NCBI GenBank assembly: GCA_002842575.1
Contig: PHDJ01000011.1
Span: forward strand, 1 to 64,000
Direction: 5' to 3'
Length of the DNA: 64,000 nt
From: Bacteroidetes bacterium HGW-Bacteroidetes-2
Lineage (GTDB): Bacteria; Bacteroidota; Bacteroidia; Flavobacteriales; Flavobacteriaceae
Made by a program: the position numbers and the translations under genes. This document shows positions 1 through 64,000 of this stretch, one piece after another. The notes beneath the pieces are model-generated. The model made no database searches, was not told the DNA's origin, and saw only the letters and a list, made by a program, of their open reading frames with translations. Numbering within the stretch: the first letter of the stretch is position 1; each line of letters begins with the position of its first letter.

Positions 1-42
1 GGTGCATATTACGGCATACAGAAATTGAAAAAAAAGAAGTAA
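1..42 (+). CDS. 3' end of a protein gene cut by the window edge
   Basis: Reading from base 1 in frame 1 gives 13 codons ending in a Lys-rich tail (KLKKKK) and a TAA stop. A rho-independent terminator-like hairpin follows at 66-93, which supports a real gene end. The next gene is a sugar aminotransferase of a capsule locus, so this may be another polysaccharide gene, but the 13 residues are too few to identify a family. Confidence 0.5.
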   Translation, partial: GAYYGIQKLKKKK

Positions 43-65
43 AATATAAATTTTATATTTACCAT

Positions 66-99
66 CCCGTTTTCTTTTTAGGAAGAAAGCGGGACTTTT
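66..99 (+). terminator. Rho-independent terminator
   Basis: An 11-bp stem (66-76 with 83-93, one G-T wobble) encloses a 6-base loop and is followed by ACTTTT. It sits 24 bases after the stop of the partial gene at the left edge and would separate it from the capsule genes downstream. Confidence 0.55.
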
Positions 100-250
100 A
101 AGAGCTTTAGAGCGACATGGCAAGGCAAAGTAATCGTAATAAATCGTTCGTTTCTTTTCATTTTAAAGGAGTAAGCCCTTCCTTTTTATTAGCTATATTT
201 AAGTAACTTTTTTTGAGAAATTTTAAATAAAATATTCCCAATAGCCCAAG

Positions 251-277
251 TTGGCAATAATAACTTTTGTAATTTTG
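251..277 (+). promoter_or_regulatory. Bacteroidota-type promoter for the capsule genes
   Basis: TAATTTTG at 270-277 matches the Bacteroidota -7 consensus TAnnTTTG, with a TTG at 251-253 as a possible -33 element. The 16-base spacing is a little shorter than the usual 19-21. It lies 41 bases before the aminotransferase start. Confidence 0.45.
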
Positions 278-318
278 CTAAGCTTTATAAGTCTTTTATA
301 TAGCATTTTTTTACGATT

Positions 319-1488
319 ATGAGCCAATCAAAGATTTATTTATCCTCACCACACATGGGTGGAAAGGAGCAAGAGTTTGTAAACGAAGCATTTATCACCA
401 ATTGGATAGCACCATTAGGCCCAAATGTAACTGGGTTTGAAGAAGATTTAAAAGCATATCTGCAAAAGAGTACCCTTTCCAAAGAAAATCTTCCAGAAAT
501 AGAGGTAGCTGCATTAAGCTCCGGTACGGCGGCATTGCATCTAGCATTAATTTTGCTAGACATACAAGCAGGTGATGAGGTGATTTGCCAAAGCATGACG
601 TTTTCCGCATCGGCAAATCCTATTGTATATTTAGGTGCTACACCTATTTTTATAGACAGTGAAGCAGAAACTTGGAATTTGTGTCCAATACACCTAGAAG
701 CAGCCATTGTAGATAGAATAGCGAAAGGCAAAAAACCAAAAGCTATTATAGGAGTGCATTTGTATGGAATGCCTTTTCAAGTAGATAAAATTTTGGCAAT
801 AGCCAAAAAATATGAAATTCCCCTAATAGAAGATAGTGCTGAGGCATTAGGAAGCACCTACAAAGGGCAAAAATGCGGTACTTTTGGTGATTTTTCCATA
901 CTTTCTTTTAATGGCAATAAAATAATCACAACTTCAGGAGGAGGAGCCTTGGTAACTAAAACTAAGGCGCAAAAAGAGCGGGCAGTATTTCTAGCTACAC
1001 AGGCAAGAGACCAAGCGCCACATTATGAACACAGCGAAATAGGGTACAATTACCGATTGAGCAATGTGTGTGCTGGCATAGGAAGAGGGCAAATGCAGGT
1101 TTTAGATGCCCATGTAGCATTACGAAGAAAAAATAATATTTTTTATACCCAATTATTTAAAAATATAAAAAGTGTGCGTATCTTTATAGAGCCAAACAAT
1201 ACCTACCATTCTAACCACTGGTTGAGCTGTATTTTAATAGATAAAGCACTATCCAATGGTATAGGATCATTAGAAGTTCGGTTGGCATTAGAAAAAGAAA
1301 ACATTGAAAGCAGACCTTTATGGAAACCCATGCACCTACAGCCCATTTTTAAGGACGCTCCTTATTATGGAAATCAGGTAGCAGAAGATTTGTTTCATAA
1401 TGGATTATGCTTGCCATCAGCATCTAACCTCACAACAGCTGATTTGCACAGAATAGAAAAAACAATTTGGCATTGTTTTCAGAAGTGA
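319..1488 (+). CDS. DegT/DnrJ/EryC1/StrS family PLP-dependent sugar aminotransferase
   Basis: This protein of 389 residues should transfer an amino group to a nucleotide-linked keto-sugar during surface-polysaccharide or glycan synthesis in the cytoplasm. It shows the family pattern: SSGTAAL at about 68-74 for phosphate binding, EDSAEALG at 171-178 contacting the cofactor ring, and FNGNK with Lys201 as the predicted Schiff-base lysine, followed by a glycine-rich stretch. Length is normal for the family. The next gene encodes a 4,6-dehydratase that makes the 4-keto-sugar substrate of such enzymes, so the two probably act in sequence (as PglF and PglE do in bacillosamine synthesis); that pairing is an inference. 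Substrate sugar is not determinable from sequence alone. Confidence 0.92.
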   Translation: MSQSKIYLSSPHMGGKEQEFVNEAFITNWIAPLGPNVTGFEEDLKAYLQKSTLSKENLPEIEVAALSSGTAALHLALILLDIQAGDEVICQSMTFSASANPIVYLGATPIFIDSEAETWNLCPIHLEAAIVDRIAKGKKPKAIIGVHLYGMPFQVDKILAIAKKYEIPLIEDSAEALGSTYKGQKCGTFGDFSILSFNGNKIITTSGGGALVTKTKAQKERAVFLATQARDQAPHYEHSEIGYNYRLSNVCAGIGRGQMQVLDAHVALRRKNNIFYTQLFKNIKSVRIFIEPNNTYHSNHWLSCILIDKALSNGIGSLEVRLALEKENIESRPLWKPMHLQPIFKDAPYYGNQVAEDLFHNGLCLPSASNLTTADLHRIEKTIWHCFQK

Positions 1489-1587
1489 TTGTTTTTTAAT
1501 AGCTTGAATATTATCCCCAAAAAAAAGATTAACAGTATCAGTAAGATGGTATTTTGAACCATTTTATGATGTTTAACGAAAAGTGCT

Positions 1588-3531
1588 ATGTATGAAAGTT
1601 TGTTGAATAAGTTTCGGCGCATTCTCCTCCAAGGAGATAATAAATTAAGCATTACTAGTTTTCATTATTTGCCGAGATGGATTGTTTTATGTATCGATAC
1701 GGTTCTACTTTTCATATCGGTTATAGCAGCCAATCAAATTATGCAAAGTTTGCGTATTTCGTTTTACCCCACTTTTACTTTGATGGAACGCTATGGCATA
1801 ATATTAGGCACCAATATATTCTTTTTTATCATTTTTAAAACCTATGCCGGTTTGATACGGCATTCTACATTTACCGATATTGTAAAGTTGTTTTTATCCT
1901 CCTTTGCTACTGGCTTTGTTTTGATTGTGTTTAACTATAGTTATTATTATGCAACAGGCTCAAAAATTTATATTTTACCCGGACTCATTATCTATTTAAT
2001 CCTTTCTTTTTCGTTTTTGTTGCTTTTTAGAGTGGTTATAAAACAAGTGTACTATTTATTTAAGGAGAATAATAACAGTATTGTAAAAAAACGAGTAGTC
2101 ATATTGGGGACAGACGACCATGCTATTTCAGTAGCACAGGCTTTAACTACCGATTCAATACGACCCTTTGAATTAATTGGATTTCTCTCCAACAACCCCA
2201 AATACAAAAAAATTAGAATTTTAGGAAAACCTGTAATTCTATATAAAAAAGAGGTATGCGAAAATTTAGAACAATATCATTTACAAGGAATTTTAATATT
2301 AGGAGACACGTTGTCGAAAAATGAAAAAAATGACTTGGTGGACAACTGTTTAGAAAAAGGTCTTTTGATTTATAACGTCCCAATAGTGGAGCAATGGAAT
2401 TCAAAAACCCAATTGACACATCAAATTAAAGCCATTCAAATAGAAGACTTACTTAATAGAGAAGTTATATCATTAGACAATCATTTGATAGCCGAAGATT
2501 TAAACAACAAAGTCATCCTAATAACAGGTGGAGCAGGGTCTATAGGAAGTGAAATGGTGCGGCAGATTGCAAAATTCAACCCCAAGAAATTGGTTGTTTT
2601 GGACCAAGCAGAAACCCCGTTATATAATTTAGAACTCGAGCTTACCGAAAATTTTCCAGAATTAAATTTTGTAACAGAGTTAGCAAACATAAGTAATATG
2701 TATAGGTTAGCCATGCTTTTTGAGTTGCATCAATTTGATGTGATTTATCATGCAGCCGCTTACAAGCATGTGCCTATTATAGAACGCAATCCACATGAAG
2801 CCATTTATGTAAACATATTAGGCACAATGAACATAGTAAAACTGGCTATAGCCAATAATGTAGCTAAATTTGTAATGATATCTACAGACAAAGCCGTGAA
2901 TCCCACCAATGTGATGGGTGCCTCAAAACGTGCCGCAGAAATGTATGTTCAGTCCATACAAAAAGAAAAAGGCGTAGAGACCCTATTTATCACCACTCGT
3001 TTTGGAAATGTACTAGGTTCAAACGGATCTGTGATTCCTCATTTCAGACGTCAAATAGAAAGGGGAGGACCAGTAACCGTAACCCATCCCGATATTATTC
3101 GCTATTTTATGACCATTCCAGAGGCGTGCCAATTGGTATTGCAGGCAGGTACAATGGGAAAAGGAGGGGAGATATTTGTTTTTGATATGGGAAAACCAGT
3201 TAGAATTATGGATTTAGCCACCCGGATGATTCGCCTTTCCGGATTTATACCCGAGAAAGACATACAGATAAAAGTAACAGGATTACGCCCTGGCGAGAAA
3301 CTTTATGAAGAACTTTTAGCAGATGAAACTTTTCATTTACCCACCCACCACAAGAAGATTATGGTAGCTAAAGATGTCGCCATTCCATTTTTGGATTTAA
3401 AAAAACTCTTTGAAGCGATTGTTAAAGCTGCCCTTAGAGAACAAGAGATGGAGGTGGTGCGAATCTTAAAAAAAATTGTAGTGGAATATAAAAGCGAGAA
3501 TTCGGATTTCTCTGAATTGGATGCAAAATAA
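1588..3531 (+). CDS. Membrane-bound nucleotide-sugar 4,6-dehydratase (CapD/WbpM/PglF family)
   Basis: Predicted to convert UDP-GlcNAc or a related sugar into a 4-keto-6-deoxy intermediate. The N-terminal third has four hydrophobic segments (about 31-48, 69-87, 103-121, 128-150) followed by a CoA-binding-like Rossmann region. The C-terminal half is an extended SDR domain with GGAGSIG at 314-320, STDK at 432-435 and MGASK at 443-447. The last two are characteristic of CapD-type dehydratases, where the usual YxxxK tyrosine is replaced by methionine. Length (647) is typical. It lies 99 bases after the aminotransferase on the same strand and 82 bases before the export lipoprotein, consistent with one capsule or O-glycan locus. 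The exact product is not known. Confidence 0.93.
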   Translation: MYESLLNKFRRILLQGDNKLSITSFHYLPRWIVLCIDTVLLFISVIAANQIMQSLRISFYPTFTLMERYGIILGTNIFFFIIFKTYAGLIRHSTFTDIVKLFLSSFATGFVLIVFNYSYYYATGSKIYILPGLIIYLILSFSFLLLFRVVIKQVYYLFKENNNSIVKKRVVILGTDDHAISVAQALTTDSIRPFELIGFLSNNPKYKKIRILGKPVILYKKEVCENLEQYHLQGILILGDTLSKNEKNDLVDNCLEKGLLIYNVPIVEQWNSKTQLTHQIKAIQIEDLLNREVISLDNHLIAEDLNNKVILITGGAGSIGSEMVRQIAKFNPKKLVVLDQAETPLYNLELELTENFPELNFVTELANISNMYRLAMLFELHQFDVIYHAAAYKHVPIIERNPHEAIYVNILGTMNIVKLAIANNVAKFVMISTDKAVNPTNVMGASKRAAEMYVQSIQKEKGVETLFITTRFGNVLGSNGSVIPHFRRQIERGGPVTVTHPDIIRYFMTIPEACQLVLQAGTMGKGGEIFVFDMGKPVRIMDLATRMIRLSGFIPEKDIQIKVTGLRPGEKLYEELLADETFHLPTHHKKIMVAKDVAIPFLDLKKLFEAIVKAALREQEMEVVRILKKIVVEYKSENSDFSELDAK

Positions 3532-3583
3532 CCTATAACCCTAAAATATGCACAAAATGAGGTAAATATCGATAAAATCCCAT

Positions 3584-3591
3584 TATTTTTG
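3584..3591 (+). promoter_or_regulatory. -7 box (TATTTTTG) upstream of the wza-like gene
   Basis: A perfect TAnnTTTG match 22 bases before the ATG at 3614. I do not see a convincing -33 TTTG at the right distance, so the call rests on the -7 element alone. Confidence 0.4.
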
Positions 3592-3613
3592 CATTATTAC
3601 TAAAAACTAACCT

Positions 3614-4420
3614 ATGCTTTTTCAACGAATACGAGCTACTGTATTAAGAATACAACCTTTAATAGCAGTATTGTTTTTCATACTGTTTGTGGCCTCCTCC
3701 TGTGTTTCAAAAAAAGAAATACTTTATATGCAAGACATAGAAAAGCTAAACACAGCAGCAGAAGTAGTAATACAAAATAATCCTGTAATACACTCCAATG
3801 ATATTTTAGTAATTCAGGTATCTTCCTATGATATGGAAGCATCTGCGCCATTTAATTTATTGGCACCTGCAAGAAATATTCTGGAACAGGGAACTAGCCA
3901 AAACCTTCAAGGGCAAGGCTATTTAGTAAATAACGATGGCAGTATTGAGTTTCCAGTTTTAGGCACTCTGCAAGTAGGAGGGATGACCCGTCAGGAATTA
4001 GTGGAAGATTTGAAAACAAAAATATCGGTGTATGTAAAAGACCCTATAATAAATATACGAATTTCAAACTTTAAAGTAACCGTTTTAGGAGAAGTAACCA
4101 GACCCGGAGACTATTATATAGAAAATGAACGAATAACCTTATTGGAAGCTTTTGGCAAAGCAGGCGATTTAACGATTTTTGGGAAACGAGATAATATATT
4201 AATTTTGCGGGAACAAAACGGTATAAAAACTTACAACAAAATAGACATCACCAAAAGTGATTTTTTAGACTCACCCTACTATTATTTACAACAAAATGAT
4301 GTAGTATATGTACAACCCAACAATGCACAAATAAATTCAGCAGCCTATAATAGGAATTCAAGCGTTTATATTTCTATTGCGTCGGTTTTAATTTCTATAA
4401 TTGTACTTATATCCAGATAA
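3614..4420 (+). CDS. wza: Polysaccharide export lipoprotein (Wza/BES family)
   Basis: Outer-membrane lipoprotein expected to form the export channel for capsule or exopolysaccharide. The signal peptide ends in a lipobox with VASSC and lipid-modified Cys30. A polysaccharide-export domain follows at about 55-150 (with the motif GQGYLVNNDGSIEFPVLG split over this part), then an SLBB-like segment containing VLGEVTRPGDYY at about 155-205. A hydrophobic C-terminal helix (about 250-268) resembles the Wza membrane-spanning helix. Length of 268 is normal for Bacteroidota members, which are shorter than E. coli Wza. The gene is followed directly by the tyrosine-kinase gene, the usual partner. Confidence 0.92.
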   Translation: MLFQRIRATVLRIQPLIAVLFFILFVASSCVSKKEILYMQDIEKLNTAAEVVIQNNPVIHSNDILVIQVSSYDMEASAPFNLLAPARNILEQGTSQNLQGQGYLVNNDGSIEFPVLGTLQVGGMTRQELVEDLKTKISVYVKDPIINIRISNFKVTVLGEVTRPGDYYIENERITLLEAFGKAGDLTIFGKRDNILILREQNGIKTYNKIDITKSDFLDSPYYYLQQNDVVYVQPNNAQINSAAYNRNSSVYISIASVLISIIVLISR

Positions 4421-4427
4421 CAAATTC

Positions 4428-6836
4428 ATGGAAAATCTTACCTCAAAGAACACTTTAGTAGCAAACAATGAACCCACGTTAAGAGAGCAATTAGGCACCT
4501 ATTTGAGACATTGGTCATGGTTTGTAATTGCCGTTTTAATTAGTTTGACTGTGGCATATTTGTATTTGCGATACACCACTACATATTATCAAACCAGTAC
4601 CACTATCATCATAAAAGACAGTAAAGGAAGAGGTGCCGCATCAGAATTAGCCGCCTTTGAAGACATAGGCTTGATAAGTGGAATGAACTCTAATAGTATC
4701 GAAAATGAAGTTGAAATTTTAAAATCGAAACGCCTCATGAACAATGTGGCACAAGAGCTAGATTTGCATATTCGCTATTTTAAAGAAGGAAAAATTAAAG
4801 TATCAGAACTGTTTGCTAACAAACCTTTTTCCATAAAAATACTCGAAGAAAAAGAAGATATACCCTATCCTAATCATCCATTAAACTTTACTATTACTTC
4901 TCCTTCTACATTGGAAATAAGAAACCCTGAAACCAATACAAAGCAGGAAGTGAATTTTGGCGATCGGATATCGCTCTCCTTTGCAGAAATAACTATCCTA
5001 CCAGGAGTTGCATTGCAAAAAGATTTTGATGCCAAAGAAGATAATACTTATTTAGTACAATTTGCCAATTTAAAAAACATCGTTACCTATTACCAAAACG
5101 CCATACAGGTGAGCCCTTTAGTAAAAGGGGGAAGCGTCATTAAATTAACCCTAAACGATCCAGTAAAAGAAAAAGCACAACGCATTTTAGATGAACTTGT
5201 ATCCCAATACAATAAAGATGCTACGGAAGACCGCAACTTGGTTTCTATGAATACCGCCGCTTTTATTGATGATCGTTTACAAATTATTACCCAGGAGTTA
5301 GACTCTGTTGAAACCAATAAAGTTGGTTTTAAACAAGAAAACCGCCTGACCGATATCCAAGCTGAAGCCCAATTGTTTTTAGAAAACTCTAGCGATTTAA
5401 ACAAAAGAAAGATTAATATGGCTACCCAATTAGAGTTAGTAAATTCTATTGTATCCTATTTAAACAAAGAAGAAAGAACAAATTTACTACCAGCCAATTT
5501 AGGTATTTCAGAAGGTGGAATCGATGCATTAATAACCAATTACAACCAGCTAGTTATAGAGCGTAACCGATTGTTGCGCAGCTCCACAGAAAAAAACCCC
5601 GTGGTCATTAATTTAACCAACCAAATAGACCAATTGCGAGGCAATGTGATAACAAGCTTGTCTAACGTGCAAAATTCACTTCAAATTTCATTAAGGGATA
5701 TCCAATCGCAAGAAGCTATTTTTGGCTCTAAAATAGCACAAGTACCTGGTAAAGAAAAAGTATTTAGAGGGATAGAAAGGCAGCAAGGCATAAAAGAAGC
5801 CCTTTATTTATTTTTATTACAAAAAAGAGAAGAAACCTCCATTTCACTTGCTGTAACGGCACCAAAAGCAAAAATAGTAGATGCCGCATATTCCTCAGGC
5901 GGTCCTGTATCGCCCAAATCAAATATTGTTTTATTAGCGGCATTTCTTATTGGGCTACTAATTCCTTTTTTAGTGATTTATTTAAACCAGCTGCTCTATG
6001 ATAAAGTACGCAATCGAAAAGATGTAGAGCGCGAAGCAGGATCCATACCTATTGTTGGTGAAGTGCCAAAATTAGATGCAAAAGAAGAAGTGCTTATTGA
6101 ACAAAATGATCGCTCTATACTTGCCGAATCCTTTCGAATATTGCGAACCAATTTGCAATATCTTTTTGTAAACAAAAAAGATCAAGACCGTGGAAAAACA
6201 ATTTTTGTAACCTCTACCGTAAAGGGAGAAGGAAAAACCTTTACCGCAGTTAATTTAGCCATGACTTTGGCAAATTCAAACAAAAAAGTGGTGCTTGTAG
6301 GGGCCGATATTCGAAATCCTCAATTACATCGATACGTACCTAAATCGAAAAACAAACAAGGCGTTACCGATTTTTTAGTTTCAAAAACCTTAAATATTGC
6401 TGATTTAATTCAAAAATCAGAATTTAATTCCAAACTCGACTTTTTATTTTCAGGAACCATCCCGCCAAATCCGGCAGAATTGTGGTTGAATGATCAAGCC
6501 GCCATTATGTTTGCAGCCTTAAAACAAAGCTATGATTATGTAATTGTAGATACCGCTCCAGCAATGCTAGTAACCGATACCTTTTTGATTAGTAATTTTG
6601 CCGATGTAACTCTTTATGTAATTCGTGCCGATTATACCGAACGTAAACTTTTAGAATTTCCTGTGGATGCTGTTGCCGATAAAAAATTAAACGGAGTAGC
6701 CTTTGTGCTTAATAACGTAAAAATGGCCAATTTTGGTTATGGCAATAAATATGGGTATGCCTATGGCGTGGAGAAAAAAGGATTGTTAAAGCAATTAAAA
6801 CATCGTTTTAAAAGATTATTTTTACAGAAAGCATAA
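4428..6836 (+). CDS. wzc: Wzc-like polysaccharide co-polymerase and tyrosine autokinase
   Basis: Inner-membrane protein controlling polysaccharide polymerisation and export. It has a Wzz chain-length domain with a first membrane helix at about 31-48, a long periplasmic coiled-coil region, and a second helix at about 502-520. A cytoplasmic BY-kinase domain follows: GEGKT Walker A (Lys603), Walker A' VLVGADIRNP (622-631) and Walker B YVIVDTAP (704-711). A tyrosine-rich tail (Tyr771, 775, 777, 779) is the likely autophosphorylation cluster. I chose the ATG at 4428, seven bases after the wza stop; an in-frame TTG at 4401 would overlap wza and adds nine atypical residues. No Wzb-type phosphatase is visible in the window. 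Confidence 0.93.
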   Translation: MENLTSKNTLVANNEPTLREQLGTYLRHWSWFVIAVLISLTVAYLYLRYTTTYYQTSTTIIIKDSKGRGAASELAAFEDIGLISGMNSNSIENEVEILKSKRLMNNVAQELDLHIRYFKEGKIKVSELFANKPFSIKILEEKEDIPYPNHPLNFTITSPSTLEIRNPETNTKQEVNFGDRISLSFAEITILPGVALQKDFDAKEDNTYLVQFANLKNIVTYYQNAIQVSPLVKGGSVIKLTLNDPVKEKAQRILDELVSQYNKDATEDRNLVSMNTAAFIDDRLQIITQELDSVETNKVGFKQENRLTDIQAEAQLFLENSSDLNKRKINMATQLELVNSIVSYLNKEERTNLLPANLGISEGGIDALITNYNQLVIERNRLLRSSTEKNPVVINLTNQIDQLRGNVITSLSNVQNSLQISLRDIQSQEAIFGSKIAQVPGKEKVFRGIERQQGIKEALYLFLLQKREETSISLAVTAPKAKIVDAAYSSGGPVSPKSNIVLLAAFLIGLLIPFLVIYLNQLLYDKVRNRKDVEREAGSIPIVGEVPKLDAKEEVLIEQNDRSILAESFRILRTNLQYLFVNKKDQDRGKTIFVTSTVKGEGKTFTAVNLAMTLANSNKKVVLVGADIRNPQLHRYVPKSKNKQGVTDFLVSKTLNIADLIQKSEFNSKLDFLFSGTIPPNPAELWLNDQAAIMFAALKQSYDYVIVDTAPAMLVTDTFLISNFADVTLYVIRADYTERKLLEFPVDAVADKKLNGVAFVLNNVKMANFGYGNKYGYAYGVEKKGLLKQLKHRFKRLFLQKA

Positions 6837-6860
6837 GGTCTATAATAGTTTTAAAGAACC

Positions 6861-7337
6861 CTAAAAACCCTCATTTTCCATTTGAATACGATAATCAAAT
6901 TGCAAGTCTTCGTGCAGGGTATTTATTTTATTTTTAAGATATGCTAATTGTCTGTTTTGTATGTTTTGTAAGGACTTATCTTGGCTTATAGAAGGGGTAA
7001 AATCCTTTAATTGGGTACAAAAGTAGAGCAAAAGTTCTACCTCGGTTTCTGTTTTTAAGGAATAGCGTATGTATTTTTTCAAGCTTTTTAGTAGTTTCCT
7101 AACACTTTTACGGATCCAATAATAATTTCCAGTGTTTATCTCTTTAAATTGAGAATCTATTTCCAGTTTTACCCCTGTTATATATTCCATTTCATTATCT
7201 GCTTCAAAAAGAAGGTAGGTAAGTAGTTCTTTATTTTCTTTTTTAAATTTTGACAATCGCAGGCAAAGTTTCAAAAGCTCCTCTGTAGAGCGATATTGAA
7301 GTTCCTTTTTAAGTTGAGTGATGGTAGCGGTTTTCAT
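6861..7337 (-). CDS. Conserved hypothetical protein, Lys/Leu-rich, helical
   Basis: A 158-residue, probably cytoplasmic and mostly alpha-helical protein rich in Lys, Leu and Glu. It has no signal peptide or membrane segment. The N-terminal QLKKEL...STEELLKLCLRL pattern is reminiscent of Bacteroidota proteins of unknown function (possibly DUF6155-like; tentative). I use the ATG at 7337; an in-frame TTG at 7358 overlaps a TAACTTTG promoter box and is unlikely. It converges on wzc, with 24 bases between the stops, and is separated from the caspase operon by about 390 bases. There is no evidence that it belongs to either neighbour. Confidence 0.7.
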   Translation of the reverse strand: MKTATITQLKKELQYRSTEELLKLCLRLSKFKKENKELLTYLLFEADNEMEYITGVKLEIDSQFKEINTGNYYWIRKSVRKLLKSLKKYIRYSLKTETEVELLLYFCTQLKDFTPSISQDKSLQNIQNRQLAYLKNKINTLHEDLQFDYRIQMENEGF

Positions 7338-7728
7338 ATTTTTTTTTGAAGCACACAAAGTTAGTCATTACGATACATTTTTTAGCGTGGTGCTTACTTT
7401 TTGTTTCTACTCCTAAGTTGGTTAGGGTACTGTTTCGCAAATATGTAATGAATTACAAGAAATTTTCGTAGGAAGTAGATCCATTTTTTTTTGCAATAGT
7501 AATTATCAAAAATAAGGTTTTATTAGTCTTGATTCTATGTCGGGCAAATCCAATACAAATTAGAAAAACAGCAATACAAATAAGCCTTTATAGCGATCAA
7601 ATTGCATATACAGCTATAAAAACTAAAATTTCATAATTTGATTTATAATTTATATTATGTAAAATAGATAAAAAGCATTTATATTAAATCTACCTAAAAC
7701 CCCTATATCCTATTCTATAAAGTTCCTT
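7338..7728. other. AT-rich gene-free stretch
   Basis: About 390 bases between the hypothetical gene and the caspase operon. Apart from the -7 box at 7356-7363 I see no open reading frame with a plausible start, no strong hairpin and no repeat. The caspase operon ends here without an obvious rho-independent terminator. Confidence 0.5.
7356..7363 (-). promoter_or_regulatory. -7 box (TAACTTTG, minus strand)
   Basis: The minus strand reads TAACTTTG here, an exact TAnnTTTG match 18 bases before the ATG at 7337. No clear -33 element was found. It supports the short start chosen for the downstream gene. Confidence 0.45.
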
Positions 7729-7968
7729 TTATTTTAGTATATAGGATTTTTTAAAAATAGCATTATCACAAACATACAACTCACCAGAAACCCCTATCAT
7801 CAACCAATCTTGTGCTTTTCCTTTCATGATGCCTTCCATAGTTTCCACTTCAAAGGGTTCCATAATTTGCGTACACTGTATAGGAATAGGTTTTTTTATG
7901 GCTGTTATAAACTTCAAATCCGGAAGTTGTTTTTGTGTGAATTTAAGCATCGTTAAAAATGGGTACAT
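7729..7968 (-). CDS. Small protein with PGDYG-like motif, last gene of the caspase operon
   Basis: A 79-residue soluble protein without signal peptide. The second half reads ...QDWLMIGVSGELYVCDNAIF..., with Asp54-Trp55 and Gly62-Glu63-x-Tyr65. This resembles the D-W/Y-L/I...G-E-x-Y pattern of the uncharacterised PGDYG family; the match is a judgement from memory and is tentative. The preceding caspase gene's TAA is separated from this ATG by two bases (TAATAATG), so the two are probably translationally coupled and made in similar amounts. A partner, inhibitor or immunity-like role is possible but unproven. An internal Met7 is an alternative start. Confidence 0.7.
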   Translation of the reverse strand: MYPFLTMLKFTQKQLPDLKFITAIKKPIPIQCTQIMEPFEVETMEGIMKGKAQDWLMIGVSGELYVCDNAIFKKSYILK

Positions 7969-7970
7969 TA

Positions 7971-10208
7971 TTAAGTTAAAAATTTAGCTTTTAAAAATTT
8001 AGTAAAAGCATCCTCTTGGGTATTCATTAAACTAGTATATGCTACAAAAGCATTTGTGTGTATGGATATTTTTTCGCGAAGACCTGCTGCTTCTGCGGCA
8101 AGACTATAATATACAGTTGCTTTTTCAAAATCGCCACAATACATAGCTGCTTCGGCTATAGTGGCATTTTTCCACAAACTGCTAAACAGATCTTTTTCAG
8201 TAGCTTCTAAGGCTTGTTGTGCATATTTACGCATTTTATTTTTATCCTCTTCATAGATTAAACTTAAAAATGCCAGATTTATGGCATGGTAATACATTTG
8301 TTCGAAGTCGTTTTTTTGGGTAGAAATGGCTAATCCTTTGTTATAATACACCATGGCTTTACTTCCATCAGAATCTGAAAGCGTTTGGAGGTATTTTCTT
8401 TTTAGTCTTCCTCCTAAAACCCCTATTAAGTCTGTGTTTTCTTGAGAAAGTGGATGTTTTAGTAATAAATTCATCACTTCTTCATGTCGATCTAAACCTT
8501 CCAAAGCAAAAAGGAGTTGTTTTAAGCCTTTTATATTTAATGTTTCCTTATCGGGCATTAATTTTTTAACAACAGTATCATATTCCCCCAAGAGGTTGTT
8601 GATTTCCTCCTGATTGGTATACCGATTGAAAAATTCATTATTATTTAAGGTGTCTAAAATCAACCGATAGCTGTCGTTTTCTTTGTTTGCAGGTTGTACC
8701 ATCGAAAAATGATTACCTGCAATAGTTACCTGGTATTTTTTGTCAAAAGGATTAAAATTAGTATGCAAAGGCACATCTTTATCGTCTATGCTGGCAACAA
8801 CTTTAAAGGCAAATGGATAATCTTTTGCAAAGGTTTTTTCCCAATTACTGCGTAAAGTTTTGATAAAAGGCGCTTCCTTATTTAAATCGACCCAGCGTTT
8901 GTCTAGTGTTTTAGAGGGGTCCACCTCTATTCCATTGCTCGGGGTTCCAAAAAGCAACACATGGCTAATTCGGCTTAAATCGTTTTTATCGAGGTCTAAT
9001 AAGGTTTTCTGCACTGCTAAACCTCCTAAACTATGTGCAACAATGGCAATGCGTTTATAATTACCGTATTTGTGTTTTATAGAAGCAGATAGATAATCAG
9101 CAACCCTATGAATATCTTCTACAGAAGCCCAAATGTCTTTTCCCATTTGTGGTTTTACATTTTCTGAATATCCAAAAGGATACATATCCCATCCTTTCAT
9201 TTCGGGATCTTCTTGAATATGTTGTTGCATGGTATCAAAAGTAGTAGCACATTCCCCAGAAAATCCGTGAATAAACAAGACTGTATTTACTGCGGCATCC
9301 TGTTTTCTGAAAATTGTAACTATATCTTTTTCAACTTGTTTTGATGTATTTAGTGATGTATTAGTTAAAGTGTTTTCTTTTTTTAGTTTTTCTTTTGGAA
9401 GCCTGCTTAATATAATATCATCATACATTTGTATGTTTACAAATGGTCGTTGTAAAGGCTGCCTTTCTGGTACTTTTTTCATTAAATAATTAATGACTTC
9501 CGTTAATCGAATATAAGGATCGTCAAAAAACGGTTTATGATCTCCTTTAAGCACTTCCACTAAGCAGGTAGTGAATAAACTTAGGGGGTCGCCAGAAAGT
9601 ATGAATGATTTTTCATCTGTTCTACAAGATGATAAGATGGATGTGCCTTTGCCGTCTTCTATTTTTTGCACTAATCCTTCTGGATTTCTTAATCTATTTT
9701 TTAATTCTGATGGGTTTATCTCTGTGCCAGACTTTGTCATTCCTTCTGCGTGGCAACAATCTAAAAATAATACAATTCGTTTTGATTTTAATGAGCTAAT
9801 ATATTCTTTTAATTCTTCAGCGCGTAACCATGTTTTTTCAAAGTTTTCAATAGTACAATCATTAAGTTGTAAAAAATAATATCGGTTATTTTCTTTTTTA
9901 GATTTTAAAGGTTCCCCGGTATTATTTCTATATATTAGGTCATTATCGGTAAAAGTACCCCCATGTCCGGAATAATAGATAAGCACTGAAGAATCTTCAT
10001 TTGTGTTTTTCATTAAATTTTTAAAGGCATTTGTTATATTTTTTCTTATTGCTAGTTTATCGGTTAACAGCGTTATATTTTCTTTTTTATACCCTGCAAT
10101 TTTTGGGTTTGAAAGAATGGAATACATTGCTTTAGCATCCTGAACACTTTGGGGTAAATCGTGACCAACACCTATGATTATGGCATGAGAGTTTTTTAAA
10201 GTTTTCAT
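7971..10208 (-). CDS. Caspase-like protease fused to alpha/beta hydrolase and TPR-S domain
   Basis: A 745-residue cytoplasmic protein with three parts. Residues 1-270 are a C14 caspase-like domain: the SGHG motif gives catalytic His82 and LFLDCCHAEG gives Cys152. Residues 305-520 are an alpha/beta-hydrolase: IHGFSG at 313-318, nucleophile elbow AHSLGG with Ser393, acids in IDDKD (475-478) and His500. The C-terminal part (about 595-710), with GRLKRKYLQ and repeated helical pairs, resembles the TPR-S/TRAFs-binding (DUF4071) repeats found in predicted prokaryotic conflict proteins. Both active sites look intact. Tight spacing to genes on either side indicates an operon. I infer an abortive-infection or regulated cell-death effector; the activating signal and target are unknown. 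Confidence 0.9.
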   Translation of the reverse strand: MKTLKNSHAIIIGVGHDLPQSVQDAKAMYSILSNPKIAGYKKENITLLTDKLAIRKNITNAFKNLMKNTNEDSSVLIYYSGHGGTFTDNDLIYRNNTGEPLKSKKENNRYYFLQLNDCTIENFEKTWLRAEELKEYISSLKSKRIVLFLDCCHAEGMTKSGTEINPSELKNRLRNPEGLVQKIEDGKGTSILSSCRTDEKSFILSGDPLSLFTTCLVEVLKGDHKPFFDDPYIRLTEVINYLMKKVPERQPLQRPFVNIQMYDDIILSRLPKEKLKKENTLTNTSLNTSKQVEKDIVTIFRKQDAAVNTVLFIHGFSGECATTFDTMQQHIQEDPEMKGWDMYPFGYSENVKPQMGKDIWASVEDIHRVADYLSASIKHKYGNYKRIAIVAHSLGGLAVQKTLLDLDKNDLSRISHVLLFGTPSNGIEVDPSKTLDKRWVDLNKEAPFIKTLRSNWEKTFAKDYPFAFKVVASIDDKDVPLHTNFNPFDKKYQVTIAGNHFSMVQPANKENDSYRLILDTLNNNEFFNRYTNQEEINNLLGEYDTVVKKLMPDKETLNIKGLKQLLFALEGLDRHEEVMNLLLKHPLSQENTDLIGVLGGRLKRKYLQTLSDSDGSKAMVYYNKGLAISTQKNDFEQMYYHAINLAFLSLIYEEDKNKMRKYAQQALEATEKDLFSSLWKNATIAEAAMYCGDFEKATVYYSLAAEAAGLREKISIHTNAFVAYTSLMNTQEDAFTKFLKAKFLT

Positions 10209-10229
10209 TATTTGGACTAAGATTAATTT

Positions 10230-10763
10230 TTACAATGCGTTGTACATTTTTTTAATTTCCAGAATTTGTGATGGGTTTATATGCATTCCCGCCATGTTTA
10301 CTACTCTTAATAAGGTTTTAGTCAATTCACTTTTTTGTTTGGTAAGGGCGCCCTTTGCTTCTAATGCATCGCAAAGGAGAGGTGTGCTTTTATGGGAAAC
10401 AGAAATACCTTCCTCAATAGCAAGGTCTAAAACTGCTTTTTCTAAACTTTCTTTGATAGTCAAAAGTTCTTGGTACGGAGGGTCGTTTGGCGTGTTGTTT
10501 CCTATTTCGATAGAGGATTTTTCCTTTCTCATTTTTTCTGGCTTCAACATTTCAAATGTTGTTTTTGCTTTTTCAAGTTCTTTTTCAAAAGAAAATGCAA
10601 TTCCAGAGCTATCCACTTTTAGCGAGCCAAGGCGTTGAAAAGCTCCTACAAAGTTTTTTCTAAATAAAAACAAAATTAAAAATAAGGTTACGGGCCAGAT
10701 AATGGCTTCAATTAATTTAATGATTAGCTCAAAATTAGACAGAGAAGAAGTTTCTATAGCCAT
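10230..10763 (-). CDS. Single-pass membrane protein of the caspase operon
   Basis: A 177-residue protein with one hydrophobic helix at about 17-35 and a charged cytoplasmic part. The middle reads as a beta segment (LKVDSSGIAFSFEKELEKAK) followed by a linker. The C-terminal helical domain (about 95-177) resembles DUF4145-like or HEPN-like helical modules in overall pattern only; no catalytic motif was recognised. The gene ends 21 bases before the caspase start and begins 34 bases after the upstream TPR gene. It may anchor or sense for the caspase protein at the inner membrane; this is inference from position. Confidence 0.75.
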   Translation of the reverse strand: MAIETSSLSNFELIIKLIEAIIWPVTLFLILFLFRKNFVGAFQRLGSLKVDSSGIAFSFEKELEKAKTTFEMLKPEKMRKEKSSIEIGNNTPNDPPYQELLTIKESLEKAVLDLAIEEGISVSHKSTPLLCDALEAKGALTKQKSELTKTLLRVVNMAGMHINPSQILEIKKMYNAL

Positions 10764-10797
10764 AGTGTGATTGTGTATATGCTTGGTTAATGCTTGG

Positions 10798-12762
10798 TTA
10801 ATGCCAGTACTTTAAAATATTTTTAAAAGATGGGGAGTCTTTATATTTTACAAAATGTGGGTCGTTTTGAAAAGTTTGGGAAGTAAATAAGTGGCCTGCG
10901 GCGACAGCTCTCATCAAATGTTTTTCCATGTCTTCTTTATTTCCGTTAATGGCATAATATTGTGCTAAACCATAGTCTATGTTCCCAAATGTATAGAGGT
11001 TTTCACTATTTTTTAAATTGTTAAAGTGTTTTTCTTCTTCTTTTTTATTGCCATTTTTAAAATTGCAAATCGCCAGTTTTGTTAAAATATTTAAATCTGT
11101 AGAATTGTTTTGGAGTAGCTCATTTAGAAGTTTTTCAGCTTTTAGGTAGTCCTTTTTATAATAGAATGTTTCGGCAAGCAGGTTTTTATTTGTTATTTTG
11201 GATTGTGCACTTTGTATTTTATTCAAATACACATTTGCGCTTTTTATATTTTCCAATAATAAATATTCTTTTGCGGCGAACAAACATAAATCATAATAGA
11301 TTTCCAGTTTATTGAGAAGTTCTATTTTGTTTAAAAAAGCATCTATTTTAGCATCATTTCCAGATCGAATATAGGCAGTAATCAGTGTTTTATTAAGAAG
11401 TATTGTTTCAGATATTTCTACAGTAGGCTCCAGAAGTTTTATGGTATTTTCATATTTTTTTAATTCAATATCTGCCAAGGCTTTTAAATAAATTCGAATT
11501 AGACAATCCGGACAATTTTGAAGGTCCATACTATCCATTTTTATTTCATTATAAATTGCGTCAACATCTTCTGGGTGGTTAACTAATTGTAAAGCAACAA
11601 CCATGGTGCTTCTATTAGATTTGATATCGAAAGGTGCTATGGCGTATTCAGTAAGGATGGTTGTATAAACTTTTTTATTATTTCCAGCTAGTAAGGCACT
11701 ATACATATTCAATAAATTGCGTTGTCTTACGTTATTTTTTAGGTCAGGTTTTATCGTTTTTAATAACGAATCTGATTTTGCAAAATCACCGTTGTTGTAA
11801 TAAAAAGCAACTCGAAAAACTTTGGGTTCAAAATAGGTAGAATCTGCCTCTATTGCTTTGTCTAAAAGTTGAATGTAATCTTGCTTTTCGGAAGTGTTAT
11901 TTGCCTCCATAAAATATTTATAAGCATCATATTTTGGGGGCATTTCTTGTAACATTTCCTTGTAACGACCTTCTGTCATTAAAAACCCAAGTATATATTC
12001 TTTTAAGTCATCTATGCAGTCTAATCCGTTTTTCAAATCACATTCTTTGGATTGAAAAGCAATCAGGGTTTCATCTTTAGTGCCATCTTTTATTGTACAT
12101 TGAAAGAGTAATTTGTTGTTTTTTATATAAAAATTGCCAGAGATAATCTTACTTGGCAATAGATATTCTTTTACAAGGGAATGTACTTCTTCTTTGTTGC
12201 TTTTAATTTTTAACACATTGGCATATTGATTAACTACTTCTTGTGTAATCACTTGACCTGCTTTATTTTCTGTAATGCCATGCATAATCCAGTCGGCGGC
12301 AATTTTACTTAAAATATCATATTCGGGATTGCCAGTATTGTTACCAAAGTGTAATACGGCTATTTTATCACTTTGCTTGACCGCATTTTGCTGGGGAATT
12401 ATTCTGGAAAAATTGTTATTAACGATAAGAAAAGCGGCTGTTAAACATAAAAGTGAAATTACACTGAGTGATGAAAAATATATTTTTTTGAATGCTTTGT
12501 TTTTTTTTATTTCTATTTCATCTGAATTAATTTCTTCCTTTACAGAAGGAATTATATTTGCTTTCCAGATATAAAAAATATAGATAGGAAAACAGAGAAG
12601 TAAAATAATAATAAGGTAGGTTACTGATTTATCTGGCAATCCTAGAGGGTGCCAAGTTACCGCCAAAACCTGTAATAAAACCCAAGAAGACACCACATAA
12701 ATAGACAGCATTTTAAACACATCTTTTTTATGGCATTGATTAAAAAAGGCTTTCAGGCTCAT
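10798..12762 (-). CDS. Membrane-anchored TolB-like/TPR protein, first gene of the caspase operon
   Basis: A 654-residue protein. The N-terminus (about 17-66) has two membrane helices in the FFN...KKDVFKML...LQVL...GLPD pattern seen in many TPR and adenylate-cyclase-like proteins, and a third helix lies at about 94-114. It is followed by KIAVLHFGNNTGNPEYD (about 133-149), a variant of the SIAVLPF motif of the TolB/FlgO-like N-terminal domain. Residues 270-654 are tetratricopeptide-like helical repeats. No cyclase, kinase or protease motif was seen. The repeats are expected outside the cytoplasm or at the membrane depending on topology (three helices). As the promoter-proximal gene of the operon it is a plausible sensor or scaffold. 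Confidence 0.82.
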   Translation of the reverse strand: MSLKAFFNQCHKKDVFKMLSIYVVSSWVLLQVLAVTWHPLGLPDKSVTYLIIILLLCFPIYIFYIWKANIIPSVKEEINSDEIEIKKNKAFKKIYFSSLSVISLLCLTAAFLIVNNNFSRIIPQQNAVKQSDKIAVLHFGNNTGNPEYDILSKIAADWIMHGITENKAGQVITQEVVNQYANVLKIKSNKEEVHSLVKEYLLPSKIISGNFYIKNNKLLFQCTIKDGTKDETLIAFQSKECDLKNGLDCIDDLKEYILGFLMTEGRYKEMLQEMPPKYDAYKYFMEANNTSEKQDYIQLLDKAIEADSTYFEPKVFRVAFYYNNGDFAKSDSLLKTIKPDLKNNVRQRNLLNMYSALLAGNNKKVYTTILTEYAIAPFDIKSNRSTMVVALQLVNHPEDVDAIYNEIKMDSMDLQNCPDCLIRIYLKALADIELKKYENTIKLLEPTVEISETILLNKTLITAYIRSGNDAKIDAFLNKIELLNKLEIYYDLCLFAAKEYLLLENIKSANVYLNKIQSAQSKITNKNLLAETFYYKKDYLKAEKLLNELLQNNSTDLNILTKLAICNFKNGNKKEEEKHFNNLKNSENLYTFGNIDYGLAQYYAINGNKEDMEKHLMRAVAAGHLFTSQTFQNDPHFVKYKDSPSFKNILKYWH

Positions 12763-12854
12763 TATTATTGGTTAGTCAGGTTCTAAGTTACACAAATATC
12801 TAAATAAATTTATAAAAACATAAAAATTATTTATATCTGCAATGTTTTTTTTTG

Positions 12855-12862
12855 TAACTTTA
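12855..12862 (+). promoter_or_regulatory. -7-like box (TAACTTTA) before the small basic peptide
   Basis: TAACTTTA differs from TAnnTTTG only at the last base and lies 31 bases before the ATG at 12893. No clear -33 element was found. The same 130-base gap must also hold the promoter of the divergent caspase operon, for which I found only imperfect boxes. Confidence 0.35.
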
Positions 12863-12892
12863 ATTACTTTTTATTAACCAATAAACAAATCT

Positions 12893-13015
12893 ATGGCAAC
12901 AAGTAAAAACACTCCAAAAAAGAAAGACACAAAAGCAGCTCCTGCAAAAGGAAAAGCTACAAGCAAAACAGGAACTTCTAAACCAGGTTTAGACATAGGT
13001 CCTAAAAAAAAGTAA
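12893..13015 (+). CDS. 40-residue Lys/Ala-rich basic peptide
   Basis: This short gene begins ATGGCAACAAG and encodes 40 residues, 13 of them lysine, with Ala, Gly, Thr and Pro making up most of the rest (KAAPAKGKATSKTG in the middle) and a KKK end. The composition resembles the disordered tails of histone H1-like or ribosomal-type nucleic-acid-binding proteins. There is no signal peptide or hydrophobic segment. A strong terminator 31 bases after the stop and a -7-like box upstream support a real, independently transcribed gene. It is divergent from the caspase operon. Function unknown; binding of nucleic acid is only suggested by charge. Confidence 0.7.
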   Translation: MATSKNTPKKKDTKAAPAKGKATSKTGTSKPGLDIGPKKK

Positions 13016-13046
13016 GTACTAATCTTTGTTATTTTAAAACTCATTT

Positions 13047-13087
13047 ACCCGTTTAAAAATAGAAATTATTTTAAGCGGGTATTTTTA
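13047..13087 (+). terminator. Rho-independent terminator of the small basic peptide
   Basis: A 12-bp stem (13047-13058 with 13069-13080, one G-T wobble) with a 10-base loop is followed by ATTTTTA. Orientation fits transcription from the 12893-13015 gene. Confidence 0.7.
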
Positions 13088-13152
13088 TGGACGCAGTTTT
13101 TGCAAATTAAAAGGATGATTTTTTTGAATGAATTTTTTAGTGATGGAGTTTT

Positions 13153-14547
13153 TTACTCCAAACCATTTACTTCTATACCTACGGTTCCATTTATTTTGAT
13201 AAATGCCACTATAGCAGTGTTTGTTAATTGTATGTTTTGAAATTCAAATTCTTTTAAAGTTCCATTAATAAACACACCCGGTAATGGTGAATAATGATTT
13301 AAATAGTTATTTATATTTTCCTTACCTTCTTCTATATTTGTTTTTATAGAATACCTGCAGCTTTCTTGTAATTGTAATAAAATTGTTTTTGAGGCTAGCC
13401 AATTAGCGGTTTTTGCCAAAACACTTTTGCTATCCAAAACATATTCTAGTTGGTCAAAATACACCTCTTGAGTTATGTTGTTGTATTGTGGATATCCTGA
13501 AAGATAAATGGTGCCATTAACACTTCCCACTACCTCTAACCCTAACACCATCTTTTTGTGGTTTAGCCAGATTTCTACCTTTTTAACACTCACTTTTTTG
13601 TTTCCTGAACCAAACTCTTCCTCTTTAAAATTTTGTGTCATCAGTCTGGAGGCATCTTCATAGGTGGATATGGCTACAATGTTAGTGGTTACTTTATTAG
13701 GAATAGTAGCAACGGGTTTTAAAATAATTTTTTCACGATCAAATTTAGGCTTTGGCTTTGCACCAACGATAGTTTCTAAAATACACTTCATTCCCATTGT
13801 AAAACTAACTTCGTTCTTATTTAAAACTGCATCTGTTGTATATAACTCCATGGGTACAATTCGGAGCCAACTTTCATAGGTTTCGCTCATTTGAAATGGG
13901 GTGCAAATGGTTTCCAAAGCATTTAATACATTGGATTTAAAGGTTAAGGACTCTCCTATTGTGTTGTCAATGCTTGTTGCAATCTGTTTTTGAAACAGTC
14001 CGATAGCTGGCGTTATCAAATTTGTAATGCGAATATCCTGTCCTGCTAATTTCATGGTTGGATGCTCTTTCCAAATAAGAGATTGAAGTGTAGTTTTAGT
14101 ATGCATATTCCAGTTACTTAATCCCACATCACTATGCATTGTAACGATACCACTCAAATTAAACTCTCTGGTATCAAAGAGGTTAAAACCCAATTTATTG
14201 GTGCCAAATCGGTAAAAAATTTGTGCTTTTAAAGAAAATACCGTTTTTATTTTACCGTTTTCATAGCTTATTTGTATAGGAGATTCCTTCCATACTTTCA
14301 TTTTCATATTATCTTCCTCTAAATCATTATCTTCATAAACCAAGCCTTGTAAAGCATTGTTTGTAAAAGTTTCGATGTCTTTAAGCTGAATGGTTACAGG
14401 AATGTGGATAAAGGAAAACGAGTTGTCTAGAAGCAGTTCAGCAGAATCCATTGTTTTGGGAGGTTTTGCCGTTACAAACTTCTTAGTAGAGGAACAACTA
14501 GAAGCTAAAATTCCTATTATCAAAAAGAAAAAGAGAAGGTTTTTCAT
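13153..14547 (-). CDS. DUF4403 family lipoprotein
   Basis: A 464-residue predicted lipoprotein. The signal peptide MKNLLFFFLIIGILASSC puts the lipidated cysteine at residue 18. The rest is beta-rich with features of DUF4403 proteins: an early segment with repeated VTIQLKDIETFTNNAL-type strand-helix units, and a C-terminal half with a similar unit, as in duplicated lipid-binding folds. Function of the family is not established. The start at 14547 is preferred over an in-frame codon at 14625 because the latter would overlap the acyl carrier protein gene and bury the signal peptide. It lies 43 bases downstream of that gene, so the two are probably cotranscribed. Confidence 0.82.
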   Translation of the reverse strand: MKNLLFFFLIIGILASSCSSTKKFVTAKPPKTMDSAELLLDNSFSFIHIPVTIQLKDIETFTNNALQGLVYEDNDLEEDNMKMKVWKESPIQISYENGKIKTVFSLKAQIFYRFGTNKLGFNLFDTREFNLSGIVTMHSDVGLSNWNMHTKTTLQSLIWKEHPTMKLAGQDIRITNLITPAIGLFQKQIATSIDNTIGESLTFKSNVLNALETICTPFQMSETYESWLRIVPMELYTTDAVLNKNEVSFTMGMKCILETIVGAKPKPKFDREKIILKPVATIPNKVTTNIVAISTYEDASRLMTQNFKEEEFGSGNKKVSVKKVEIWLNHKKMVLGLEVVGSVNGTIYLSGYPQYNNITQEVYFDQLEYVLDSKSVLAKTANWLASKTILLQLQESCRYSIKTNIEEGKENINNYLNHYSPLPGVFINGTLKEFEFQNIQLTNTAIVAFIKINGTVGIEVNGLE

Positions 14548-14590
14548 ACATTGAATATTTACTATGCACAGCAGCAAACGCAACTTTAAA

Positions 14591-14839
14591 CTATTTAGTT
14601 TTGCCCTCAATAATACGAATAGCATCTCTTACCGCGTGCAATTCATTCATGTCTTCATTAGAAATGGCAATGTTAAAAGCGTCTTCAACATCTAAAATGA
14701 TGTCCACCAAATTAGAGGATTTAATGTTTAATTCGTTGGTTAAATAGCTGTCTATATGTATTGCCTCTTTTGAAATATCAACGGGTAAGTATCTGTTAGT
14801 GATTGTCTTGAGTTTGTTGTAAGTTTCTTTTTCGGTCAT
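14591..14839 (-). CDS. Acyl carrier protein
   Basis: An 82-residue phosphopantetheine-binding protein of normal ACP length. The helix-II region reads LTNELNIKSSNLVDIILDVED; a serine in KSS (about residue 41) is the predicted attachment site, replacing the canonical DSL with the SxNLVD form seen in non-FabF-system carrier proteins of Bacteroidota. Its ATG overlaps the stop of the ketoacyl-synthase remnant by four bases (14836-14839), which shows it was once the second gene of a synthase-ACP pair. With the synthase decayed, it would depend on an enzyme elsewhere. Product of the pathway unknown. Confidence 0.87.
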   Translation of the reverse strand: MTEKETYNKLKTITNRYLPVDISKEAIHIDSYLTNELNIKSSNLVDIILDVEDAFNIAISNEDMNELHAVRDAIRIIEGKTK

Positions 14840-15090
14840 CGATTTTTTTTATTAAAGATAATACAAGCATTTACATCTCCAAAACCAAAACTTGCTTTTA
14901 CTATGGTTTGCAACCGAATATTTTTATGTTGTCTTGGAATAGATTCAGCATCCAATAGTTTTAAAATTTCGGGATGAATGGATTCACAATTCACATTTGG
15001 AAACAAAAATTGCTCATGCAATTGAAGTACTGTATAGCTACAGCCTCTATACTACCACTAGCGCTTAACAAGATCCTGTCATAATTAGGA
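14836..15090 (-). pseudogene. 3' remnant of a beta-ketoacyl-ACP synthase
   Basis: Only the last part of a thiolase-fold ketoacyl synthase remains. One frame gives QLHEQFLFPNVNC...HPEI... and IVKASFGFGDVNACIIF, the typical KAS C-terminal signature. Just upstream, in another frame, YDRILLSASGSIEAVAI continues the same protein, so there is a frameshift near 15031-15032. Further upstream the similarity stops; the catalytic Cys and His residues are absent. It precedes and overlaps the ACP gene by four bases, as an intact synthase would. A 61-residue open frame (14836-15021) here should not be treated as a functional gene. Confidence 0.75.
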
Positions 15091-15152
15091 TATTGTGCTT
15101 TGAATTTATAGGGATTAAGGTAGTAAAATGGAATAAAAAGTAAATAAAAAAG

Positions 15153-15193
15153 AGAGACTAATTACTAAGTTTATTTGTTAGTAATTAGTCTCT
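15153..15193 (-). terminator. Terminator after the OmpA lipoprotein gene
   Basis: A perfect 16-bp inverted repeat (15153-15168 with 15178-15193) with a 9-base loop. On the minus strand it is followed by a T-rich run (CTTTTTTATTTA). It begins 23 bases after the ompA-like stop. Confidence 0.75.
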
Positions 15194-15215
15194 TAGAGTA
15201 GGTTAAATAAATTTT

Positions 15216-15923
15216 TTAATTTTCTCCTGCTTCTTTTTTAGCTTCATCTTTCATTTTTTGATTAGGTACGATGGCTACATTTACTCGACGGTTTTTTGCA
15301 CGTCCTTCAGCAGTACTATTGTCATTTGTTGGTTGGTCAGGACCAAACCATTTTGTGGTAAAACGTCCGCTGCTTATTCCTTTGCTTGTTAAATAATTTG
15401 TAACAGACATTGCTCTGTTTTTAGATAAAGTCATATTAAAATCGTATGGGCCAGTACTGTCAGTATGCCCAACTACTAATATGTCAGTATCTGCATATTC
15501 TTTCATTATATTCGATAACTTATTTAAGTTTTCTTGAGATTGTTCATTAATATCACTTTTGTTTGTAGCAAAATAAACCCCACTACCTTCATCAAAAGTA
15601 ATAACAATAGCATCATCAATACGTTCTACTTGAGCACCTGGAATTTCTTCTTCAATTTTTTGTGCCTGTTTGTCCATACGGTTACCTATAAGTACACCAG
15701 CAGTACCACCAACAACGCCTCCAATAACAGCACCAATTTCGCCATTGCCACCTTTGCCTATATTGTTGCCTAATATTGCACCTAAAACGGCTCCACCGGC
15801 AGCACCTATTACGCCACCTTTTTGTGCATTATTGGCGTTTTTTGTTGCCTCGCAGCTTGTGGATAAAGAAATTAAAGCTATAGAAATAGCAAGTATAAAT
15901 GTAGTTTTAAATAATTTTTTCAT
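15216..15923 (-). CDS. OmpA family lipoprotein with glycine zipper
   Basis: A 235-residue outer-membrane lipoprotein that should bind peptidoglycan. The signal peptide ends at Cys24 (STSC). Residues about 36-90 are a Gly/Ala/Ile-rich zipper (GGVIGAAGGAVLGAILG and a second similar unit) that may insert in or pack against the membrane. The OmpA C-terminal domain at about 115-220 contains VVGHTDSTGPYDFN, LSKNRAMSV and GRAKNRRV, the usual peptidoglycan-contact motifs. It is seven bases from the lipocalin-like lipoprotein gene and probably cotranscribed with it; a strong terminator follows. Confidence 0.92.
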   Translation of the reverse strand: MKKLFKTTFILAISIALISLSTSCEATKNANNAQKGGVIGAAGGAVLGAILGNNIGKGGNGEIGAVIGGVVGGTAGVLIGNRMDKQAQKIEEEIPGAQVERIDDAIVITFDEGSGVYFATNKSDINEQSQENLNKLSNIMKEYADTDILVVGHTDSTGPYDFNMTLSKNRAMSVTNYLTSKGISSGRFTTKWFGPDQPTNDNSTAEGRAKNRRVNVAIVPNQKMKDEAKKEAGEN

Positions 15924-15930
15924 AGTTGTA

Positions 15931-16407
15931 TTAATTTAATTTATTAAAATTCATATAAATTGTAAACGGTTTTCCTTCTACGGTTAGGCGTTGTTCCCAA
16001 ACCATATTGGTATCGTTAAGTTGTGATAAACGTACTCTAAAACCTTGTTTGGTTTCCGATTTTCCGCGTTCATCAGTTGGTTTAAGAAGAAAATCGTATA
16101 GACCAGTAGAAGCATCAACTTGATCAATTGTGAAGATAAAATTTCTTTCTCCCATAGAACAGCCTGCTCCATGGATGGTGTATAATCCTGTATTATTATT
16201 AGGAATAAAACGCCAAGTACTATTTTCAAAACAATCTTTAGAAACGTCGTTAAAAATGGTGACGCTATAGCTTCCGCTTTCACTGTAGCTAATAGAATTA
16301 ATAATCCACTCTCCTTTTATAATTTTTTTTGAGTCTCGAACATCTTTTGGTGTTCCGCAAGCTAAAAGCAAAGCTGCAACGGTAAATAATACAATAATTT
16401 TTTTCAT
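15931..16407 (-). CDS. Lipocalin-like lipoprotein
   Basis: A 158-residue lipoprotein with lipidated Cys17 (LLLAC). The mature part starts with KGEWIINSISY, close to the first strand of lipocalin-like domains of Bacteroidota, and continues as predicted beta strands ending in WEQRLTVEGKPFTIYMNF. It lies directly upstream of the OmpA lipoprotein gene, seven bases apart, so both are likely cell-envelope proteins expressed together. The ligand, if any, is unknown. Confidence 0.78.
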   Translation of the reverse strand: MKKIIVLFTVAALLLACGTPKDVRDSKKIIKGEWIINSISYSESGSYSVTIFNDVSKDCFENSTWRFIPNNNTGLYTIHGAGCSMGERNFIFTIDQVDASTGLYDFLLKPTDERGKSETKQGFRVRLSQLNDTNMVWEQRLTVEGKPFTIYMNFNKLN

Positions 16408-16470
16408 AGGTAAATGGTTTAATAGGTGTTAATTTAGTTAAGTTAATAAATGTTTTTTAGACTTCAAAAT

Positions 16471-16632
16471 TTATTTTTTAAAGAGTCTAAATACCAAAGA
16501 AAGGATAAAAAGAATAATAAAAATATAGAATATTATCTTTGCGATACCTGCTGTGCCGGCAGCAATTTCTCCAAAGCCAAAAATAGCCGCTACTAAAGCG
16601 ATGATTAATAGAATAACAATCCAACGTATCAT
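16471..16632 (-). CDS. DUF1328 family small membrane protein
   Basis: A 53-residue protein with two hydrophobic helices: MIRWIVILLIIALVAAIFGF and a second one after GEIAAGTAGIAK. The pattern LIIALVAAIFGFG-IA--A-GIAKI is characteristic of DUF1328 (YtjA-like) inner-membrane peptides, which are often induced by envelope or osmotic stress in other bacteria; that link is general knowledge of the family. It lies 63 bases upstream of the lipocalin-like gene on the same strand and may share its transcript. Confidence 0.88.
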   Translation of the reverse strand: MIRWIVILLIIALVAAIFGFGEIAAGTAGIAKIIFYIFIILFILSLVFRLFKK

Positions 16633-16719
16633 ATTTTAAATATTAACACTATAAAGATATAGTAAATTACTCCGGCATATAAAAATGTTAGTAATCTTTT
16701 AACCATTTTTGTTAAAAAA

Positions 16720-18726
16720 TTAATAATTTAAAAGATTTAATAAATCGTTTTCGAAGCGCTCTTTTGGAAGGTATTGTTTTTCTAATTGTGGAGCAAATGG
16801 TATGGGAGTGTTTAAACTACCTACACGTTTTACTGGTGCATCTAGATTTTTAAAACAATTTTCAGTAATCATGGCAGAAATGTCGGATGCAATTCCTCCA
16901 AAAACAGCATCTTCTTGAAGAATAATTACTTTTCCAGTTTTCTTAACCGAGGTAAAAATGGCTTCCTCATCTAAAGGTTGCAAAGTCCTTAAATCGATAA
17001 CATCTGCATTAATATTTGGATGTTTTTCTAATGTTTCTAGTGCCCAATGTACTCCTGCTCCATAGGTTATAATCGTAATGTCATTCCCTTCTTTTAATAA
17101 AGAAGCTTTTCCTAAAGGCAAGGTATAATAGCTTGTAGGCACATCCTGATGCACGCTTCTGTATAATGCTTTATGTTCAAAAAACAAAACAGGGTTTGGG
17201 TCTTCGATACTTGCATTGAGCAATCCTTTTGCGTCATAAGGAAATGCTGGATAAACCACTTTAAGCCCAGGGGTATGTGTAAACCATGCTTCGTTGGTTT
17301 GGCTATGAAATGGTCCTGCTCCCACACCTGCGCCACATGGCATTCGCACCACTACATCGGCATTTTCGCTCCATCGGTAGTGACTTTTTGCTAAATAATT
17401 AACCACAGGATTAAACCCTGAGCTTACAAAATCTGCAAATTGCATTTCTACAACGGCCTTAAAACCATTAATAGACAAACCCATAGCTGCAGAAACAATG
17501 GCAGATTCACAAATAGGTGTATTGCGAACCCTATCTTTTCCGAATTTATCTAAAAATCCTTCTGTTATTTTAAAAACGCCCCCATACTCTGCAACGTCTT
17601 GCCCCATGATTACTAAATTGGTATACCGTTGCATACTTTGTCTAAGACCTTCCGAAATTGCATCTATTAAGCGTATATTTTTTTCTTCCAATAATGGTTT
17701 AACTTCTTGATAAACAAACTTTTTATATACATCATTTAACTCTTTACTTTCGTCTGATTCGATTGCGTTTTCAGCATATGCTAAGTCAAGACTATGATTG
17801 ATATCTGTTTTAATTTCTTTTTTATATGCTGTTTTTATGTCTTCAGAAAGAATGTTGTTTTCAAATAAATATCGTTCAAAATTAGATATAGGATCCTTTA
17901 GCGCCCAAGATTCTATCAACTCATTAGGTACATATTTTGTACCGCTTGCTTCTTCATGACCTCGCATTCTAAAAGTAATAAACTCCAGTAAAATAGGTCT
18001 TGGATTTTCACGCATACTTTCTGCCAAAGCAGAAACTTTGGTAAAAACTTCAATAATATTATTTCCGTCTATTTGGTGAGCTTCCATACCATACCCAATG
18101 CCCTTATCTACCATTTGTTTGCAGCGGTATTGTTCGTTTGTTGGTGTAGAAAGTCCGTATCCATTATTTTCAATACAAAATAGAACAGGTAAATCCCACA
18201 CAGAAGCTACGTTTAATGCTTCATGAAAATCGCCTTCGCTTGTTCCGCCTTCTCCTGTAAATACTGCAGTTATTTGTTTATTTTTTTTAAGTATGTTGGC
18301 TAAAGCAATGCCATCAGCCACCCCTAATTGAGGACCAAGATGTGAAATCATTCCAACAATCTTGAATTCCTGTGTGCCAAAATGAAAAGAACGATCTCTA
18401 CCTTTAGTAAAGCCACTAGCTTTGCCTTGCCATTGTGCAAACAAACGATGTAAGGGTATATCACGAGCAGTAAACACACCTAGATTTCTGTGCATCGGAA
18501 GAATATACTCTTCAGGAGTTAAAGCAGCAGTTACTCCAACAGAGATAGCTTCTTGTCCAATACCACTAAACCATTTAGAAATTTTTCCCTGACGAAGCAA
18601 AATGAGCATTTTTTCTTCTATTAACCGAGGCTTAAGCATCGTTTTGTAGAGGTATAAGAGTTGCTGGTTTGTTACTTTATGTTTTTTAAAAATAATGGCC
18701 GTTTTTTCAGAAATTTCAGTATGCAT
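16720..18726 (-). CDS. Fused 2-oxoacid dehydrogenase E1 (alpha + beta subunits)
   Basis: A 668-residue thiamine-diphosphate enzyme catalysing oxidative decarboxylation of 2-oxoacids, most likely branched-chain ones, as the E1 part of a dehydrogenase complex. Residues about 20-330 are the alpha part with the TPP motif GEGGTSEGDFHEALN (from 158) ending at ENN (186-188). Residues about 335-668 are the beta part with MGQDVAEYGGVFK and a C-terminal transketolase domain. In many bacteria the two are separate genes; the single chain is common in Bacteroidota. E2 and E3 are not in the window. It is monocistronic here, with its upstream region shared with a divergent oxygenase gene. Confidence 0.93.
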   Translation of the reverse strand: MHTEISEKTAIIFKKHKVTNQQLLYLYKTMLKPRLIEEKMLILLRQGKISKWFSGIGQEAISVGVTAALTPEEYILPMHRNLGVFTARDIPLHRLFAQWQGKASGFTKGRDRSFHFGTQEFKIVGMISHLGPQLGVADGIALANILKKNKQITAVFTGEGGTSEGDFHEALNVASVWDLPVLFCIENNGYGLSTPTNEQYRCKQMVDKGIGYGMEAHQIDGNNIIEVFTKVSALAESMRENPRPILLEFITFRMRGHEEASGTKYVPNELIESWALKDPISNFERYLFENNILSEDIKTAYKKEIKTDINHSLDLAYAENAIESDESKELNDVYKKFVYQEVKPLLEEKNIRLIDAISEGLRQSMQRYTNLVIMGQDVAEYGGVFKITEGFLDKFGKDRVRNTPICESAIVSAAMGLSINGFKAVVEMQFADFVSSGFNPVVNYLAKSHYRWSENADVVVRMPCGAGVGAGPFHSQTNEAWFTHTPGLKVVYPAFPYDAKGLLNASIEDPNPVLFFEHKALYRSVHQDVPTSYYTLPLGKASLLKEGNDITIITYGAGVHWALETLEKHPNINADVIDLRTLQPLDEEAIFTSVKKTGKVIILQEDAVFGGIASDISAMITENCFKNLDAPVKRVGSLNTPIPFAPQLEKQYLPKERFENDLLNLLNY

Positions 18727-18837
18727 AATTAGGTATATATTCAGTTTGTAAAAGTAGAAAAAAATGTTGTTTTGAATTCATTTAAGGAAACAAAAAATGA
18801 ATGAAGTGTTTCCTTTTAAAACCTTTTTTATTTTTGG

Positions 18838-18845
18838 TATCTTTG
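18838..18845 (+). promoter_or_regulatory. -7 box (TATCTTTG) before the oxygenase gene
   Basis: An exact TAnnTTTG match 28 bases before the ATG at 18874, in a T-rich context. The -33 region is weak. Confidence 0.5.
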
Positions 18846-18873
18846 AAGCGATTAAACCTATAAAAATGGAACT

Positions 18874-19824
18874 ATGAATACAATACCAAGTGTTAATTTA
18901 GCTGATTTTTTAAGTGAAGATTCTATACGAAAACAAAAATTTGTAGAGGAAATAGGTGCCGCTTATGAAGAAATAGGGTTTGTATCCTTAAAAAATCATT
19001 TTTTAAGTGATGTTTTAGTGGATGCATTATACAAAGAAGTAAAAGCTTTTTTTGCATTGCCTTTAGAGACCAAAAAGAAATATGAACGTATAGAGCTTGG
19101 AGGACAGCGTGGGTATGTGTCTTTTGGAAAAGAACATGCAAAGGGTAAAAAAGAAGGCGACTTGAAAGAATTTTGGCATTTTGGACAAGAGCCAGATGCT
19201 GAGGCAAAACTCATAGATGTTTATCCAGATAATATACAAGTAGAAGAACTACCTAATTTTAATAAAACTGGAATGGAAGCATACCAAATGCTAGAAAAAA
19301 CAGGTATTTATGTGCTTCGGGCTTTGGCTTTGTATTTAGGTTTAGATGAATTTTATTTTGACCATTGGGCCAGAAATGGAAACAGCATTTTACGACCCAT
19401 TCACTACCCTCCTATTACGGAAGAACCAAAAGGAGCTGTTCGTGCAGGAGCACATGGCGATATCAATTTAATAACATTATTAATGGGAGCATCTTCTGGA
19501 GGTTTACAAGTGCTTCGAAAGGACGGTCAATGGATAGATGCAATTCCACAAGAGGATGAATTAGTCATTAATGTGGGTGATATGTTAGAACGCCATACCA
19601 ATAATAAATTACGATCTACCATTCACCGAGTTATAAATCCACCAAAAGAAGAATGGAGTAATCCAAGATATTCCATCCCATTTTTTATGCATCCCCGAAG
19701 TGATATGAAATTAAATTGCCTTGAGGTTTGTATAGATGAAAATCATCCAAAAGCCTTTGAAGATATTTCTGCGGGTGACTTTCTTTATCAACGATTGGTG
19801 GATATTGGATTGATTAAAAACTAG
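18874..19824 (+). CDS. Isopenicillin-N-synthase-like 2-oxoglutarate/Fe(II) oxygenase
   Basis: A 316-residue cytoplasmic dioxygenase. An N-terminal DIOX-like region (about 5-110) precedes the double-stranded beta-helix. The iron ligands are visible: His194 and Asp196 in AHGD, and His251 in STIHRV. Arg265-x-Ser267 in NPRYSI is the 2-oxoglutarate carboxylate-binding pair. Length and layout match the bacterial isopenicillin N synthase family oxygenases, most of which do not make penicillins; the substrate is unknown. It is first in a + strand run with the SUI1 factor and nucleoside phosphorylase, 64 bases before the former. Confidence 0.9.
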   Translation: MNTIPSVNLADFLSEDSIRKQKFVEEIGAAYEEIGFVSLKNHFLSDVLVDALYKEVKAFFALPLETKKKYERIELGGQRGYVSFGKEHAKGKKEGDLKEFWHFGQEPDAEAKLIDVYPDNIQVEELPNFNKTGMEAYQMLEKTGIYVLRALALYLGLDEFYFDHWARNGNSILRPIHYPPITEEPKGAVRAGAHGDINLITLLMGASSGGLQVLRKDGQWIDAIPQEDELVINVGDMLERHTNNKLRSTIHRVINPPKEEWSNPRYSIPFFMHPRSDMKLNCLEVCIDENHPKAFEDISAGDFLYQRLVDIGLIKN

Positions 19825-19888
19825 TCCTATGTTATAGAAAATAAATTCCAAAAAGAGATAATTAATCGATCCTTAACAGATACTTAAA

Positions 19889-20221
19889 ATGGATTTACAA
19901 GACCAACTAAAACACTTATTTCCAGACCATGAGCTTTCAGAAGCGGAAGAAAATGGCGAAAACCAAGAAAAAAAACTTTGCATGCAAAAAGAGCCTTTAC
20001 TCTGCAAATATGAAAGACGCAAAGGAAATCCTACAACCATTATTGAAGGTTATACAGGAAATTCAGAGGACTTTAAAATTTTAGCTAAGGAGTTAAAAAC
20101 CACATTAGGCGTTGGAGGAAGCTTTAAAAAAGATCAAATAATTTTACAGGGCGATTACCGCAATGAAATTATGGACCTTTTAAAAGACCGAGGCTTTAAG
20201 GTAAAACGCGTTGGGGGTTGA
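19889..20221 (+). CDS. yciH: SUI1/YciH family translation factor
   Basis: A 110-residue protein homologous to eukaryotic eIF1. The C-terminal two-thirds carries the SUI1 domain: YERRKGNPTTIIEGY, then KELKTTLGVGGSFKKDQIILQGDYR and GFKVKRVGG at the end. Bacterial YciH is thought to affect start-codon selection or repress translation under stress (knowledge of the family). The N-terminal 35 residues are acidic and variable. A weak hairpin follows the stop. Confidence 0.92.
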   Translation: MDLQDQLKHLFPDHELSEAEENGENQEKKLCMQKEPLLCKYERRKGNPTTIIEGYTGNSEDFKILAKELKTTLGVGGSFKKDQIILQGDYRNEIMDLLKDRGFKVKRVGG

Positions 20222-20228
20222 AAATTTG

Positions 20229-20254
20229 AAATACCATTTTTCAGAGGTATTTTT
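20229..20254 (+). terminator. Weak rho-independent terminator after yciH
   Basis: A 7-bp stem (20229-20235 with 20246-20252), a 10-base loop and a short T run. Weak but correctly placed. Confidence 0.4.
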
Positions 20255-20301
20255 CCTTTAAAAAATAATCTTTTTAATATAATTTAAAATCGAATAGAAT
20301 C

Positions 20302-21171
20302 ATGAAAATTCAAGAATCAGAGCTTATCTTAAATCCGGACGGTAGTGTTTACCACTTACATTTAAAACCGGGGCAAGTTGCCAATACCGTTATAACGGTT
20401 GGTGATTCTGATCGTGTTGAAGAAATTACTAAGCATTTTGAAGAAGTAGAATTTACCATTCAAAACCGAGAATTTAAAACACAAACCGGTTCCTATAAAG
20501 GCAATCGCATCACCGTTATTTCAACAGGAATTGGTACAGACAATATAGATATTGTATTAAATGAGATGGACGCAGTTGTAAACATTGATTTAGAAAAACG
20601 ATTAGTTAAAAAAGCATTAACTTCTTTAGATATTATTCGAGTAGGAACATCGGGCTCTATACAGGAAAATATTCCTTTAGATTCATTTGTTGTCAGTAAA
20701 ATGGCCATTGGTTTTGATAGTGTTTTGCATTTTTATGAAAACGAATCCATACAGGAAAAAGGCGCAACAGAAGCATTTATAAAACATGCCAACTGGTTTA
20801 CTAAAAAATCAGATCCATATATTATAGCTTCAGATGAAACACTTTCTAATAAATTTAAATCAACTAAAACAAGATTTGGCATAACGGCTACTAATGTTGG
20901 ATTTTATGGACCTCAAGGTCGTGTACTCCGACTTCCATTACAAGACCCAGAGATCAATACAAAATTAGCCACATTTACTTATAAAGATTTATTCATTACC
21001 AATATGGAAATGGAAACAGCAGGTATTTACGGACTTTCTAAATTATTAGGACATAAAGCAGTATCTCTTAATGCTATTATTGCAAACCGGGTCACAGGTA
21101 ATTTCACTAAAAACCCTGCAAAACTTGTAGAAGAGTTAATCCAGTTTGCTCTAGAACGTATTATTAAATAA
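20302..21171 (+). CDS. Nucleoside phosphorylase (uridine/purine phosphorylase family)
   Basis: A 289-residue cytoplasmic enzyme expected to split a nucleoside with phosphate. Family marks include VGDSDRVEEI near residue 35 (phosphate-binding loop with GD-R), ISTGIGTDNIDIVLNE at about 75, DIIRVGTSGSIQ at about 113-124, and TNMEMETAGIYGLSKLLG near 235 (the base/ribose binding MEMET motif). Uridine phosphorylase-like by overall pattern, but base preference cannot be settled here. The downstream binding-protein gene starts nine bases after the stop, so they likely form an operon. Confidence 0.9.
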   Translation: MKIQESELILNPDGSVYHLHLKPGQVANTVITVGDSDRVEEITKHFEEVEFTIQNREFKTQTGSYKGNRITVISTGIGTDNIDIVLNEMDAVVNIDLEKRLVKKALTSLDIIRVGTSGSIQENIPLDSFVVSKMAIGFDSVLHFYENESIQEKGATEAFIKHANWFTKKSDPYIIASDETLSNKFKSTKTRFGITATNVGFYGPQGRVLRLPLQDPEINTKLATFTYKDLFITNMEMETAGIYGLSKLLGHKAVSLNAIIANRVTGNFTKNPAKLVEELIQFALERIIK

Positions 21172-21180
21172 GACACTTGC

Positions 21181-22035
21181 ATGAAAGAAATACGCATTGG
21201 AGGTGTTCCTGAACATTTTAACCTTGCCTGGTATCTTACCCTAAAAGAAAAATCTTTTCAAAAAGAAGGAATTAACTTGCGTTGGAAAAATTATTTTGGA
21301 GGCACAGGCGCAATGAATAAAGGACTTCGGGAAAAAGAAATTGATATTGCCATAATTCTTACCGAAGGTATTATTAGAGATATCATTAATGGAAATCCAT
21401 CAAAAATTGTTCAGGTTTTTGTTAAATCACCTTTGATTTGGGGTATTCACGTAGCTTCTACTTCTCCCTACCAAACCATCTCAGATTTAAAAGGAAAACA
21501 TGCCGCAATAAGTCGTTTTGGCTCTGGTTCGCATTTAATGGCTCACATTCATGCAAAAAATCAAGGCTGGGACTTGACTAAAGATTTAAAATTTAGAGAA
21601 ATAAGTAATTTAGAAGGTGCTTTAAAAGGACTTCCCATAGGCATAGGCGACTATTTTATGTGGGAAAAATTTACCACAAAACCTTATGTAGATAATGGTG
21701 TTTTTAGAAGATTAGGCAACTGCCCAACTCCCTGGCCTTGTTTTGTTATTGCAATAAGAAATGAAATTTTAGAAAAGGACTCCGAAAGTATAAAAACTAT
21801 TTTAGAAATTATTAATCAAGAAACCAAACAATTTAAAACCTTGCCAAACATTGATAGCATCATCTCTAATAGGTATAATCAGAAAATAGAAGATGTAAGA
21901 GAGTGGTTATCTATTACTCAATGGAGCCAAGAACAACTGGAAGAAAATGACATTCAAGAAGTTCAAAATCAACTTTATACTATTAATTTAATTGATAAAA
22001 AGATTCCTTCTGAAACCATTCTTTATAAAATCTAA
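21181..22035 (+). CDS. Type II periplasmic-binding-fold protein without signal peptide (NMT1/THI5-like)
   Basis: A 284-residue protein whose sequence follows ABC-transporter substrate-binding proteins of the NMT1/THI5/SsuA kind: KEIRIGGVPEHFNLAWYL at the start, then EGINLRWKNYFGGTGAMNKGLREKEIDIAII and DLKGKHAAISRFGSGSHLMAH. There is no signal peptide or lipobox before the fold begins at residue 3, so it should be cytoplasmic, and no permease or ATPase gene is nearby. It is nine bases downstream of a nucleoside phosphorylase. A cytoplasmic enzyme or sensor built on this fold is possible; function not known. Confidence 0.82.
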   Translation: MKEIRIGGVPEHFNLAWYLTLKEKSFQKEGINLRWKNYFGGTGAMNKGLREKEIDIAIILTEGIIRDIINGNPSKIVQVFVKSPLIWGIHVASTSPYQTISDLKGKHAAISRFGSGSHLMAHIHAKNQGWDLTKDLKFREISNLEGALKGLPIGIGDYFMWEKFTTKPYVDNGVFRRLGNCPTPWPCFVIAIRNEILEKDSESIKTILEIINQETKQFKTLPNIDSIISNRYNQKIEDVREWLSITQWSQEQLEENDIQEVQNQLYTINLIDKKIPSETILYKI

Positions 22036-22100
22036 AAAAATGTTAATTTAAACGCAACCATTTTTTATATTATACATCTATAAGGAAACAAACCAACGTT

Positions 22101-22208
22101 ATGACCACATTTTTAATTATTATTGGGGCACTTATAGCTTGTAATTTTTTGCTTTTGCATTTTAGCTGTAATGACGCCTCTGAAACGCATACTCCAGACG
22201 AAGAATAA
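22101..22208 (+). CDS. 35-residue membrane peptide
   Basis: The ATG at 22101 opens a 35-residue frame: one hydrophobic helix (FLIIIGALIACNFLLLHF) followed by a short acidic tail (SETHTPDEE). It looks like a single-pass small membrane protein of a type common in Flavobacteriaceae. It follows the binding-protein gene by 65 bases, with a purine-rich leader (AAGGAAAC) upstream. Function unknown. Confidence 0.55.
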   Translation: MTTFLIIIGALIACNFLLLHFSCNDASETHTPDEE

Positions 22209-22255
22209 AAATTACAAAAAAAGAATTTTATTTTTGTCATTTTTATTTTTTTGAA

Positions 22256-22882
22256 TTACCAATTAATTTTTTCCTCCCCCTTTTCTTTTAAATAATTATT
22301 GGTTTTACTGAAATGTTTGTTGCCAAACCAGTTAAGAACTAGATGTTTTGTTTGGTCAATTAGTGTTATCTTCTTTTTAGCATATCCTCCCCAAAGCAGA
22401 AATACCACCCCTTTTTTTTGCTCCGAAATAGTTTTAATAATCGTATCTGTAAATACCTCCCAGCCTTTGTTTTGATGTGAAGCCGCTTGGTGTGCTCTTA
22501 CGGTTAAGGTTGCATTTAATAGTAAAACACCCTGTTTTGCCCAATGTTCTAAATTTCCACTTGGTGGTATTTCAATTTGAAGATCCTTTTTAATTTCTAA
22601 AAATATATTTTGAAGCGATGGAGGTTTTGCAATGCCCTTATGAACAGAAAAACACAAGCCATTTGCCTGCCCTAAATCGTGATATGGATCCTGACCTATA
22701 ATAACCACTTTTACTTTTGAGAAAGGCGTTTGGGTAAAAGCTGAAAATACCTCTTCTATTGGTGGAAAACACAATTCTTTGCTATATTCTTCTTTTACAA
22801 ATTTTGTCAAGATTTTGAAATACTCTTTTTCAAATTCTGTTGAAAGTTTCTCCCGCCAACTTTCTTCTATTTTTTCGTGCAT
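22256..22882 (-). CDS. ung: Uracil-DNA glycosylase, with the HPSPLS loop deleted
   Basis: A 208-residue family-1 UDG that should remove uracil from DNA. Present: GQDPYH (63-68, water-activating Asp65), FSV after the Tyr-like stacking position, LLLNATLTVRA with Asn123, VVFLLWG and the C-terminal KHFSKTN...INW. Missing: the segment of about 12-13 residues that holds HPSPLSA, i.e. the catalytic His and the DNA-intercalating Leu. The chain jumps in frame from HLVLN184 to W185FGNKHF (junction at about 22330/22331). Activity should be severely reduced unless this is a sequence error. I use the ATG at 22882, not an in-frame codon at 22936, which lies within the start of the divergent mutS2. Confidence 0.88.
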   Translation of the reverse strand: MHEKIEESWREKLSTEFEKEYFKILTKFVKEEYSKELCFPPIEEVFSAFTQTPFSKVKVVIIGQDPYHDLGQANGLCFSVHKGIAKPPSLQNIFLEIKKDLQIEIPPSGNLEHWAKQGVLLLNATLTVRAHQAASHQNKGWEVFTDTIIKTISEQKKGVVFLLWGGYAKKKITLIDQTKHLVLNWFGNKHFSKTNNYLKEKGEEKINW

Positions 22883-22885
22883 TAT

Positions 22886-22910
22886 GCTTACTTTTACCGT
22901 AAAAATAAGC
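22886..22910. promoter_or_regulatory. 25-bp palindrome between ung and mutS2 (possible operator)
   Basis: The sequence is symmetric about base 22898: arms of 12 bases with 11 matching pairs, ending in GCTTA/TAAGC and centred on TTTTACCGTAAAA. It fills most of the 40-base gap between the two divergent start codons, three bases from the ung ATG. It could bind a dimeric regulator of both genes, or fold in the ung leader RNA. Confidence 0.5.
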
Positions 22911-22922
22911 AGAATATCTTTA

Positions 22923-25097
22923 ATGATTAAAATCACACCAAAATCTCTTCATGATTTAGAATTTCACACTGTAAGAAAACATCTTGCGTCTTTATGCATA
23001 ACCGAAATTGCAAGTGAACGAGCACTAGAAATAGTGCCGTTTTCTACTTTTGAAGATGCGAAAATAGCACTAATAGAAGTCCAAGAATACAAAGCATCCT
23101 TAAATGGGGACAATCGAATTCCTAATCATGGATTTGAAGCTATTTTTAGAGAATTGAAATTGTTACAAGTGGAAAATAGCATGCTGGAAATTTCTTCTTT
23201 TCGAAAGATTTTAGGGGTTACCGAAACTACCTATACCTTACTAAATTTCTTTTCTAAATTTAAGGAATTTTACCTCTCGCTTTATGCAAAATCTTCAGAG
23301 GTACAATATACTAATAGTATAGGCGATGAGATAAAAAGTATTATAGACAAATATGGCGAAATAAAAGACAATGCCACACCCGAATTAGCAAGCATAAGAA
23401 GAGCAATGAACGGGATGAAAGGAAAAATTAATTCATCGTTTTTAGCAGCATTATCAAAATATAATGGGTTGGATTATCTAGATGAAATACGCGAATCTTT
23501 TATAGATAACCGAAGAGTACTTGCGGTAAAAGCTATGTATCGCAAAAAAGTAAAAGGAGCATTAATGGGTACATCAAAAACAGGAAGTATTGTTTTTATT
23601 GAACCCGAAGCCACATTAAACTACTCAAGAGAACTAAACAACCTGCTTTTTGAAGAAAACGAGGAAATTACAAAAATCCTCAAGAAATTAACCAATTATA
23701 TGCGGCCGTTCAGAGAAGTCATAGATACCTATCAGGAATTTTTAATTGCTATAGATATTATTGCCGCAAAAGCAAAATATGCACATCAATTAAACGCAGT
23801 ACTACCTGTACTTACCAAAGAAAGAAATTTGCACTTAATAGATGCATACCACCCAATTTTATACCTCAGTAATCTAAAAAATAAAGAAAAAACCTATCCA
23901 CAAACCATTGAATTAATTTCTGAAAAGCGCATCATTGTTATTTCAGGACCTAACGCTGGAGGAAAGAGTATCACTCTTAAAACCGTTGGTTTGCTTCAGT
24001 TAATGATACAAAGTGGGATGCTTATTCCTGTAAAAGTACAAAGCAAAGTTTGCTTTTTTGATAGAATTTTAACGGATATTGGCGATAATCAATCCATTGA
24101 AAATCATTTAAGCACCTACAGCTATCGTTTGAAAATGATGAATTATTTTCTTAAAAAATGCAATAATAAAACCCTTTTTTTAATAGATGAATTTGGCACC
24201 GGAAGCGACCCTGAATTAGGAGGTGCACTAGCAGAAACTTTTTTAGAAGTATTTTATGAACGCGAAGCCTTTGGCATTATAACCACACATTACACCAATT
24301 TAAAAATGCTTGCTAATGAGTTACCCCACGCTATAAATGGCAATATGATGTTTAATCAAAACACACTAGAACCATTGTATAAGTTACATTTAGGCGAAGC
24401 CGGAAGCTCCTTTACATTTGAGGTAGCTCAAAAAAATGGTATCCCCTACAGTTTGATTAACCGATCAAAAAAGAAAATAGAGCGCAGCAAATTGCGTTTT
24501 GATAAAAGCATAGCTGACCTGCAAAAGGAACGTTCTAAACTTCAGAAAACATCAGAATCCTTAAAAACAGAGGAACAAAAAGCAAAAGTAGAAAGCAAAC
24601 AATTAGAAGAAATAAATCTGAAAATTCAACAAAAACTAGAAAGTTATCAGGAGTTATATGACAGCAACCAGCGATTAATTCATTTAGGAAGAAAAATAGA
24701 TGTCTTGGCGGAAAACTATTTTAATTCTAAACAGAAAAAACAATTATTAGATGAGTTTTTGAAAATTGTGACCATAGAAAATTCAAAAAAAACAATACAA
24801 CCTGTTAAGGAAAAAAAGGCATTAAAAGCCAAAGTAATTCGTGTAGAAAAAGAAGTAGAACAAAAAGTGGCAGTAATACGTGAGAAGAAAATAGAAAAAA
24901 AAGTTTTACAGAAAAGAGAAGTTGAAAACAAACCTAAAGTACAACTAAAAATTGGGGATAAAGTGCGAATGGTTGGTGGTAAAGCTACAGGTACTATTGA
25001 CTCTTTAGAAAAAAATAAAGCCACTGTAAATTATGGTATCTTTACTACCAACCTAAATGTGGATGCCCTTGAATTTGTAGAAAGAAAGAAAAAGTAG
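22923..25097 (+). CDS. mutS2: MutS2-like DNA-binding ATPase
   Basis: A 724-residue protein of the MutS2 family, linked to control of recombination and, in some bacteria, ribosome collision rescue (family knowledge). It has the MutS core and lever helices (about 1-320) and an ABC-type ATPase domain with GPNAGGKS (342-349), LIDEFGTGSDPELGGALAE and THYTNLKML. A long Lys/Glu-rich coiled coil follows (about 510-680), then a KOW-like beta segment (KIGDKVRMVGGKATGTI). The C-terminal Smr endonuclease domain of Bacillus MutS2 is absent. The ATG at 22923 is chosen; upstream in-frame codons overlap ung. Confidence 0.9.
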   Translation: MIKITPKSLHDLEFHTVRKHLASLCITEIASERALEIVPFSTFEDAKIALIEVQEYKASLNGDNRIPNHGFEAIFRELKLLQVENSMLEISSFRKILGVTETTYTLLNFFSKFKEFYLSLYAKSSEVQYTNSIGDEIKSIIDKYGEIKDNATPELASIRRAMNGMKGKINSSFLAALSKYNGLDYLDEIRESFIDNRRVLAVKAMYRKKVKGALMGTSKTGSIVFIEPEATLNYSRELNNLLFEENEEITKILKKLTNYMRPFREVIDTYQEFLIAIDIIAAKAKYAHQLNAVLPVLTKERNLHLIDAYHPILYLSNLKNKEKTYPQTIELISEKRIIVISGPNAGGKSITLKTVGLLQLMIQSGMLIPVKVQSKVCFFDRILTDIGDNQSIENHLSTYSYRLKMMNYFLKKCNNKTLFLIDEFGTGSDPELGGALAETFLEVFYEREAFGIITTHYTNLKMLANELPHAINGNMMFNQNTLEPLYKLHLGEAGSSFTFEVAQKNGIPYSLINRSKKKIERSKLRFDKSIADLQKERSKLQKTSESLKTEEQKAKVESKQLEEINLKIQQKLESYQELYDSNQRLIHLGRKIDVLAENYFNSKQKKQLLDEFLKIVTIENSKKTIQPVKEKKALKAKVIRVEKEVEQKVAVIREKKIEKKVLQKREVENKPKVQLKIGDKVRMVGGKATGTIDSLEKNKATVNYGIFTTNLNVDALEFVERKKK

Positions 25098-25101
25098 CAA
25101 G

Positions 25102-25506
25102 ATGAAAGGCGATAAAAAAATAGTTCTTTTTGACGGAGTCTGCAATTTGTGCAACAACTCGGTTACTTTTATTATTAAAAAAGATAAAAAAGACAGATTC
25201 AGATTTGCGGCTTTGCAATCTAAAATAGGCAAAGGATTGGTACAAAAATACCATATCGATATTTCTAAACTAGATTCTATACTTTTAATTGAAGGAGAAA
25301 CTTATTCTTATAAATCTACAGCAGCATTGCATATTGCAAAACATTTAGGCGGGGTTTATTCAATGTTTTATACTTTAATTGTCCTCCCTCCTATTGTTCG
25401 TAATTTTTTTTATGACATTATCGCAAAAAACCGATACAAATGGTTTGGAAAAAAAGAAAGTTGCATGATTCCAACACCTGAATTAAAAGCGAAGTTTTTG
25501 AGATAA
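25102..25506 (+). CDS. DCC family thiol-disulfide oxidoreductase (DUF393)
   Basis: A 134-residue cytoplasmic or membrane-peripheral protein. The defining motif LFDGVCNLCNNSV is at about 9-21 with Cys14 and Cys17, and the family's C-terminal part (RYKWFGKKESCMIPTPEL) is also present. Members are predicted thiol-disulfide oxidoreductases; substrates are unknown. It begins four bases after the mutS2 stop and is probably cotranscribed. Confidence 0.92.
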   Translation: MKGDKKIVLFDGVCNLCNNSVTFIIKKDKKDRFRFAALQSKIGKGLVQKYHIDISKLDSILLIEGETYSYKSTAALHIAKHLGGVYSMFYTLIVLPPIVRNFFYDIIAKNRYKWFGKKESCMIPTPELKAKFLR

Positions 25507-25517
25507 TTTTTATAGGT

Positions 25518-26393
25518 TTATTCAATATTTCCCCTAATAATAAGATCATGACTAGTCGCAAAATTATTGATATACCAATTGCCAAGTGTGCCAGATGCAT
25601 CCCAACATACAATTCTAAATACAACGGTAGTAACAGAAGTTAAATTTTGCAAATCTAGTATGCTACTTAAATTAATTGCAGCTTGGAGATTACCTGCTCC
25701 TGCTGTATTATTTCCCCAACTTATTGCACCTTCTATATCAATAAAGTTAACTCCATCAATGCTATATTGCCAAATTCCAGTAGTTGGTCCAGTTCCAGAT
25801 CTTCGAATGTTATAAGGGTCAATTGATTGTAAGGAAATAGTAGCCCCCAAAACTGGTGTAATAGTAAAAGTGACAAAATTTTCAGCATCAATGGCACTAG
25901 CTTGTTCTGCTATAAGTAAATCAAAACCATTTCCGCCCCAAGCATTTCCAGCTCCTCCACCAGAAGTTGTAATACCGGCTCCTCGTGTTAAACCACCAAC
26001 ATTAACTGAGGCATTAGTTAATGTTGCAGCAAATGGACTCAAACCAAAAGCAGCTAAACCATTCATTTCCCATCCAGCCAAAATTGGAGAAGGACTAATG
26101 CTTTGAGTGAATATTATTTCCCAAATATTCTCCACACCATTGTATATCTGTAATGTTCTATTAATACCATCCATTACATATACTAAAAGCCCATCATCGG
26201 CAGCGGTTACCGGAATTAAATCGCGTTGGGAAATAGTTACTCTTGGAGGCATCAAGCCACCAAAATTAGTACCATTATTTGTACTGCTAATATCTAAAAC
26301 AGATGCGGTACTTGGAGTTGTTGTATTTATACCAACCTGAGAAATGGCAATACTCGAAAAAAGAAAAACAGCTAGTGTTATGAATGCTTTCAT
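25518..26393 (-). CDS. Secreted protein of unknown function
   Basis: A 291-residue exported protein. The signal peptide MKAFITLAVFLFSSIAISQ is followed by VGINTTTPSTASVLDISSTNNG, a start shared by many Flavobacteriaceae surface proteins. A lectin-like or jelly-roll-like beta region follows (Gly/Asn/Thr-rich). No C-terminal sorting domain, lipobox or enzyme motif was recognised. It converges on the DCC gene with 11 bases between stops. Likely a surface or periplasmic protein. Confidence 0.78.
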   Translation of the reverse strand: MKAFITLAVFLFSSIAISQVGINTTTPSTASVLDISSTNNGTNFGGLMPPRVTISQRDLIPVTAADDGLLVYVMDGINRTLQIYNGVENIWEIIFTQSISPSPILAGWEMNGLAAFGLSPFAATLTNASVNVGGLTRGAGITTSGGGAGNAWGGNGFDLLIAEQASAIDAENFVTFTITPVLGATISLQSIDPYNIRRSGTGPTTGIWQYSIDGVNFIDIEGAISWGNNTAGAGNLQAAINLSSILDLQNLTSVTTVVFRIVCWDASGTLGNWYINNFATSHDLIIRGNIE

Positions 26394-26608
26394 TTATGCT
26401 TAATTTAAATTATGCATAAGTCAGTGGTGAAGAGTTGTAAAAAAGGGTCTGTAAATATAAAAATTAGTTTGTTATGTATTGTTTTTTAGTTTAAATTAAA
26501 TATTTAACTTTCTTAAAACCGAAATTTTTTTAAAAAAAAAGTGCATTACATAAAATAGTTTGTAAATTTAGCCACTTAAATATAAATCAAACTAAAACTT
26601 AAAAAAAA

Positions 26609-29527
26609 ATGAAATTAAATTTTTACTTTTTGGCAGTCACGTTGCTTATGGCATTTGGCATCACTGCACAAGAAAACAACCCATTGGGTCCAAACTATGT
26701 TGGAACCATTACCATGCAGCATGTCCCATCAATTGCTTCTCAAACACAATTGTTACCATCGAGAGAAAAAATTATAGGAGATGTAGAAGACGGAAGATCC
26801 TACGGTAACAAAGTTATTATTGGAAAAGATCCACAAGAAGAAGATGACTATTTTGTGAGAAATGCTAACAAACTAGCTCAAACCATTAAAGGAAAAGCAC
26901 CAATATTAGTTTTTGATGGTTATGCTTCCGGCTCACAACCAACAGATCCTGATATGGCTGTAGGTCCAAATCACGTGATTGTTACTTTCAATACCGGTTT
27001 TAAAATTTATGACAAAAATGGCGTTGCATTAACAGGCCAGATTTCACCAAACCCAACCATTTTTCCAAATGGAGGCTGTTGTGATTTAACGGTATCTTAT
27101 GACAATGCTGCTGACCGATGGGTATTAACCTTTTTGGGAAGTGGTGCTCAAATAGCTGTTTCTGATGGACCAGATCCTATAAACGATGGATGGAATAACT
27201 ATAACATTCCACAAATAAATGATTATCAAAAATTGTCTGTTTGGAGTGATGGGTATTACATAACCGACAACACAAACTCCACAAATAGAGTTTGGGCTTT
27301 AGAAAGAGATAAAATGTTATTGGGTCAAACCGCTCAAATATTAGGTTTTAACCTACCCGGTATTGTAACAAGCGGTTTTTACAGTCCACAAGCATTAAAT
27401 GTAACAAACGGCAATATGCCCGCTCCAGGTGGTGCAACCTTTATTTATTTGCAAGATGATGCTTGGGGTGGCGTAGCAAATGACCACATTAAATTGTGGA
27501 ATTTAAATGTAAATTGGGTTACTCCTGGCAGTTCTGTTATGTCTGCTGCTGTGCAAATACCTACTACTCCTTTTATTTCTGTTTTTGATGGAGGAAGTTT
27601 TTCAAATTTAACTCAACCAGGTGGTGGTGCTGCAATAGATGCGCTTCAAGCAACAGTAATGAATCAGGCACAATTTAGAAAATTTGGTACACACAACTCT
27701 GCTGTTTTTAATTTTGTAGTAGATACAGACGCATCAGCTGGTGAATTAGCAGGAATTCGTTGGTTTGAATTGCGTCAAACCGCAGACAATCAACCTTGGA
27801 CGCTTTTTCAAGAAGGAACATATATAGCGCAAGATGGCAAACATGCTTGGCACGGTAGTTTAATGATGGATGCATCTGGAAACATTGGTATGGGATATAC
27901 CTCAATGGCAGGGCCTACAACTCCAAATCCTACTAATTTTAGAGTTAGTTCCTATTATACTGGCCGTTTTGCAAGTGACCCATTGAACACAATGACTATT
28001 TCTGAAGAATTAATTGCTGCTGGTAATGCAAACATTCCAGGCAATAGATATGGTGATTATGACAAAATAGACATTGACCCTTCTGATGATAAAACCTTTT
28101 GGTTTATCAATGAATATATGAATAGTGGTCGTAAAGGGGTTGTTGGAGTATTTAAAATAGCACCCGATTTTAATAATGATATGGGTGTAATTAGTATAGA
28201 TCAACCTAATAATGGTATTCTTACCGCTGCTGAACAAGTGGTTGTAACTGTATTTAATTTTGGTTTAGATACACAAACTAATATTCCTATTAGCTTAGTA
28301 GTTGATGGTGTAACTATAGCAAATGAAGTTGTACCAGGTCCTATAACCTCTGCTTCTTCTGTTCCTTATACTTTTTCTGCTACCGTAAATATGTCCACAC
28401 AAGGACAAACTTATGAAATTGTTGCAGCAACAAACTTGGTAAGTGATGAAGATAACACAAATAACAGCGTAACTAAAAATGTAACACACATTTTTTCAAA
28501 TGATATTGGTGTTGCTTCAATAACAAGTCCTGTTAGTGGTGAAGGTTTAGGAAATGAAACAGTAACTGTCGTAATTGAAAATTTTGGAACTTCAGCAGCT
28601 TCTAACTTTAATGTTTCTTATTCTATAAATGGAGGAACACCAGTAGTTGAAAATGTTCCAGGACCTGTTACTCCAGGGAACACAATCAATTATTCCTTTG
28701 CTGCCTTAGCAAATTTATCTGCACCTGGAACTTATCAATTTTCTGCCAGTACGCTTCTAGCAGGTGATTCTGATGCATCTAACGATACAGCAACTAAAAC
28801 CGTAGTAAATTTGTCTTGCTCTTCTGAAACTGTAACTCCTAACCTTCCTATTGGCCCAGGCCAAGGTGTAATAACAAATTCTATAATCAATTTTACAGAA
28901 GATTTTATTGTAAATGATTTAAATGTAACTATTAATGCAACTCATACTTGGGTTGGGGATATAGATATTAAATTAATAGCACCAGATAATAGTCAAGTAA
29001 TACTTTTTGATAGAAGAGGTGGTAGTGGTGATAATTTAACCAATACTACTTTTGATGACGAAGCTACCACCCCAATTGCAAGTGGAACTCCTCCTTTTAC
29101 AGGATCTTTTCAACCTGAGGGCAATTTATCTGATTTCGACGGTTTAAATTCTGCAGGAAACTGGACTCTTCGTATTACAGACAATGCTGGTGGTGATGGT
29201 GGAACTTTATTAAATTGGACACTACAAATTTGTGGCGACCCAACGCTTACCATTGGAGAAAACTTTGCAGACAATAGCGAGTTGATGATTTTAGACAGAG
29301 GAGATAAAATGTTTAAAGTTTTATTAAATACTACCTCTATGCAAGATAAACTTACCTTTACCGTGCATAATATGTTAGGTCAAAAATTACTCAATAAAGT
29401 ATTGAAAAATGAAAATGGCACAGGATATGAATATGATTTAGATATGTCCTATGCTTCTGCTGGCGTTTACCTTGTTAGAATTGGTAATAGAAAAAATGGT
29501 AGTGTGAAAAGAATTATAGTAAAATAA
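26609..29527 (+). CDS. Type IX-secreted multidomain protein with P-domain and sorting signal
   Basis: A 972-residue exported protein. Signal peptide at 1-20 (ending FGITAQ). The large N-terminal region (about 90-510) contains DPDMAVGPNHVIVTFN and KLSVWSDGYYITDN, beta-propeller-like in character. Two CARDB-type adhesive repeats follow (about 530-630 and 640-730; each begins NDxGVxSI and has a NxxTN/SNDT end). A proprotein-convertase P-domain (about 740-870) contains NLSDFDGLNSAGNWTLRITD. The final 75 residues form a type A T9SS sorting domain with NMLGQKLL and ASAGVYLVRI. Expected on or outside the outer membrane. No protease catalytic triad was seen despite the P-domain. Confidence 0.9.
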   Translation: MKLNFYFLAVTLLMAFGITAQENNPLGPNYVGTITMQHVPSIASQTQLLPSREKIIGDVEDGRSYGNKVIIGKDPQEEDDYFVRNANKLAQTIKGKAPILVFDGYASGSQPTDPDMAVGPNHVIVTFNTGFKIYDKNGVALTGQISPNPTIFPNGGCCDLTVSYDNAADRWVLTFLGSGAQIAVSDGPDPINDGWNNYNIPQINDYQKLSVWSDGYYITDNTNSTNRVWALERDKMLLGQTAQILGFNLPGIVTSGFYSPQALNVTNGNMPAPGGATFIYLQDDAWGGVANDHIKLWNLNVNWVTPGSSVMSAAVQIPTTPFISVFDGGSFSNLTQPGGGAAIDALQATVMNQAQFRKFGTHNSAVFNFVVDTDASAGELAGIRWFELRQTADNQPWTLFQEGTYIAQDGKHAWHGSLMMDASGNIGMGYTSMAGPTTPNPTNFRVSSYYTGRFASDPLNTMTISEELIAAGNANIPGNRYGDYDKIDIDPSDDKTFWFINEYMNSGRKGVVGVFKIAPDFNNDMGVISIDQPNNGILTAAEQVVVTVFNFGLDTQTNIPISLVVDGVTIANEVVPGPITSASSVPYTFSATVNMSTQGQTYEIVAATNLVSDEDNTNNSVTKNVTHIFSNDIGVASITSPVSGEGLGNETVTVVIENFGTSAASNFNVSYSINGGTPVVENVPGPVTPGNTINYSFAALANLSAPGTYQFSASTLLAGDSDASNDTATKTVVNLSCSSETVTPNLPIGPGQGVITNSIINFTEDFIVNDLNVTINATHTWVGDIDIKLIAPDNSQVILFDRRGGSGDNLTNTTFDDEATTPIASGTPPFTGSFQPEGNLSDFDGLNSAGNWTLRITDNAGGDGGTLLNWTLQICGDPTLTIGENFADNSELMILDRGDKMFKVLLNTTSMQDKLTFTVHNMLGQKLLNKVLKNENGTGYEYDLDMSYASAGVYLVRIGNRKNGSVKRIIVK

Positions 29528-29550
29528 TTTATTTTTAATCCTAAATTTTT

Positions 29551-29581
29551 AAAGGCTGTCTTTTTAAGGCAGCCTTTTTTT
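29551..29581 (+). terminator. Rho-independent terminator after the T9SS protein
   Basis: AAAGGCTG (29551-29558) pairs with CAGCCTTT (29570-29577), extendable by two inner pairs, and is followed by a run of seven T. It starts 24 bases after the stop. Confidence 0.8.
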
Positions 29582-29789
29582 GTTTTAAGGAAAGGGTAGA
29601 GAGAAGTTAGAAGTTAGGAATATTTCTAATTATCAAGATTTTTCTTATCGCTTACAGCTGCCTTTGCGGCTCTGTTACTTTGCGTGAAATATATACTTGG
29701 GTTTGGAAAGAAAAAATAGAATAATGAATAATGCGAGTAACAAACGTGGTATTTGAATTTCTGAAGATATTTTTTAAATAAAATTTTTA

Positions 29790-31235
29790 TTATGAATCTA
29801 CACCAAATGTTTTTGAAGGATTGTTAGCTTTAGGATACTTTAACATACTTTCTCCATCTGCAATGATAGCAGATACTGTTGCGTCGCCTGTAACATTCAC
29901 TACAGTTCTAAACATATCTAAAATTCGATCTACGGGAAAAATAATTGCTATCCAAGCCGGATTTAAACCTACAGAATCTAAAACAATAATTAGCATAACT
30001 AAACCAGCACTTGGCACAGCAGCAGAGCCAATGGAAGCTAAAGTAGCAGTAGCAACAACGACTAACTGTTGTCCTAATGTTAAATCAATCATATGCATTT
30101 GTGCCAAAAAAATTACAGCTATAGCTTGATACATACTTGTGCCATCCATATTTACAGTAGCTCCAATTGGAAGAACAAAGCCAGCAATTTTTTTATCAAC
30201 TCCTAAATTATTTTCAACACACTCCATAGTTACAGGTAATGTGGCTGCACTACTAGATGTAGAAAACGCGAGTGCTTGTGCGGGACTCATTGCTTTAAAA
30301 AATCCTTTATAAGGTATTTTTTTTACAAATATTTTTAAAATTAAAGGATAGATTATAAAAATCATTAGTAATAGTCCAAACAATACCGTTAAAGAATACC
30401 AACTCAACCCTTTAAATATTTCCACAACTTTGCCAATGTCATCGCCTGCCATTTTACTTACTACACCTGCTAAAAGAGCAAAAACAAAGAAGGGAGCCGC
30501 TTGCATAACGAAGTCTACCATTTTCAGGAAAACCTCCATGATGCTATCCACAAGCTTTATTACTGGTTTTGCTTTGTCATTTGGTATAAACAATAAGCAA
30601 ATTCCAAAAAATATCGCAAAAAAGATAATTTGCAGCATCAAACCATTATTTGATAAGGAATAAAAAAAATTATCAGGCACAATATCTACAAGTGGTTGTA
30701 AAGGAGTTATTTCCTTTCTTTTTTTTGCAACATCCAGTCTGTCGTTAAGAGAGACTTCTTTGAGCTCGGTTTTTGTTAAATCAGAAATTTTTTGAGCACG
30801 TTGCAAAAAAATAGGATCCTGAAGATAATTTATACCATCTTTCAATTCATATCCTTGCGAAGATGCCCAGATTTCATAACTAATTCTATTATCAATTCGG
30901 CTTTGCTCATCGATAAGTTTTCCGGGTTTAAAGGTGTTTACTAATACTAAACCTAATGATATAGCAGCTACTGTTGTAATTAGATAAATTAAAAGAGTCT
31001 TCCCTCCCATTCTTCCTAAACTAGCTGGATCACCAATATTTGCTACACCGCTGATAATGGAAAATAAAACCAAGGGTACCGCAATTAATTTTAAAAGATT
31101 AATAAAAATGATTCCAAAAGGATCTATCCAATTAATGGTAAAAGCACTCCAACCCAAAGTGCTCGATAAAAGAGCCCAAAGGATTCCGAAAATCATTCCA
31201 ATAATTATTTTCCAATGCAGTGCTATATTTTTCAT
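29790..31235 (-). CDS. Dicarboxylate/amino acid:cation symporter (DAACS)
   Basis: A 481-residue inner-membrane transporter of the glutamate/C4-dicarboxylate family, cotransporting Na+ or H+. Family marks include AFSTSSSAATLPVTMECVE (serine-rich HP1 hairpin), ATVNMDGTSMYQAIAVIF (the NMDGT ion-binding motif), and the VMLIIVLDSVGLNP/DRILDMFRT region. About eight helices and two re-entrant hairpins are expected. The large insert near residues 105-190, with many charged residues, is usual for Bacteroidota members. It begins seven bases after aroC ends and is probably cotranscribed with it; substrate unknown. Confidence 0.92.
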   Translation of the reverse strand: MKNIALHWKIIIGMIFGILWALLSSTLGWSAFTINWIDPFGIIFINLLKLIAVPLVLFSIISGVANIGDPASLGRMGGKTLLIYLITTVAAISLGLVLVNTFKPGKLIDEQSRIDNRISYEIWASSQGYELKDGINYLQDPIFLQRAQKISDLTKTELKEVSLNDRLDVAKKRKEITPLQPLVDIVPDNFFYSLSNNGLMLQIIFFAIFFGICLLFIPNDKAKPVIKLVDSIMEVFLKMVDFVMQAAPFFVFALLAGVVSKMAGDDIGKVVEIFKGLSWYSLTVLFGLLLMIFIIYPLILKIFVKKIPYKGFFKAMSPAQALAFSTSSSAATLPVTMECVENNLGVDKKIAGFVLPIGATVNMDGTSMYQAIAVIFLAQMHMIDLTLGQQLVVVATATLASIGSAAVPSAGLVMLIIVLDSVGLNPAWIAIIFPVDRILDMFRTVVNVTGDATVSAIIADGESMLKYPKANNPSKTFGVDS

Positions 31236-31242
31236 TTGTTTT

Positions 31243-32307
31243 TTATTTTTTTGAAACCTTTTGCAATAAATAATAATCCACTAAAACAAGGGCTGCCATT
31301 GCTTCTACAATAGGTACCGCTCTAGGAACAACACAGGGGTCGTGCCTACCTTTACCTTGAATTTCGGCTTTGTTTCCTTGAGAATCGATAGTGTCTTGTT
31401 TTTGCATAATAGTGGCAACGGGTTTAAAGGCTACTCTAAAGTATATGTCCATTCCATTACTTATTCCTCCTTGAATACCACCACTTAAATTGGTTTTAGT
31501 GGTTCCATCTTCTTGAAAAATATCATTATGCTCACTACCAAGCATTTTTGCTCCACAAAATCCACTACCAAATTCAAACCCCTTCACAGCGTTGATAGAG
31601 AGCATCGCTTTTCCTAGTTCTGCGTGAAGTTTATCAAATACGGGTTCTCCTAAACCAATAGGTACGTTTTGCAAAACACATGTAATAGTACCTCCTACTG
31701 TGTCTCCTTCTTTTTTAATTTTTTTAATAAGAGTTTCCATTTTTTTTGCAGTTGCTAAATCTGGACAACGAACAGCAGTACTTTCTGTTTTGGAAAAGTC
31801 TAATTCTTGGTAGGGTTTATCTATAAATACCTCTCCCACGGAAGATACAAAAGCATTAATTTTTATTTCAGGAAGGAGTTGTTTTGCTATAGCTCCTGCT
31901 ACCACTCGGCAAGCAGTTTCTCTAGCAGAAGACCTTCCGCCACCTCTATAATCGCGAAAACCATATTTTTTGTCATACGTAAAATCGGCATGTGATGGTC
32001 GATAAATATCTTTGTTGTGTGAATAATCTTTAGATTTTTGGTCTGTATTTTTAATCGTAAAACCAATAGGATTTCCAGTGGTTTTTCCTTCAAAAATTCC
32101 ACTTAAAAATACAACCTCATCTTCTTCTTTTCTTTGGGTTACTAGAGCAGATTGACCAGGTTTTCTGCGTTGCATTTCTAATGCGATAGATTCAAAATTA
32201 ACAAAAAGACCCGAAGGACAACCATCAATTATACCACCAATGGCCTGACCATGGGATTCTCCAAAAGTGGTAAGCTTAAAAATGTTTCCAAAAGAATTAC
32301 CCGCCAT
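31243..32307 (-). CDS. aroC: Chorismate synthase
   Basis: A 354-residue FMN-dependent enzyme that makes chorismate from EPSP, the last common step to the aromatic amino acids. All three signatures are visible: [16 protein letters not shown] near residue 17, [18 protein letters not shown] near 125, and [22 protein letters not shown] near 325. I chose the ATG at 32307 (MAGNSFGN), which gives the usual length; an in-frame start at 32325 adds six unlikely residues. A TACATTTG box lies just upstream. Confidence 0.95.
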
Positions 32308-32322
32308 AAAATTGGTTTTCAA

Positions 32323-32330
32323 CAAATGTA
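32323..32330 (-). promoter_or_regulatory. -7 box (TACATTTG) before aroC
   Basis: On the minus strand an exact TAnnTTTG match ends 16 bases before the aroC ATG. The short distance leaves a leader of only about 10 bases. No -33 TTTG seen. Confidence 0.4.
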
Positions 32331-32488
32331 AATTTTATAATAGAGATTTAAAAATATTGTATTGCTTAATATAAAATTAAGGTAGATTTATTTGGGTTAA
32401 TGCAATAATAACATTGTCTTAAGTAAGTGATAATCTGTATTTGTTGTCATAGAACTATAAAATATAGTCCTTTGTAAAAACCAAATCA

Positions 32489-33325
32489 ATGTTGAAACGT
32501 AAAGTAGATATAGCTGTAATCTCTGATGTGCATTTAGGCACTTATGGTTGCCGTTCAAAGGAGTTGCTCCAGTATTTGAACAGCATCCATCCAAAAAAAC
32601 TAATATTGAATGGTGATATTATTGATATCTGGCAATTTAGAAAAAGTTATTTCCCTAAAGCACATTTGCAAGTCATCAAAAAAATAATAGCCTTCGCTAC
32701 AAAAGGCACTAAAGTCTATTATATTACTGGAAACCACGATGAAAAACTTCGCAAATTTAGCAACACAAAAATGGGAAATATTCAAATATTAGATAAGTTA
32801 GTGTTGAATCTTGACGGTAAAAAAGCGTGGTTTTTTCATGGGGATGTATTTGATGCTTCTGTGCAACATGCTAAATTTTTTGCTAAATTAGGGGGTTGGG
32901 GATATGATTTTCTTATTTTACTTAATCAGCTGATTAATTGGATTTTATTGAAGATGGGACGAGAAAAATATTCACTTTCAAAAAAAATTAAAGCTAGTGT
33001 AAAACAAGCTGTTAAATTTATAAGCAACTTTGAAAAAACAGCGTCTGATTTAGCTATTGAAAATGAATTTGATTATGTGGTTTGTGGTCATATTCACCAA
33101 CCTCAGATAGAGAAAAAAACCAATACTAAAGGATCGTGTATGTATTTAAATAGTGGCGATTGGGTAGAAAATTTAACGGCATTAGAGTATAACAATGAAT
33201 TATGGAATATTTACGTTCATAACCAAAATGGTTTTAAAAATACCCCATTAAATACGGTATTTGAAGAGGATAATGACGATGTCACTGATCTACTTTCGGC
33301 AATGTTGATGCACCAAAAAATCTAA
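32489..33325 (+). CDS. UDP-2,3-diacylglucosamine diphosphatase-like metallophosphoesterase
   Basis: A 278-residue calcineurin-like phosphoesterase, probably LpxH-like, acting in lipid A synthesis at the inner membrane. The metal-binding motifs are all present: ISDVHLG (Asp13, His15), LNGDIIDIW near 43-51, ITGNHDE near 80-86, and VVCGHIHQP near 203-211. The W/F-rich section FLILLNQLINWILLKMGR in the middle fits the membrane-contacting helices of LpxH. The stop overlaps the end of the convergent FAD oxidoreductase by four bases. LpxH identity rests on overall pattern; a general phosphoesterase is the alternative. Confidence 0.83.
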   Translation: MLKRKVDIAVISDVHLGTYGCRSKELLQYLNSIHPKKLILNGDIIDIWQFRKSYFPKAHLQVIKKIIAFATKGTKVYYITGNHDEKLRKFSNTKMGNIQILDKLVLNLDGKKAWFFHGDVFDASVQHAKFFAKLGGWGYDFLILLNQLINWILLKMGREKYSLSKKIKASVKQAVKFISNFEKTASDLAIENEFDYVVCGHIHQPQIEKKTNTKGSCMYLNSGDWVENLTALEYNNELWNIYVHNQNGFKNTPLNTVFEEDNDDVTDLLSAMLMHQKI

Positions 33326-36249
33326 GGATATTTCAACGCATTTCTTAAAATAGTAATGGGATGCAGCGCTATTCTATCTGTTCCATCCTTAATTTGATGC
33401 CTGCAGCTTGTTCCTGTTGCTGCTAAAATAGTATCTAACGGTGTTTTTCTTATTGACGGAAAAAGAGTCAGTTCGCCCATTTTCATACTGATGTAATAAT
33501 GTTCTTTTTCATATCCAAAAGAACCTGCCATTCCACAACAACCTGATGGTATAACTGTTACTTTATAATTTTTGGGAAGGTTTACCACTTGAAAAGTTGC
33601 AGTTACACTAGATAAAGCCTTTTGATGACAATGTACATGCAGTTTAATAGTTTTTTCTTCTTCTGAAAAGGAATTGGCTGTAATATTTCCTTTTGCTATC
33701 TCTTTGGCCAAAAACTCCTCGATCGTAAAAGTATTAGTGGCCAATTTTTTTGCAGCTTCTTTATCTTTAGCGAGTCTTATATATTCATCTCTGAAAGTAA
33801 GTATTGCCGAAGGTTCTAGTCCAATTAGTGGGACATCCTCAGAAATTAGTTCTTTAAAAATAGCTATATTTTTATTAGCCACAACTTTGGCTTCTTCTAA
33901 AAATCCTTTAGATATAAAAGCTCTTCCGCTTTGGAAATGCTCAGTTATTTGTACATCGTATCCCAACTGAGATAATAAATGCAAGGCATCAATACCAATT
34001 TCGGTGTCTAATAATTCTGTAAATTCATCAAGAAAAAAATAAATTTTTGATTTATAGGTATTATTTTGTTTTTTAATACTTTGCAATTCTTTATTAAACT
34101 TAAAGGTTGAAAGTAATGGTAAACTTCTTTTTGGCGCAATACCTATTATTTTTTTTAAAATTAAAGAGGTGAAAGGATTTGAAAAAACAAAATTTGTTAG
34201 TTTTTTCATTTTGCTTCCAAGAAGGTTATACTGATGATTTTTTGCAAAAAGTTTTGTACGAAAACTACTTCCATTTGCTTTTTTAAATTGGAATTCAAAT
34301 TCCGCTTTTAGTGAAGCCATATCTACATTTGAGGGACATTCACTTTTACATCCTTTGCAACTAATGCAAAGTTCAAACACTTCTTTTAACTCTTTATGAT
34401 TAAATTTATTTGCTTTTTCGCTTTGGGTTAAAAATTCACGTAAGGCATTGGCTCGTCCACGAGTTGTATCTTTTTCATTATTTGTTACCCGATAACTTGG
34501 GCACATGCTACCCCCTGCACTCTCAGGTTTTCTGCAATCGCCACTTCCATTACATTTTTCAGCGCTTCTGAGAATACCTAAGGAATCTGAAAAATCTAAA
34601 AGTGTTTCTATTAAAGGTTCTTTTTGATTGGTTTTATAACGCAAATTTTTATCTATTGGTAGTGGTGCAACAATCTTTCCGGGATTAAAAATAGTATTTG
34701 GGTCAAATACGCATTTTATTTCTCTAATAATTTGAAAATTAGCTTCGCCTATCATTAATGGTAGGAATGAAGAACGCACGATACCATCACCATGCTCCCC
34801 ACTCAAGGATCCTTTGTATTTTTTAACTAAGTGAGCAACGGCGTTTGTAATTTGCTTAAAAAGAGCTACATCTTTTTTATCTTTAAGATTTAAAATAGGA
34901 CGCAAATGCAATTCACCGGCACCAGCATGGGCATAATACACAGCTTTTTGATTGAAAGACTGCATCAATTTTGTAAATTCTGATATATAATTTGAGAGGT
35001 CTTCTAAAGCTACCGCGGTGTCTTCTATACAGGCTACGGCTTTTTTATCACCATGGATATTACCCAGTAACCCAAGACCGGCTTTGCGAAGCTCTAAGGC
35101 TTTTTCAATGTCGTTACCAAGTAGAATTGGTAAGGCGTATGCCAGATTTGTTTCTTTTAAATGTGCAATAAGATTTTTAGACATTTGAAAAACTTCCTCT
35201 TGGGTATTTGCTTTAAGTTCCAATAATAAAATAGCCTCAGGATCACCTTCAATAAAAAACCGACTTTCTTTGTATTTTAGGTTTTCTTTTGTGCAATCTA
35301 GAATCACCTTATCCATCATTTCGCAAGTAAAAAGAGTGTGCGACATAGCGGGAACCACGCTTTTTAAACAATTTTCAATTGAGCGAAAATGTGCTGCAAT
35401 CAGTATCGTTTCTGAAGGAGGAAGTATATCTAATTGTAATTTAATTTTTGTGGTAAACGCTAAAGTGCCTTCGCTTCCTGTGAGCAGTTTGCACATATTG
35501 AAAGGGGACCCATTTTTTGAAAATACTTCAGATTTAATTAGTTCATCGATGGCATAGCCAGTATTTCTTCGGTGGATTTTTGGGTTCGGAAAATTATCGC
35601 GTATTCTTTTTTGAACAATTTTATCTTTTAACTGATTGTATATTGTATGGTATATATTACCTTCTAAGGAGTTTTCTTTTGTTTTTTTTAAAAATTCATC
35701 AAATGAAACCTCTTTAAAAGTAACTAAAGAGCCATCCGATAAAATGGTTTCCATTTCTAAGACTTTATCTCTGGTAACACCATACGTTATGGAGGTGGTT
35801 CCGCTAGAGTTATTACCTACCATGCCGCCAAGCATACACCGGTTTGAAGTAGAAGTGTTTGGCCCAAAAAAAAGGCCTAATTTTTTTAGTTGCAAATTAA
35901 GAACGTCTCGGATAACTCCTGGTTCAATAATTACAGTTTTTTCTTTTTCATCTATTTGTAGAATGCGGGTAAAATATTTTGAAACATCTACAACTATTTC
36001 TTTTCCAACGCATTGTCCGGCAAGTGATGTGCCTGCTGTTCGTGGTATTAAACTTGTTTTATTGGTTGTTGCAAATGCAATTAGTTTTTGTAAGTCTGCT
36101 ATGGTTTTTGGTAAAGCTATAGCATCAGGAAGAATTCTGTACACGGAAGCATCTGTGGCATATAGTGCTTTTGATAGTTCATCTACTAGTATTTCGCCAT
36201 CTAAGGAAGCGGCTAATTTGTTTAAGGCTTTGTGGTTAGGTGTTTTCAT
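33322..36249 (-). CDS. FAD-binding and 4Fe-4S oxidoreductase (D-lactate dehydrogenase/YdiJ-like)
   Basis: A 975-residue enzyme joining three parts. Residues about 15-240 are a PCMH-type FAD domain (PRTAGTSLAGQCVGKEIVVDVSK split over 50-75, then FGPNTSTSNRCMLGGMVGNNSSG). About 240-530 is the FAD-oxidase C-terminal domain ending in LSGEHGDGI. The remaining part has 4Fe-4S motifs (CNGSGDCRKPESAGGSMCPSYR and CISCKGCKSECP) and a CCG-like region with HCHQKAL and PSGCCGMAGSFGYE. Such proteins oxidise 2-hydroxyacids and pass electrons toward quinones. Substrate unknown; it stands alone rather than with lactate-utilisation genes. Confidence 0.92.
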   Translation of the reverse strand: MKTPNHKALNKLAASLDGEILVDELSKALYATDASVYRILPDAIALPKTIADLQKLIAFATTNKTSLIPRTAGTSLAGQCVGKEIVVDVSKYFTRILQIDEKEKTVIIEPGVIRDVLNLQLKKLGLFFGPNTSTSNRCMLGGMVGNNSSGTTSITYGVTRDKVLEMETILSDGSLVTFKEVSFDEFLKKTKENSLEGNIYHTIYNQLKDKIVQKRIRDNFPNPKIHRRNTGYAIDELIKSEVFSKNGSPFNMCKLLTGSEGTLAFTTKIKLQLDILPPSETILIAAHFRSIENCLKSVVPAMSHTLFTCEMMDKVILDCTKENLKYKESRFFIEGDPEAILLLELKANTQEEVFQMSKNLIAHLKETNLAYALPILLGNDIEKALELRKAGLGLLGNIHGDKKAVACIEDTAVALEDLSNYISEFTKLMQSFNQKAVYYAHAGAGELHLRPILNLKDKKDVALFKQITNAVAHLVKKYKGSLSGEHGDGIVRSSFLPLMIGEANFQIIREIKCVFDPNTIFNPGKIVAPLPIDKNLRYKTNQKEPLIETLLDFSDSLGILRSAEKCNGSGDCRKPESAGGSMCPSYRVTNNEKDTTRGRANALREFLTQSEKANKFNHKELKEVFELCISCKGCKSECPSNVDMASLKAEFEFQFKKANGSSFRTKLFAKNHQYNLLGSKMKKLTNFVFSNPFTSLILKKIIGIAPKRSLPLLSTFKFNKELQSIKKQNNTYKSKIYFFLDEFTELLDTEIGIDALHLLSQLGYDVQITEHFQSGRAFISKGFLEEAKVVANKNIAIFKELISEDVPLIGLEPSAILTFRDEYIRLAKDKEAAKKLATNTFTIEEFLAKEIAKGNITANSFSEEEKTIKLHVHCHQKALSSVTATFQVVNLPKNYKVTVIPSGCCGMAGSFGYEKEHYYISMKMGELTLFPSIRKTPLDTILAATGTSCRHQIKDGTDRIALHPITILRNALKYP

Positions 36250-36388
36250 TGCACTAAAAGTACAACTTCCTTTGAATTTACGTTAACACATTTTATATAT
36301 TATTAACAAAAGATTGGGCTTGTATAAAGTGTAAACCTTCATAATTATCTTAATTTCGTGGATAATTAACAGTAAAACCAAAAATAAA

Positions 36389-36877
36389 ATGAAAAATGTA
36401 TTTTTTACAACAATTTTAATTGTCGGAGTAACTTTTGCAAGTCAGGCACAATCTCTTTCTGAAAATGCCATCGGACTAAGATTTGGAGGAGGTAATGGCT
36501 ATGGAGCAGAGATTTCATATCAACATGCACTTGGTGATAACAACAGGCTTGAACTAGATCTAGGATGGAGAAATGATAGTGATTTTGACGCTTTTAAACT
36601 TGCAGCATTGTATCAATGGGTTTGGAATATTGAAGGTGGATTTAATTGGTATGCTGGTGTTGGTGGTGGTGTAGGAAGTATTTCAGACAATAGATTTAAC
36701 AGAAATGATGATGGTGCTTTTGTATTTGCCGCAGGAGATATTGGAATTGAATACAATTTTGATATTCCACTATTAATTTCATTAGACTTTAGACCCGAAA
36801 TAGGTTTTTATGGTGATGAATACCCATTAAATTCCTTTTCACCGGATATTGCATTAGGAATTAGATACCAATTTTAG
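36389..36877 (+). CDS. Small outer-membrane beta-barrel protein
   Basis: A 162-residue exported protein: signal peptide ending SQAQ (about residue 21), then alternating hydrophobic/polar strands rich in Gly and aromatic residues (ENAIGLRFGGGNGYGAEISY, FNWYAGVGGGVGSI) and a C-terminal RYQF, the usual BAM signal with a terminal phenylalanine. It should form an 8-strand barrel. No ligand can be named. It is isolated, and a bidirectional terminator follows. Confidence 0.82.
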   Translation: MKNVFFTTILIVGVTFASQAQSLSENAIGLRFGGGNGYGAEISYQHALGDNNRLELDLGWRNDSDFDAFKLAALYQWVWNIEGGFNWYAGVGGGVGSISDNRFNRNDDGAFVFAAGDIGIEYNFDIPLLISLDFRPEIGFYGDEYPLNSFSPDIALGIRYQF

Positions 36878-36895
36878 TAGGTACATATTCCAAGT

Positions 36896-36937
36896 AAAAA
36901 ATCGCAATTCAGAATATTCTGAATTGCGATTTTTTTT
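36896..36937. terminator. Bidirectional terminator (30-bp palindrome)
   Basis: A perfect palindrome at 36901-36930 (ATCGCAATTCAGAAT and its complement) is flanked by A5 on the left and T7 on the right, so it can act on both strands. It separates the convergent beta-barrel and PrcB-like genes. Confidence 0.85.
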
Positions 36938-36945
36938 GTATTATT

Positions 36946-37389
36946 TTAATTAAAAATGACATTTTTATTTTTATCCATAATAACTAAAGTGTACGGATTT
37001 GTATGTGCCATAGTAACCATATCATCGGCAGCCGGACCGCTTTCCAATACAGTAACAAGTGTTGTATCTCCCTTTACTTCTACGCTTTTAACTAGAATGG
37101 CGTATCCTCCCGTATGTTTTAATCCGGAATGTAGAGAAATAATCATTTTTTTGTTAAAATCTATGGATGCTAATTTTGATTGGATTATATCATCAAATAT
37201 CATGTTTTTAGTTTCATTTTCTAAATCGTACTTAGATTTTATTACTTCATAAGATTTTTCTTCTTTTCCACCATAAGCACTTTCTATAACAATATCAAAA
37301 GATGCATCTGAACTGTTAGGGGTATTTTTATTGGTGTTACACGAAAAAAAGAATATACCGACAAAACTTAAGGGAATAAGAAATTTCAT
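36946..37389 (-). CDS. PrcB-like lipoprotein
   Basis: A 147-residue lipoprotein; signal peptide with lipidated Cys17 (FFFSC). The mature part ends in a domain resembling the C-terminal domain of PrcB, a protease-complex subunit: SGLKHTGGYAILVKSVEV followed by VLESGPAADDMVTMAHTNPYTLV. Its start is two bases from the bshA stop, so it is cotranscribed with bshA, though the functional link is unclear. No PrcA/PrtP-like protease is near. Confidence 0.78.
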   Translation of the reverse strand: MKFLIPLSFVGIFFFSCNTNKNTPNSSDASFDIVIESAYGGKEEKSYEVIKSKYDLENETKNMIFDDIIQSKLASIDFNKKMIISLHSGLKHTGGYAILVKSVEVKGDTTLVTVLESGPAADDMVTMAHTNPYTLVIMDKNKNVIFN

Positions 37390-37391
37390 AA

Positions 37392-38543
37392 TTATTTAGT
37401 TAGGTTATTAGTAACAGAATTTTCAAGTGCTTGAAAGTATAACTTTTCATAAATAGGTACAATTCTATGTAAATCAAACTTTGATGCCGTTATTTTTGCA
37501 TTCGATTTAAATTGATTTAAAGTCTTTTGATCTTTCAAAATATAAAGCGCTTTTTTTGTCATATCCTCAATATCACCCACATTACTCAAATAGCCACTAG
37601 CACCATCGATATTCACTTCTGAAAGTCCGCCAGTATTGCTTGAAATGACTGGAACGCCAGAAGCCATAGCTTCTAACGCGGCTAAACCAAAGCTTTCATT
37701 TTCAGAGGGAAGTAAAAACAAATCTGAAAAACATAGAATTTTGTCAACTTCATCGCTATTTCCGAGAAAGATAACTTTATCTTCAATACCCAATTCTATA
37801 CACAAATTTTCTGCAGGCTCTTTTTCTGGCCCCTCACCTACCATCATTAATTTTGAGGGAATATTTTTTTGGATGTTATTAAAAATGTGAATAACATCCA
37901 TTATCCTTTTCACTTTTCTAAAATTACTTACATGAGTAACAATAACCTCGTTTTTATCTGCCATTATATCCCTTTGGCAATCGGTATAAGCCTCTTTTTC
38001 GTGCTTTTGTAAGTCAATAAAGTTAGGAACAACATCAATAGGTGTTTTAATATCAAAAAGCCGAAGTGTATCGTCTTTTAAGCTTTGGGAAACAGAAGTT
38101 ACAACGTCACTTTTATTAATACTAAAGGTTACTGCAGGTTTATAAAATGGGTGATTTCCCACTAAGGTTATGTCGGTTCCATGAAGCGTAGTTACCATTG
38201 GAATAAAAATTCCTTCTTCCTCTAACATTTTTTTTGCCATATAACCGGCATATGCATGTGGAATGGCGTAATGAACGTGCAAAAGTTCAATGCCATATAG
38301 TTTTACCATATCCACAAGTTTACTAGATAAAGCAAGCTCATAGGGTTGGTATTTAAAAAGCGGATATTCTGGAACGTTAACTTCGTGAAAATGGATTTTA
38401 TTGGCAAGTAACTCTAATCTAACGGGCTGTTTGTAAGTGATAAAATGAATTTCATGCCCTCTTTTAGCGAGCTCTGTTCCTAATTCTGTGGCTACAACAC
38501 CGCTACCTCCAAAGGTAGGATAACAAACTATGGCTATTTTCAT
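37392..38543 (-). CDS. bshA: N-acetyl-alpha-D-glucosaminyl L-malate synthase
   Basis: A 383-residue GT4 glycosyltransferase that joins UDP-GlcNAc to L-malate in the first step of bacillithiol synthesis. The start MKIAIVCYPTFGGSGVVATELG is diagnostic, and the family's THVSNFRKVKRIMDVI near 205-220 and E-x7-E nucleotide motif in SENESFGLAALEAMASG near 280-297 are present. Bacillithiol is the main low-molecular-weight thiol in many Bacteroidota. bshB and bshC are not in the window. Confidence 0.94.
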   Translation of the reverse strand: MKIAIVCYPTFGGSGVVATELGTELAKRGHEIHFITYKQPVRLELLANKIHFHEVNVPEYPLFKYQPYELALSSKLVDMVKLYGIELLHVHYAIPHAYAGYMAKKMLEEEGIFIPMVTTLHGTDITLVGNHPFYKPAVTFSINKSDVVTSVSQSLKDDTLRLFDIKTPIDVVPNFIDLQKHEKEAYTDCQRDIMADKNEVIVTHVSNFRKVKRIMDVIHIFNNIQKNIPSKLMMVGEGPEKEPAENLCIELGIEDKVIFLGNSDEVDKILCFSDLFLLPSENESFGLAALEAMASGVPVISSNTGGLSEVNIDGASGYLSNVGDIEDMTKKALYILKDQKTLNQFKSNAKITASKFDLHRIVPIYEKLYFQALENSVTNNLTK

Positions 38544-38618
38544 TTGTATTTATAAATTTCAAGCATATTCAAATATTATTTCAAAAATACGATTATCTAT
38601 TAACTTTAAGTGGAAATT

Positions 38619-41537
38619 TTAAAAATCTATAGCATCATAGATTGCTTGTTGTATTAAGGTACGGATGTTGGAACTTATTAATTTTCTATTTTTCACATCG
38701 GGATAGGTTCTGTTGGAAAGAAAAACATAAACTACTTCGTTTTCAGGATCTGCCCAAGTATAAGTGCCTGTAAATCCAGAATGGCCAAAACTAGTCATCG
38801 AAACACAGCCACAAGTAGGCCCTTCCACTCCAAGCTGTGGTTTGTCAAACCCGATGCCTCTTCGCACTTTTTTATCACAATAATAGCATCTGTTAAAAAG
38901 ATCTAAAGATTCTGCATTAAAATATCGTTTTCCGCCATAGTATCCTTTCCATATATACATTTGCATGATTTTTGCCACATCATTTGCATTTGCAAAAACG
39001 CCGGCGTGACCACTTACACCATTCATCATTGCAGCTCCTTGGTCGTGAACATAACCGTGCACTTTTTGCATTCTGAAATCGGTATCCATTTCTGTGGGAA
39101 CAATATTATCTAAAGAAATTCTTTCAGAAGGCAAATATCCCATAGTATATGCTCCAAGAGACTCATAATATTCTTCTTGTATGACCGTTTCCATTGGTTT
39201 TTTGTAGTGTTCTTCAATGTATTTTTTCAGCATATAATATGGCAAATCACTATAAAGATATTTTACTTGCTGGGCCACATCACTTTCTAAAATTGTTTTG
39301 TAGATGGTGTCTTCTAAATCGTTTCTGGCAAATAGATTTTCTGTAACTTTGTTTGTAAATCCAGGTGTTGAAGCAGTTTTATAATATATGGAAGATGGTT
39401 TTTTTGTTTCTTTGTCCATTGTATTTCGGTAAAATGGAATCCAAGCTTTTAAACCTGCATAATGGGATAGCATTTCTTTTAAAGTAATATGTGCTTTGTT
39501 TGTAAGTCGATATTCCGGAAGTAAGTCACTTAATGTTGATTCTAAATTTATATCGCCTTGGTCTGCTAGTTTGATTAATATAGGAACTGTAGCTAAAATT
39601 TTAGTTAGCGAAGCTACATCATATAGGTCTTCATCGGCTACTTTAATAATTTTTTCTTGGGTGTGGTATCCATAGTTTTTCTGAAAAATTACTTTTCCTT
39701 GTTTTGCAATTAGCACCTGAAGCCCTGGAGCCATGCCTTGAGAAACAACAAGTTTTGCCAGTGAATCTACTTTTTTTAATTTTTCAGAATTAAAACCAAC
39801 ACTTTCCGGATTTCCATAGCTTAATCGATTTAGCGATTTTGTTTCCAATTTTGAATTCAGGGGAAAGTTTTCGCCTGCGGTAACAGGAAGTTTTCCTTTG
39901 GCCTCTCTCGCTCCAAAAATTAGTTGTGCAGAAACTTCTTGAGCTATTTTGCTGTTTTGATAAGAAACAACAACACCTTCAAAATTTGCAGTAGCTTTTA
40001 AATCTAGCAAAGCATAAGGTCTTGTAAATAGGTTTAAAATAATCTGGTTTGTTCTTGCAATTTCATACATCCAAACTTGTTCTTTTTGTGTCATTTTATA
40101 GCCCTTCCACGGGGTTTCATTAGATTTATGAAAACCAACAATCACGCAATCGTATGCTTTTAATTTAGTGATTAATTCATCTAAAGTTGTTGCTTTTACC
40201 CAATCTACAGGAGCATATTTTTGTAATTGTTTTAAAAAATAGGTGCCGCTATCATCTCCAAAATTAACGTAGGCAAATTTTTTGTTTTTTAATTCTCTTA
40301 TCGGTAAAATTCCGTCTTTATTTTTAACTACAGTTATGGCGTTATCTATCAACTCTTCATACAATTCGTCATTTAAAACACTATTCAATTCCTCATAAAG
40401 AAATTTGGTATTGATAGGTTTATATTTGTTTAAACCAACCTTATATTTTGCAAATAAAATTTTCTTTACTGAATGAGCTAATCGATCTTCGCTAATATCT
40501 CCTTTTTTATATGCTTCAACGATACGTTGGTGTGCTTTAGGGATGTCTTCTGAAATGAGCAATACATCATTTCCTGCTTGAAATGCTGCTAAATCTACTT
40601 CGCCTGGAATCGTGTACGTTGAAACTCCCTTCATGTTTAAAGCATCTGTAAAAATTAAACCTAGAAAACCGAGTTTGTTTTTAAGCAAGTCTGTAACAAT
40701 AGGTTTTGAAAGCGATGAAGGAAAATTTTGCCTAGGTTCTAAACTAGGCACATTTAAATGAGCAATCATTACACTTGCTAACCCTTTAGTGAATAAATAT
40801 TTATAGGGATAGAGTTCAACACTGTCAATTCTTTTTTCGGAAAAGGCGACCGTAGGAAGTGTTTTATGTGAATCGGCATCTGTATCGCCGTGACCGGGAA
40901 AGTGTTTACCGTTTGCAAGAACACCTACACTTTGTATGCCTTGCATAAATGCAGCAGCTTTTTTGGCTACATTTTCTCTATCTTCACCAAAAGAACGGTT
41001 GCCAATGATGGGGTTATCTGGATTAGTATTTATATCTAATACGGGTGCAAAATTCATATGAACTCCTAAGCGTTTGTTGTGTTCGCCAATGCGTTTGCCT
41101 ACTTTAAAGATAAGAGAGAGGTCTTCAATGGCTCCTAAAGTCATATTCCAAGGAAAGGCATAGGTAGAGTCTAAGCGCATGGCGAGACCCCATTCTGCAT
41201 CCATAGCAATCATTAATGGCACTTTTGCGGTTTTTTGAAAATCGTTAGTAATTTTAGCTTGCCTTCCTGGCCCTCCTTTAGAAAAGATAACACCCCCAAT
41301 GTGTTGTTCTGTAATTAATCGCTTTATGCGATCTACTTTTGTTTTTGAATCGGAAGAAAATAAATCGGCCATAAAAAGTTGCCCCACTTTTTCTTCCAAG
41401 GTCATTTCTGTATAAATGCTATCTACCCATTTTTTCTGGTTTTCAAAATCATTAATTTTATGCAGTGGATGCAATTGCTGCCCAATAACAGTGCATCCAA
41501 AAGAAATAAATAGGAGTGTGAGGAAATTTTTATTCAT
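38619..41537 (-). CDS. GH3 beta-N-acetylglucosaminidase fused to a serine beta-lactamase-like domain
   Basis: A 972-residue exported protein. The signal peptide spans about 1-20. Residues 40-370 form a NagZ-type GH3 domain: KHFPGHGDTDADSH (211-224) with the His general acid/base and FTDAL with nucleophile Asp298. A GH3 C-terminal region follows (to about 560). Residues 580-972 form a class C beta-lactamase/esterase domain with SLTK (Ser643, Lys646), YSD near 763-765 and HSGFTGT near 935-941. The fusion, common in Flavobacteriaceae, suggests processing of amino-sugar peptidoglycan fragments in the periplasm, possibly with peptide cleavage; the exact substrate is inferred. ISFGC near residue 15 is not a convincing lipobox. 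Confidence 0.93.
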   Translation of the reverse strand: MNKNFLTLLFISFGCTVIGQQLHPLHKINDFENQKKWVDSIYTEMTLEEKVGQLFMADLFSSDSKTKVDRIKRLITEQHIGGVIFSKGGPGRQAKITNDFQKTAKVPLMIAMDAEWGLAMRLDSTYAFPWNMTLGAIEDLSLIFKVGKRIGEHNKRLGVHMNFAPVLDINTNPDNPIIGNRSFGEDRENVAKKAAAFMQGIQSVGVLANGKHFPGHGDTDADSHKTLPTVAFSEKRIDSVELYPYKYLFTKGLASVMIAHLNVPSLEPRQNFPSSLSKPIVTDLLKNKLGFLGLIFTDALNMKGVSTYTIPGEVDLAAFQAGNDVLLISEDIPKAHQRIVEAYKKGDISEDRLAHSVKKILFAKYKVGLNKYKPINTKFLYEELNSVLNDELYEELIDNAITVVKNKDGILPIRELKNKKFAYVNFGDDSGTYFLKQLQKYAPVDWVKATTLDELITKLKAYDCVIVGFHKSNETPWKGYKMTQKEQVWMYEIARTNQIILNLFTRPYALLDLKATANFEGVVVSYQNSKIAQEVSAQLIFGAREAKGKLPVTAGENFPLNSKLETKSLNRLSYGNPESVGFNSEKLKKVDSLAKLVVSQGMAPGLQVLIAKQGKVIFQKNYGYHTQEKIIKVADEDLYDVASLTKILATVPILIKLADQGDINLESTLSDLLPEYRLTNKAHITLKEMLSHYAGLKAWIPFYRNTMDKETKKPSSIYYKTASTPGFTNKVTENLFARNDLEDTIYKTILESDVAQQVKYLYSDLPYYMLKKYIEEHYKKPMETVIQEEYYESLGAYTMGYLPSERISLDNIVPTEMDTDFRMQKVHGYVHDQGAAMMNGVSGHAGVFANANDVAKIMQMYIWKGYYGGKRYFNAESLDLFNRCYYCDKKVRRGIGFDKPQLGVEGPTCGCVSMTSFGHSGFTGTYTWADPENEVVYVFLSNRTYPDVKNRKLISSNIRTLIQQAIYDAIDF

Positions 41538-41751
41538 AAATAGAAAGTGTACAAAAACGATGCTAAGAAAAATTTATATATTTCTGTAAAAATACCAAAA
41601 TTAAAGGGGAACTAAATCATAAGAAAATCTTATTTTTGAAGGAAAAAACTGCATTCTTAGCTGTTATTTTTATTGTGAAATTCTACTAAAATCTAAAAGT
41701 AAGAAAAGGGTTAAACCCTATTTCAAAAAAATAAGTTTTCTTGTATATTTT

Positions 41752-42234
41752 CTAAAAAAATCTGCTGTGCCAGCTTTCTTCTGCAGGAACCTCCCAACTT
41801 TCTATATATTCAGCTTTGGTGTTGATTAGATTATTAAAAACAATGGTGTTTTTAGAAATGGATTTTGCTTTTGCCATTGTTTTAAATTCTGTTAATGGCT
41901 TGTGTGTTAAAAATTGTCCTGTATAAAATGTTACGTTCATTTTGTCTAAAAAATCCGTTTCATATTCTTTTTCTAACTGCTGAATAAAGTGCACTGAGGC
42001 ATCAATAGAACAGCCAGAAGCGGAAGCATTTTCTTGATTGAGTCCAATAATGATAAATCGGTTGTATTTTATTTCAAAACCTGCTTCTAAATCTGCTCCA
42101 TGTGCGGTCCATTGGGCAAGAAATTCCTGAAGTTTTGTTTCTATTTCGGCAACTTCAGCATCATTTAATTTTCTGTTTGATGGGTAAATCCAAATTCTGG
42201 AATCATCGGGTAAATTTTCAAATGGAATCAACAT
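41752..42234 (-). CDS. Conserved Bacteroidota protein, often labelled 'ABC transporter ATPase'
   Basis: A 160-residue soluble protein with WIYPSNRKL at about 15-23, a central AQWTAHGADLEAGFEIKYNRF stretch and SGCSIDASVHFIQ. I see no Walker A, Walker B or ABC signature, and no membrane segment, so the transporter label common for this family is not supported. It is last in a minus-strand series beginning with the amidase gene. The conserved Cys near residue 73 (SGCSID) is the most notable residue. Function unknown. Confidence 0.82.
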   Translation of the reverse strand: MLIPFENLPDDSRIWIYPSNRKLNDAEVAEIETKLQEFLAQWTAHGADLEAGFEIKYNRFIIIGLNQENASASGCSIDASVHFIQQLEKEYETDFLDKMNVTFYTGQFLTHKPLTEFKTMAKAKSISKNTIVFNNLINTKAEYIESWEVPAEESWHSRFF

Positions 42235-42294
42235 AATATATGATATGAGATGTTAGATTTTAGATTTTTTTTTGATATGAATTAGAAAGTTAGA

Positions 42295-43086
42295 TTATAG
42301 GTCTTCTGCATTTGCAATCATTTCGGCGATATCCATGATTTGAATGTCCCCTTCTTTGTTTTTACCTTTTACACCGTCAGTTATCATGGTGTTGCAAAAA
42401 GGACACGCAGCGGCAATAATGCTAGGCAAGGTTTCTATAGCCTCTTCGGTACGTTCCATATTGATATCTTTTTTGCCAGCTTCTGGTTCTTTAAACATTT
42501 GTGCACCGCCGGCACCACAACAAAGTCCATTAGATTTACAACGCTTCATTTCGATTAACTCCACCTCCAGTTTTTCTAAAAGTTGGCGAGGGGCTTCATA
42601 TTCACCATTGGCACGTCCTATATAACAAGGGTCGTGAAAAGTAATTCGTTTTCCTTTAAATTTTCCGCCTTCCACTTTTAATCGTCCTTCTTCTAAAAGT
42701 GATTTTAAAAATTGGGTGTGGTGAAGGACTTCATAATTTCCACCTAATTCTGGATATTCGTTTTTTATGGTATTAAAGCAGTGCGGACAAGCAGTTACAA
42801 TTTTTTTAACTTGATAAGCATTAAGTACTTCAATATTTCCCATTGCTTGCATTTGGAAAAGAAATTCATTTCCAGCTCGTTTTGCGGGGTCGCCTGAACA
42901 ACTTTCTTCGGTGCCTAAAACGGCAAAATCGACCTTAGCTTTGTTTAGAATACGCACAAAAGCTTTGGTTATTTTTTTTGCTCTATCGTCAAAACTTCCG
43001 GCGCAACCTACCCAAAATAAAACTTCTGGCTGTTTGCCTTGTGCGGCGTATTCTGCCATTGTAGGTACTTTTAATGCTTCGCTCAT
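42295..43086 (-). CDS. CCG-domain Fe-S protein (heterodisulfide reductase B-like)
   Basis: A 263-residue cytoplasmic protein with two cysteine-rich CCG regions: GDPAKRAGN/TACPHCFNTIKNEYP with FHDPCYIGR in the middle, and SNGLCCGAGGAQMF/AACPFCNTMITDG at the C-terminal end. These are typical of HdrB/LutA-like proteins that bind unusual 4Fe-4S clusters and transfer electrons. The membrane-anchored HdrC-like protein two genes upstream (43612-44937) is the probable partner for transfer to or from the quinone pool. Substrate not known. Confidence 0.9.
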   Translation of the reverse strand: MSEALKVPTMAEYAAQGKQPEVLFWVGCAGSFDDRAKKITKAFVRILNKAKVDFAVLGTEESCSGDPAKRAGNEFLFQMQAMGNIEVLNAYQVKKIVTACPHCFNTIKNEYPELGGNYEVLHHTQFLKSLLEEGRLKVEGGKFKGKRITFHDPCYIGRANGEYEAPRQLLEKLEVELIEMKRCKSNGLCCGAGGAQMFKEPEAGKKDINMERTEEAIETLPSIIAAACPFCNTMITDGVKGKNKEGDIQIMDIAEMIANAEDL

Positions 43087-43138
43087 ATTATTGAAATTTC
43101 TTAGTTTAGGGTTTAAATCTTTGTGAAATGATGCATTT

Positions 43139-43573
43139 CTACTCTTTAAAAACCTGAATGGTTACATCTTTGTTTACCAAATCTGTAAATTTTCCTTTAT
43201 ATCTTGTGGCTTTTACTAAATGGTTGTCAATCCAATGGTAATTTCCACCTCGTGGTTTTCCCATTAGCAAGCTGTGGTACTTAAAGCCGTGTTTGTTTAA
43301 CCATACTTCTGTAAATGCTCTATGTGCTTCTGTTCGAGAGGTAAAAAAACAAATAATATGTCCTTGTTCATACCATTTATTAAGCGTTCTTAGTGCATCT
43401 GGATATACTTTTGCAGTTAACATTCTTTCTGGCTCTTCATTTGGAATATCGTCGCAAATAGTTCCGTCAATGTCTATTAAATAATTTTTAATATTTTCAG
43501 GAAGAATAGGACTGACATGCTGCCCGTTTTCAATCTTATCGTTTAATAATTTTTCTACGTCTGCATTCTTCAT
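43139..43573 (-). CDS. HAD-superfamily phosphatase-like protein
   Basis: A 144-residue protein with HAD motif I LIDIDGTICDD (about residues 34-44, Asp36 and Asp38), motif II-like CFFTSRTEAHR and a later HWIDNHLV segment with Asp. It is often annotated as a phosphoheptose isomerase in Flavobacteriaceae, but the sequence is HAD, not SIS, in type. The chosen ATG at 43573 lies 38 bases after the Fe-S gene stop; an in-frame ATG at 43657 would overlap it. It sits between the two Fe-S genes, with unknown relation to electron transfer. Confidence 0.85.
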   Translation of the reverse strand: MKNADVEKLLNDKIENGQHVSPILPENIKNYLIDIDGTICDDIPNEEPERMLTAKVYPDALRTLNKWYEQGHIICFFTSRTEAHRAFTEVWLNKHGFKYHSLLMGKPRGGNYHWIDNHLVKATRYKGKFTDLVNKDVTIQVFKE

Positions 43574-43611
43574 TTTACTAGCCTTTTCTTTTAAAAAATT
43601 TAATACTTTAA

Positions 43612-44937
43612 TTATTCGTCTTTCCAGTTTAATCGATCCATTTGGTTGAATGGCCATGGAGCTCCGTTATTTTCGATATTGGTCATTGCGCCGTTTAACA
43701 ATAAAGGAGCTGCAGATTGTTCCATTACAAGATATTGACGCATATCCATAATGATGGAAAGTGGGTCAATGCTCACCGGGCAGGCTTCTACACATGCATT
43801 GCAGGTGGTGCATGCCCAAAGTTCTTCTTTTAAAATATAATGGTCTAAAAGTTGTTTACCATCGGGAATAAACTCTCCGTTTTTATCGATATTTTTTCCA
43901 ACTTCTTCCAGACGGTCTCTGGTATCCATCATAATTTTACGGGGAGATAATTTTTTCCCGGTTATATTAGCAGGGCATACGCTAGTGCATCGACCACATT
44001 CTGTACAAGTGTAGGCATTGAGTAATTGTACCCAATTTAAGTCCATTACATCGCTTGCTCCAAATTTTTCAGGAATTGTGTTGACATTAGTTTCGGCTGG
44101 TGTTGCAAAAGGATCGACATTTGGATCCATCATTAATTTTACTTCATTGGTTACGTTTGGGTTATTAGGAAACTTTCCGTAAATGGTTAGTTTACCAAAA
44201 TAGGTGTTTGGAAAAGCAAGAAGGATGTGTAAATGTTTAGAAAAATATAAATAATTCAAGAAAAATAGAATTCCTAGAATATGAAACCACCAAGCAAAAC
44301 GTTCTATTAAAATAACGCTTCCATCAGTCATAGAGTTAAAAATAGGTGTAATGTATTGGCTTATGGGAAACGAGCCAACTTGCGCATAATGGGAAACACC
44401 AGACTGTTGTAAATGATAGTCGGCCGCATTCATTGTTAAAAAAAGGGTCATTAAAACAACTTCTATATATAAAATAATGTTGGCATCGTTTTTTGGCCAG
44501 CCTTTCATTTCAGGATTCCAAAAACGTTTTATTTTTTTAAGGTTTCTCCTAATCCAGAAAACAATTACGCTAACTAAAACCAATAAGGCTAGTATTTCAA
44601 AAGCACCAATCAAGAAATCATAAAATGCTCCTAAAACAGAAAAAGCTCTGTGTGTGGCAAAAAGGCCGTCAAAAATTATTTCTAGAACTTCAATGTTTAT
44701 AATAATAAATCCTAGATATACAATAAGATGTAGTAGTCCGGATACTGGTCTTTTTACTAATTTTGATTGTCCAAAAGCAATGAACAGGAGGTTTTTAAAC
44801 CGCTCTTTTGGATTGTCAAAACGATTTATATCTTTACCAATAAGGATGTTCCTTTTTATTTTTTTAATGTTATTGATAAAATAACCTACCCCTATAAAAA
44901 GTGCAAGTAAAAAAATCATGTTAGGTAAGTAATTCAT
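43612..44937 (-). CDS. Membrane-anchored 4Fe-4S oxidoreductase (HdrC/GlpC-like)
   Basis: A 441-residue inner-membrane protein. The N-terminal half has about five or six helices (first at about 2-20, then about 65-85, 105-130, 150-170, 210-230), resembling the NarI-like cytochrome domain. The C-terminal half carries two 4Fe-4S motifs, CTECGRCTSVCP and CTTCNACVEACP. It should pass electrons between the quinone pool and a soluble CCG protein, here 42295-43086. It follows the mlaD-like gene by 48 bases on the same strand. Confidence 0.9.
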   Translation of the reverse strand: MNYLPNMIFLLALFIGVGYFINNIKKIKRNILIGKDINRFDNPKERFKNLLFIAFGQSKLVKRPVSGLLHLIVYLGFIIINIEVLEIIFDGLFATHRAFSVLGAFYDFLIGAFEILALLVLVSVIVFWIRRNLKKIKRFWNPEMKGWPKNDANIILYIEVVLMTLFLTMNAADYHLQQSGVSHYAQVGSFPISQYITPIFNSMTDGSVILIERFAWWFHILGILFFLNYLYFSKHLHILLAFPNTYFGKLTIYGKFPNNPNVTNEVKLMMDPNVDPFATPAETNVNTIPEKFGASDVMDLNWVQLLNAYTCTECGRCTSVCPANITGKKLSPRKIMMDTRDRLEEVGKNIDKNGEFIPDGKQLLDHYILKEELWACTTCNACVEACPVSIDPLSIIMDMRQYLVMEQSAAPLLLNGAMTNIENNGAPWPFNQMDRLNWKDE

Positions 44938-44985
44938 TTTAAATATTTTATAAAGAGATGCAAAAAAAATATTAATTATAAAAGT

Positions 44986-45936
44986 TTAATCTTTAGGCTG
45001 CTTTGGTTCTTGGTAGGATCCTGGTTTTTTTCCAAAAAGTGAAAAATGTACATAGCGTTTTGGGTTTAATTTCATATCCTCTAGCAGTTGTTCTAATTGT
45101 TTGGTGGAACCTTCCAAGTTTTTGTATAGTAATTCGTCATTTAGCAATTTACCAAGACTGCCTTCTCCATTATTTAATTTTGTGGTTATGGCATTAAAAT
45201 CGGCTATTGTGTTTTCAATATTAGCTACTAGTTTTCCAACTTCTAGTTGCGATAGAGAGTCGGATAGAATTGCAAAGTTTTCAGAGGTTTTGTTTAAATT
45301 ATCGAATGTTTGGTTAAATTTATCTTGATTTGTTTTTAAAATGGTTTCTAATGTTTTGGAAGATTCTTTGAAGGAAGCCGCAACTTCGCCTAGATCTTTT
45401 AAAGTCTTTTTTAAACTTTCTCTAACATCCTTATCTAAAACATCTGCAACCGCTGATAAAACACTGTCTGTGCTTACAACTGTATTTTCTATTTTATCTT
45501 GCAATGGACTTAATCTGTCATTCATAAATTCCATTATTCCTTCCTCTCTTTGTCCTATAAGGGTATCTCCACTTATTGCGACATCAGAAGATGTAAAATC
45601 AGGAATGATAGAAAGTGATTTACCACCTATAATTCCTCCTCCATAAATTTTTGCTATACTGGTTTTTGAAAATTGGAAATCCCCTACTACATTAAACCGG
45701 ACTACTAATTCACCCGTTCTGCTAGAAATGGTTATGTGCTGTACTTTGCCTATTTTTAAACCATTTACCGTAACTACTGAGGATAAATCTAATCCTTCCA
45801 CATTGGTATAAACCACATAATAAATCCTTTCTTTATTAAGTAAGTTTGTTCCTTTTAAATAGTTGTATCCAAAAATAAATGTTGCAATTGCAAATACTGC
45901 TAACAATCCGGTTTTTACTTCTTTTGAAAACTTCAC
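44986..45936 (-). CDS. mlaD: MlaD-like MCE domain protein
   Basis: A 316-residue protein with an N-terminal membrane helix (about 8-25, GLLAVFAIATFIFGYNYL) and an MCE domain (about 35-115, with VYTNVEGLDLSSVVTVNGLKIGKV), then a long helical or coiled-coil tail (about 140-290). The tail may form a tube across the periplasm. Such proteins bind lipids for transport between inner and outer membranes. The usual MlaE permease and MlaF ATPase are not in the window. It follows the amidase gene by 54 bases. Confidence 0.9.
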   Translation of the reverse strand: MKFSKEVKTGLLAVFAIATFIFGYNYLKGTNLLNKERIYYVVYTNVEGLDLSSVVTVNGLKIGKVQHITISSRTGELVVRFNVVGDFQFSKTSIAKIYGGGIIGGKSLSIIPDFTSSDVAISGDTLIGQREEGIMEFMNDRLSPLQDKIENTVVSTDSVLSAVADVLDKDVRESLKKTLKDLGEVAASFKESSKTLETILKTNQDKFNQTFDNLNKTSENFAILSDSLSQLEVGKLVANIENTIADFNAITTKLNNGEGSLGKLLNDELLYKNLEGSTKQLEQLLEDMKLNPKRYVHFSLFGKKPGSYQEPKQPKD

Positions 45937-45990
45937 ACAGTTATTTTTTAGTTTACAACAAATTTAGAAATTAAAAGGATATCCTAGATA

Positions 45991-47100
45991 CTAATTGGTG
46001 TTAGATTTTAAAATATTGGCTAACGGCACTTTTTTATCTTTTTTGTAAGCGACAATAAATGCAGAAGTATATCCTTTTTGTATTGCTACTTGCTGCATAT
46101 TTTTTATTAGATTGTAATTGGAAGTTTCTCCATAATAATATTTAAAGAGTCCATCTTCTTTTATTCTGCTAATTTCTTTTAGTCCTTTAAAATTTTGTGG
46201 TTTTGGCTCTAATTTTTTTGAGCTTGCCGCTATTTGCACTTTAAACAAAACATCTTTGTATATCTCGTCCTTTGTAACAATATCTTCTTTTACTATTGGA
46301 TCTGGATTGGAGTAGGTTTCCATATTTCTTAAAGAAATAGATTTGTGATATGCATTAATAGCCTTAGAAATAGCAATTGCCATTTCATGCTGTCCATTTT
46401 TTGAATTTAAATAGGAGCCTTCTTCTTTATTGGTTAAAAATCCGGTTTCAATTAATACACTAGGCATATAACTGCTCATTAAAACTAAAAATCCTGCTTG
46501 TTTAACACTTCTGTCGTTTCGGTGCAGCTGTTTGGTAAAATTATCTTGAATATAACTTGCTACTTCAATGCTTTGATCTAGATATTCTTCTTGCATTAAA
46601 ATTAATCCAATAACGGATTCAGGTGAATTTGGGTCAAACCCACCGTAGGTTTCCTGATAATTATCTTCCAGATATATAACTTGATTTTCCTTTTTTGCTA
46701 TTTCAAAATTTGCTTGACTTTTATGCAATCCTAAAACAAATGTTTCTGTGCCACTAGCTTCAGAATGGTGAGCATTGCAGTGAATAGATACAAATAAATC
46801 GGCATTTGCTCTATTAGCAATAGCAGAACGTTCTTGCAACTCTATAAAAACATCGGTTTTTCGTGTGTAAATAACTTTAACATTTTTGTTTTTTTCTAAC
46901 TCCATCCCAACTGCTAATACTATATTTAGTGCGATATCTTTTTCAAAATATCCATTGCCTCTATTTCCTGGGTCTTTTCCGCCGTGTCCTGCATCTAAAA
47001 CCACAATAAAAGGTTTATTTTGCGCAAAGGAATTATTGTAATAACTGGAAGTAAAAGAAAATAAAAATAATACGAAAATAGAAAAATACTGCGTTTTCAT
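45991..47100 (-). CDS. N-acetylmuramoyl-L-alanine amidase
   Basis: A 369-residue exported zinc amidase (amidase_3 family) that cuts the sugar-peptide bond of peptidoglycan. The signal peptide ends near FAQ27. Zinc ligands: His39 in VVLDAGHGGKDPG, Glu53 in GYFEKD and the histidine in SIHCNAHHS near 104-112. A catalytic glutamate lies in VLIETGFLTN near 216-225. After residue 285 there is a SPOR-like segment (YYYGETSNYNLIKNMQQVA), as in many Bacteroidota amidases. It is divergent from lptD and probably heads the mlaD/Fe-S series. Confidence 0.92.
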   Translation of the reverse strand: MKTQYFSIFVLFLFSFTSSYYNNSFAQNKPFIVVLDAGHGGKDPGNRGNGYFEKDIALNIVLAVGMELEKNKNVKVIYTRKTDVFIELQERSAIANRANADLFVSIHCNAHHSEASGTETFVLGLHKSQANFEIAKKENQVIYLEDNYQETYGGFDPNSPESVIGLILMQEEYLDQSIEVASYIQDNFTKQLHRNDRSVKQAGFLVLMSSYMPSVLIETGFLTNKEEGSYLNSKNGQHEMAIAISKAINAYHKSISLRNMETYSNPDPIVKEDIVTKDEIYKDVLFKVQIAASSKKLEPKPQNFKGLKEISRIKEDGLFKYYYGETSNYNLIKNMQQVAIQKGYTSAFIVAYKKDKKVPLANILKSNTN

Positions 47101-47178
47101 ATAGCCTTGACGAATTATAGTTAGGATTATTTTAAAATTTATTGGGGTTTAAAAATATACCCAAAAAAATATGTTTAA

Positions 47179-47211
47179 TTTTGACACTTCAACAACTAAG
47201 CCATAACTTTA
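47179..47211 (+). promoter_or_regulatory. Bacteroidota promoter of lptD
   Basis: TTTTG at 47179-47183 as -33 and TAACTTTA at 47204-47211 as -7 are 20 bases apart, the expected spacing. Transcription should start near 47217, which places it inside the longest possible lptD reading frame (from 47142) and argues for a later start codon. Confidence 0.6.
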
Positions 47212-47231
47212 CAAAAATAGGATTTAAACCA

Positions 47232-49937
47232 TTGCAAACAAATAAACTTCGTCTTCTTTTATTGCTTTGTTTCTCGCTGATGGGTTTAACTATTCTCCAT
47301 GCTCAGGAACCAATAATTAGCTCTACTACCTCTATTCCTGCCGTAAAAGATTCTATTAAAATTCCAGTAAATGAAATTTTTCCTTCTGTTTCTGAAATAA
47401 TTACAGATACGATTAAAACAGATTCTATAAAACCACAAAAAGAAACCTTGACTGATGTAGTAGATTATTTTGGTGAGGACTATGTGTTTATGCATAAAAA
47501 GGAAAATAGAGTGTATATGTACAATAAGGCATATATCATTTATGAAGATATGCGAATTGATGCTGGATTAATTATTCTGGACTACAATAAAAATGAGGTG
47601 TATGCCAAAGGAATTAAAGATTCATTAGGCAATTATACACAAAAACCCATATTTGTTCAAGGAAGTAATAAAGTGGAGCCCGATTCAATACGATTTAACT
47701 TTGATTCGCAACGTGCGTTAGTTTACAATTCCAGAACCGAACAAAACGGCTTTAAAGTAATAGGCGAAATTTCAAAAAAAGAAAATGATTCGGTTATTTT
47801 TATATATAATGTTAAGTTTACTACAGCAAAAGATATTGACAATCCAGAATATTACTTTTTTTCCAGAAAAGTGAAATTTGTTCCTAAAAAGAAAATCATC
47901 ACCGGATTGACTAATATGTATATTGCCAATGTACCAACGCCAATTGGTTTACCATTTGGGTATTTTCCTTTAGAGGAAGACCGCGCCTCTGGATTTATTA
48001 TTCCAACGATAGGCGAAAACAATAACCGTGGTTTCTTTTTTCAAAACGGAGGATATTATTTTGCACTAAGCGACTTTGCAGATTTAACCGTATTGGGCGA
48101 TTATTATACCAATGGAAGTTATGGTTTGCGTTTTGAATCAAATTATGCATTGCGCTATCGTTTTCGGGGCAATTTAAGTTTACGCTTTGAAAATTTACTA
48201 AACAGCGAGCGTGGTTTTCCAGATTTTAGCGAATCCTCGGTTTATAATATTCGTTGGTCACATAGTCAGGACGCAAAAGCTAATCCCTCCTCCCGCTTTT
48301 CTGCTTCTGTAAATTTAGGAAGTAGTAGGTATTATCAACAATCTATAAATCAGTTAAATACCGCTAATTTTTTAAACAATACCCTAAGTTCTTCCATTTC
48401 TTATTCAAAAACTTTTGAAGGAGAGCCGCAAATAAATTTAAATATTGCTGGCACCCATTCGCAAAACACCAATACCGAAGAAATCAATCTTTCGTTGCCT
48501 AATTTAACAGCAAGCGTTTCTCGAATATTTCCTTTTGCTCCTAAAGTTGGTGTAAAAAAAGGAGCTATTCACAATATAAATTTTCAGTATGACGTAACTG
48601 CCGAAAACAGAATTCGTACCACAGATTCTTTATTTTTTAAGCCCGAAATGTTTAACCAAGCACAAATAGGAGCAAGACATACTATACCTCTTGCCACAAA
48701 TTTCAAAGTTTTTAAATATTTAAGTGCATCTGCCGGAACAAGTTATCAGGAAACTTGGGTTCTAAAAACCACCCAAAGAAACTTTGATACAGAATTAAAC
48801 CAAGTGGTTATTGATACCGTTAATGGATTTGACAGTTATAGAACCTACAATTTTTCTACCAGTTTAGGAACTACAGTTTATGGGATGTTTAATTTTGGTA
48901 GGGATAATAAAATTCAATCTATACGGCATGTAATGAGACCCTCAATTGGATATTCTTTAAATCCGGGTTTTAATCAATACTATGAAGAATTAAAATACAC
49001 GCCAAATGTGGCAGGTGGTCTTACAGAGGAACAAATTTTAATCTATTCCCGATTTCAAAATACCTTATACGGTGCACCTAACCAAAATAAGTCCAGTAGT
49101 ATTAGTTTTGGATTAAGTAACACTTTAGAAGCTAAAATTCGTAATAAAGACAGTACGGCAACTGAGTTAAAACGCATTTCATTATTAAATAATTTAAACT
49201 TTAATACAAATTACAGCATCACGAGCGATAGCTTAAAATGGAGCCCACTTAATGTTACTGGAAGCATTCCAATAGTTCCAAAATTAGATATAAATTTTAG
49301 TGCTATATTAGATCCCTATGCATTGGATAATAACAATCAAAAAATAAATACTTTCAATATAGATAATGGAGGAAGTTTGTTTCGTCTTACCAATGCTAAT
49401 ATGAGTTTTAACTATTCCTTTTCAAGTAAAGATTTTGATAAAAAAGACAAAAACAAAGGCAATGAAAATAATGAAACCTTCAGAAATGGTGGGCGTCCAG
49501 ATGATTTATTTGGTAATTCAAATGATTTTTCAAACGATTCCTTCGGAAACAATAATTTAAATGATGAAGAGGAAAAAGATGTAAATATTGGAAGATATAA
49601 TTACTCCATACCATGGGATTTTAGATTAGCATATACCATAACCTATTCAAACATTAGAAGAGAAAATGAAATATCGTCGCAATCGCTAATGTTTAGTGGG
49701 AATATGGATTTGTCTCCCAGATGGTCTGTGGGGGCATCTTCTGGATATGATTTTAAATTAAAAGGATTCACCTTTACTCAATTTAGATTTCAGAGAGATT
49801 TAGAAAGTTGGCAGATGAGTTTTAACTGGGTTCCCTTTAGTTCACAGAGTTCTTGGTATTTCTTTGTGGGCATTAAATCGTCTGTATTAAGCGATATCAA
49901 ATATGATAAAAGGCGAGAACGTGATCAGCAATTATAA
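47232..49937 (+). CDS. lptD: LPS-assembly outer-membrane protein LptD
   Basis: A 901-residue outer-membrane protein that inserts lipopolysaccharide into the outer leaflet with LptE. After the signal peptide comes an OstA/LptA-like jelly-roll region (about 60-260, with AYIIYEDMRIDAG and EVYAKGIKDSLG), then a long beta-barrel with GLPFGYFPLEEDRASGFIIP at its start. The C-terminal part is typical for Bacteroidota LptD. I propose TTG at 47232: it is downstream of the promoter and yields a standard signal peptide (NKLRLLLLLCFSLMGLTILHA). The frame can be extended to 47142, but that part overlaps the promoter. An ATG at 47280 would cut into the signal sequence. Confidence 0.85.
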   Translation: MQTNKLRLLLLLCFSLMGLTILHAQEPIISSTTSIPAVKDSIKIPVNEIFPSVSEIITDTIKTDSIKPQKETLTDVVDYFGEDYVFMHKKENRVYMYNKAYIIYEDMRIDAGLIILDYNKNEVYAKGIKDSLGNYTQKPIFVQGSNKVEPDSIRFNFDSQRALVYNSRTEQNGFKVIGEISKKENDSVIFIYNVKFTTAKDIDNPEYYFFSRKVKFVPKKKIITGLTNMYIANVPTPIGLPFGYFPLEEDRASGFIIPTIGENNNRGFFFQNGGYYFALSDFADLTVLGDYYTNGSYGLRFESNYALRYRFRGNLSLRFENLLNSERGFPDFSESSVYNIRWSHSQDAKANPSSRFSASVNLGSSRYYQQSINQLNTANFLNNTLSSSISYSKTFEGEPQINLNIAGTHSQNTNTEEINLSLPNLTASVSRIFPFAPKVGVKKGAIHNINFQYDVTAENRIRTTDSLFFKPEMFNQAQIGARHTIPLATNFKVFKYLSASAGTSYQETWVLKTTQRNFDTELNQVVIDTVNGFDSYRTYNFSTSLGTTVYGMFNFGRDNKIQSIRHVMRPSIGYSLNPGFNQYYEELKYTPNVAGGLTEEQILIYSRFQNTLYGAPNQNKSSSISFGLSNTLEAKIRNKDSTATELKRISLLNNLNFNTNYSITSDSLKWSPLNVTGSIPIVPKLDINFSAILDPYALDNNNQKINTFNIDNGGSLFRLTNANMSFNYSFSSKDFDKKDKNKGNENNETFRNGGRPDDLFGNSNDFSNDSFGNNNLNDEEEKDVNIGRYNYSIPWDFRLAYTITYSNIRRENEISSQSLMFSGNMDLSPRWSVGASSGYDFKLKGFTFTQFRFQRDLESWQMSFNWVPFSSQSSWYFFVGIKSSVLSDIKYDKRRERDQQL

Positions 49938-49978
49938 CAGAAATTTTTAGTAAGTTTATCCACAAAATGCTATACAAT

Positions 49979-50362
49979 ATGTCGAAAAAAATAATTAAAA
50001 CACCCCATGCCCCTGCTCCTATCGGTCCTTATAACCAAGCTGTTTTAGTTGGAAATATGTTATATACTTCTGGGCAAATCGCTATTCATCCAATTACAGG
50101 AGTGTTGGTTTTAGAAAACATTCAAGCAGAAACCAAGCTTGTAATGGAAAATTTAAAAGCCATTCTAACAGAAGCTCAAATGACCTTTGAAAACGTAGTG
50201 AAAACCTCTATTTTTATTAGTGATATGAACAATTTCACTAAAATAAATGAAGTGTATGCCACCTATTTTAACGAAGCAACTGCTCCCGCACGAGAAACGG
50301 TTGAGGTAGCTAATTTACCCAAGTTTGTGCATGTGGAAATTTCTTTGATTGCAATTAAATAA
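49979..50362 (+). CDS. ridA: RidA family deaminase
   Basis: A 127-residue RidA/YjgF protein that hydrolyses reactive enamine/imine intermediates released by PLP enzymes. Family marks: APAPIGPYNQAV at the start, LYTSGQIAIHP, VVKTSIFISDMNNF and APARETVEVANLPK, which has the substrate-binding Arg. The C-terminus VHVEISLIAIK is conserved. I chose ATG at 49979 (MSKKII); an ATG at 49967 adds four residues. It is 41 bases after lptD on the same strand. Confidence 0.94.
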   Translation: MSKKIIKTPHAPAPIGPYNQAVLVGNMLYTSGQIAIHPITGVLVLENIQAETKLVMENLKAILTEAQMTFENVVKTSIFISDMNNFTKINEVYATYFNEATAPARETVEVANLPKFVHVEISLIAIK

Positions 50363-50419
50363 ATAGAATTGAGTATCTTTCCTATTAAACAAATACAAGT
50401 AACTAATTAGCATAGACCT

Positions 50420-52147
50420 ATGATTCTTTCTACCATTGATTACGTCATTTTAATTAGCTTTTTTATTGTTTCACTTACTATCGGTATTCTTGTTGCAAAA
50501 CAAAGCGGTAAAAACACTGAATCTTTTTTTCTTTCTGGTAGGAATATGCCTTGGTGGTTATTGGGTTTTTCTATGGTGGCAACTACCTTTGCTGCAGATA
50601 CACCAAATTTTGTAGCAGGCGTTATTAGAGAAGATGGCGTCTCCGGAAACTGGATTTGGTGGAGTTTTCTTCTTACGGGAATGGTAACGGTTTTCTTTTA
50701 CGCAAAATTATGGCGAAAAAGCGGCGTCACCACCGATTTAGAATTTTATGAACTTCGCTACAGTGGTAAAAGTGCAGCATTTTTAAGGGGTTTTCGAGCT
50801 ATTTATCTAGGGGTCTTTTTTAACATTGTTATCATGGCAAATGTATGTTTAGCTGCCATAAAAATTGGTCATGTAATGTTTGGCTTCACCGAATTTCAAA
50901 GCCTTTTTGTTGCATGTACAATAACTGTTTTTTATTCGATGCTAGGTGGGTTGAGAGGTGTTTTAATCACCGATTTTATTCAGTTTATCATTGCTATGGT
51001 GGGAAGTGTTTGGGCGGCTATTTATGTAGTAAACCATGAAGCTGTAGGCGGTTTAGATAAAATGCTGGCAGCACCACAACTTCAAGACAAACTATCCTTG
51101 TTTCCAGATTTTAGCAATTGGGAAATTTTAGTGCCAATGTTTATAATTCCGCTTGCAGTACAATGGTGGAGTGTGTGGTATCCTGGAGCAGAGCCAGGAG
51201 GTGGTGGTTATATTGCCCAAAGAATGCTTGCCGCAAAAGATGAAAAACACGCTACCTGGGCAACCTTATTTTTTAATTTTGCACATTATGCTTTACGTCC
51301 TTGGCCATGGATTATAATTGGTTTAGCCTCGTTAATTGTATATCCTGATTTGGCTAGTTTACAAACAGCTTTTCCAGACTTTAACCCAGATTATGTGAAA
51401 AATGATTTATCATATCCTGCGATGCTTAGATTATTGCCGGCTGGATTATTAGGTTTAGTCATTACTTCATTAGTAGCAGCCTTTATGAGTACAATTTCTA
51501 CCCATTTAAACTGGGGATCCTCCTATGTTGTAAATGATTTTTACGCTCGTTTTATTAAAAAATCAGCTTCGGAAAAAGAAAAGGTGTTAGTTGGCAGACT
51601 TTCCACTTTTGTTATGATTATTTGTGCTGCATTTTTGGCGTTAATTTTAGAAGAAGCTAGAGAAGCATTTAATTTGTTATTGCAAATTGGTGCAGGAACA
51701 GGCTTGTTGTTTATTCTGCGCTGGTTTTGGCGAAGAATAAATCCGTACAGCGAAATTACAGCAATGGGAGTTTCCTTCCTAATCGCCGGGTTTTTCTTTA
51801 TTAATGGAAAAATGGAAACTCCATTATTTACATTGGCATCACACTGGCAACTGGTTATTGGCGTAGTTTTTACCACCTTTTGTTGGGTATTTGTTACACT
51901 TGTTACAAAACCATCAAAATTATCTACTATAGAAACCTTTGAAGCATTAGTATTTGAAAAAGAAGGCAAATTTAAAAACTTTAGCTATAAATTCTTATCC
52001 CTGTTTATAGGAACCATAGGCATTTACTGTTTTTTGTTTGCAACTGGTTACTTTTTGTATGGCAATACCGTATTGGGAAGTATATTATCTGGATCGTCTG
52101 TTATTTGTGTGCTTGTGCTTATAAAAACTTGGAAGAAAGTTAGCTAG
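50420..52147 (+). CDS. Sodium:solute symporter (SSS family)
   Basis: A 575-residue inner-membrane transporter with about 13-14 helices (first at about 8-28). Typical SSS marks: FFLSGRNMPWWLLGFSMVATTFAADTPNF split over 36-68, GLVITSLVAAFMSTISTHLNWGSS near 344-367 with the Na-site serines and a conserved NWG. It resembles the proline/sialate-like subgroup, but the substrate is unknown. It follows ridA by 57 bases, so the two may be linked. No regulator is near. Confidence 0.9.
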   Translation: MILSTIDYVILISFFIVSLTIGILVAKQSGKNTESFFLSGRNMPWWLLGFSMVATTFAADTPNFVAGVIREDGVSGNWIWWSFLLTGMVTVFFYAKLWRKSGVTTDLEFYELRYSGKSAAFLRGFRAIYLGVFFNIVIMANVCLAAIKIGHVMFGFTEFQSLFVACTITVFYSMLGGLRGVLITDFIQFIIAMVGSVWAAIYVVNHEAVGGLDKMLAAPQLQDKLSLFPDFSNWEILVPMFIIPLAVQWWSVWYPGAEPGGGGYIAQRMLAAKDEKHATWATLFFNFAHYALRPWPWIIIGLASLIVYPDLASLQTAFPDFNPDYVKNDLSYPAMLRLLPAGLLGLVITSLVAAFMSTISTHLNWGSSYVVNDFYARFIKKSASEKEKVLVGRLSTFVMIICAAFLALILEEAREAFNLLLQIGAGTGLLFILRWFWRRINPYSEITAMGVSFLIAGFFFINGKMETPLFTLASHWQLVIGVVFTTFCWVFVTLVTKPSKLSTIETFEALVFEKEGKFKNFSYKFLSLFIGTIGIYCFLFATGYFLYGNTVLGSILSGSSVICVLVLIKTWKKVS

Positions 52148-52322
52148 TGCTAATTTACTCTACCAAAATTTAATTAATTTTTTCTTGATTTCATTTTAAT
52201 CCATTTCGTGGGTAAGCAATATTATATAACGCTACTAGTTATCTTTATATAAAAACTCTCAATTCCCTTAAATTAGTTATAAATAGAGATACTTTTTAAG
52301 AAGCCTTAATTTACTTTGCAGC

Positions 52323-54614
52323 GTGAAAAAAACCTTTCGTAACATTTTTAGAAACAAGTATTTTAGATGGATTTTTAGAATTATTCTGGCAATTTTTATT
52401 TTTTTATTCAGTTTCTATTTTAGTATCTATATTGGTTTATGGGGGCCAATTCCCACAAAGAAACAACTAGCCGAAATCAAACAAAGTGAAGCGTCTGAAG
52501 TGTATGCTAAAGACGGTGAATTAATGGGAAAATACTACCTTTTTGACAGACAATCTATCGTGTATGAAGATTTGCCTAAACACCTTATAGATGGTCTTGT
52601 AGCTACAGAAGACGTCCGCTTTTTTGAACACAATGGAATTGATGGACAAAGTCTATTTCGAGTATTTTTTAAAACCATTGTATTACAAAAGGCTTCTGCA
52701 GGAGGAGGCAGCACCATTACTTTACAATTAGCTAAAAATCTTTACGGTAGAAATGACAGAAGTAATGTGGGAATTGTGGTTACAAAAATTAGAGAATCTA
52801 TAATTGCCAGACGCATGGAAACTCTTTATACAAAAGAAGAAATTCTTACCTTATATTTTAACACAGTTCCCTTTAGTGATAACACTTTTGGTATAGAAAG
52901 TGCAGCGATGAAATTTTTCAATAAACATACTGCAGAATTAAGTATTGTAGAAGCAGCAACCCTTATAGGAACTTTGAAAGCATCTAATTATTACAATCCA
53001 AGGGTACATCCTGAAAGAAGCTTAAAGCGCCGTAATGTGGTTTTGACTCAGATGGAGAAATACAAATACCTCCATCCTACAATAGCCGAAGTTGCTAAAA
53101 AGGATTCTATGCGCTTAAATTACCAATATTATAGCCATAATCAAGGCATTGCCACTTATTTTAGAGAACATTTGCGAAAAGAAGTTGTACAAATTTTAGA
53201 TACCTTAAAAAAGAAAAATGGTGGGCATTATAATTTGTATCAAGATGGAATTAAAATCTATACCACAATCGATTATGAAATGCAACAATATGCTGAAAAA
53301 GCAATGTTGCAGCACATGGCAGCACTACAAAAAGACTTTGAAAAATCGTATGGAAACAAAGCCCCTTGGTTAGTGAATCAAAAATTAATCGAAGTGGAGA
53401 TGGAAAAAACGACAATATACAAATCCTTAAAAAAACAAAATTATTCTAAAAAAGATATTGTAGATTCTTTAAATGTTTCCACCAATAGACAATTTTTTAA
53501 TTATAATGAAACAATTGATTTACAGGCTAGTGTGATAGATAGTATTAAGCATTACTTAAAATTTTTAAACATGGGAATGCTCACTGTAGAGCCTGCCACA
53601 GGAGCCATAAAAACTTGGATTGGAGGGGTTGATTTTAGTAGTTTTCAATTTGATCATGTGTCACAAAGTAAACGGCAAGTGGGGTCTACATTTAAACCCA
53701 TTGTATATGCTGCAGCTCTAGAAAATGGCATGAAATATTGCACGTATTTTCCAATTCAGGAAGTTACTTATGAAGGAGATTATACACCTTCAAATTCTTC
53801 AAATCCTGAAAATGAAGACCCTTTTTTAAACTATTCACTTAAATACGCATTGAGTAATTCTGTAAATACTATTGCTGTAAAAGTATTGATGGAAACTGGC
53901 ATTGGCAATGTAATTACACAAGCTCAAAAAATGGGAATCACTACGGAACTGCCCGAAGTCACGTCCTTAGCCCTAGGTACTGCTGAGCTATCTATTTTAG
54001 AATTTGCAAAGGCATATTCAACCTTTACAAATAAAGGAATTCCCTCTAATCCTTATTTTATTACAAAAATTGAAGATAGAAATGGTAATATGCTGGCAGA
54101 ATTTAAAACAAAAAAACACACAAAAGAAGCATATTCAGAAGAAACAAGGCATTATATGTTGGACATGCTAAAAGCTACCGTAAACGAAGGAACTGCAAGT
54201 AGGATAAGAAATACCTATGGTTTGAAAAATGATATAGCTGGTAAAACCGGAACCACTCAAAATAATAAGGATGGTTGGTTTGTTGGCATTACTCCAAAAT
54301 TAACAACCATTACTTGGGTAGGTCATGATAACTATGCCATTGGCTTTAAAAACACTTTATTGGGGCAAGGTGCAAATTCTGCATTACCTATTTTTGCTAC
54401 TTTTTATCAATTATTAAATAAAGATGCTGCATTTGACATCTTTACAAATGCTAAATTTGAACCTGTTCCAAAGGATATTAGAGAGAAATTTAATTGTGAA
54501 CCCACGAAAAAAGATGGTTTTATAAAGCGATTGTTTTCGAGTTCGGAGAAAAAGAAAGCTGCAAAAAAAGAAAAAAAAGGTGGTTTTTTTTCCATTTTCA
54601 AAAAGAAAAATTAA
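52323..54614 (+). CDS. Penicillin-binding protein 1A (bifunctional transglycosylase/transpeptidase)
   Basis: A 763-residue class A PBP that polymerises and crosslinks peptidoglycan at the inner membrane. One N-terminal membrane helix (about 18-38), a GT51 domain with catalytic Glu96 in TEDVRFFEH and GGGSTITLQLAKNL (127-140), and a transpeptidase domain with STFK (Ser455, Lys458), SNS (511-513) and KTG (641-643). A Lys-rich tail ends the chain. The start is GTG. A TTACTTTG box at 52311-52318 ends only four bases before it, so the transcript may be nearly leaderless if that box is used. Confidence 0.94.
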   Translation: MKKTFRNIFRNKYFRWIFRIILAIFIFLFSFYFSIYIGLWGPIPTKKQLAEIKQSEASEVYAKDGELMGKYYLFDRQSIVYEDLPKHLIDGLVATEDVRFFEHNGIDGQSLFRVFFKTIVLQKASAGGGSTITLQLAKNLYGRNDRSNVGIVVTKIRESIIARRMETLYTKEEILTLYFNTVPFSDNTFGIESAAMKFFNKHTAELSIVEAATLIGTLKASNYYNPRVHPERSLKRRNVVLTQMEKYKYLHPTIAEVAKKDSMRLNYQYYSHNQGIATYFREHLRKEVVQILDTLKKKNGGHYNLYQDGIKIYTTIDYEMQQYAEKAMLQHMAALQKDFEKSYGNKAPWLVNQKLIEVEMEKTTIYKSLKKQNYSKKDIVDSLNVSTNRQFFNYNETIDLQASVIDSIKHYLKFLNMGMLTVEPATGAIKTWIGGVDFSSFQFDHVSQSKRQVGSTFKPIVYAAALENGMKYCTYFPIQEVTYEGDYTPSNSSNPENEDPFLNYSLKYALSNSVNTIAVKVLMETGIGNVITQAQKMGITTELPEVTSLALGTAELSILEFAKAYSTFTNKGIPSNPYFITKIEDRNGNMLAEFKTKKHTKEAYSEETRHYMLDMLKATVNEGTASRIRNTYGLKNDIAGKTGTTQNNKDGWFVGITPKLTTITWVGHDNYAIGFKNTLLGQGANSALPIFATFYQLLNKDAAFDIFTNAKFEPVPKDIREKFNCEPTKKDGFIKRLFSSSEKKKAAKKEKKGGFFSIFKKKN

Positions 54615-56116
54615 ATGCTTTTTCGTATTAGTGCACGAAGGCTTCTTTTATAATCCTCTTCTAGCCATTCCTGATAGTTTGCTGTAGATTTACTTATGCA
54701 GTAGGCATATTGTTGCACTCTAAAAGCAATTGACTCGTTTAAATGCTTTACAAGCTCAAGGGCATCATAAGCATCTTCACTGTTTTCTAAACAAATTTTA
54801 GCATGTTGTTCAATAGCCATGTCTAATGCTAATTTTGGTTTTAAACCTTTATTTTTGATTTCCTTAAAAGCTGCTTCTACGTCAAAATCAGGATTTTTTG
54901 ATTTTTTAAATTTTTTACGTAATTCTTTAGGCATTTCATAAGTAAAATAGCGTTCAATATTTTCATCAGAAATCAAATTGTCAAAATAATAATCCGGGTT
55001 TTTAAAAATACTTTGCCAATCTACTTTTTCTTCCCAAAGCCCGAAACGTGCTAGATTATTTCCCATATCCACTACGGTAAATGTCTTTTTGTTTTCCAAA
55101 ACCCTGGAGCCTCTTCCTATCATTTGGTGATATAATGTAAGCGATCTTGTGGCTCGGTTTAAAATAATGGCTTCTATATCTGGAACATCAAAACCTGTAG
55201 TAAGAATTCCAACCGAAGTTATTATGGCATCTGGAGTTTCTCTAAACCAGTCAATTATTTCTTTACGCTCCAATTCGGTATTTTTGTTGTCAAGATGTCT
55301 TATAGCATATCCTGCATTTCTAAAAGATTCATACACAAATTTAGAAGTGTTAATTCCGTTATTAAAGATTAGAGTTTTTTTGTTTTTGGCTCGTTCTTCA
55401 TAAGCATAAATCAATTTTTCTTGCATGGCATAATCTATATAAACCACTTCAGAAGATTTTACGGTATAGTCACCATTTATTCCAATGCGCAAGGCTCCTA
55501 GACCAACATCATAGGAATAGGTTGTGGCTTTTGAAAGAAATCCTTTTTCAATCAATTCAGAAATAGAATGCCCTACAATTAATTCATTGTAGGTATTTTT
55601 CATTGGCAAATTGATGTTTGAACTAAGCGGGGTTGCAGTTACTCCAAGAATATCGCACTTATTAAAATATTTAAATAATTTTCGAAAAGAATTGTAATGT
55701 GCTTCATCTACAATCACCAAACCGATATTTTTCATATCTAGTTGCTTCTCTTTCAGCCGGTTATTTAGTGTCTCTACCATCGCTACGTAGCACATATAGT
55801 CTTCCTGATTGGGAATTTCTTTAACCGTGCTGTTAATTACTTTATTTTTAACTTTAATCTCTGATAAAGTAATGGAAGTTTGTTTACTTAACTCAATACG
55901 ATGGGTTAAAATCAACACTTTTTTTTTGGTTTCCTGGATATACCGTTTAGCTATTTCAGAAAAAATAATTGTTTTTCCACCTCCGGTTGGTAGTTGGTAA
56001 AGTATGTTATAACTTTCAGGAAAGCTTTTGAAACGTTCAAATATGGTTTCTATAGCTTCCTTTTGATAGGTGTATAATTCTCTTTCAATATTTTTAACCT
56101 TTTCCTCTAAATTCAA
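54611..56116 (-). CDS. DEAD/DEAH-box superfamily II helicase
   Basis: A 501-residue helicase of the restriction-enzyme/UvrB-like SF2 type. Motif I is PTGGGKT (43-49), motif II DEAH (137-140), motif III TAT (160-162), and motif VI QMIGRGSR lies near 335-342. After about residue 400 the chain is helical, ending in a region with no recognised domain. Probably a DNA or RNA remodelling helicase; no nuclease or methylase motif was seen and no restriction gene is nearby. Its stop overlaps the convergent PBP1A stop by four bases. Confidence 0.9.
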   Translation of the reverse strand: MNLEEKVKNIERELYTYQKEAIETIFERFKSFPESYNILYQLPTGGGKTIIFSEIAKRYIQETKKKVLILTHRIELSKQTSITLSEIKVKNKVINSTVKEIPNQEDYMCYVAMVETLNNRLKEKQLDMKNIGLVIVDEAHYNSFRKLFKYFNKCDILGVTATPLSSNINLPMKNTYNELIVGHSISELIEKGFLSKATTYSYDVGLGALRIGINGDYTVKSSEVVYIDYAMQEKLIYAYEERAKNKKTLIFNNGINTSKFVYESFRNAGYAIRHLDNKNTELERKEIIDWFRETPDAIITSVGILTTGFDVPDIEAIILNRATRSLTLYHQMIGRGSRVLENKKTFTVVDMGNNLARFGLWEEKVDWQSIFKNPDYYFDNLISDENIERYFTYEMPKELRKKFKKSKNPDFDVEAAFKEIKNKGLKPKLALDMAIEQHAKICLENSEDAYDALELVKHLNESIAFRVQQYAYCISKSTANYQEWLEEDYKRSLRALIRKSI

Positions 56117-56250
56117 AATTTGCTATTTTTTAATTCAATTCTTGCAAAAATAATACCTTTAAAAGGTTATCCCACAAATTAGCGTGATTTCTTTTAAATA
56201 AAATAGGCTACACTTGATATTCTTTATGAATATTATAACATTTGCTTTAC

Positions 56251-56280
56251 TTGCAATTTACAAAACTAGCCCTATTTTTG
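56251..56280 (+). promoter_or_regulatory. Bacteroidota promoter for the VTT membrane protein
   Basis: TTG at 56251-56253 and an exact TATTTTTG at 56273-56280 are 19 bases apart. Transcription should start near 56286, giving a leader of about 25 bases before the ATG at 56312. This is the cleanest promoter in the window. Confidence 0.65.
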
Positions 56281-56311
56281 TAAAGAGTGTTAGAATATAG
56301 AATTACCCAAA

Positions 56312-56914
56312 ATGAAAAAGAAATCACGACTCCGACTATTACATCAATATTATAGCTATACAGGATTTTATGGGTTCATAGGAAGCAGTTTACTTAAAGC
56401 AATTCCTTTAATATTGCTTTTTATTGGAGGTTTACTTGCTATACATTTTTTTGTAATTGATGTTAATGTACTTTTAAACAAAATGACAGAAACTTTTCCT
56501 GCATTTGGTATATTATCGGTTTTCTTTATATCAGAATCCATTTTAGGTTTAATTCCGCCAGAAATTTTTATTGCTTGGTCCAGTAAGTCTGCAACCCCTA
56601 TATTTCATTTATCGCTTTTGGCACTATTATCTTATGCTGGTGGTGTAGTTTCTTATTTTATAGGAAAAGCCATCACTAAAATTCCTTCAGTAACTGAATA
56701 TTTAGAAGTGAAAATGGCAAAGCATATAAGAAACACAAGAAAATGGGGAGGGTTTCTTATCATTGTTGGTGCCCTTTTACCCATACCCTACTCGCTAACA
56801 ACTATGACTGCGGGTATCATAAATTATCCATTAAAAAGTTTGTTGTTTTTTGGAACCTTGCGCTTATTGCGTTTCTATATTTATGCTTTGGCAATATTCA
56901 ATATAGTTTCCTAA
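56312..56914 (+). CDS. VTT/DedA-like (YqaA family) membrane protein
   Basis: A 200-residue inner-membrane protein with about five hydrophobic segments (about 25-50, 65-90, 95-118, 145-165, 175-198). The region SESILGLIPPEIFIAW near residues 70-86 and GGFLIIVGALLPIPYSLTTMTAG near 146-168 carry the E/G/P residues typical of VTT-domain proteins related to DedA and YqaA. Such proteins act in membrane lipid transport or envelope homeostasis; some move undecaprenyl phosphate or other lipids (family knowledge). It is monocistronic here. Confidence 0.82.
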   Translation: MKKKSRLRLLHQYYSYTGFYGFIGSSLLKAIPLILLFIGGLLAIHFFVIDVNVLLNKMTETFPAFGILSVFFISESILGLIPPEIFIAWSSKSATPIFHLSLLALLSYAGGVVSYFIGKAITKIPSVTEYLEVKMAKHIRNTRKWGGFLIIVGALLPIPYSLTTMTAGIINYPLKSLLFFGTLRLLRFYIYALAIFNIVS

Positions 56915-56953
56915 AAAATAGTCTTCTTCCCAATTTTTTAAACAACCATAGTT

Positions 56954-56987
56954 TTGTTAAATATTTGTTAAATAGTACTTTGTTAAA
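56954..56987 (+). repeat. Three direct repeats of TTGTTAAA
   Basis: TTGTTAAA occurs at 56954-56961, 56965-56972 and 56980-56987, each preceded by at least one T. They lie 20-53 bases upstream of a -7 box (57007) and may be a regulator-binding array, or include the -33 element. No further copies were noticed nearby. Confidence 0.5.
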
Positions 56988-57006
56988 CATAGTACTGTAA
57001 CAAATA

Positions 57007-57014
57007 TAATTTTG
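57007..57014 (+). promoter_or_regulatory. -7 box (TAATTTTG) of a small transcription unit
   Basis: An exact TAnnTTTG match, 39 bases before the ATG at 57054. TTTG at 56979-56982 is 24 bases upstream, longer than usual, and overlaps the third TTGTTAAA repeat. Confidence 0.5.
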
Positions 57015-57053
57015 TGTCGTCTTCTTAGTAAATCAATCATAAATCAAAAAGCG

Positions 57054-57185
57054 ATGACAACCATGAAAAGAATTTTCGAACCAGTTAGTGAAAAAAGGGA
57101 TAACCAACTATTAAACAAACGTGTCTTTTTAGAATTCTGCAGCAAAAGAGATATTTGGAATGGGCGAAGAAGGTTTGGGTGCTAA
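57054..57185 (+). CDS. Possible 43-residue peptide, or small RNA, in its own transcription unit
   Basis: An ATG at 57054 opens 43 residues, beginning MTTMKRIFEPVSEKRDN and ending in a basic NGRRRFGC tail. It lies between a -7 box and a strong terminator, so a transcript of about 230 bases is likely. The second frame contains SAAKEIFGMGEEGLGANYNQ up to a stop at 57196-57198, which also looks protein-like, so a frameshift near 57135 may have split an original longer frame. I cannot tell whether the product is a peptide or a non-coding RNA. No family recognised. Confidence 0.35.
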   Translation: MTTMKRIFEPVSEKRDNQLLNKRVFLEFCSKRDIWNGRRRFGC

Positions 57186-57241
57186 TTACAACCAATAACA
57201 AAACGCAAAAAAAAGATTTTGAATTAGCCTTTAAAAATCTT

Positions 57242-57272
57242 AAACCCAGTACAAATGTGTACTGGGTTTTCT
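57242..57272 (+). terminator. Rho-independent terminator of the small unit
   Basis: A perfect 12-bp stem (57242-57253 with 57258-57269) with a four-base loop, followed by TCTTATTT. It lies just before the stop of the convergent SDR gene, whose strand has the complementary AAA tract, so it may serve both. Confidence 0.75.
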
Positions 57273-57275
57273 TAT

Positions 57276-58001
57276 TTAATTTGAAGGAGGAACCGAAGGT
57301 CTAACCTCTATTTTGCTAGGTAATGTTCTTGGGTTCATTCGCAATAAATCTACCACCATGGAACCTATGTCTTCTTTCTGAATTTTCCAATCATCGTTAC
57401 TATCTGGTACATGATTATTAAAATTAGTAGCTACAGAACCAGGCATAATTGTGGTGACTTTTATTTCATACTTTCGCAAATCCAGCATTACAGCTTGTGT
57501 AAAACCGGTAACGCCAAACTTACTAGCATTATATGCTGCACCACCTGCAAAAAAGTTTGCTCCAGCAAGACTGGAAACAGTGATTACATATCCTTTGGTT
57601 TTTTTTAATTCTTCAACACTTGCTTTAATGCTGTAAAAAACACCAGTTAAATTGGTGTCTATCGTTTCATTCCATTGTTCAATGGTAAATTCATCTATTG
57701 GAGCAAAATACCCTAAACCGGCATTTGCAACTAAAATGTCTAATTTACCAAATTTTTCTACTACTTCTTTTACTGCATTTTCCTGACTTTTAAAATTTTT
57801 TACATCTGCTTTTATTCCAATAACTTTTGCTTTGCCTTTGCATAATTCTTTTAGTTTTTTTACTGCTTCGTTTACAGATTCTTTGGTTCTGCTTGTGATG
57901 GCTACATGAACACCTTGCCACATAAGTGCTTCGGCTATTCCAAAACCTATTCCTTTTGATCCTCCTGTAATTAAAGCCACTTTGTTTTCTAAAAATTGCA
58001 T
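57276..58001 (-). CDS. Short-chain dehydrogenase/reductase (FabG-like)
   Basis: A 241-residue classical SDR, NAD(P)H-dependent. The cofactor motif GGSKGIG is at 13-19, NAG at 93-95, the catalytic Ser at 143/144 in TVSSLAG, and YNASK gives Tyr157 and Lys161. It is close to 3-ketoacyl-ACP reductases but also to many SDRs of unknown substrate, and no fatty-acid genes adjoin it. The C-terminal end is PPSN. Monocistronic by position. Confidence 0.9.
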   Translation of the reverse strand: MQFLENKVALITGGSKGIGFGIAEALMWQGVHVAITSRTKESVNEAVKKLKELCKGKAKVIGIKADVKNFKSQENAVKEVVEKFGKLDILVANAGLGYFAPIDEFTIEQWNETIDTNLTGVFYSIKASVEELKKTKGYVITVSSLAGANFFAGGAAYNASKFGVTGFTQAVMLDLRKYEIKVTTIMPGSVATNFNNHVPDSNDDWKIQKEDIGSMVVDLLRMNPRTLPSKIEVRPSVPPSN

Positions 58002-58118
58002 ATCTATTTGTTTTTATTTAAAAATCTAAGCTAAGAAAAAGGAAACACTTTTAAAAGGGTTTCTATATAAATTAATGTTACTTTTTATTTCTTTAACTTT
58101 ATCAAAAAAATATAATAT

Positions 58119-58733
58119 ATGCGAGGTTTTAAAAATTTTCTTCCTTATTTCATTTTTCTATTTTGCCTCACTTCTTTTTTAAAGAAATCCGAAAATTTAG
58201 TTGCTATAGACTCCTACTCTTCTACTTTTTTTTTGGATATAAGATATGCTACCACTAATAATTTTTTAAAAGAAAAACTATACGATTGTAGTCTTTGTTT
58301 ATTGTTGCCTGAAGTTGCAGAAGCATTAAATAATGCTAACTATTATTTTTGTGATCGTGGCTATGTCATAACACTATTTGATTGTTACCGTCCGCTTTCG
58401 GTACAAAAAAAAATGTGGGCAAAAGTACCCAATCCTATTTATGTAGCAGATCCAGCAATTGGCTCTGTTCACAATCGGGGTGCTGCACTAGATTTGACTT
58501 TGCGAACTCTTAACGGAGAATACATAGATATGGGAACAGACCATGATTTTTTTGGCAGAGAAGCACATATTGATAACTTTAACCTAGCAGATGAGATTTT
58601 AACTAATAGAAAAATACTTCAGGATGGCATGAAAAGCTTTGGGTTTGCTACCATACAATCGGAATGGTGGCATTTTAATTTTATAAAGAAAAATGGAGCA
58701 CCTGTTTTAAATATTCCTTTTCCATGTAATTAG
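58119..58733 (+). CDS. D-alanyl-D-alanine dipeptidase (VanX/DdpX-like)
   Basis: A 204-residue zinc peptidase of the M15D type that splits D-Ala-D-Ala. Signal or anchor sequence at about 8-20, suggesting export. Active-site residues are present: Arg91 (FDCYRP), zinc ligands His118 and Asp125 in SVHNRGAALDLTL, Glu182 and zinc ligand His185 in EWWHF. It is probably used for peptidoglycan recycling or turnover rather than vancomycin resistance, since no vanHA or sensor genes are near. A TAACTTTA box lies 18 bases upstream. Confidence 0.9.
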   Translation: MRGFKNFLPYFIFLFCLTSFLKKSENLVAIDSYSSTFFLDIRYATTNNFLKEKLYDCSLCLLLPEVAEALNNANYYFCDRGYVITLFDCYRPLSVQKKMWAKVPNPIYVADPAIGSVHNRGAALDLTLRTLNGEYIDMGTDHDFFGREAHIDNFNLADEILTNRKILQDGMKSFGFATIQSEWWHFNFIKKNGAPVLNIPFPCN

Positions 58734-58807
58734 GATAATAGAAATTTGGACAAAATCTTAATAAAAAATCAATAGCGTTATGTTTCGTATTTAACTCTCA
58801 TTATATC

Positions 58808-58815
58808 TACCTTTG
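58808..58815 (+). promoter_or_regulatory. -7 box (TACCTTTG) before the DUF3817 gene
   Basis: An exact TAnnTTTG match 24 bases before the ATG at 58839. A TTTC at 58783-58786 could be a weak -33 element at 21 bases. It should drive the DUF3817 and mscS genes together. Confidence 0.5.
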
Positions 58816-58838
58816 CAAAAATTTTACTATATATTAAG

Positions 58839-59114
58839 ATGATAAAAACATTTAGAATTATTGCACTTTTAGAAGGAATTTCACTTTTAGTATTACTTTT
58901 TATTGCCATGCCTTTGAAATATATTTGGGATGCGCCGCAAATGGTAAGCACAGTAGGAATGGCCCACGGGGTTCTTTTTTTAATGTATATCGTGTTTGCA
59001 ATAATGGTTTATTCCGAACTAAAATGGGTAATGAAAACACTAGCTATTGTAATGCTTGCTTCCATAATCCCTTTTGGAACTTTTTATGTTGAAAAAAAAT
59101 ATATAACTGTGTAA
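58839..59114 (+). CDS. DUF3817 family membrane protein
   Basis: A 91-residue protein with three hydrophobic helices (about 4-26, 40-60, 66-84). The start IKTFRIIALLEGISLLVLLFIAMPLKY and AHGVLFLMYIV fit DUF3817. Function of the family is not established. It ends three bases before the mscS-like ATG, so they are in one operon. Confidence 0.88.
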   Translation: MIKTFRIIALLEGISLLVLLFIAMPLKYIWDAPQMVSTVGMAHGVLFLMYIVFAIMVYSELKWVMKTLAIVMLASIIPFGTFYVEKKYITV

Positions 59115-59117
59115 GCT

Positions 59118-60437
59118 ATGTTTTTAAATGTAAATTTAAAAGAAATCAGTTGTTTGCTTGAAAATTATCTTTTAGAGCAAGGTATGCGTCCCTTTTGGGC
59201 TAGTAGCTTGAACTTAATGGTCAATATTTTTATTTTAGGAACAATTGCTTACTTCTTTGATAGGGTTTTAAGAAAAATTATTGTCGAGTCCTTTAAAGCA
59301 TTTTCATTAAAAACAAAAACCACGTTTGATGATTTTCTAGTAGAAAGTAATTTCCCAAGATACATTGCTCATATAATTCCTCTACTCCTTTTAAAGAATA
59401 TATTTCCAGTAGTTTTTGACGGTTTTCCAATGATTCTGAATGTATTCATGACCATAACCACCATTTATGGCATTATCCTTATTGTAAAAATTATTAGAAG
59501 TGTTTTACGCTCATCAAAAAAATATCTGCGCACTCTTGAAAGCTATAGCGATAAGCCTTTAGATAGTTATATGCAAGTAATGATGATTTTTTTATGGGGA
59601 ATCGCCATATTTTTTGTGGTATATGAAATCACCGGTAAAGACATCTTAAGTTTTGCTACTCTTGGAGCTGCATCGGCTGTTATTCTTTTAATATTTAAAG
59701 ATACCATCTTAGGTTTTGTGGCTTCTATTCAGGTTTCTGTAAATGATATTGTTCGAATTGGCGATTGGATAACGTTTAGCAAATATGGTGCTGATGGTTA
59801 TGTAACCGACATAAATCTTGCCACAGTAAGAGTCCAAAATTGGGATAACACCTACACCACTATTCCCACCTACAGCTTAATTTCAGATTCTTTTCAAAAC
59901 TGGCGGGGTATGCAGGAGTCTGCCGGCAGAAGAATTAAAAGAGCTATTTTTATCAAACAATCTTCCATCCAGTTTTTAACTCCCGAAATGATTGAAAAGT
60001 ATAAAAAAATTGAATTAGTTAGGCCTTACATAGAACACCGTCAAAAAGAAATTACAAAACATAATGAAAAAATTAATGCCGATAAATCGGTTTTAATAAA
60101 TGGAAGAAACCAAACCAATTTTGGCGTTTTTAGAAAGTTTGTTGACGCTTCAATTAATGAAAACTCAGCTATCAATAAAGAACTTTTTTTAATGGTTCGT
60201 CAACTCCATCCTACTTCAAAAGGAATTCCATTAGAAATATTTTGTTTTAGCAATGATAAAAGATGGCAAAATTATGAAGCTATCATGGCAGATATTTTTG
60301 ATCACGTAATCGCTTCTGTTCCTTATTTTGATTTAGAATTATTTGAAGACCCAACCGGAAATGATATAAAAGCTTTAGTAAATTTAAATCAACCAAAAAT
60401 AAGTACTACTACAAGCCCACCAAATTCTGCTTCATAA
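59118..60437 (+). CDS. MscS family mechanosensitive channel
   Basis: A 439-residue inner-membrane channel expected to open on membrane tension at hypo-osmotic shock. There are about four or five helices in the first 200 residues. The conserved pore-lining and upper-beta region is present: ATLGAASAVILLIFKDTILGFVASIQV near 178-204 and NDIVRIGDWITFSKYGADGYVTDINLATVRVQNWDNT near 206-242 (one block without a break). A charged C-terminal extension (about 300-439) is longer than in E. coli MscS. It follows DUF3817 by three bases; a hairpin with T run follows the stop. Confidence 0.9.
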   Translation: MFLNVNLKEISCLLENYLLEQGMRPFWASSLNLMVNIFILGTIAYFFDRVLRKIIVESFKAFSLKTKTTFDDFLVESNFPRYIAHIIPLLLLKNIFPVVFDGFPMILNVFMTITTIYGIILIVKIIRSVLRSSKKYLRTLESYSDKPLDSYMQVMMIFLWGIAIFFVVYEITGKDILSFATLGAASAVILLIFKDTILGFVASIQVSVNDIVRIGDWITFSKYGADGYVTDINLATVRVQNWDNTYTTIPTYSLISDSFQNWRGMQESAGRRIKRAIFIKQSSIQFLTPEMIEKYKKIELVRPYIEHRQKEITKHNEKINADKSVLINGRNQTNFGVFRKFVDASINENSAINKELFLMVRQLHPTSKGIPLEIFCFSNDKRWQNYEAIMADIFDHVIASVPYFDLELFEDPTGNDIKALVNLNQPKISTTTSPPNSAS

Positions 60438-60442
60438 AATTT

Positions 60443-60480
60443 CATAAAAACAGCTTTAATTTGTTTTTATGTTTTTATTT
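60443..60480 (+). terminator. Rho-independent terminator after the mscS-like gene
   Basis: CATAAAAAC (60443-60451) pairs with GTTTTTATG (60463-60471) around an 11-base loop and is followed by TTTTTATTT. It lies five bases after the stop. The stem is AT-rich. Confidence 0.55.
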
Positions 60481-60577
60481 CTGCCACCCTAATGCCATGT
60501 ATTGCTTCTAAAAAAAGGTGGCCTAGAGGTTTTTTTACTTTCCATATATTACCGTTAACATTTTTAGCCTTGTTGCA

Positions 60578-61064
60578 ATGGTTAATGTTCAACTACCCAA
60601 TTTATCTTAGATAAAGTTATATTGTTTACATCTAATGCCTCCAAGTCTATCTGAAAATGAAAAATCTTTAGTCAGAGATGCAGAATTACTAACAGTTACC
60701 AAAAAAAATCGCTAATCTGGAGTATATGGTAATTGTTCTTGTTGATTTAAATAATGTATCTGGGTTGCATACCACAAGAATATTTTAAAGAATATGCTGG
60801 CTTATAGACCCGAGAATTGGAGGTGGATTTTTTTAATACTTTTCACGCTAAATATTTAATTTTTAGATGGCCGTTAAATCATTTGTTTGTAACAAATGAC
60901 TTTCAAATTTCTGAATTAAAACGATTAAAAACTATCGGCTTTGACCATTTCCCCCATTTTTTTGTAGAAAAATGCCACAATTGCCATATAGAAAAAACAA
61001 CGCTCCTGAAAATGATTCTATGGATACTAAAATGAAGGTACTTAATACTATAAATGATGGTTAA
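60578..61064 (+). pseudogene. Decayed endonuclease/exonuclease/phosphatase (EEP) family gene
   Basis: The C-terminal half of an EEP protein can be followed across several frames. Frame A: VQLPNLS-stop-IKLYCLHLMPPSLSENEKS and VRDAELLTVTKK. Shifted: KIANLEYMVIVLVDLNNVSG, the degraded catalytic GDLND strand. Shifted again: DPRIGGGF, then NTFHAKYLIFRWPLNHLF and ELKRLKTIGFDHFPHF, the GSDHFP region with Gly-Phe instead of Gly-Ser. A last shift gives MPQLPYRKNNAPENDSM to a TAA at 61062. At least three frameshifts and a stop make it non-functional. Upstream of 60578 I see no clear continuation. The 72-codon open frame at 60817-61035 is part of this remnant. Confidence 0.8.
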
Positions 61065-61479
61065 AATGAAAATGGGAAATCGCAAACGCTATAATATCAT
61101 CGTGATCAAAAGCTAACTTTGGAAGTTTTTTTATATCAAACCACTTTGCTTCTTTAGCATCATCAGCCCCTTTAGGAATAGTATTTGCATCTGTAAACCC
61201 TGCAAAAGCCACTGAAATTGTCCTTCCTCTTGGGTCTCTTCCTAGTTTTCCAAATGCTTTTAATTGCATAAAATTTGAATAAATTATTCCAGTTTCTTCA
61301 AGCAATTCTCTTGCCACTGCGGTATCTAAATCTTCGCTATCTTCTACAAAACCACCAGGCAGTGCCCAATGATTTTGAAATGGTAGATTTTTTCGCTGAA
61401 TTAATAAAAGGAACACCTTTTTTTCCACTTCTTGAAAAACTACGGCATCCACCGTGACAAAAATATTTTGTTTTCTCAT
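61048..61479 (-). CDS. NUDIX hydrolase
   Basis: A 143-residue cytoplasmic hydrolase of nucleoside diphosphates linked to another group. The NUDIX box runs from Gly43 to Ile65 (GFVEDSE...RELLEETGI) with the catalytic REUxEE at 57-62. The start MRKQNIFVTVDAVVFQ and later LPKLAFDHDDIIAFA resemble ADP-ribose or sugar-pyrophosphatase-type members found in Bacteroidota; substrate unknown. Its stop overlaps the end of the EEP pseudogene by 17 bases. Confidence 0.92.
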   Translation of the reverse strand: MRKQNIFVTVDAVVFQEVEKKVFLLLIQRKNLPFQNHWALPGGFVEDSEDLDTAVARELLEETGIIYSNFMQLKAFGKLGRDPRGRTISVAFAGFTDANTIPKGADDAKEAKWFDIKKLPKLAFDHDDIIAFAISHFHFNHHL

Positions 61480-61560
61480 TTTTTTATAAAGGTGTTAAAA
61501 TTATTTGTAACTTTTCAGAGGTTTAACATACTAATTATTCATTAATTTAAAAATAAAATC

Positions 61561-62295
61561 ATGAAAAAAATACAAACCTTTTTAACCGCATTTTTGTTTA
61601 TTTCTGTCCTAACTCTTCAAGCTCAAACTGCCGATGAGGTGCTAGTCAACTATTTTGAAAATACTGGCGGTCTTGAAAAATGGAATGCTTTAGAAGGATT
61701 AAAAATGAGTGGCGTTGCCAATGCTCAAGGAATGGAAATTCCTTTAGAAATCATTCAATTAAAAAATGGTAGTCAAGCGGTAATTATTAATTTTCAAGGA
61801 CAAACCATCACTCAATTTGCTTTTGATGGTGAACATATGTGGTCAACAAATTTTATGACAATGCAACCTGAAAAAAGCGATAGCGAAGCAACCGCAAATA
61901 TGAAAAAAGCGGCTAAAGACTTTCCTTCACCTTTTTTAAATTACAAAGACAAAGGATATTCGGTAGAGTTTTTGGGTAAGGAAACCAAAGAAGGAACAGA
62001 AACATTTAAAATAAAACTTACGCAAGATCCTGTTTTAGTAAATGGCATTGAAGAGCCCAATGTTAGTTTTCATTATTTCGATTCCGAAAATTTTGCATTA
62101 ATTGTATCCGAAACGCAAATCAAAGAAGGTCCTGCACAAGGGCAAACAATGACTTCTACAATGAGCGGATATCAAGAAGTGGATGGTTTATTCTTTCCTT
62201 TTGATATGAGCATGTTTGGACAAGGTATTTCCATAAAAACAATAGAATTAAATCCGAAAGTGGAAAATTCAATTTTTGCTTTTCCAGGTGAATAG
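61561..62295 (+). CDS. LolA-like exported protein
   Basis: A 244-residue exported protein, signal peptide ending LQAQ22. The sequence NYFENTGGLEKWNALEGLKMSGVA and the later KIKLTQDPVLVNGIEEPNVSFHYFDSENFAL fit the outer-membrane lipoprotein-sorting (LolA/LolB-like) fold used by many periplasmic lipid-binding proteins. There is no lipobox, so it should be periplasmic. It is followed by a weak terminator and then a large BNR protein on the same strand. Whether it carries lipoprotein is unknown. Confidence 0.78.
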   Translation: MKKIQTFLTAFLFISVLTLQAQTADEVLVNYFENTGGLEKWNALEGLKMSGVANAQGMEIPLEIIQLKNGSQAVIINFQGQTITQFAFDGEHMWSTNFMTMQPEKSDSEATANMKKAAKDFPSPFLNYKDKGYSVEFLGKETKEGTETFKIKLTQDPVLVNGIEEPNVSFHYFDSENFALIVSETQIKEGPAQGQTMTSTMSGYQEVDGLFFPFDMSMFGQGISIKTIELNPKVENSIFAFPGE

Positions 62296-62314
62296 TTTTT
62301 TATTGTTTCACTTT

Positions 62315-62340
62315 AAATCCCCTGCCAAAAGGGTTTTTTT
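62315..62340 (+). terminator. Possible weak terminator
   Basis: CCC (62319-62321) with GGG (62331-62333) extended by A-T pairs with one bulge, followed by seven T. It lies 15 bases before the next ATG, so it may only attenuate. Confidence 0.35.
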
Positions 62341-62355
62341 AATACCAACAAACGT

Positions 62356-64000
62356 ATGAAAAATAATTTATTAATTGGTTTAGCCCTATTACTCTCCTTA
62401 CCTTCCTCTTTTTCACAAGAAATTCCAATAAAAGGCAAGGAACTTTTTGGGAATTTAAAAGCTAGACACATCGGACCAGCAGTAATGAGTGGCAGAATTT
62501 CTGACATTGAAATGCATCCTACAAATGCTAATATTGTTTATGCAGGAGCTGCAGGTGGAGGTGTGTGGAAATCAATTGACGGGGGCACTTTTTTTACTCC
62601 AGTTTTTGATGAACACGCACAATCTATAGGAAGTATAGCAATAGACCCTGCTGATCCGGATAACACTGTTTGGGTTGGTACAGGAGAAACTTGGGTGCGA
62701 AATAGTGTTTCAATTGGTGATGGAATATACAAAACTACCGATGGAGGTACCAACTGGAAAAAAATGGGATTGGAAAAATCGGAACGAATTTCAGGTATAA
62801 AAATAAATCCCAATAACAACAAGGAAGTCTTTGTAGGTGTTATGGGAGCCCTTTGGGGTTCCAGTAAAGATCGTGGTGTTTACAAAACTTTGGATGGCGG
62901 TGAAACCTGGGAAAACATACTTTATATCAATGAAACTACTGGTGTTGCTGACCTTGCAATGGACCCAACGGACCCAAACATACTTTATGCATCTTTATGG
63001 CAGTTCAGACGGTCTCCTTGGAGTTTTAGTTCGGGTGGTGAAAATAGCGGACTCTATAAAACCATAGATGGCGGAAAAACTTGGAATAAAATACACAACG
63101 GTTTTCCTACAGGAAAGTTAGGTAGAATAGGTTTAGCTATTGCTCCTTCACAACCACAAACTGTTTATATTGTTTTAGAAACTGAAGATTCTAAAAGTAA
63201 TGGATTATACCGGTCTGATGATGGAGGAAATTCTTGGAACCATTTAAATAGTAACTTCGAACTTGTAGTTAGACCTTTCTATTTTTCGAGAATTACTATT
63301 GACCCAAAAAACCCAGATATTTTAGTAAAAGGAGGATTAAATGGTGCTATTAGTCGCGATGGTGGAAAAACATTCAAACCATTAGGTACAATGCACCCAG
63401 ATATTCATGATATAGCTTTTCACATACAAAATTCAGACATCATGTTTGTTGGAACCGACGGCGGAGTTTATCGCTCTTGGAATGGCGGTGTCACTTTGGA
63501 AATTGTTGAAAATATCCCAGTATCTCAATATTATCATGTAAGTGTGGACAATGCGGAACCTTATAATGTTTATGGTGGTTTACAAGATAATGGTTCTTGG
63601 TATGGCCCCTCCTCTGCTCCCGGTGGCGTAAAAGCAAAACATTGGAATAGCGTTGGTTTTGGCGATGGTTTTAGAGTGCTAAAACATCCTACAAAAAACA
63701 TTATTTATTCTGAAATGCAAGGTGCTGCTAATGTTTGGCGCTATGATGTGGACAGGATACAAACCAAAACCATACAACCAATGGCCGAAAAAGGAGATCC
63801 TAAGTTACGTTTCAATTGGAATACTCCTATGGCCTTAAGCAAGTTTTATCCGGATCGTTTTTATATAGGAAGTCAGTTTTTACACAAATCAAATGATATG
63901 GGAGATACTTGGGTAAAAATTTCACCAGATTTAACAACAAATGATTCAAAAAAACAAGACCAATCTCAATCAGGTGGTTTATCGGTAGATAATTCTGGTG
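62356..64000 (+). CDS. Secreted BNR/VPS10-type beta-propeller protein (5' part only)
   Basis: An ATG at 62356 opens a frame with no stop to the window end (548 codons). Signal peptide about 1-20 (ending SFSQ). Repeated Asp-box-like units follow: GVWKSIDGGTFF, YKTTDGGTNWKK, YKTLDGGETWEN, YKTIDGGKTWNK, YRSDDGGNSWNH. They mark a multi-bladed beta-propeller of the sortilin/VPS10 or 'glycosyl hydrolase BNR' type. RHIGPAVMSGRISDIEMHP at the start is a recognisable entry motif of this Bacteroidota family, whose members are about 1000 residues. Catalytic activity is unproven. A C-terminal sorting domain cannot be checked. Confidence 0.88.
   Translation, partial: MKNNLLIGLALLLSLPSSFSQEIPIKGKELFGNLKARHIGPAVMSGRISDIEMHPTNANIVYAGAAGGGVWKSIDGGTFFTPVFDEHAQSIGSIAIDPADPDNTVWVGTGETWVRNSVSIGDGIYKTTDGGTNWKKMGLEKSERISGIKINPNNNKEVFVGVMGALWGSSKDRGVYKTLDGGETWENILYINETTGVADLAMDPTDPNILYASLWQFRRSPWSFSSGGENSGLYKTIDGGKTWNKIHNGFPTGKLGRIGLAIAPSQPQTVYIVLETEDSKSNGLYRSDDGGNSWNHLNSNFELVVRPFYFSRITIDPKNPDILVKGGLNGAISRDGGKTFKPLGTMHPDIHDIAFHIQNSDIMFVGTDGGVYRSWNGGVTLEIVENIPVSQYYHVSVDNAEPYNVYGGLQDNGSWYGPSSAPGGVKAKHWNSVGFGDGFRVLKHPTKNIIYSEMQGAANVWRYDVDRIQTKTIQPMAEKGDPKLRFNWNTPMALSKFYPDRFYIGSQFLHKSNDMGDTWVKISPDLTTNDSKKQDQSQSGGLSVDNSG

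Follow-up and report, generated by a model that had tools for sequence, protein, structure and literature searches.

The only uracil-DNA glycosylase (Ung) gene detected in the genome that carries the window, i.e., the whole stretch of 64,000 nucleotides analysed here, encodes a protein without the motif B loop, and the probable cause is a genuine and recent in-frame deletion, private to this genome, that has left a folded but essentially inactive enzyme. A recent loss-of-function allele is favoured because of the catalytic content of the loop, its retention in the sister species and the lack of a second Ung. In the following, G000 denotes the genome carrying the window and G001 to G004 four sister species of the same genus, of which G002 is the nearest relative.

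The ung gene and its missing loop

The gene starts with an ATG ending at 22882 and has an open frame of 208 codons. Its position is orthologous to that in the sister species, and a mutS2 orthologue lies on the ung-bearing contig stretch in all four of them. The features referred to below are as follows:

22256 to 22882 including the stop codon (22259 to 22882 without it), minus strand: ung, family-1 uracil-DNA glycosylase, 208 aa, loop-deleted (open reading frame translation and profile matches)
22330 to 22331, minus strand: deletion junction Asn184/Trp185, where 13 codons (39 bp) of the relatives are absent (homologue alignments)
22679 to 22696, minus strand: motif A, GQDPYH (water-activating loop), present (translation; invariant columns)
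22514 to 22528, minus strand: VLLLN strand ending in Asn123 (uracil recognition), present (translation; Leu122 and Asn123 invariant)
22923 to 25097, plus strand: mutS2, the divergent neighbour, open frame (TIGR01069, 538 bits, cut-off 400)

Four of the five listed NCBIfam equivalog profiles pass their cut-off on the window Ung, with NF003589 at 277.7 bits (cut-off 223) and TIGR00628 at 238.7 bits (cut-off 185.75), while NF003591 stays below it (211.4 vs 237); the Pfam profile PF03167 scores 50.8 bits (cut-off 24.3). The solved structures closest to the protein include those of Atlantic cod, Bacillus (BsUDG, 3zoq) and human UNG, and the match to the cod enzyme (1okb, E 3.6e-64) is nearly full length, covering query residues 6-208. 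The motifs of uracil-DNA glycosylases are named A and B. Motif A, whose Asp activates the water, lies at residues 63-68 of the window Ung and is invariant in 53 sequences, and the WGG region is also kept, as is Asn123, which has a role in uracil recognition (PMC5387724). Judged by its sequence, the protein clearly descends from Ung, but as an enzyme it fails one of the motifs that define the class (PMC10359453), as motif B (HPSPLS, with the catalytic His and the intercalating Leu) is absent.

The window Ung reads HLVLN-WFGNKHF, with Asn184 encoded at 22331-22333 and Trp185 at 22328-22330, whereas at the same place the Ung of G002, which is 81% identical over the aligned residues, reads HLVLT-SGHPSPLCANRGY-WFGNKHF. 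The remaining three species of the genus have (S/C)GHPSPLSANRGF as their loop, so that it is kept in all four sister species, among which 10 of the 13 missing columns are identical. The missing residues align to SGHPSPLxANRGY of the relatives, and none of the 110 other distinct homologues deviates at the columns H, P, S, P and G. The first-pass annotation, made from the letters alone, had described an Ung that jumps in frame from HLVLN to WFGNKHF at 22330/22331 and lacks the HPSPLS loop, with which the translation and the alignment of relatives agree; its estimate of 12-13 lost residues was right in size and becomes exactly 13 by alignment. That the lost part holds the catalytic His and the Leu that enters the helix (His187 and Leu191 in E. 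coli) is borne out by the numbering of G002, in which the missing residues include H187-P188-S189-P190, the same numbers as in E. coli. The remainder, taken to be intact, does contain GQDPYH, VLLLN and WGG, with the nuance that the residue directly after GQDPYH is Asp69, where 98 of 110 homologues carry Gly and five carry Asp; by alignment this residue is uncommon, yet present in other homologues.

In E. coli, H187 can act as a general acid and stabilises the leaving group (PMC5387724), and L191 retains the flipped uridine (PMC10359453; PMC3989344). With both residues lost, little or no excision would be expected, where the double mutant cited in support of a loss-of-function reading also carries N123D.

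Rarity of the deletion and age of the loss

Among 111 distinct sequences (112 loci scanned), HPSP is missing from the window Ung alone. These loci comprise 85 from the genome, nearest-relative and peptide searches and 27 from a family search; the peptide search contributed the best 80 of 585 hits, and one of its six peptides (NWFGNKHF) spanned the junction itself. Likewise, all of the 149 family matches listed besides the window's own span 13 more codons than the window Ung, and hence no second lineage with the deletion was found among the 110 other homologues and the 149 matches listed. In the literature, as far as titles and the opening parts of abstracts indicate, no natural Ung without this loop was recognised, which is no proof of absence. 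The counts include L068 and L075, Bacteroidota-like Ungs in metagenome-assembled genomes labelled Rhodobacteraceae and Deltaproteobacteria, which are perhaps mis-binned contigs.

The loss of the loop is also the sole internal deletion private to G000 in 31 gene alignments of the window with the sister species (11,255 aa), which is more than chance; private internal gaps number one in G000, one in G002, three each in G003 and G004 and none in G001. The set includes 35744-36286, a probably spurious overlapping open reading frame, and leaves out genes for which an orthologue in G002 (6861-7337) or a further species was lacking.

Outside the loop, ung has accumulated 0.074 amino acid changes per site on the G000 branch since the split from G002, compared with 0.070 for 25 concatenated neighbours, although the ung tree holds 15 taxa and the neighbour tree four. 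The remainder of the gene is thus as well conserved as had been proposed, and the open 208-codon frame together with a branch rate equal to that of the neighbours leads us to reject a long-standing pseudogene or long-term decay. There is also no frameshift or pair of compensating frames, the frame being open on either side of the junction. With a dS of 0.64 and an assumed 2.25 non-synonymous sites per codon, about 159 changes would be expected on a fully unconstrained G000 branch, while about 15 are estimated, so that a deletion that ended selection would have left no more than about 10% of the branch unconstrained (about 15% at the Poisson upper bound), even with every change placed after the loss. 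However, a very recent loss would leave neither sign, and the decay test therefore limits the age of the loss and not the inactivity of the protein.

On the G002 branch, ung shows 0.175 changes per site vs 0.061 for the neighbours. The pairwise dN/dS of ung (0.164) exceeds the window median of 0.075 (open reading frames of at least 120 aa), and the comparison of the ung and neighbour trees places this excess on the looped gene of G002. Of 157 ung sites fixed in the outgroups, four changed on G000 and eight on G002, a split that does not differ significantly from 225 vs 181 in the other genes (p = 0.15; these totals include the probably spurious frame 35744-36286). The G002 protein (L002, G002:C55:20744-21406, minus strand) has a rate about three times that of its neighbours, carries Cys just after HPSPL where 103 of 110 homologues carry Ser, and has WGEF in place of WGGF or WGGY; constraint on this looped Ung may also be shifting. 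Elsewhere in the window, the open reading frame at 25518-26393 (minus strand) has the highest dN to G002 among the frames compared (dN 0.276, dN/dS 0.20).

Ung limits C to T changes. A comparison of C to T spectra with a close relative had been proposed as a check, and it yields a difference that is not significant: C>T plus G>A make up 18 of 88 changes in G000 and 11 of 81 in G002 (Fisher p = 0.31; 578 polarised four-fold sites), as a recent loss predicts little footprint, and no loss would leave none. Two probably spurious open reading frames (9601-9879 and 35744-36286) were left out of the footprint and rate tests. Four-fold GC content is 25.9% in G000 vs 28.1% in G002 (5,199 sites), which is the expected direction and may have other causes.

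Predicted fold and competing explanations

Structures of the loopless protein and of a looped control were predicted from one set of aligned relatives. The best loopless model (pLDDT 91.5, pTM 0.89; all models 87.7-91.5) is predicted to retain the Ung fold (1okb, Z 31.2, rmsd 1.2, 207 aligned), and the control matches a solved Ung with Z 35.8, rmsd 1.0 and 219 aligned residues, solved Ungs being the top fold matches of both. In the loopless model, the strand 181-184 is followed by a short turn and by helix 190-200, the equivalent of helix 203-213 in the control. Between the best models, pLDDT drops most at residues 61-70, the water-activating loop (76 vs 91), and also at residues 71-80 (82 vs 94) and in the junction block 181-190 (84 vs 97). 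The best control model reaches 95.6, but the other four (86.8-91.4) overlap the loopless ones and are no better, so that the prediction fails to discriminate between the two; it is also a weak test because AlphaFold tends to retain the family fold. A stable Ung core without its active-site lid is plausible from these models.

The first-pass annotation had left two options, a loss- or altered-function allele or an assembly or sequencing deletion, and of these a recent loss of function is favoured. An artefact, in which the ung of the organism is normal and the 39-bp gap stems from assembly, consensus, binning or the sequenced clone or culture, is unlikely. It would be in keeping with a draft genome in 89 contigs (99.99% complete), with the undecayed remainder of ung, and with the near-universal presence of the gene in the family (387 of 397 genomes, and 328 of 330 of good quality), which makes a true null rare a priori. 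However, the gap preserves the reading frame exactly, 22000-23000 contains no N, and ung lies inside an 86.6-kb contig. The longest direct repeat at a spacing of 39 near the loop ends is 1, 3, 1 and 1 bp in the four relatives, which is too short for a collapse by the assembler; slippage at flanking repeats as the mechanism of a real deletion likewise finds no repeat longer than 3 bp at this spacing in these relatives. General gap-proneness of the assembly was rejected for the window, since the 31 alignments hold a single G000-private internal gap.

A loopless Ung could also be selected for a non-catalytic or altered role, such as binding to DNA, single-stranded DNA-binding protein or the replisome, or as a slow glycosylase on unpaired or flipped bases, which we regard as improbable. 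The undecayed remainder fits continued selection on the loopless protein and a recent loss equally well, and a kept role is in line with the purifying constraint that the rest of the gene shows on the G000 branch and with the fold predicted to be intact. Moreover, functions of UNG that do not depend on catalysis exist elsewhere, as in MHV68, whose UNG, with excision eliminated by D85N plus H207L, continues to bind the polymerase and processivity factor of the virus (PMC10312458), and D4 of vaccinia virus is described as a replication component (PMC4450493; PMC1936997). Yet a recent loss yields the same pattern of constraint, and the deletion recurs in no second lineage among the sequences compared. 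A "pseudo-Ung", i.e., a loopless cellular Ung kept as a non-catalytic binder of uracil or AP sites or as a replisome partner, appears highly improbable.

It is hardly probable at all that another enzyme replaces Ung in G000 and makes its loss neutral. In favour of such a replacement, G001 encodes a second protein of the UDG superfamily (L086:1414-1983, plus strand, 189 aa), with GQAPG towards its N-terminus and HPSPRN towards its C-terminus, which suggests gain and loss of such genes within the genus. Against it, the single Ung match in G000 is also its single match to PF03167 (UDG superfamily), which rules out a second ung copy or a loop kept in another UDG gene; no counterpart of the second G001 protein was matched there, and outside G001, each species of the genus has a single PF03167 match, its Ung. 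Endonuclease V (PF04493), the other family searched, has no match in any of the five genomes of the genus; HhH glycosylases and Nei, which belong to neither of these two families, have poor activity on uracil.

In the favoured reading, that of a recent loss of function, the sole ung of a bacterium that looks Flavobacteriaceae-like by its top named homologue hits would have lost motif B (also called the leucine loop or minor-groove loop) through a 39-bp in-frame deletion. The core of the protein would still adopt the Ung fold, and its last strand would lead almost directly into the C-terminal helix. Such an enzyme would have no Leu with which to enter the DNA helix and keep the uridine flipped, and no His to stabilise uracil as the leaving group, so that excision would be abolished or fall by orders of magnitude. 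As a consequence, C:G to T:A changes would build up and uracil in DNA would have to be tolerated by the cell, while dUTPase, which like an Xth-type AP endonuclease is present in G000 as in all five species, would limit dUTP incorporation. If real, this would be a natural bacterium whose sole detected uracil-DNA glycosylase has no loop to aid flipping and cleavage, and would allow tests of the persistence of a lineage without Ung, of C:G to T:A accumulation and of whether dUTPase alone suffices; if a strain-level or assembly event, it would be ordinary. The organism would be useful as a natural repair-defective strain and is not a new kind of system, and a probably folded loopless Ung could separate DNA scanning or protein binding from catalysis.

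Comparison with known uracil-DNA glycosylases

The window Ung resembles the family-1 enzymes, such as E. coli Ung, human UNG and cod UNG (1okb), in sequence, in GQDPYH and in its predicted fold, but these enzymes have the motif B loop (HPSPLS), whereas the window Ung is without its 13 residues. The same loop is affected in the laboratory mutants H187Q (4eug), H187D (2uug) and L191A of E. coli Ung and L272A of human UNG (2ssp), laboratory-mutant structures having been recognised by title among the fold matches, and the effect of L191A has been described (PMC3989344). In contrast to these point changes, the whole loop is absent from the window Ung, and in a natural sequence. The minor-groove loop also varies naturally in length in gammaherpesviruses, whose UNGs have 7-8 residues inserted there (PMC5934625); excision is reportedly retained by all herpesvirus UNGs that have been studied (PMC10312458). 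The change in the viral enzymes is thus an insertion, while that in the window Ung is a removal.
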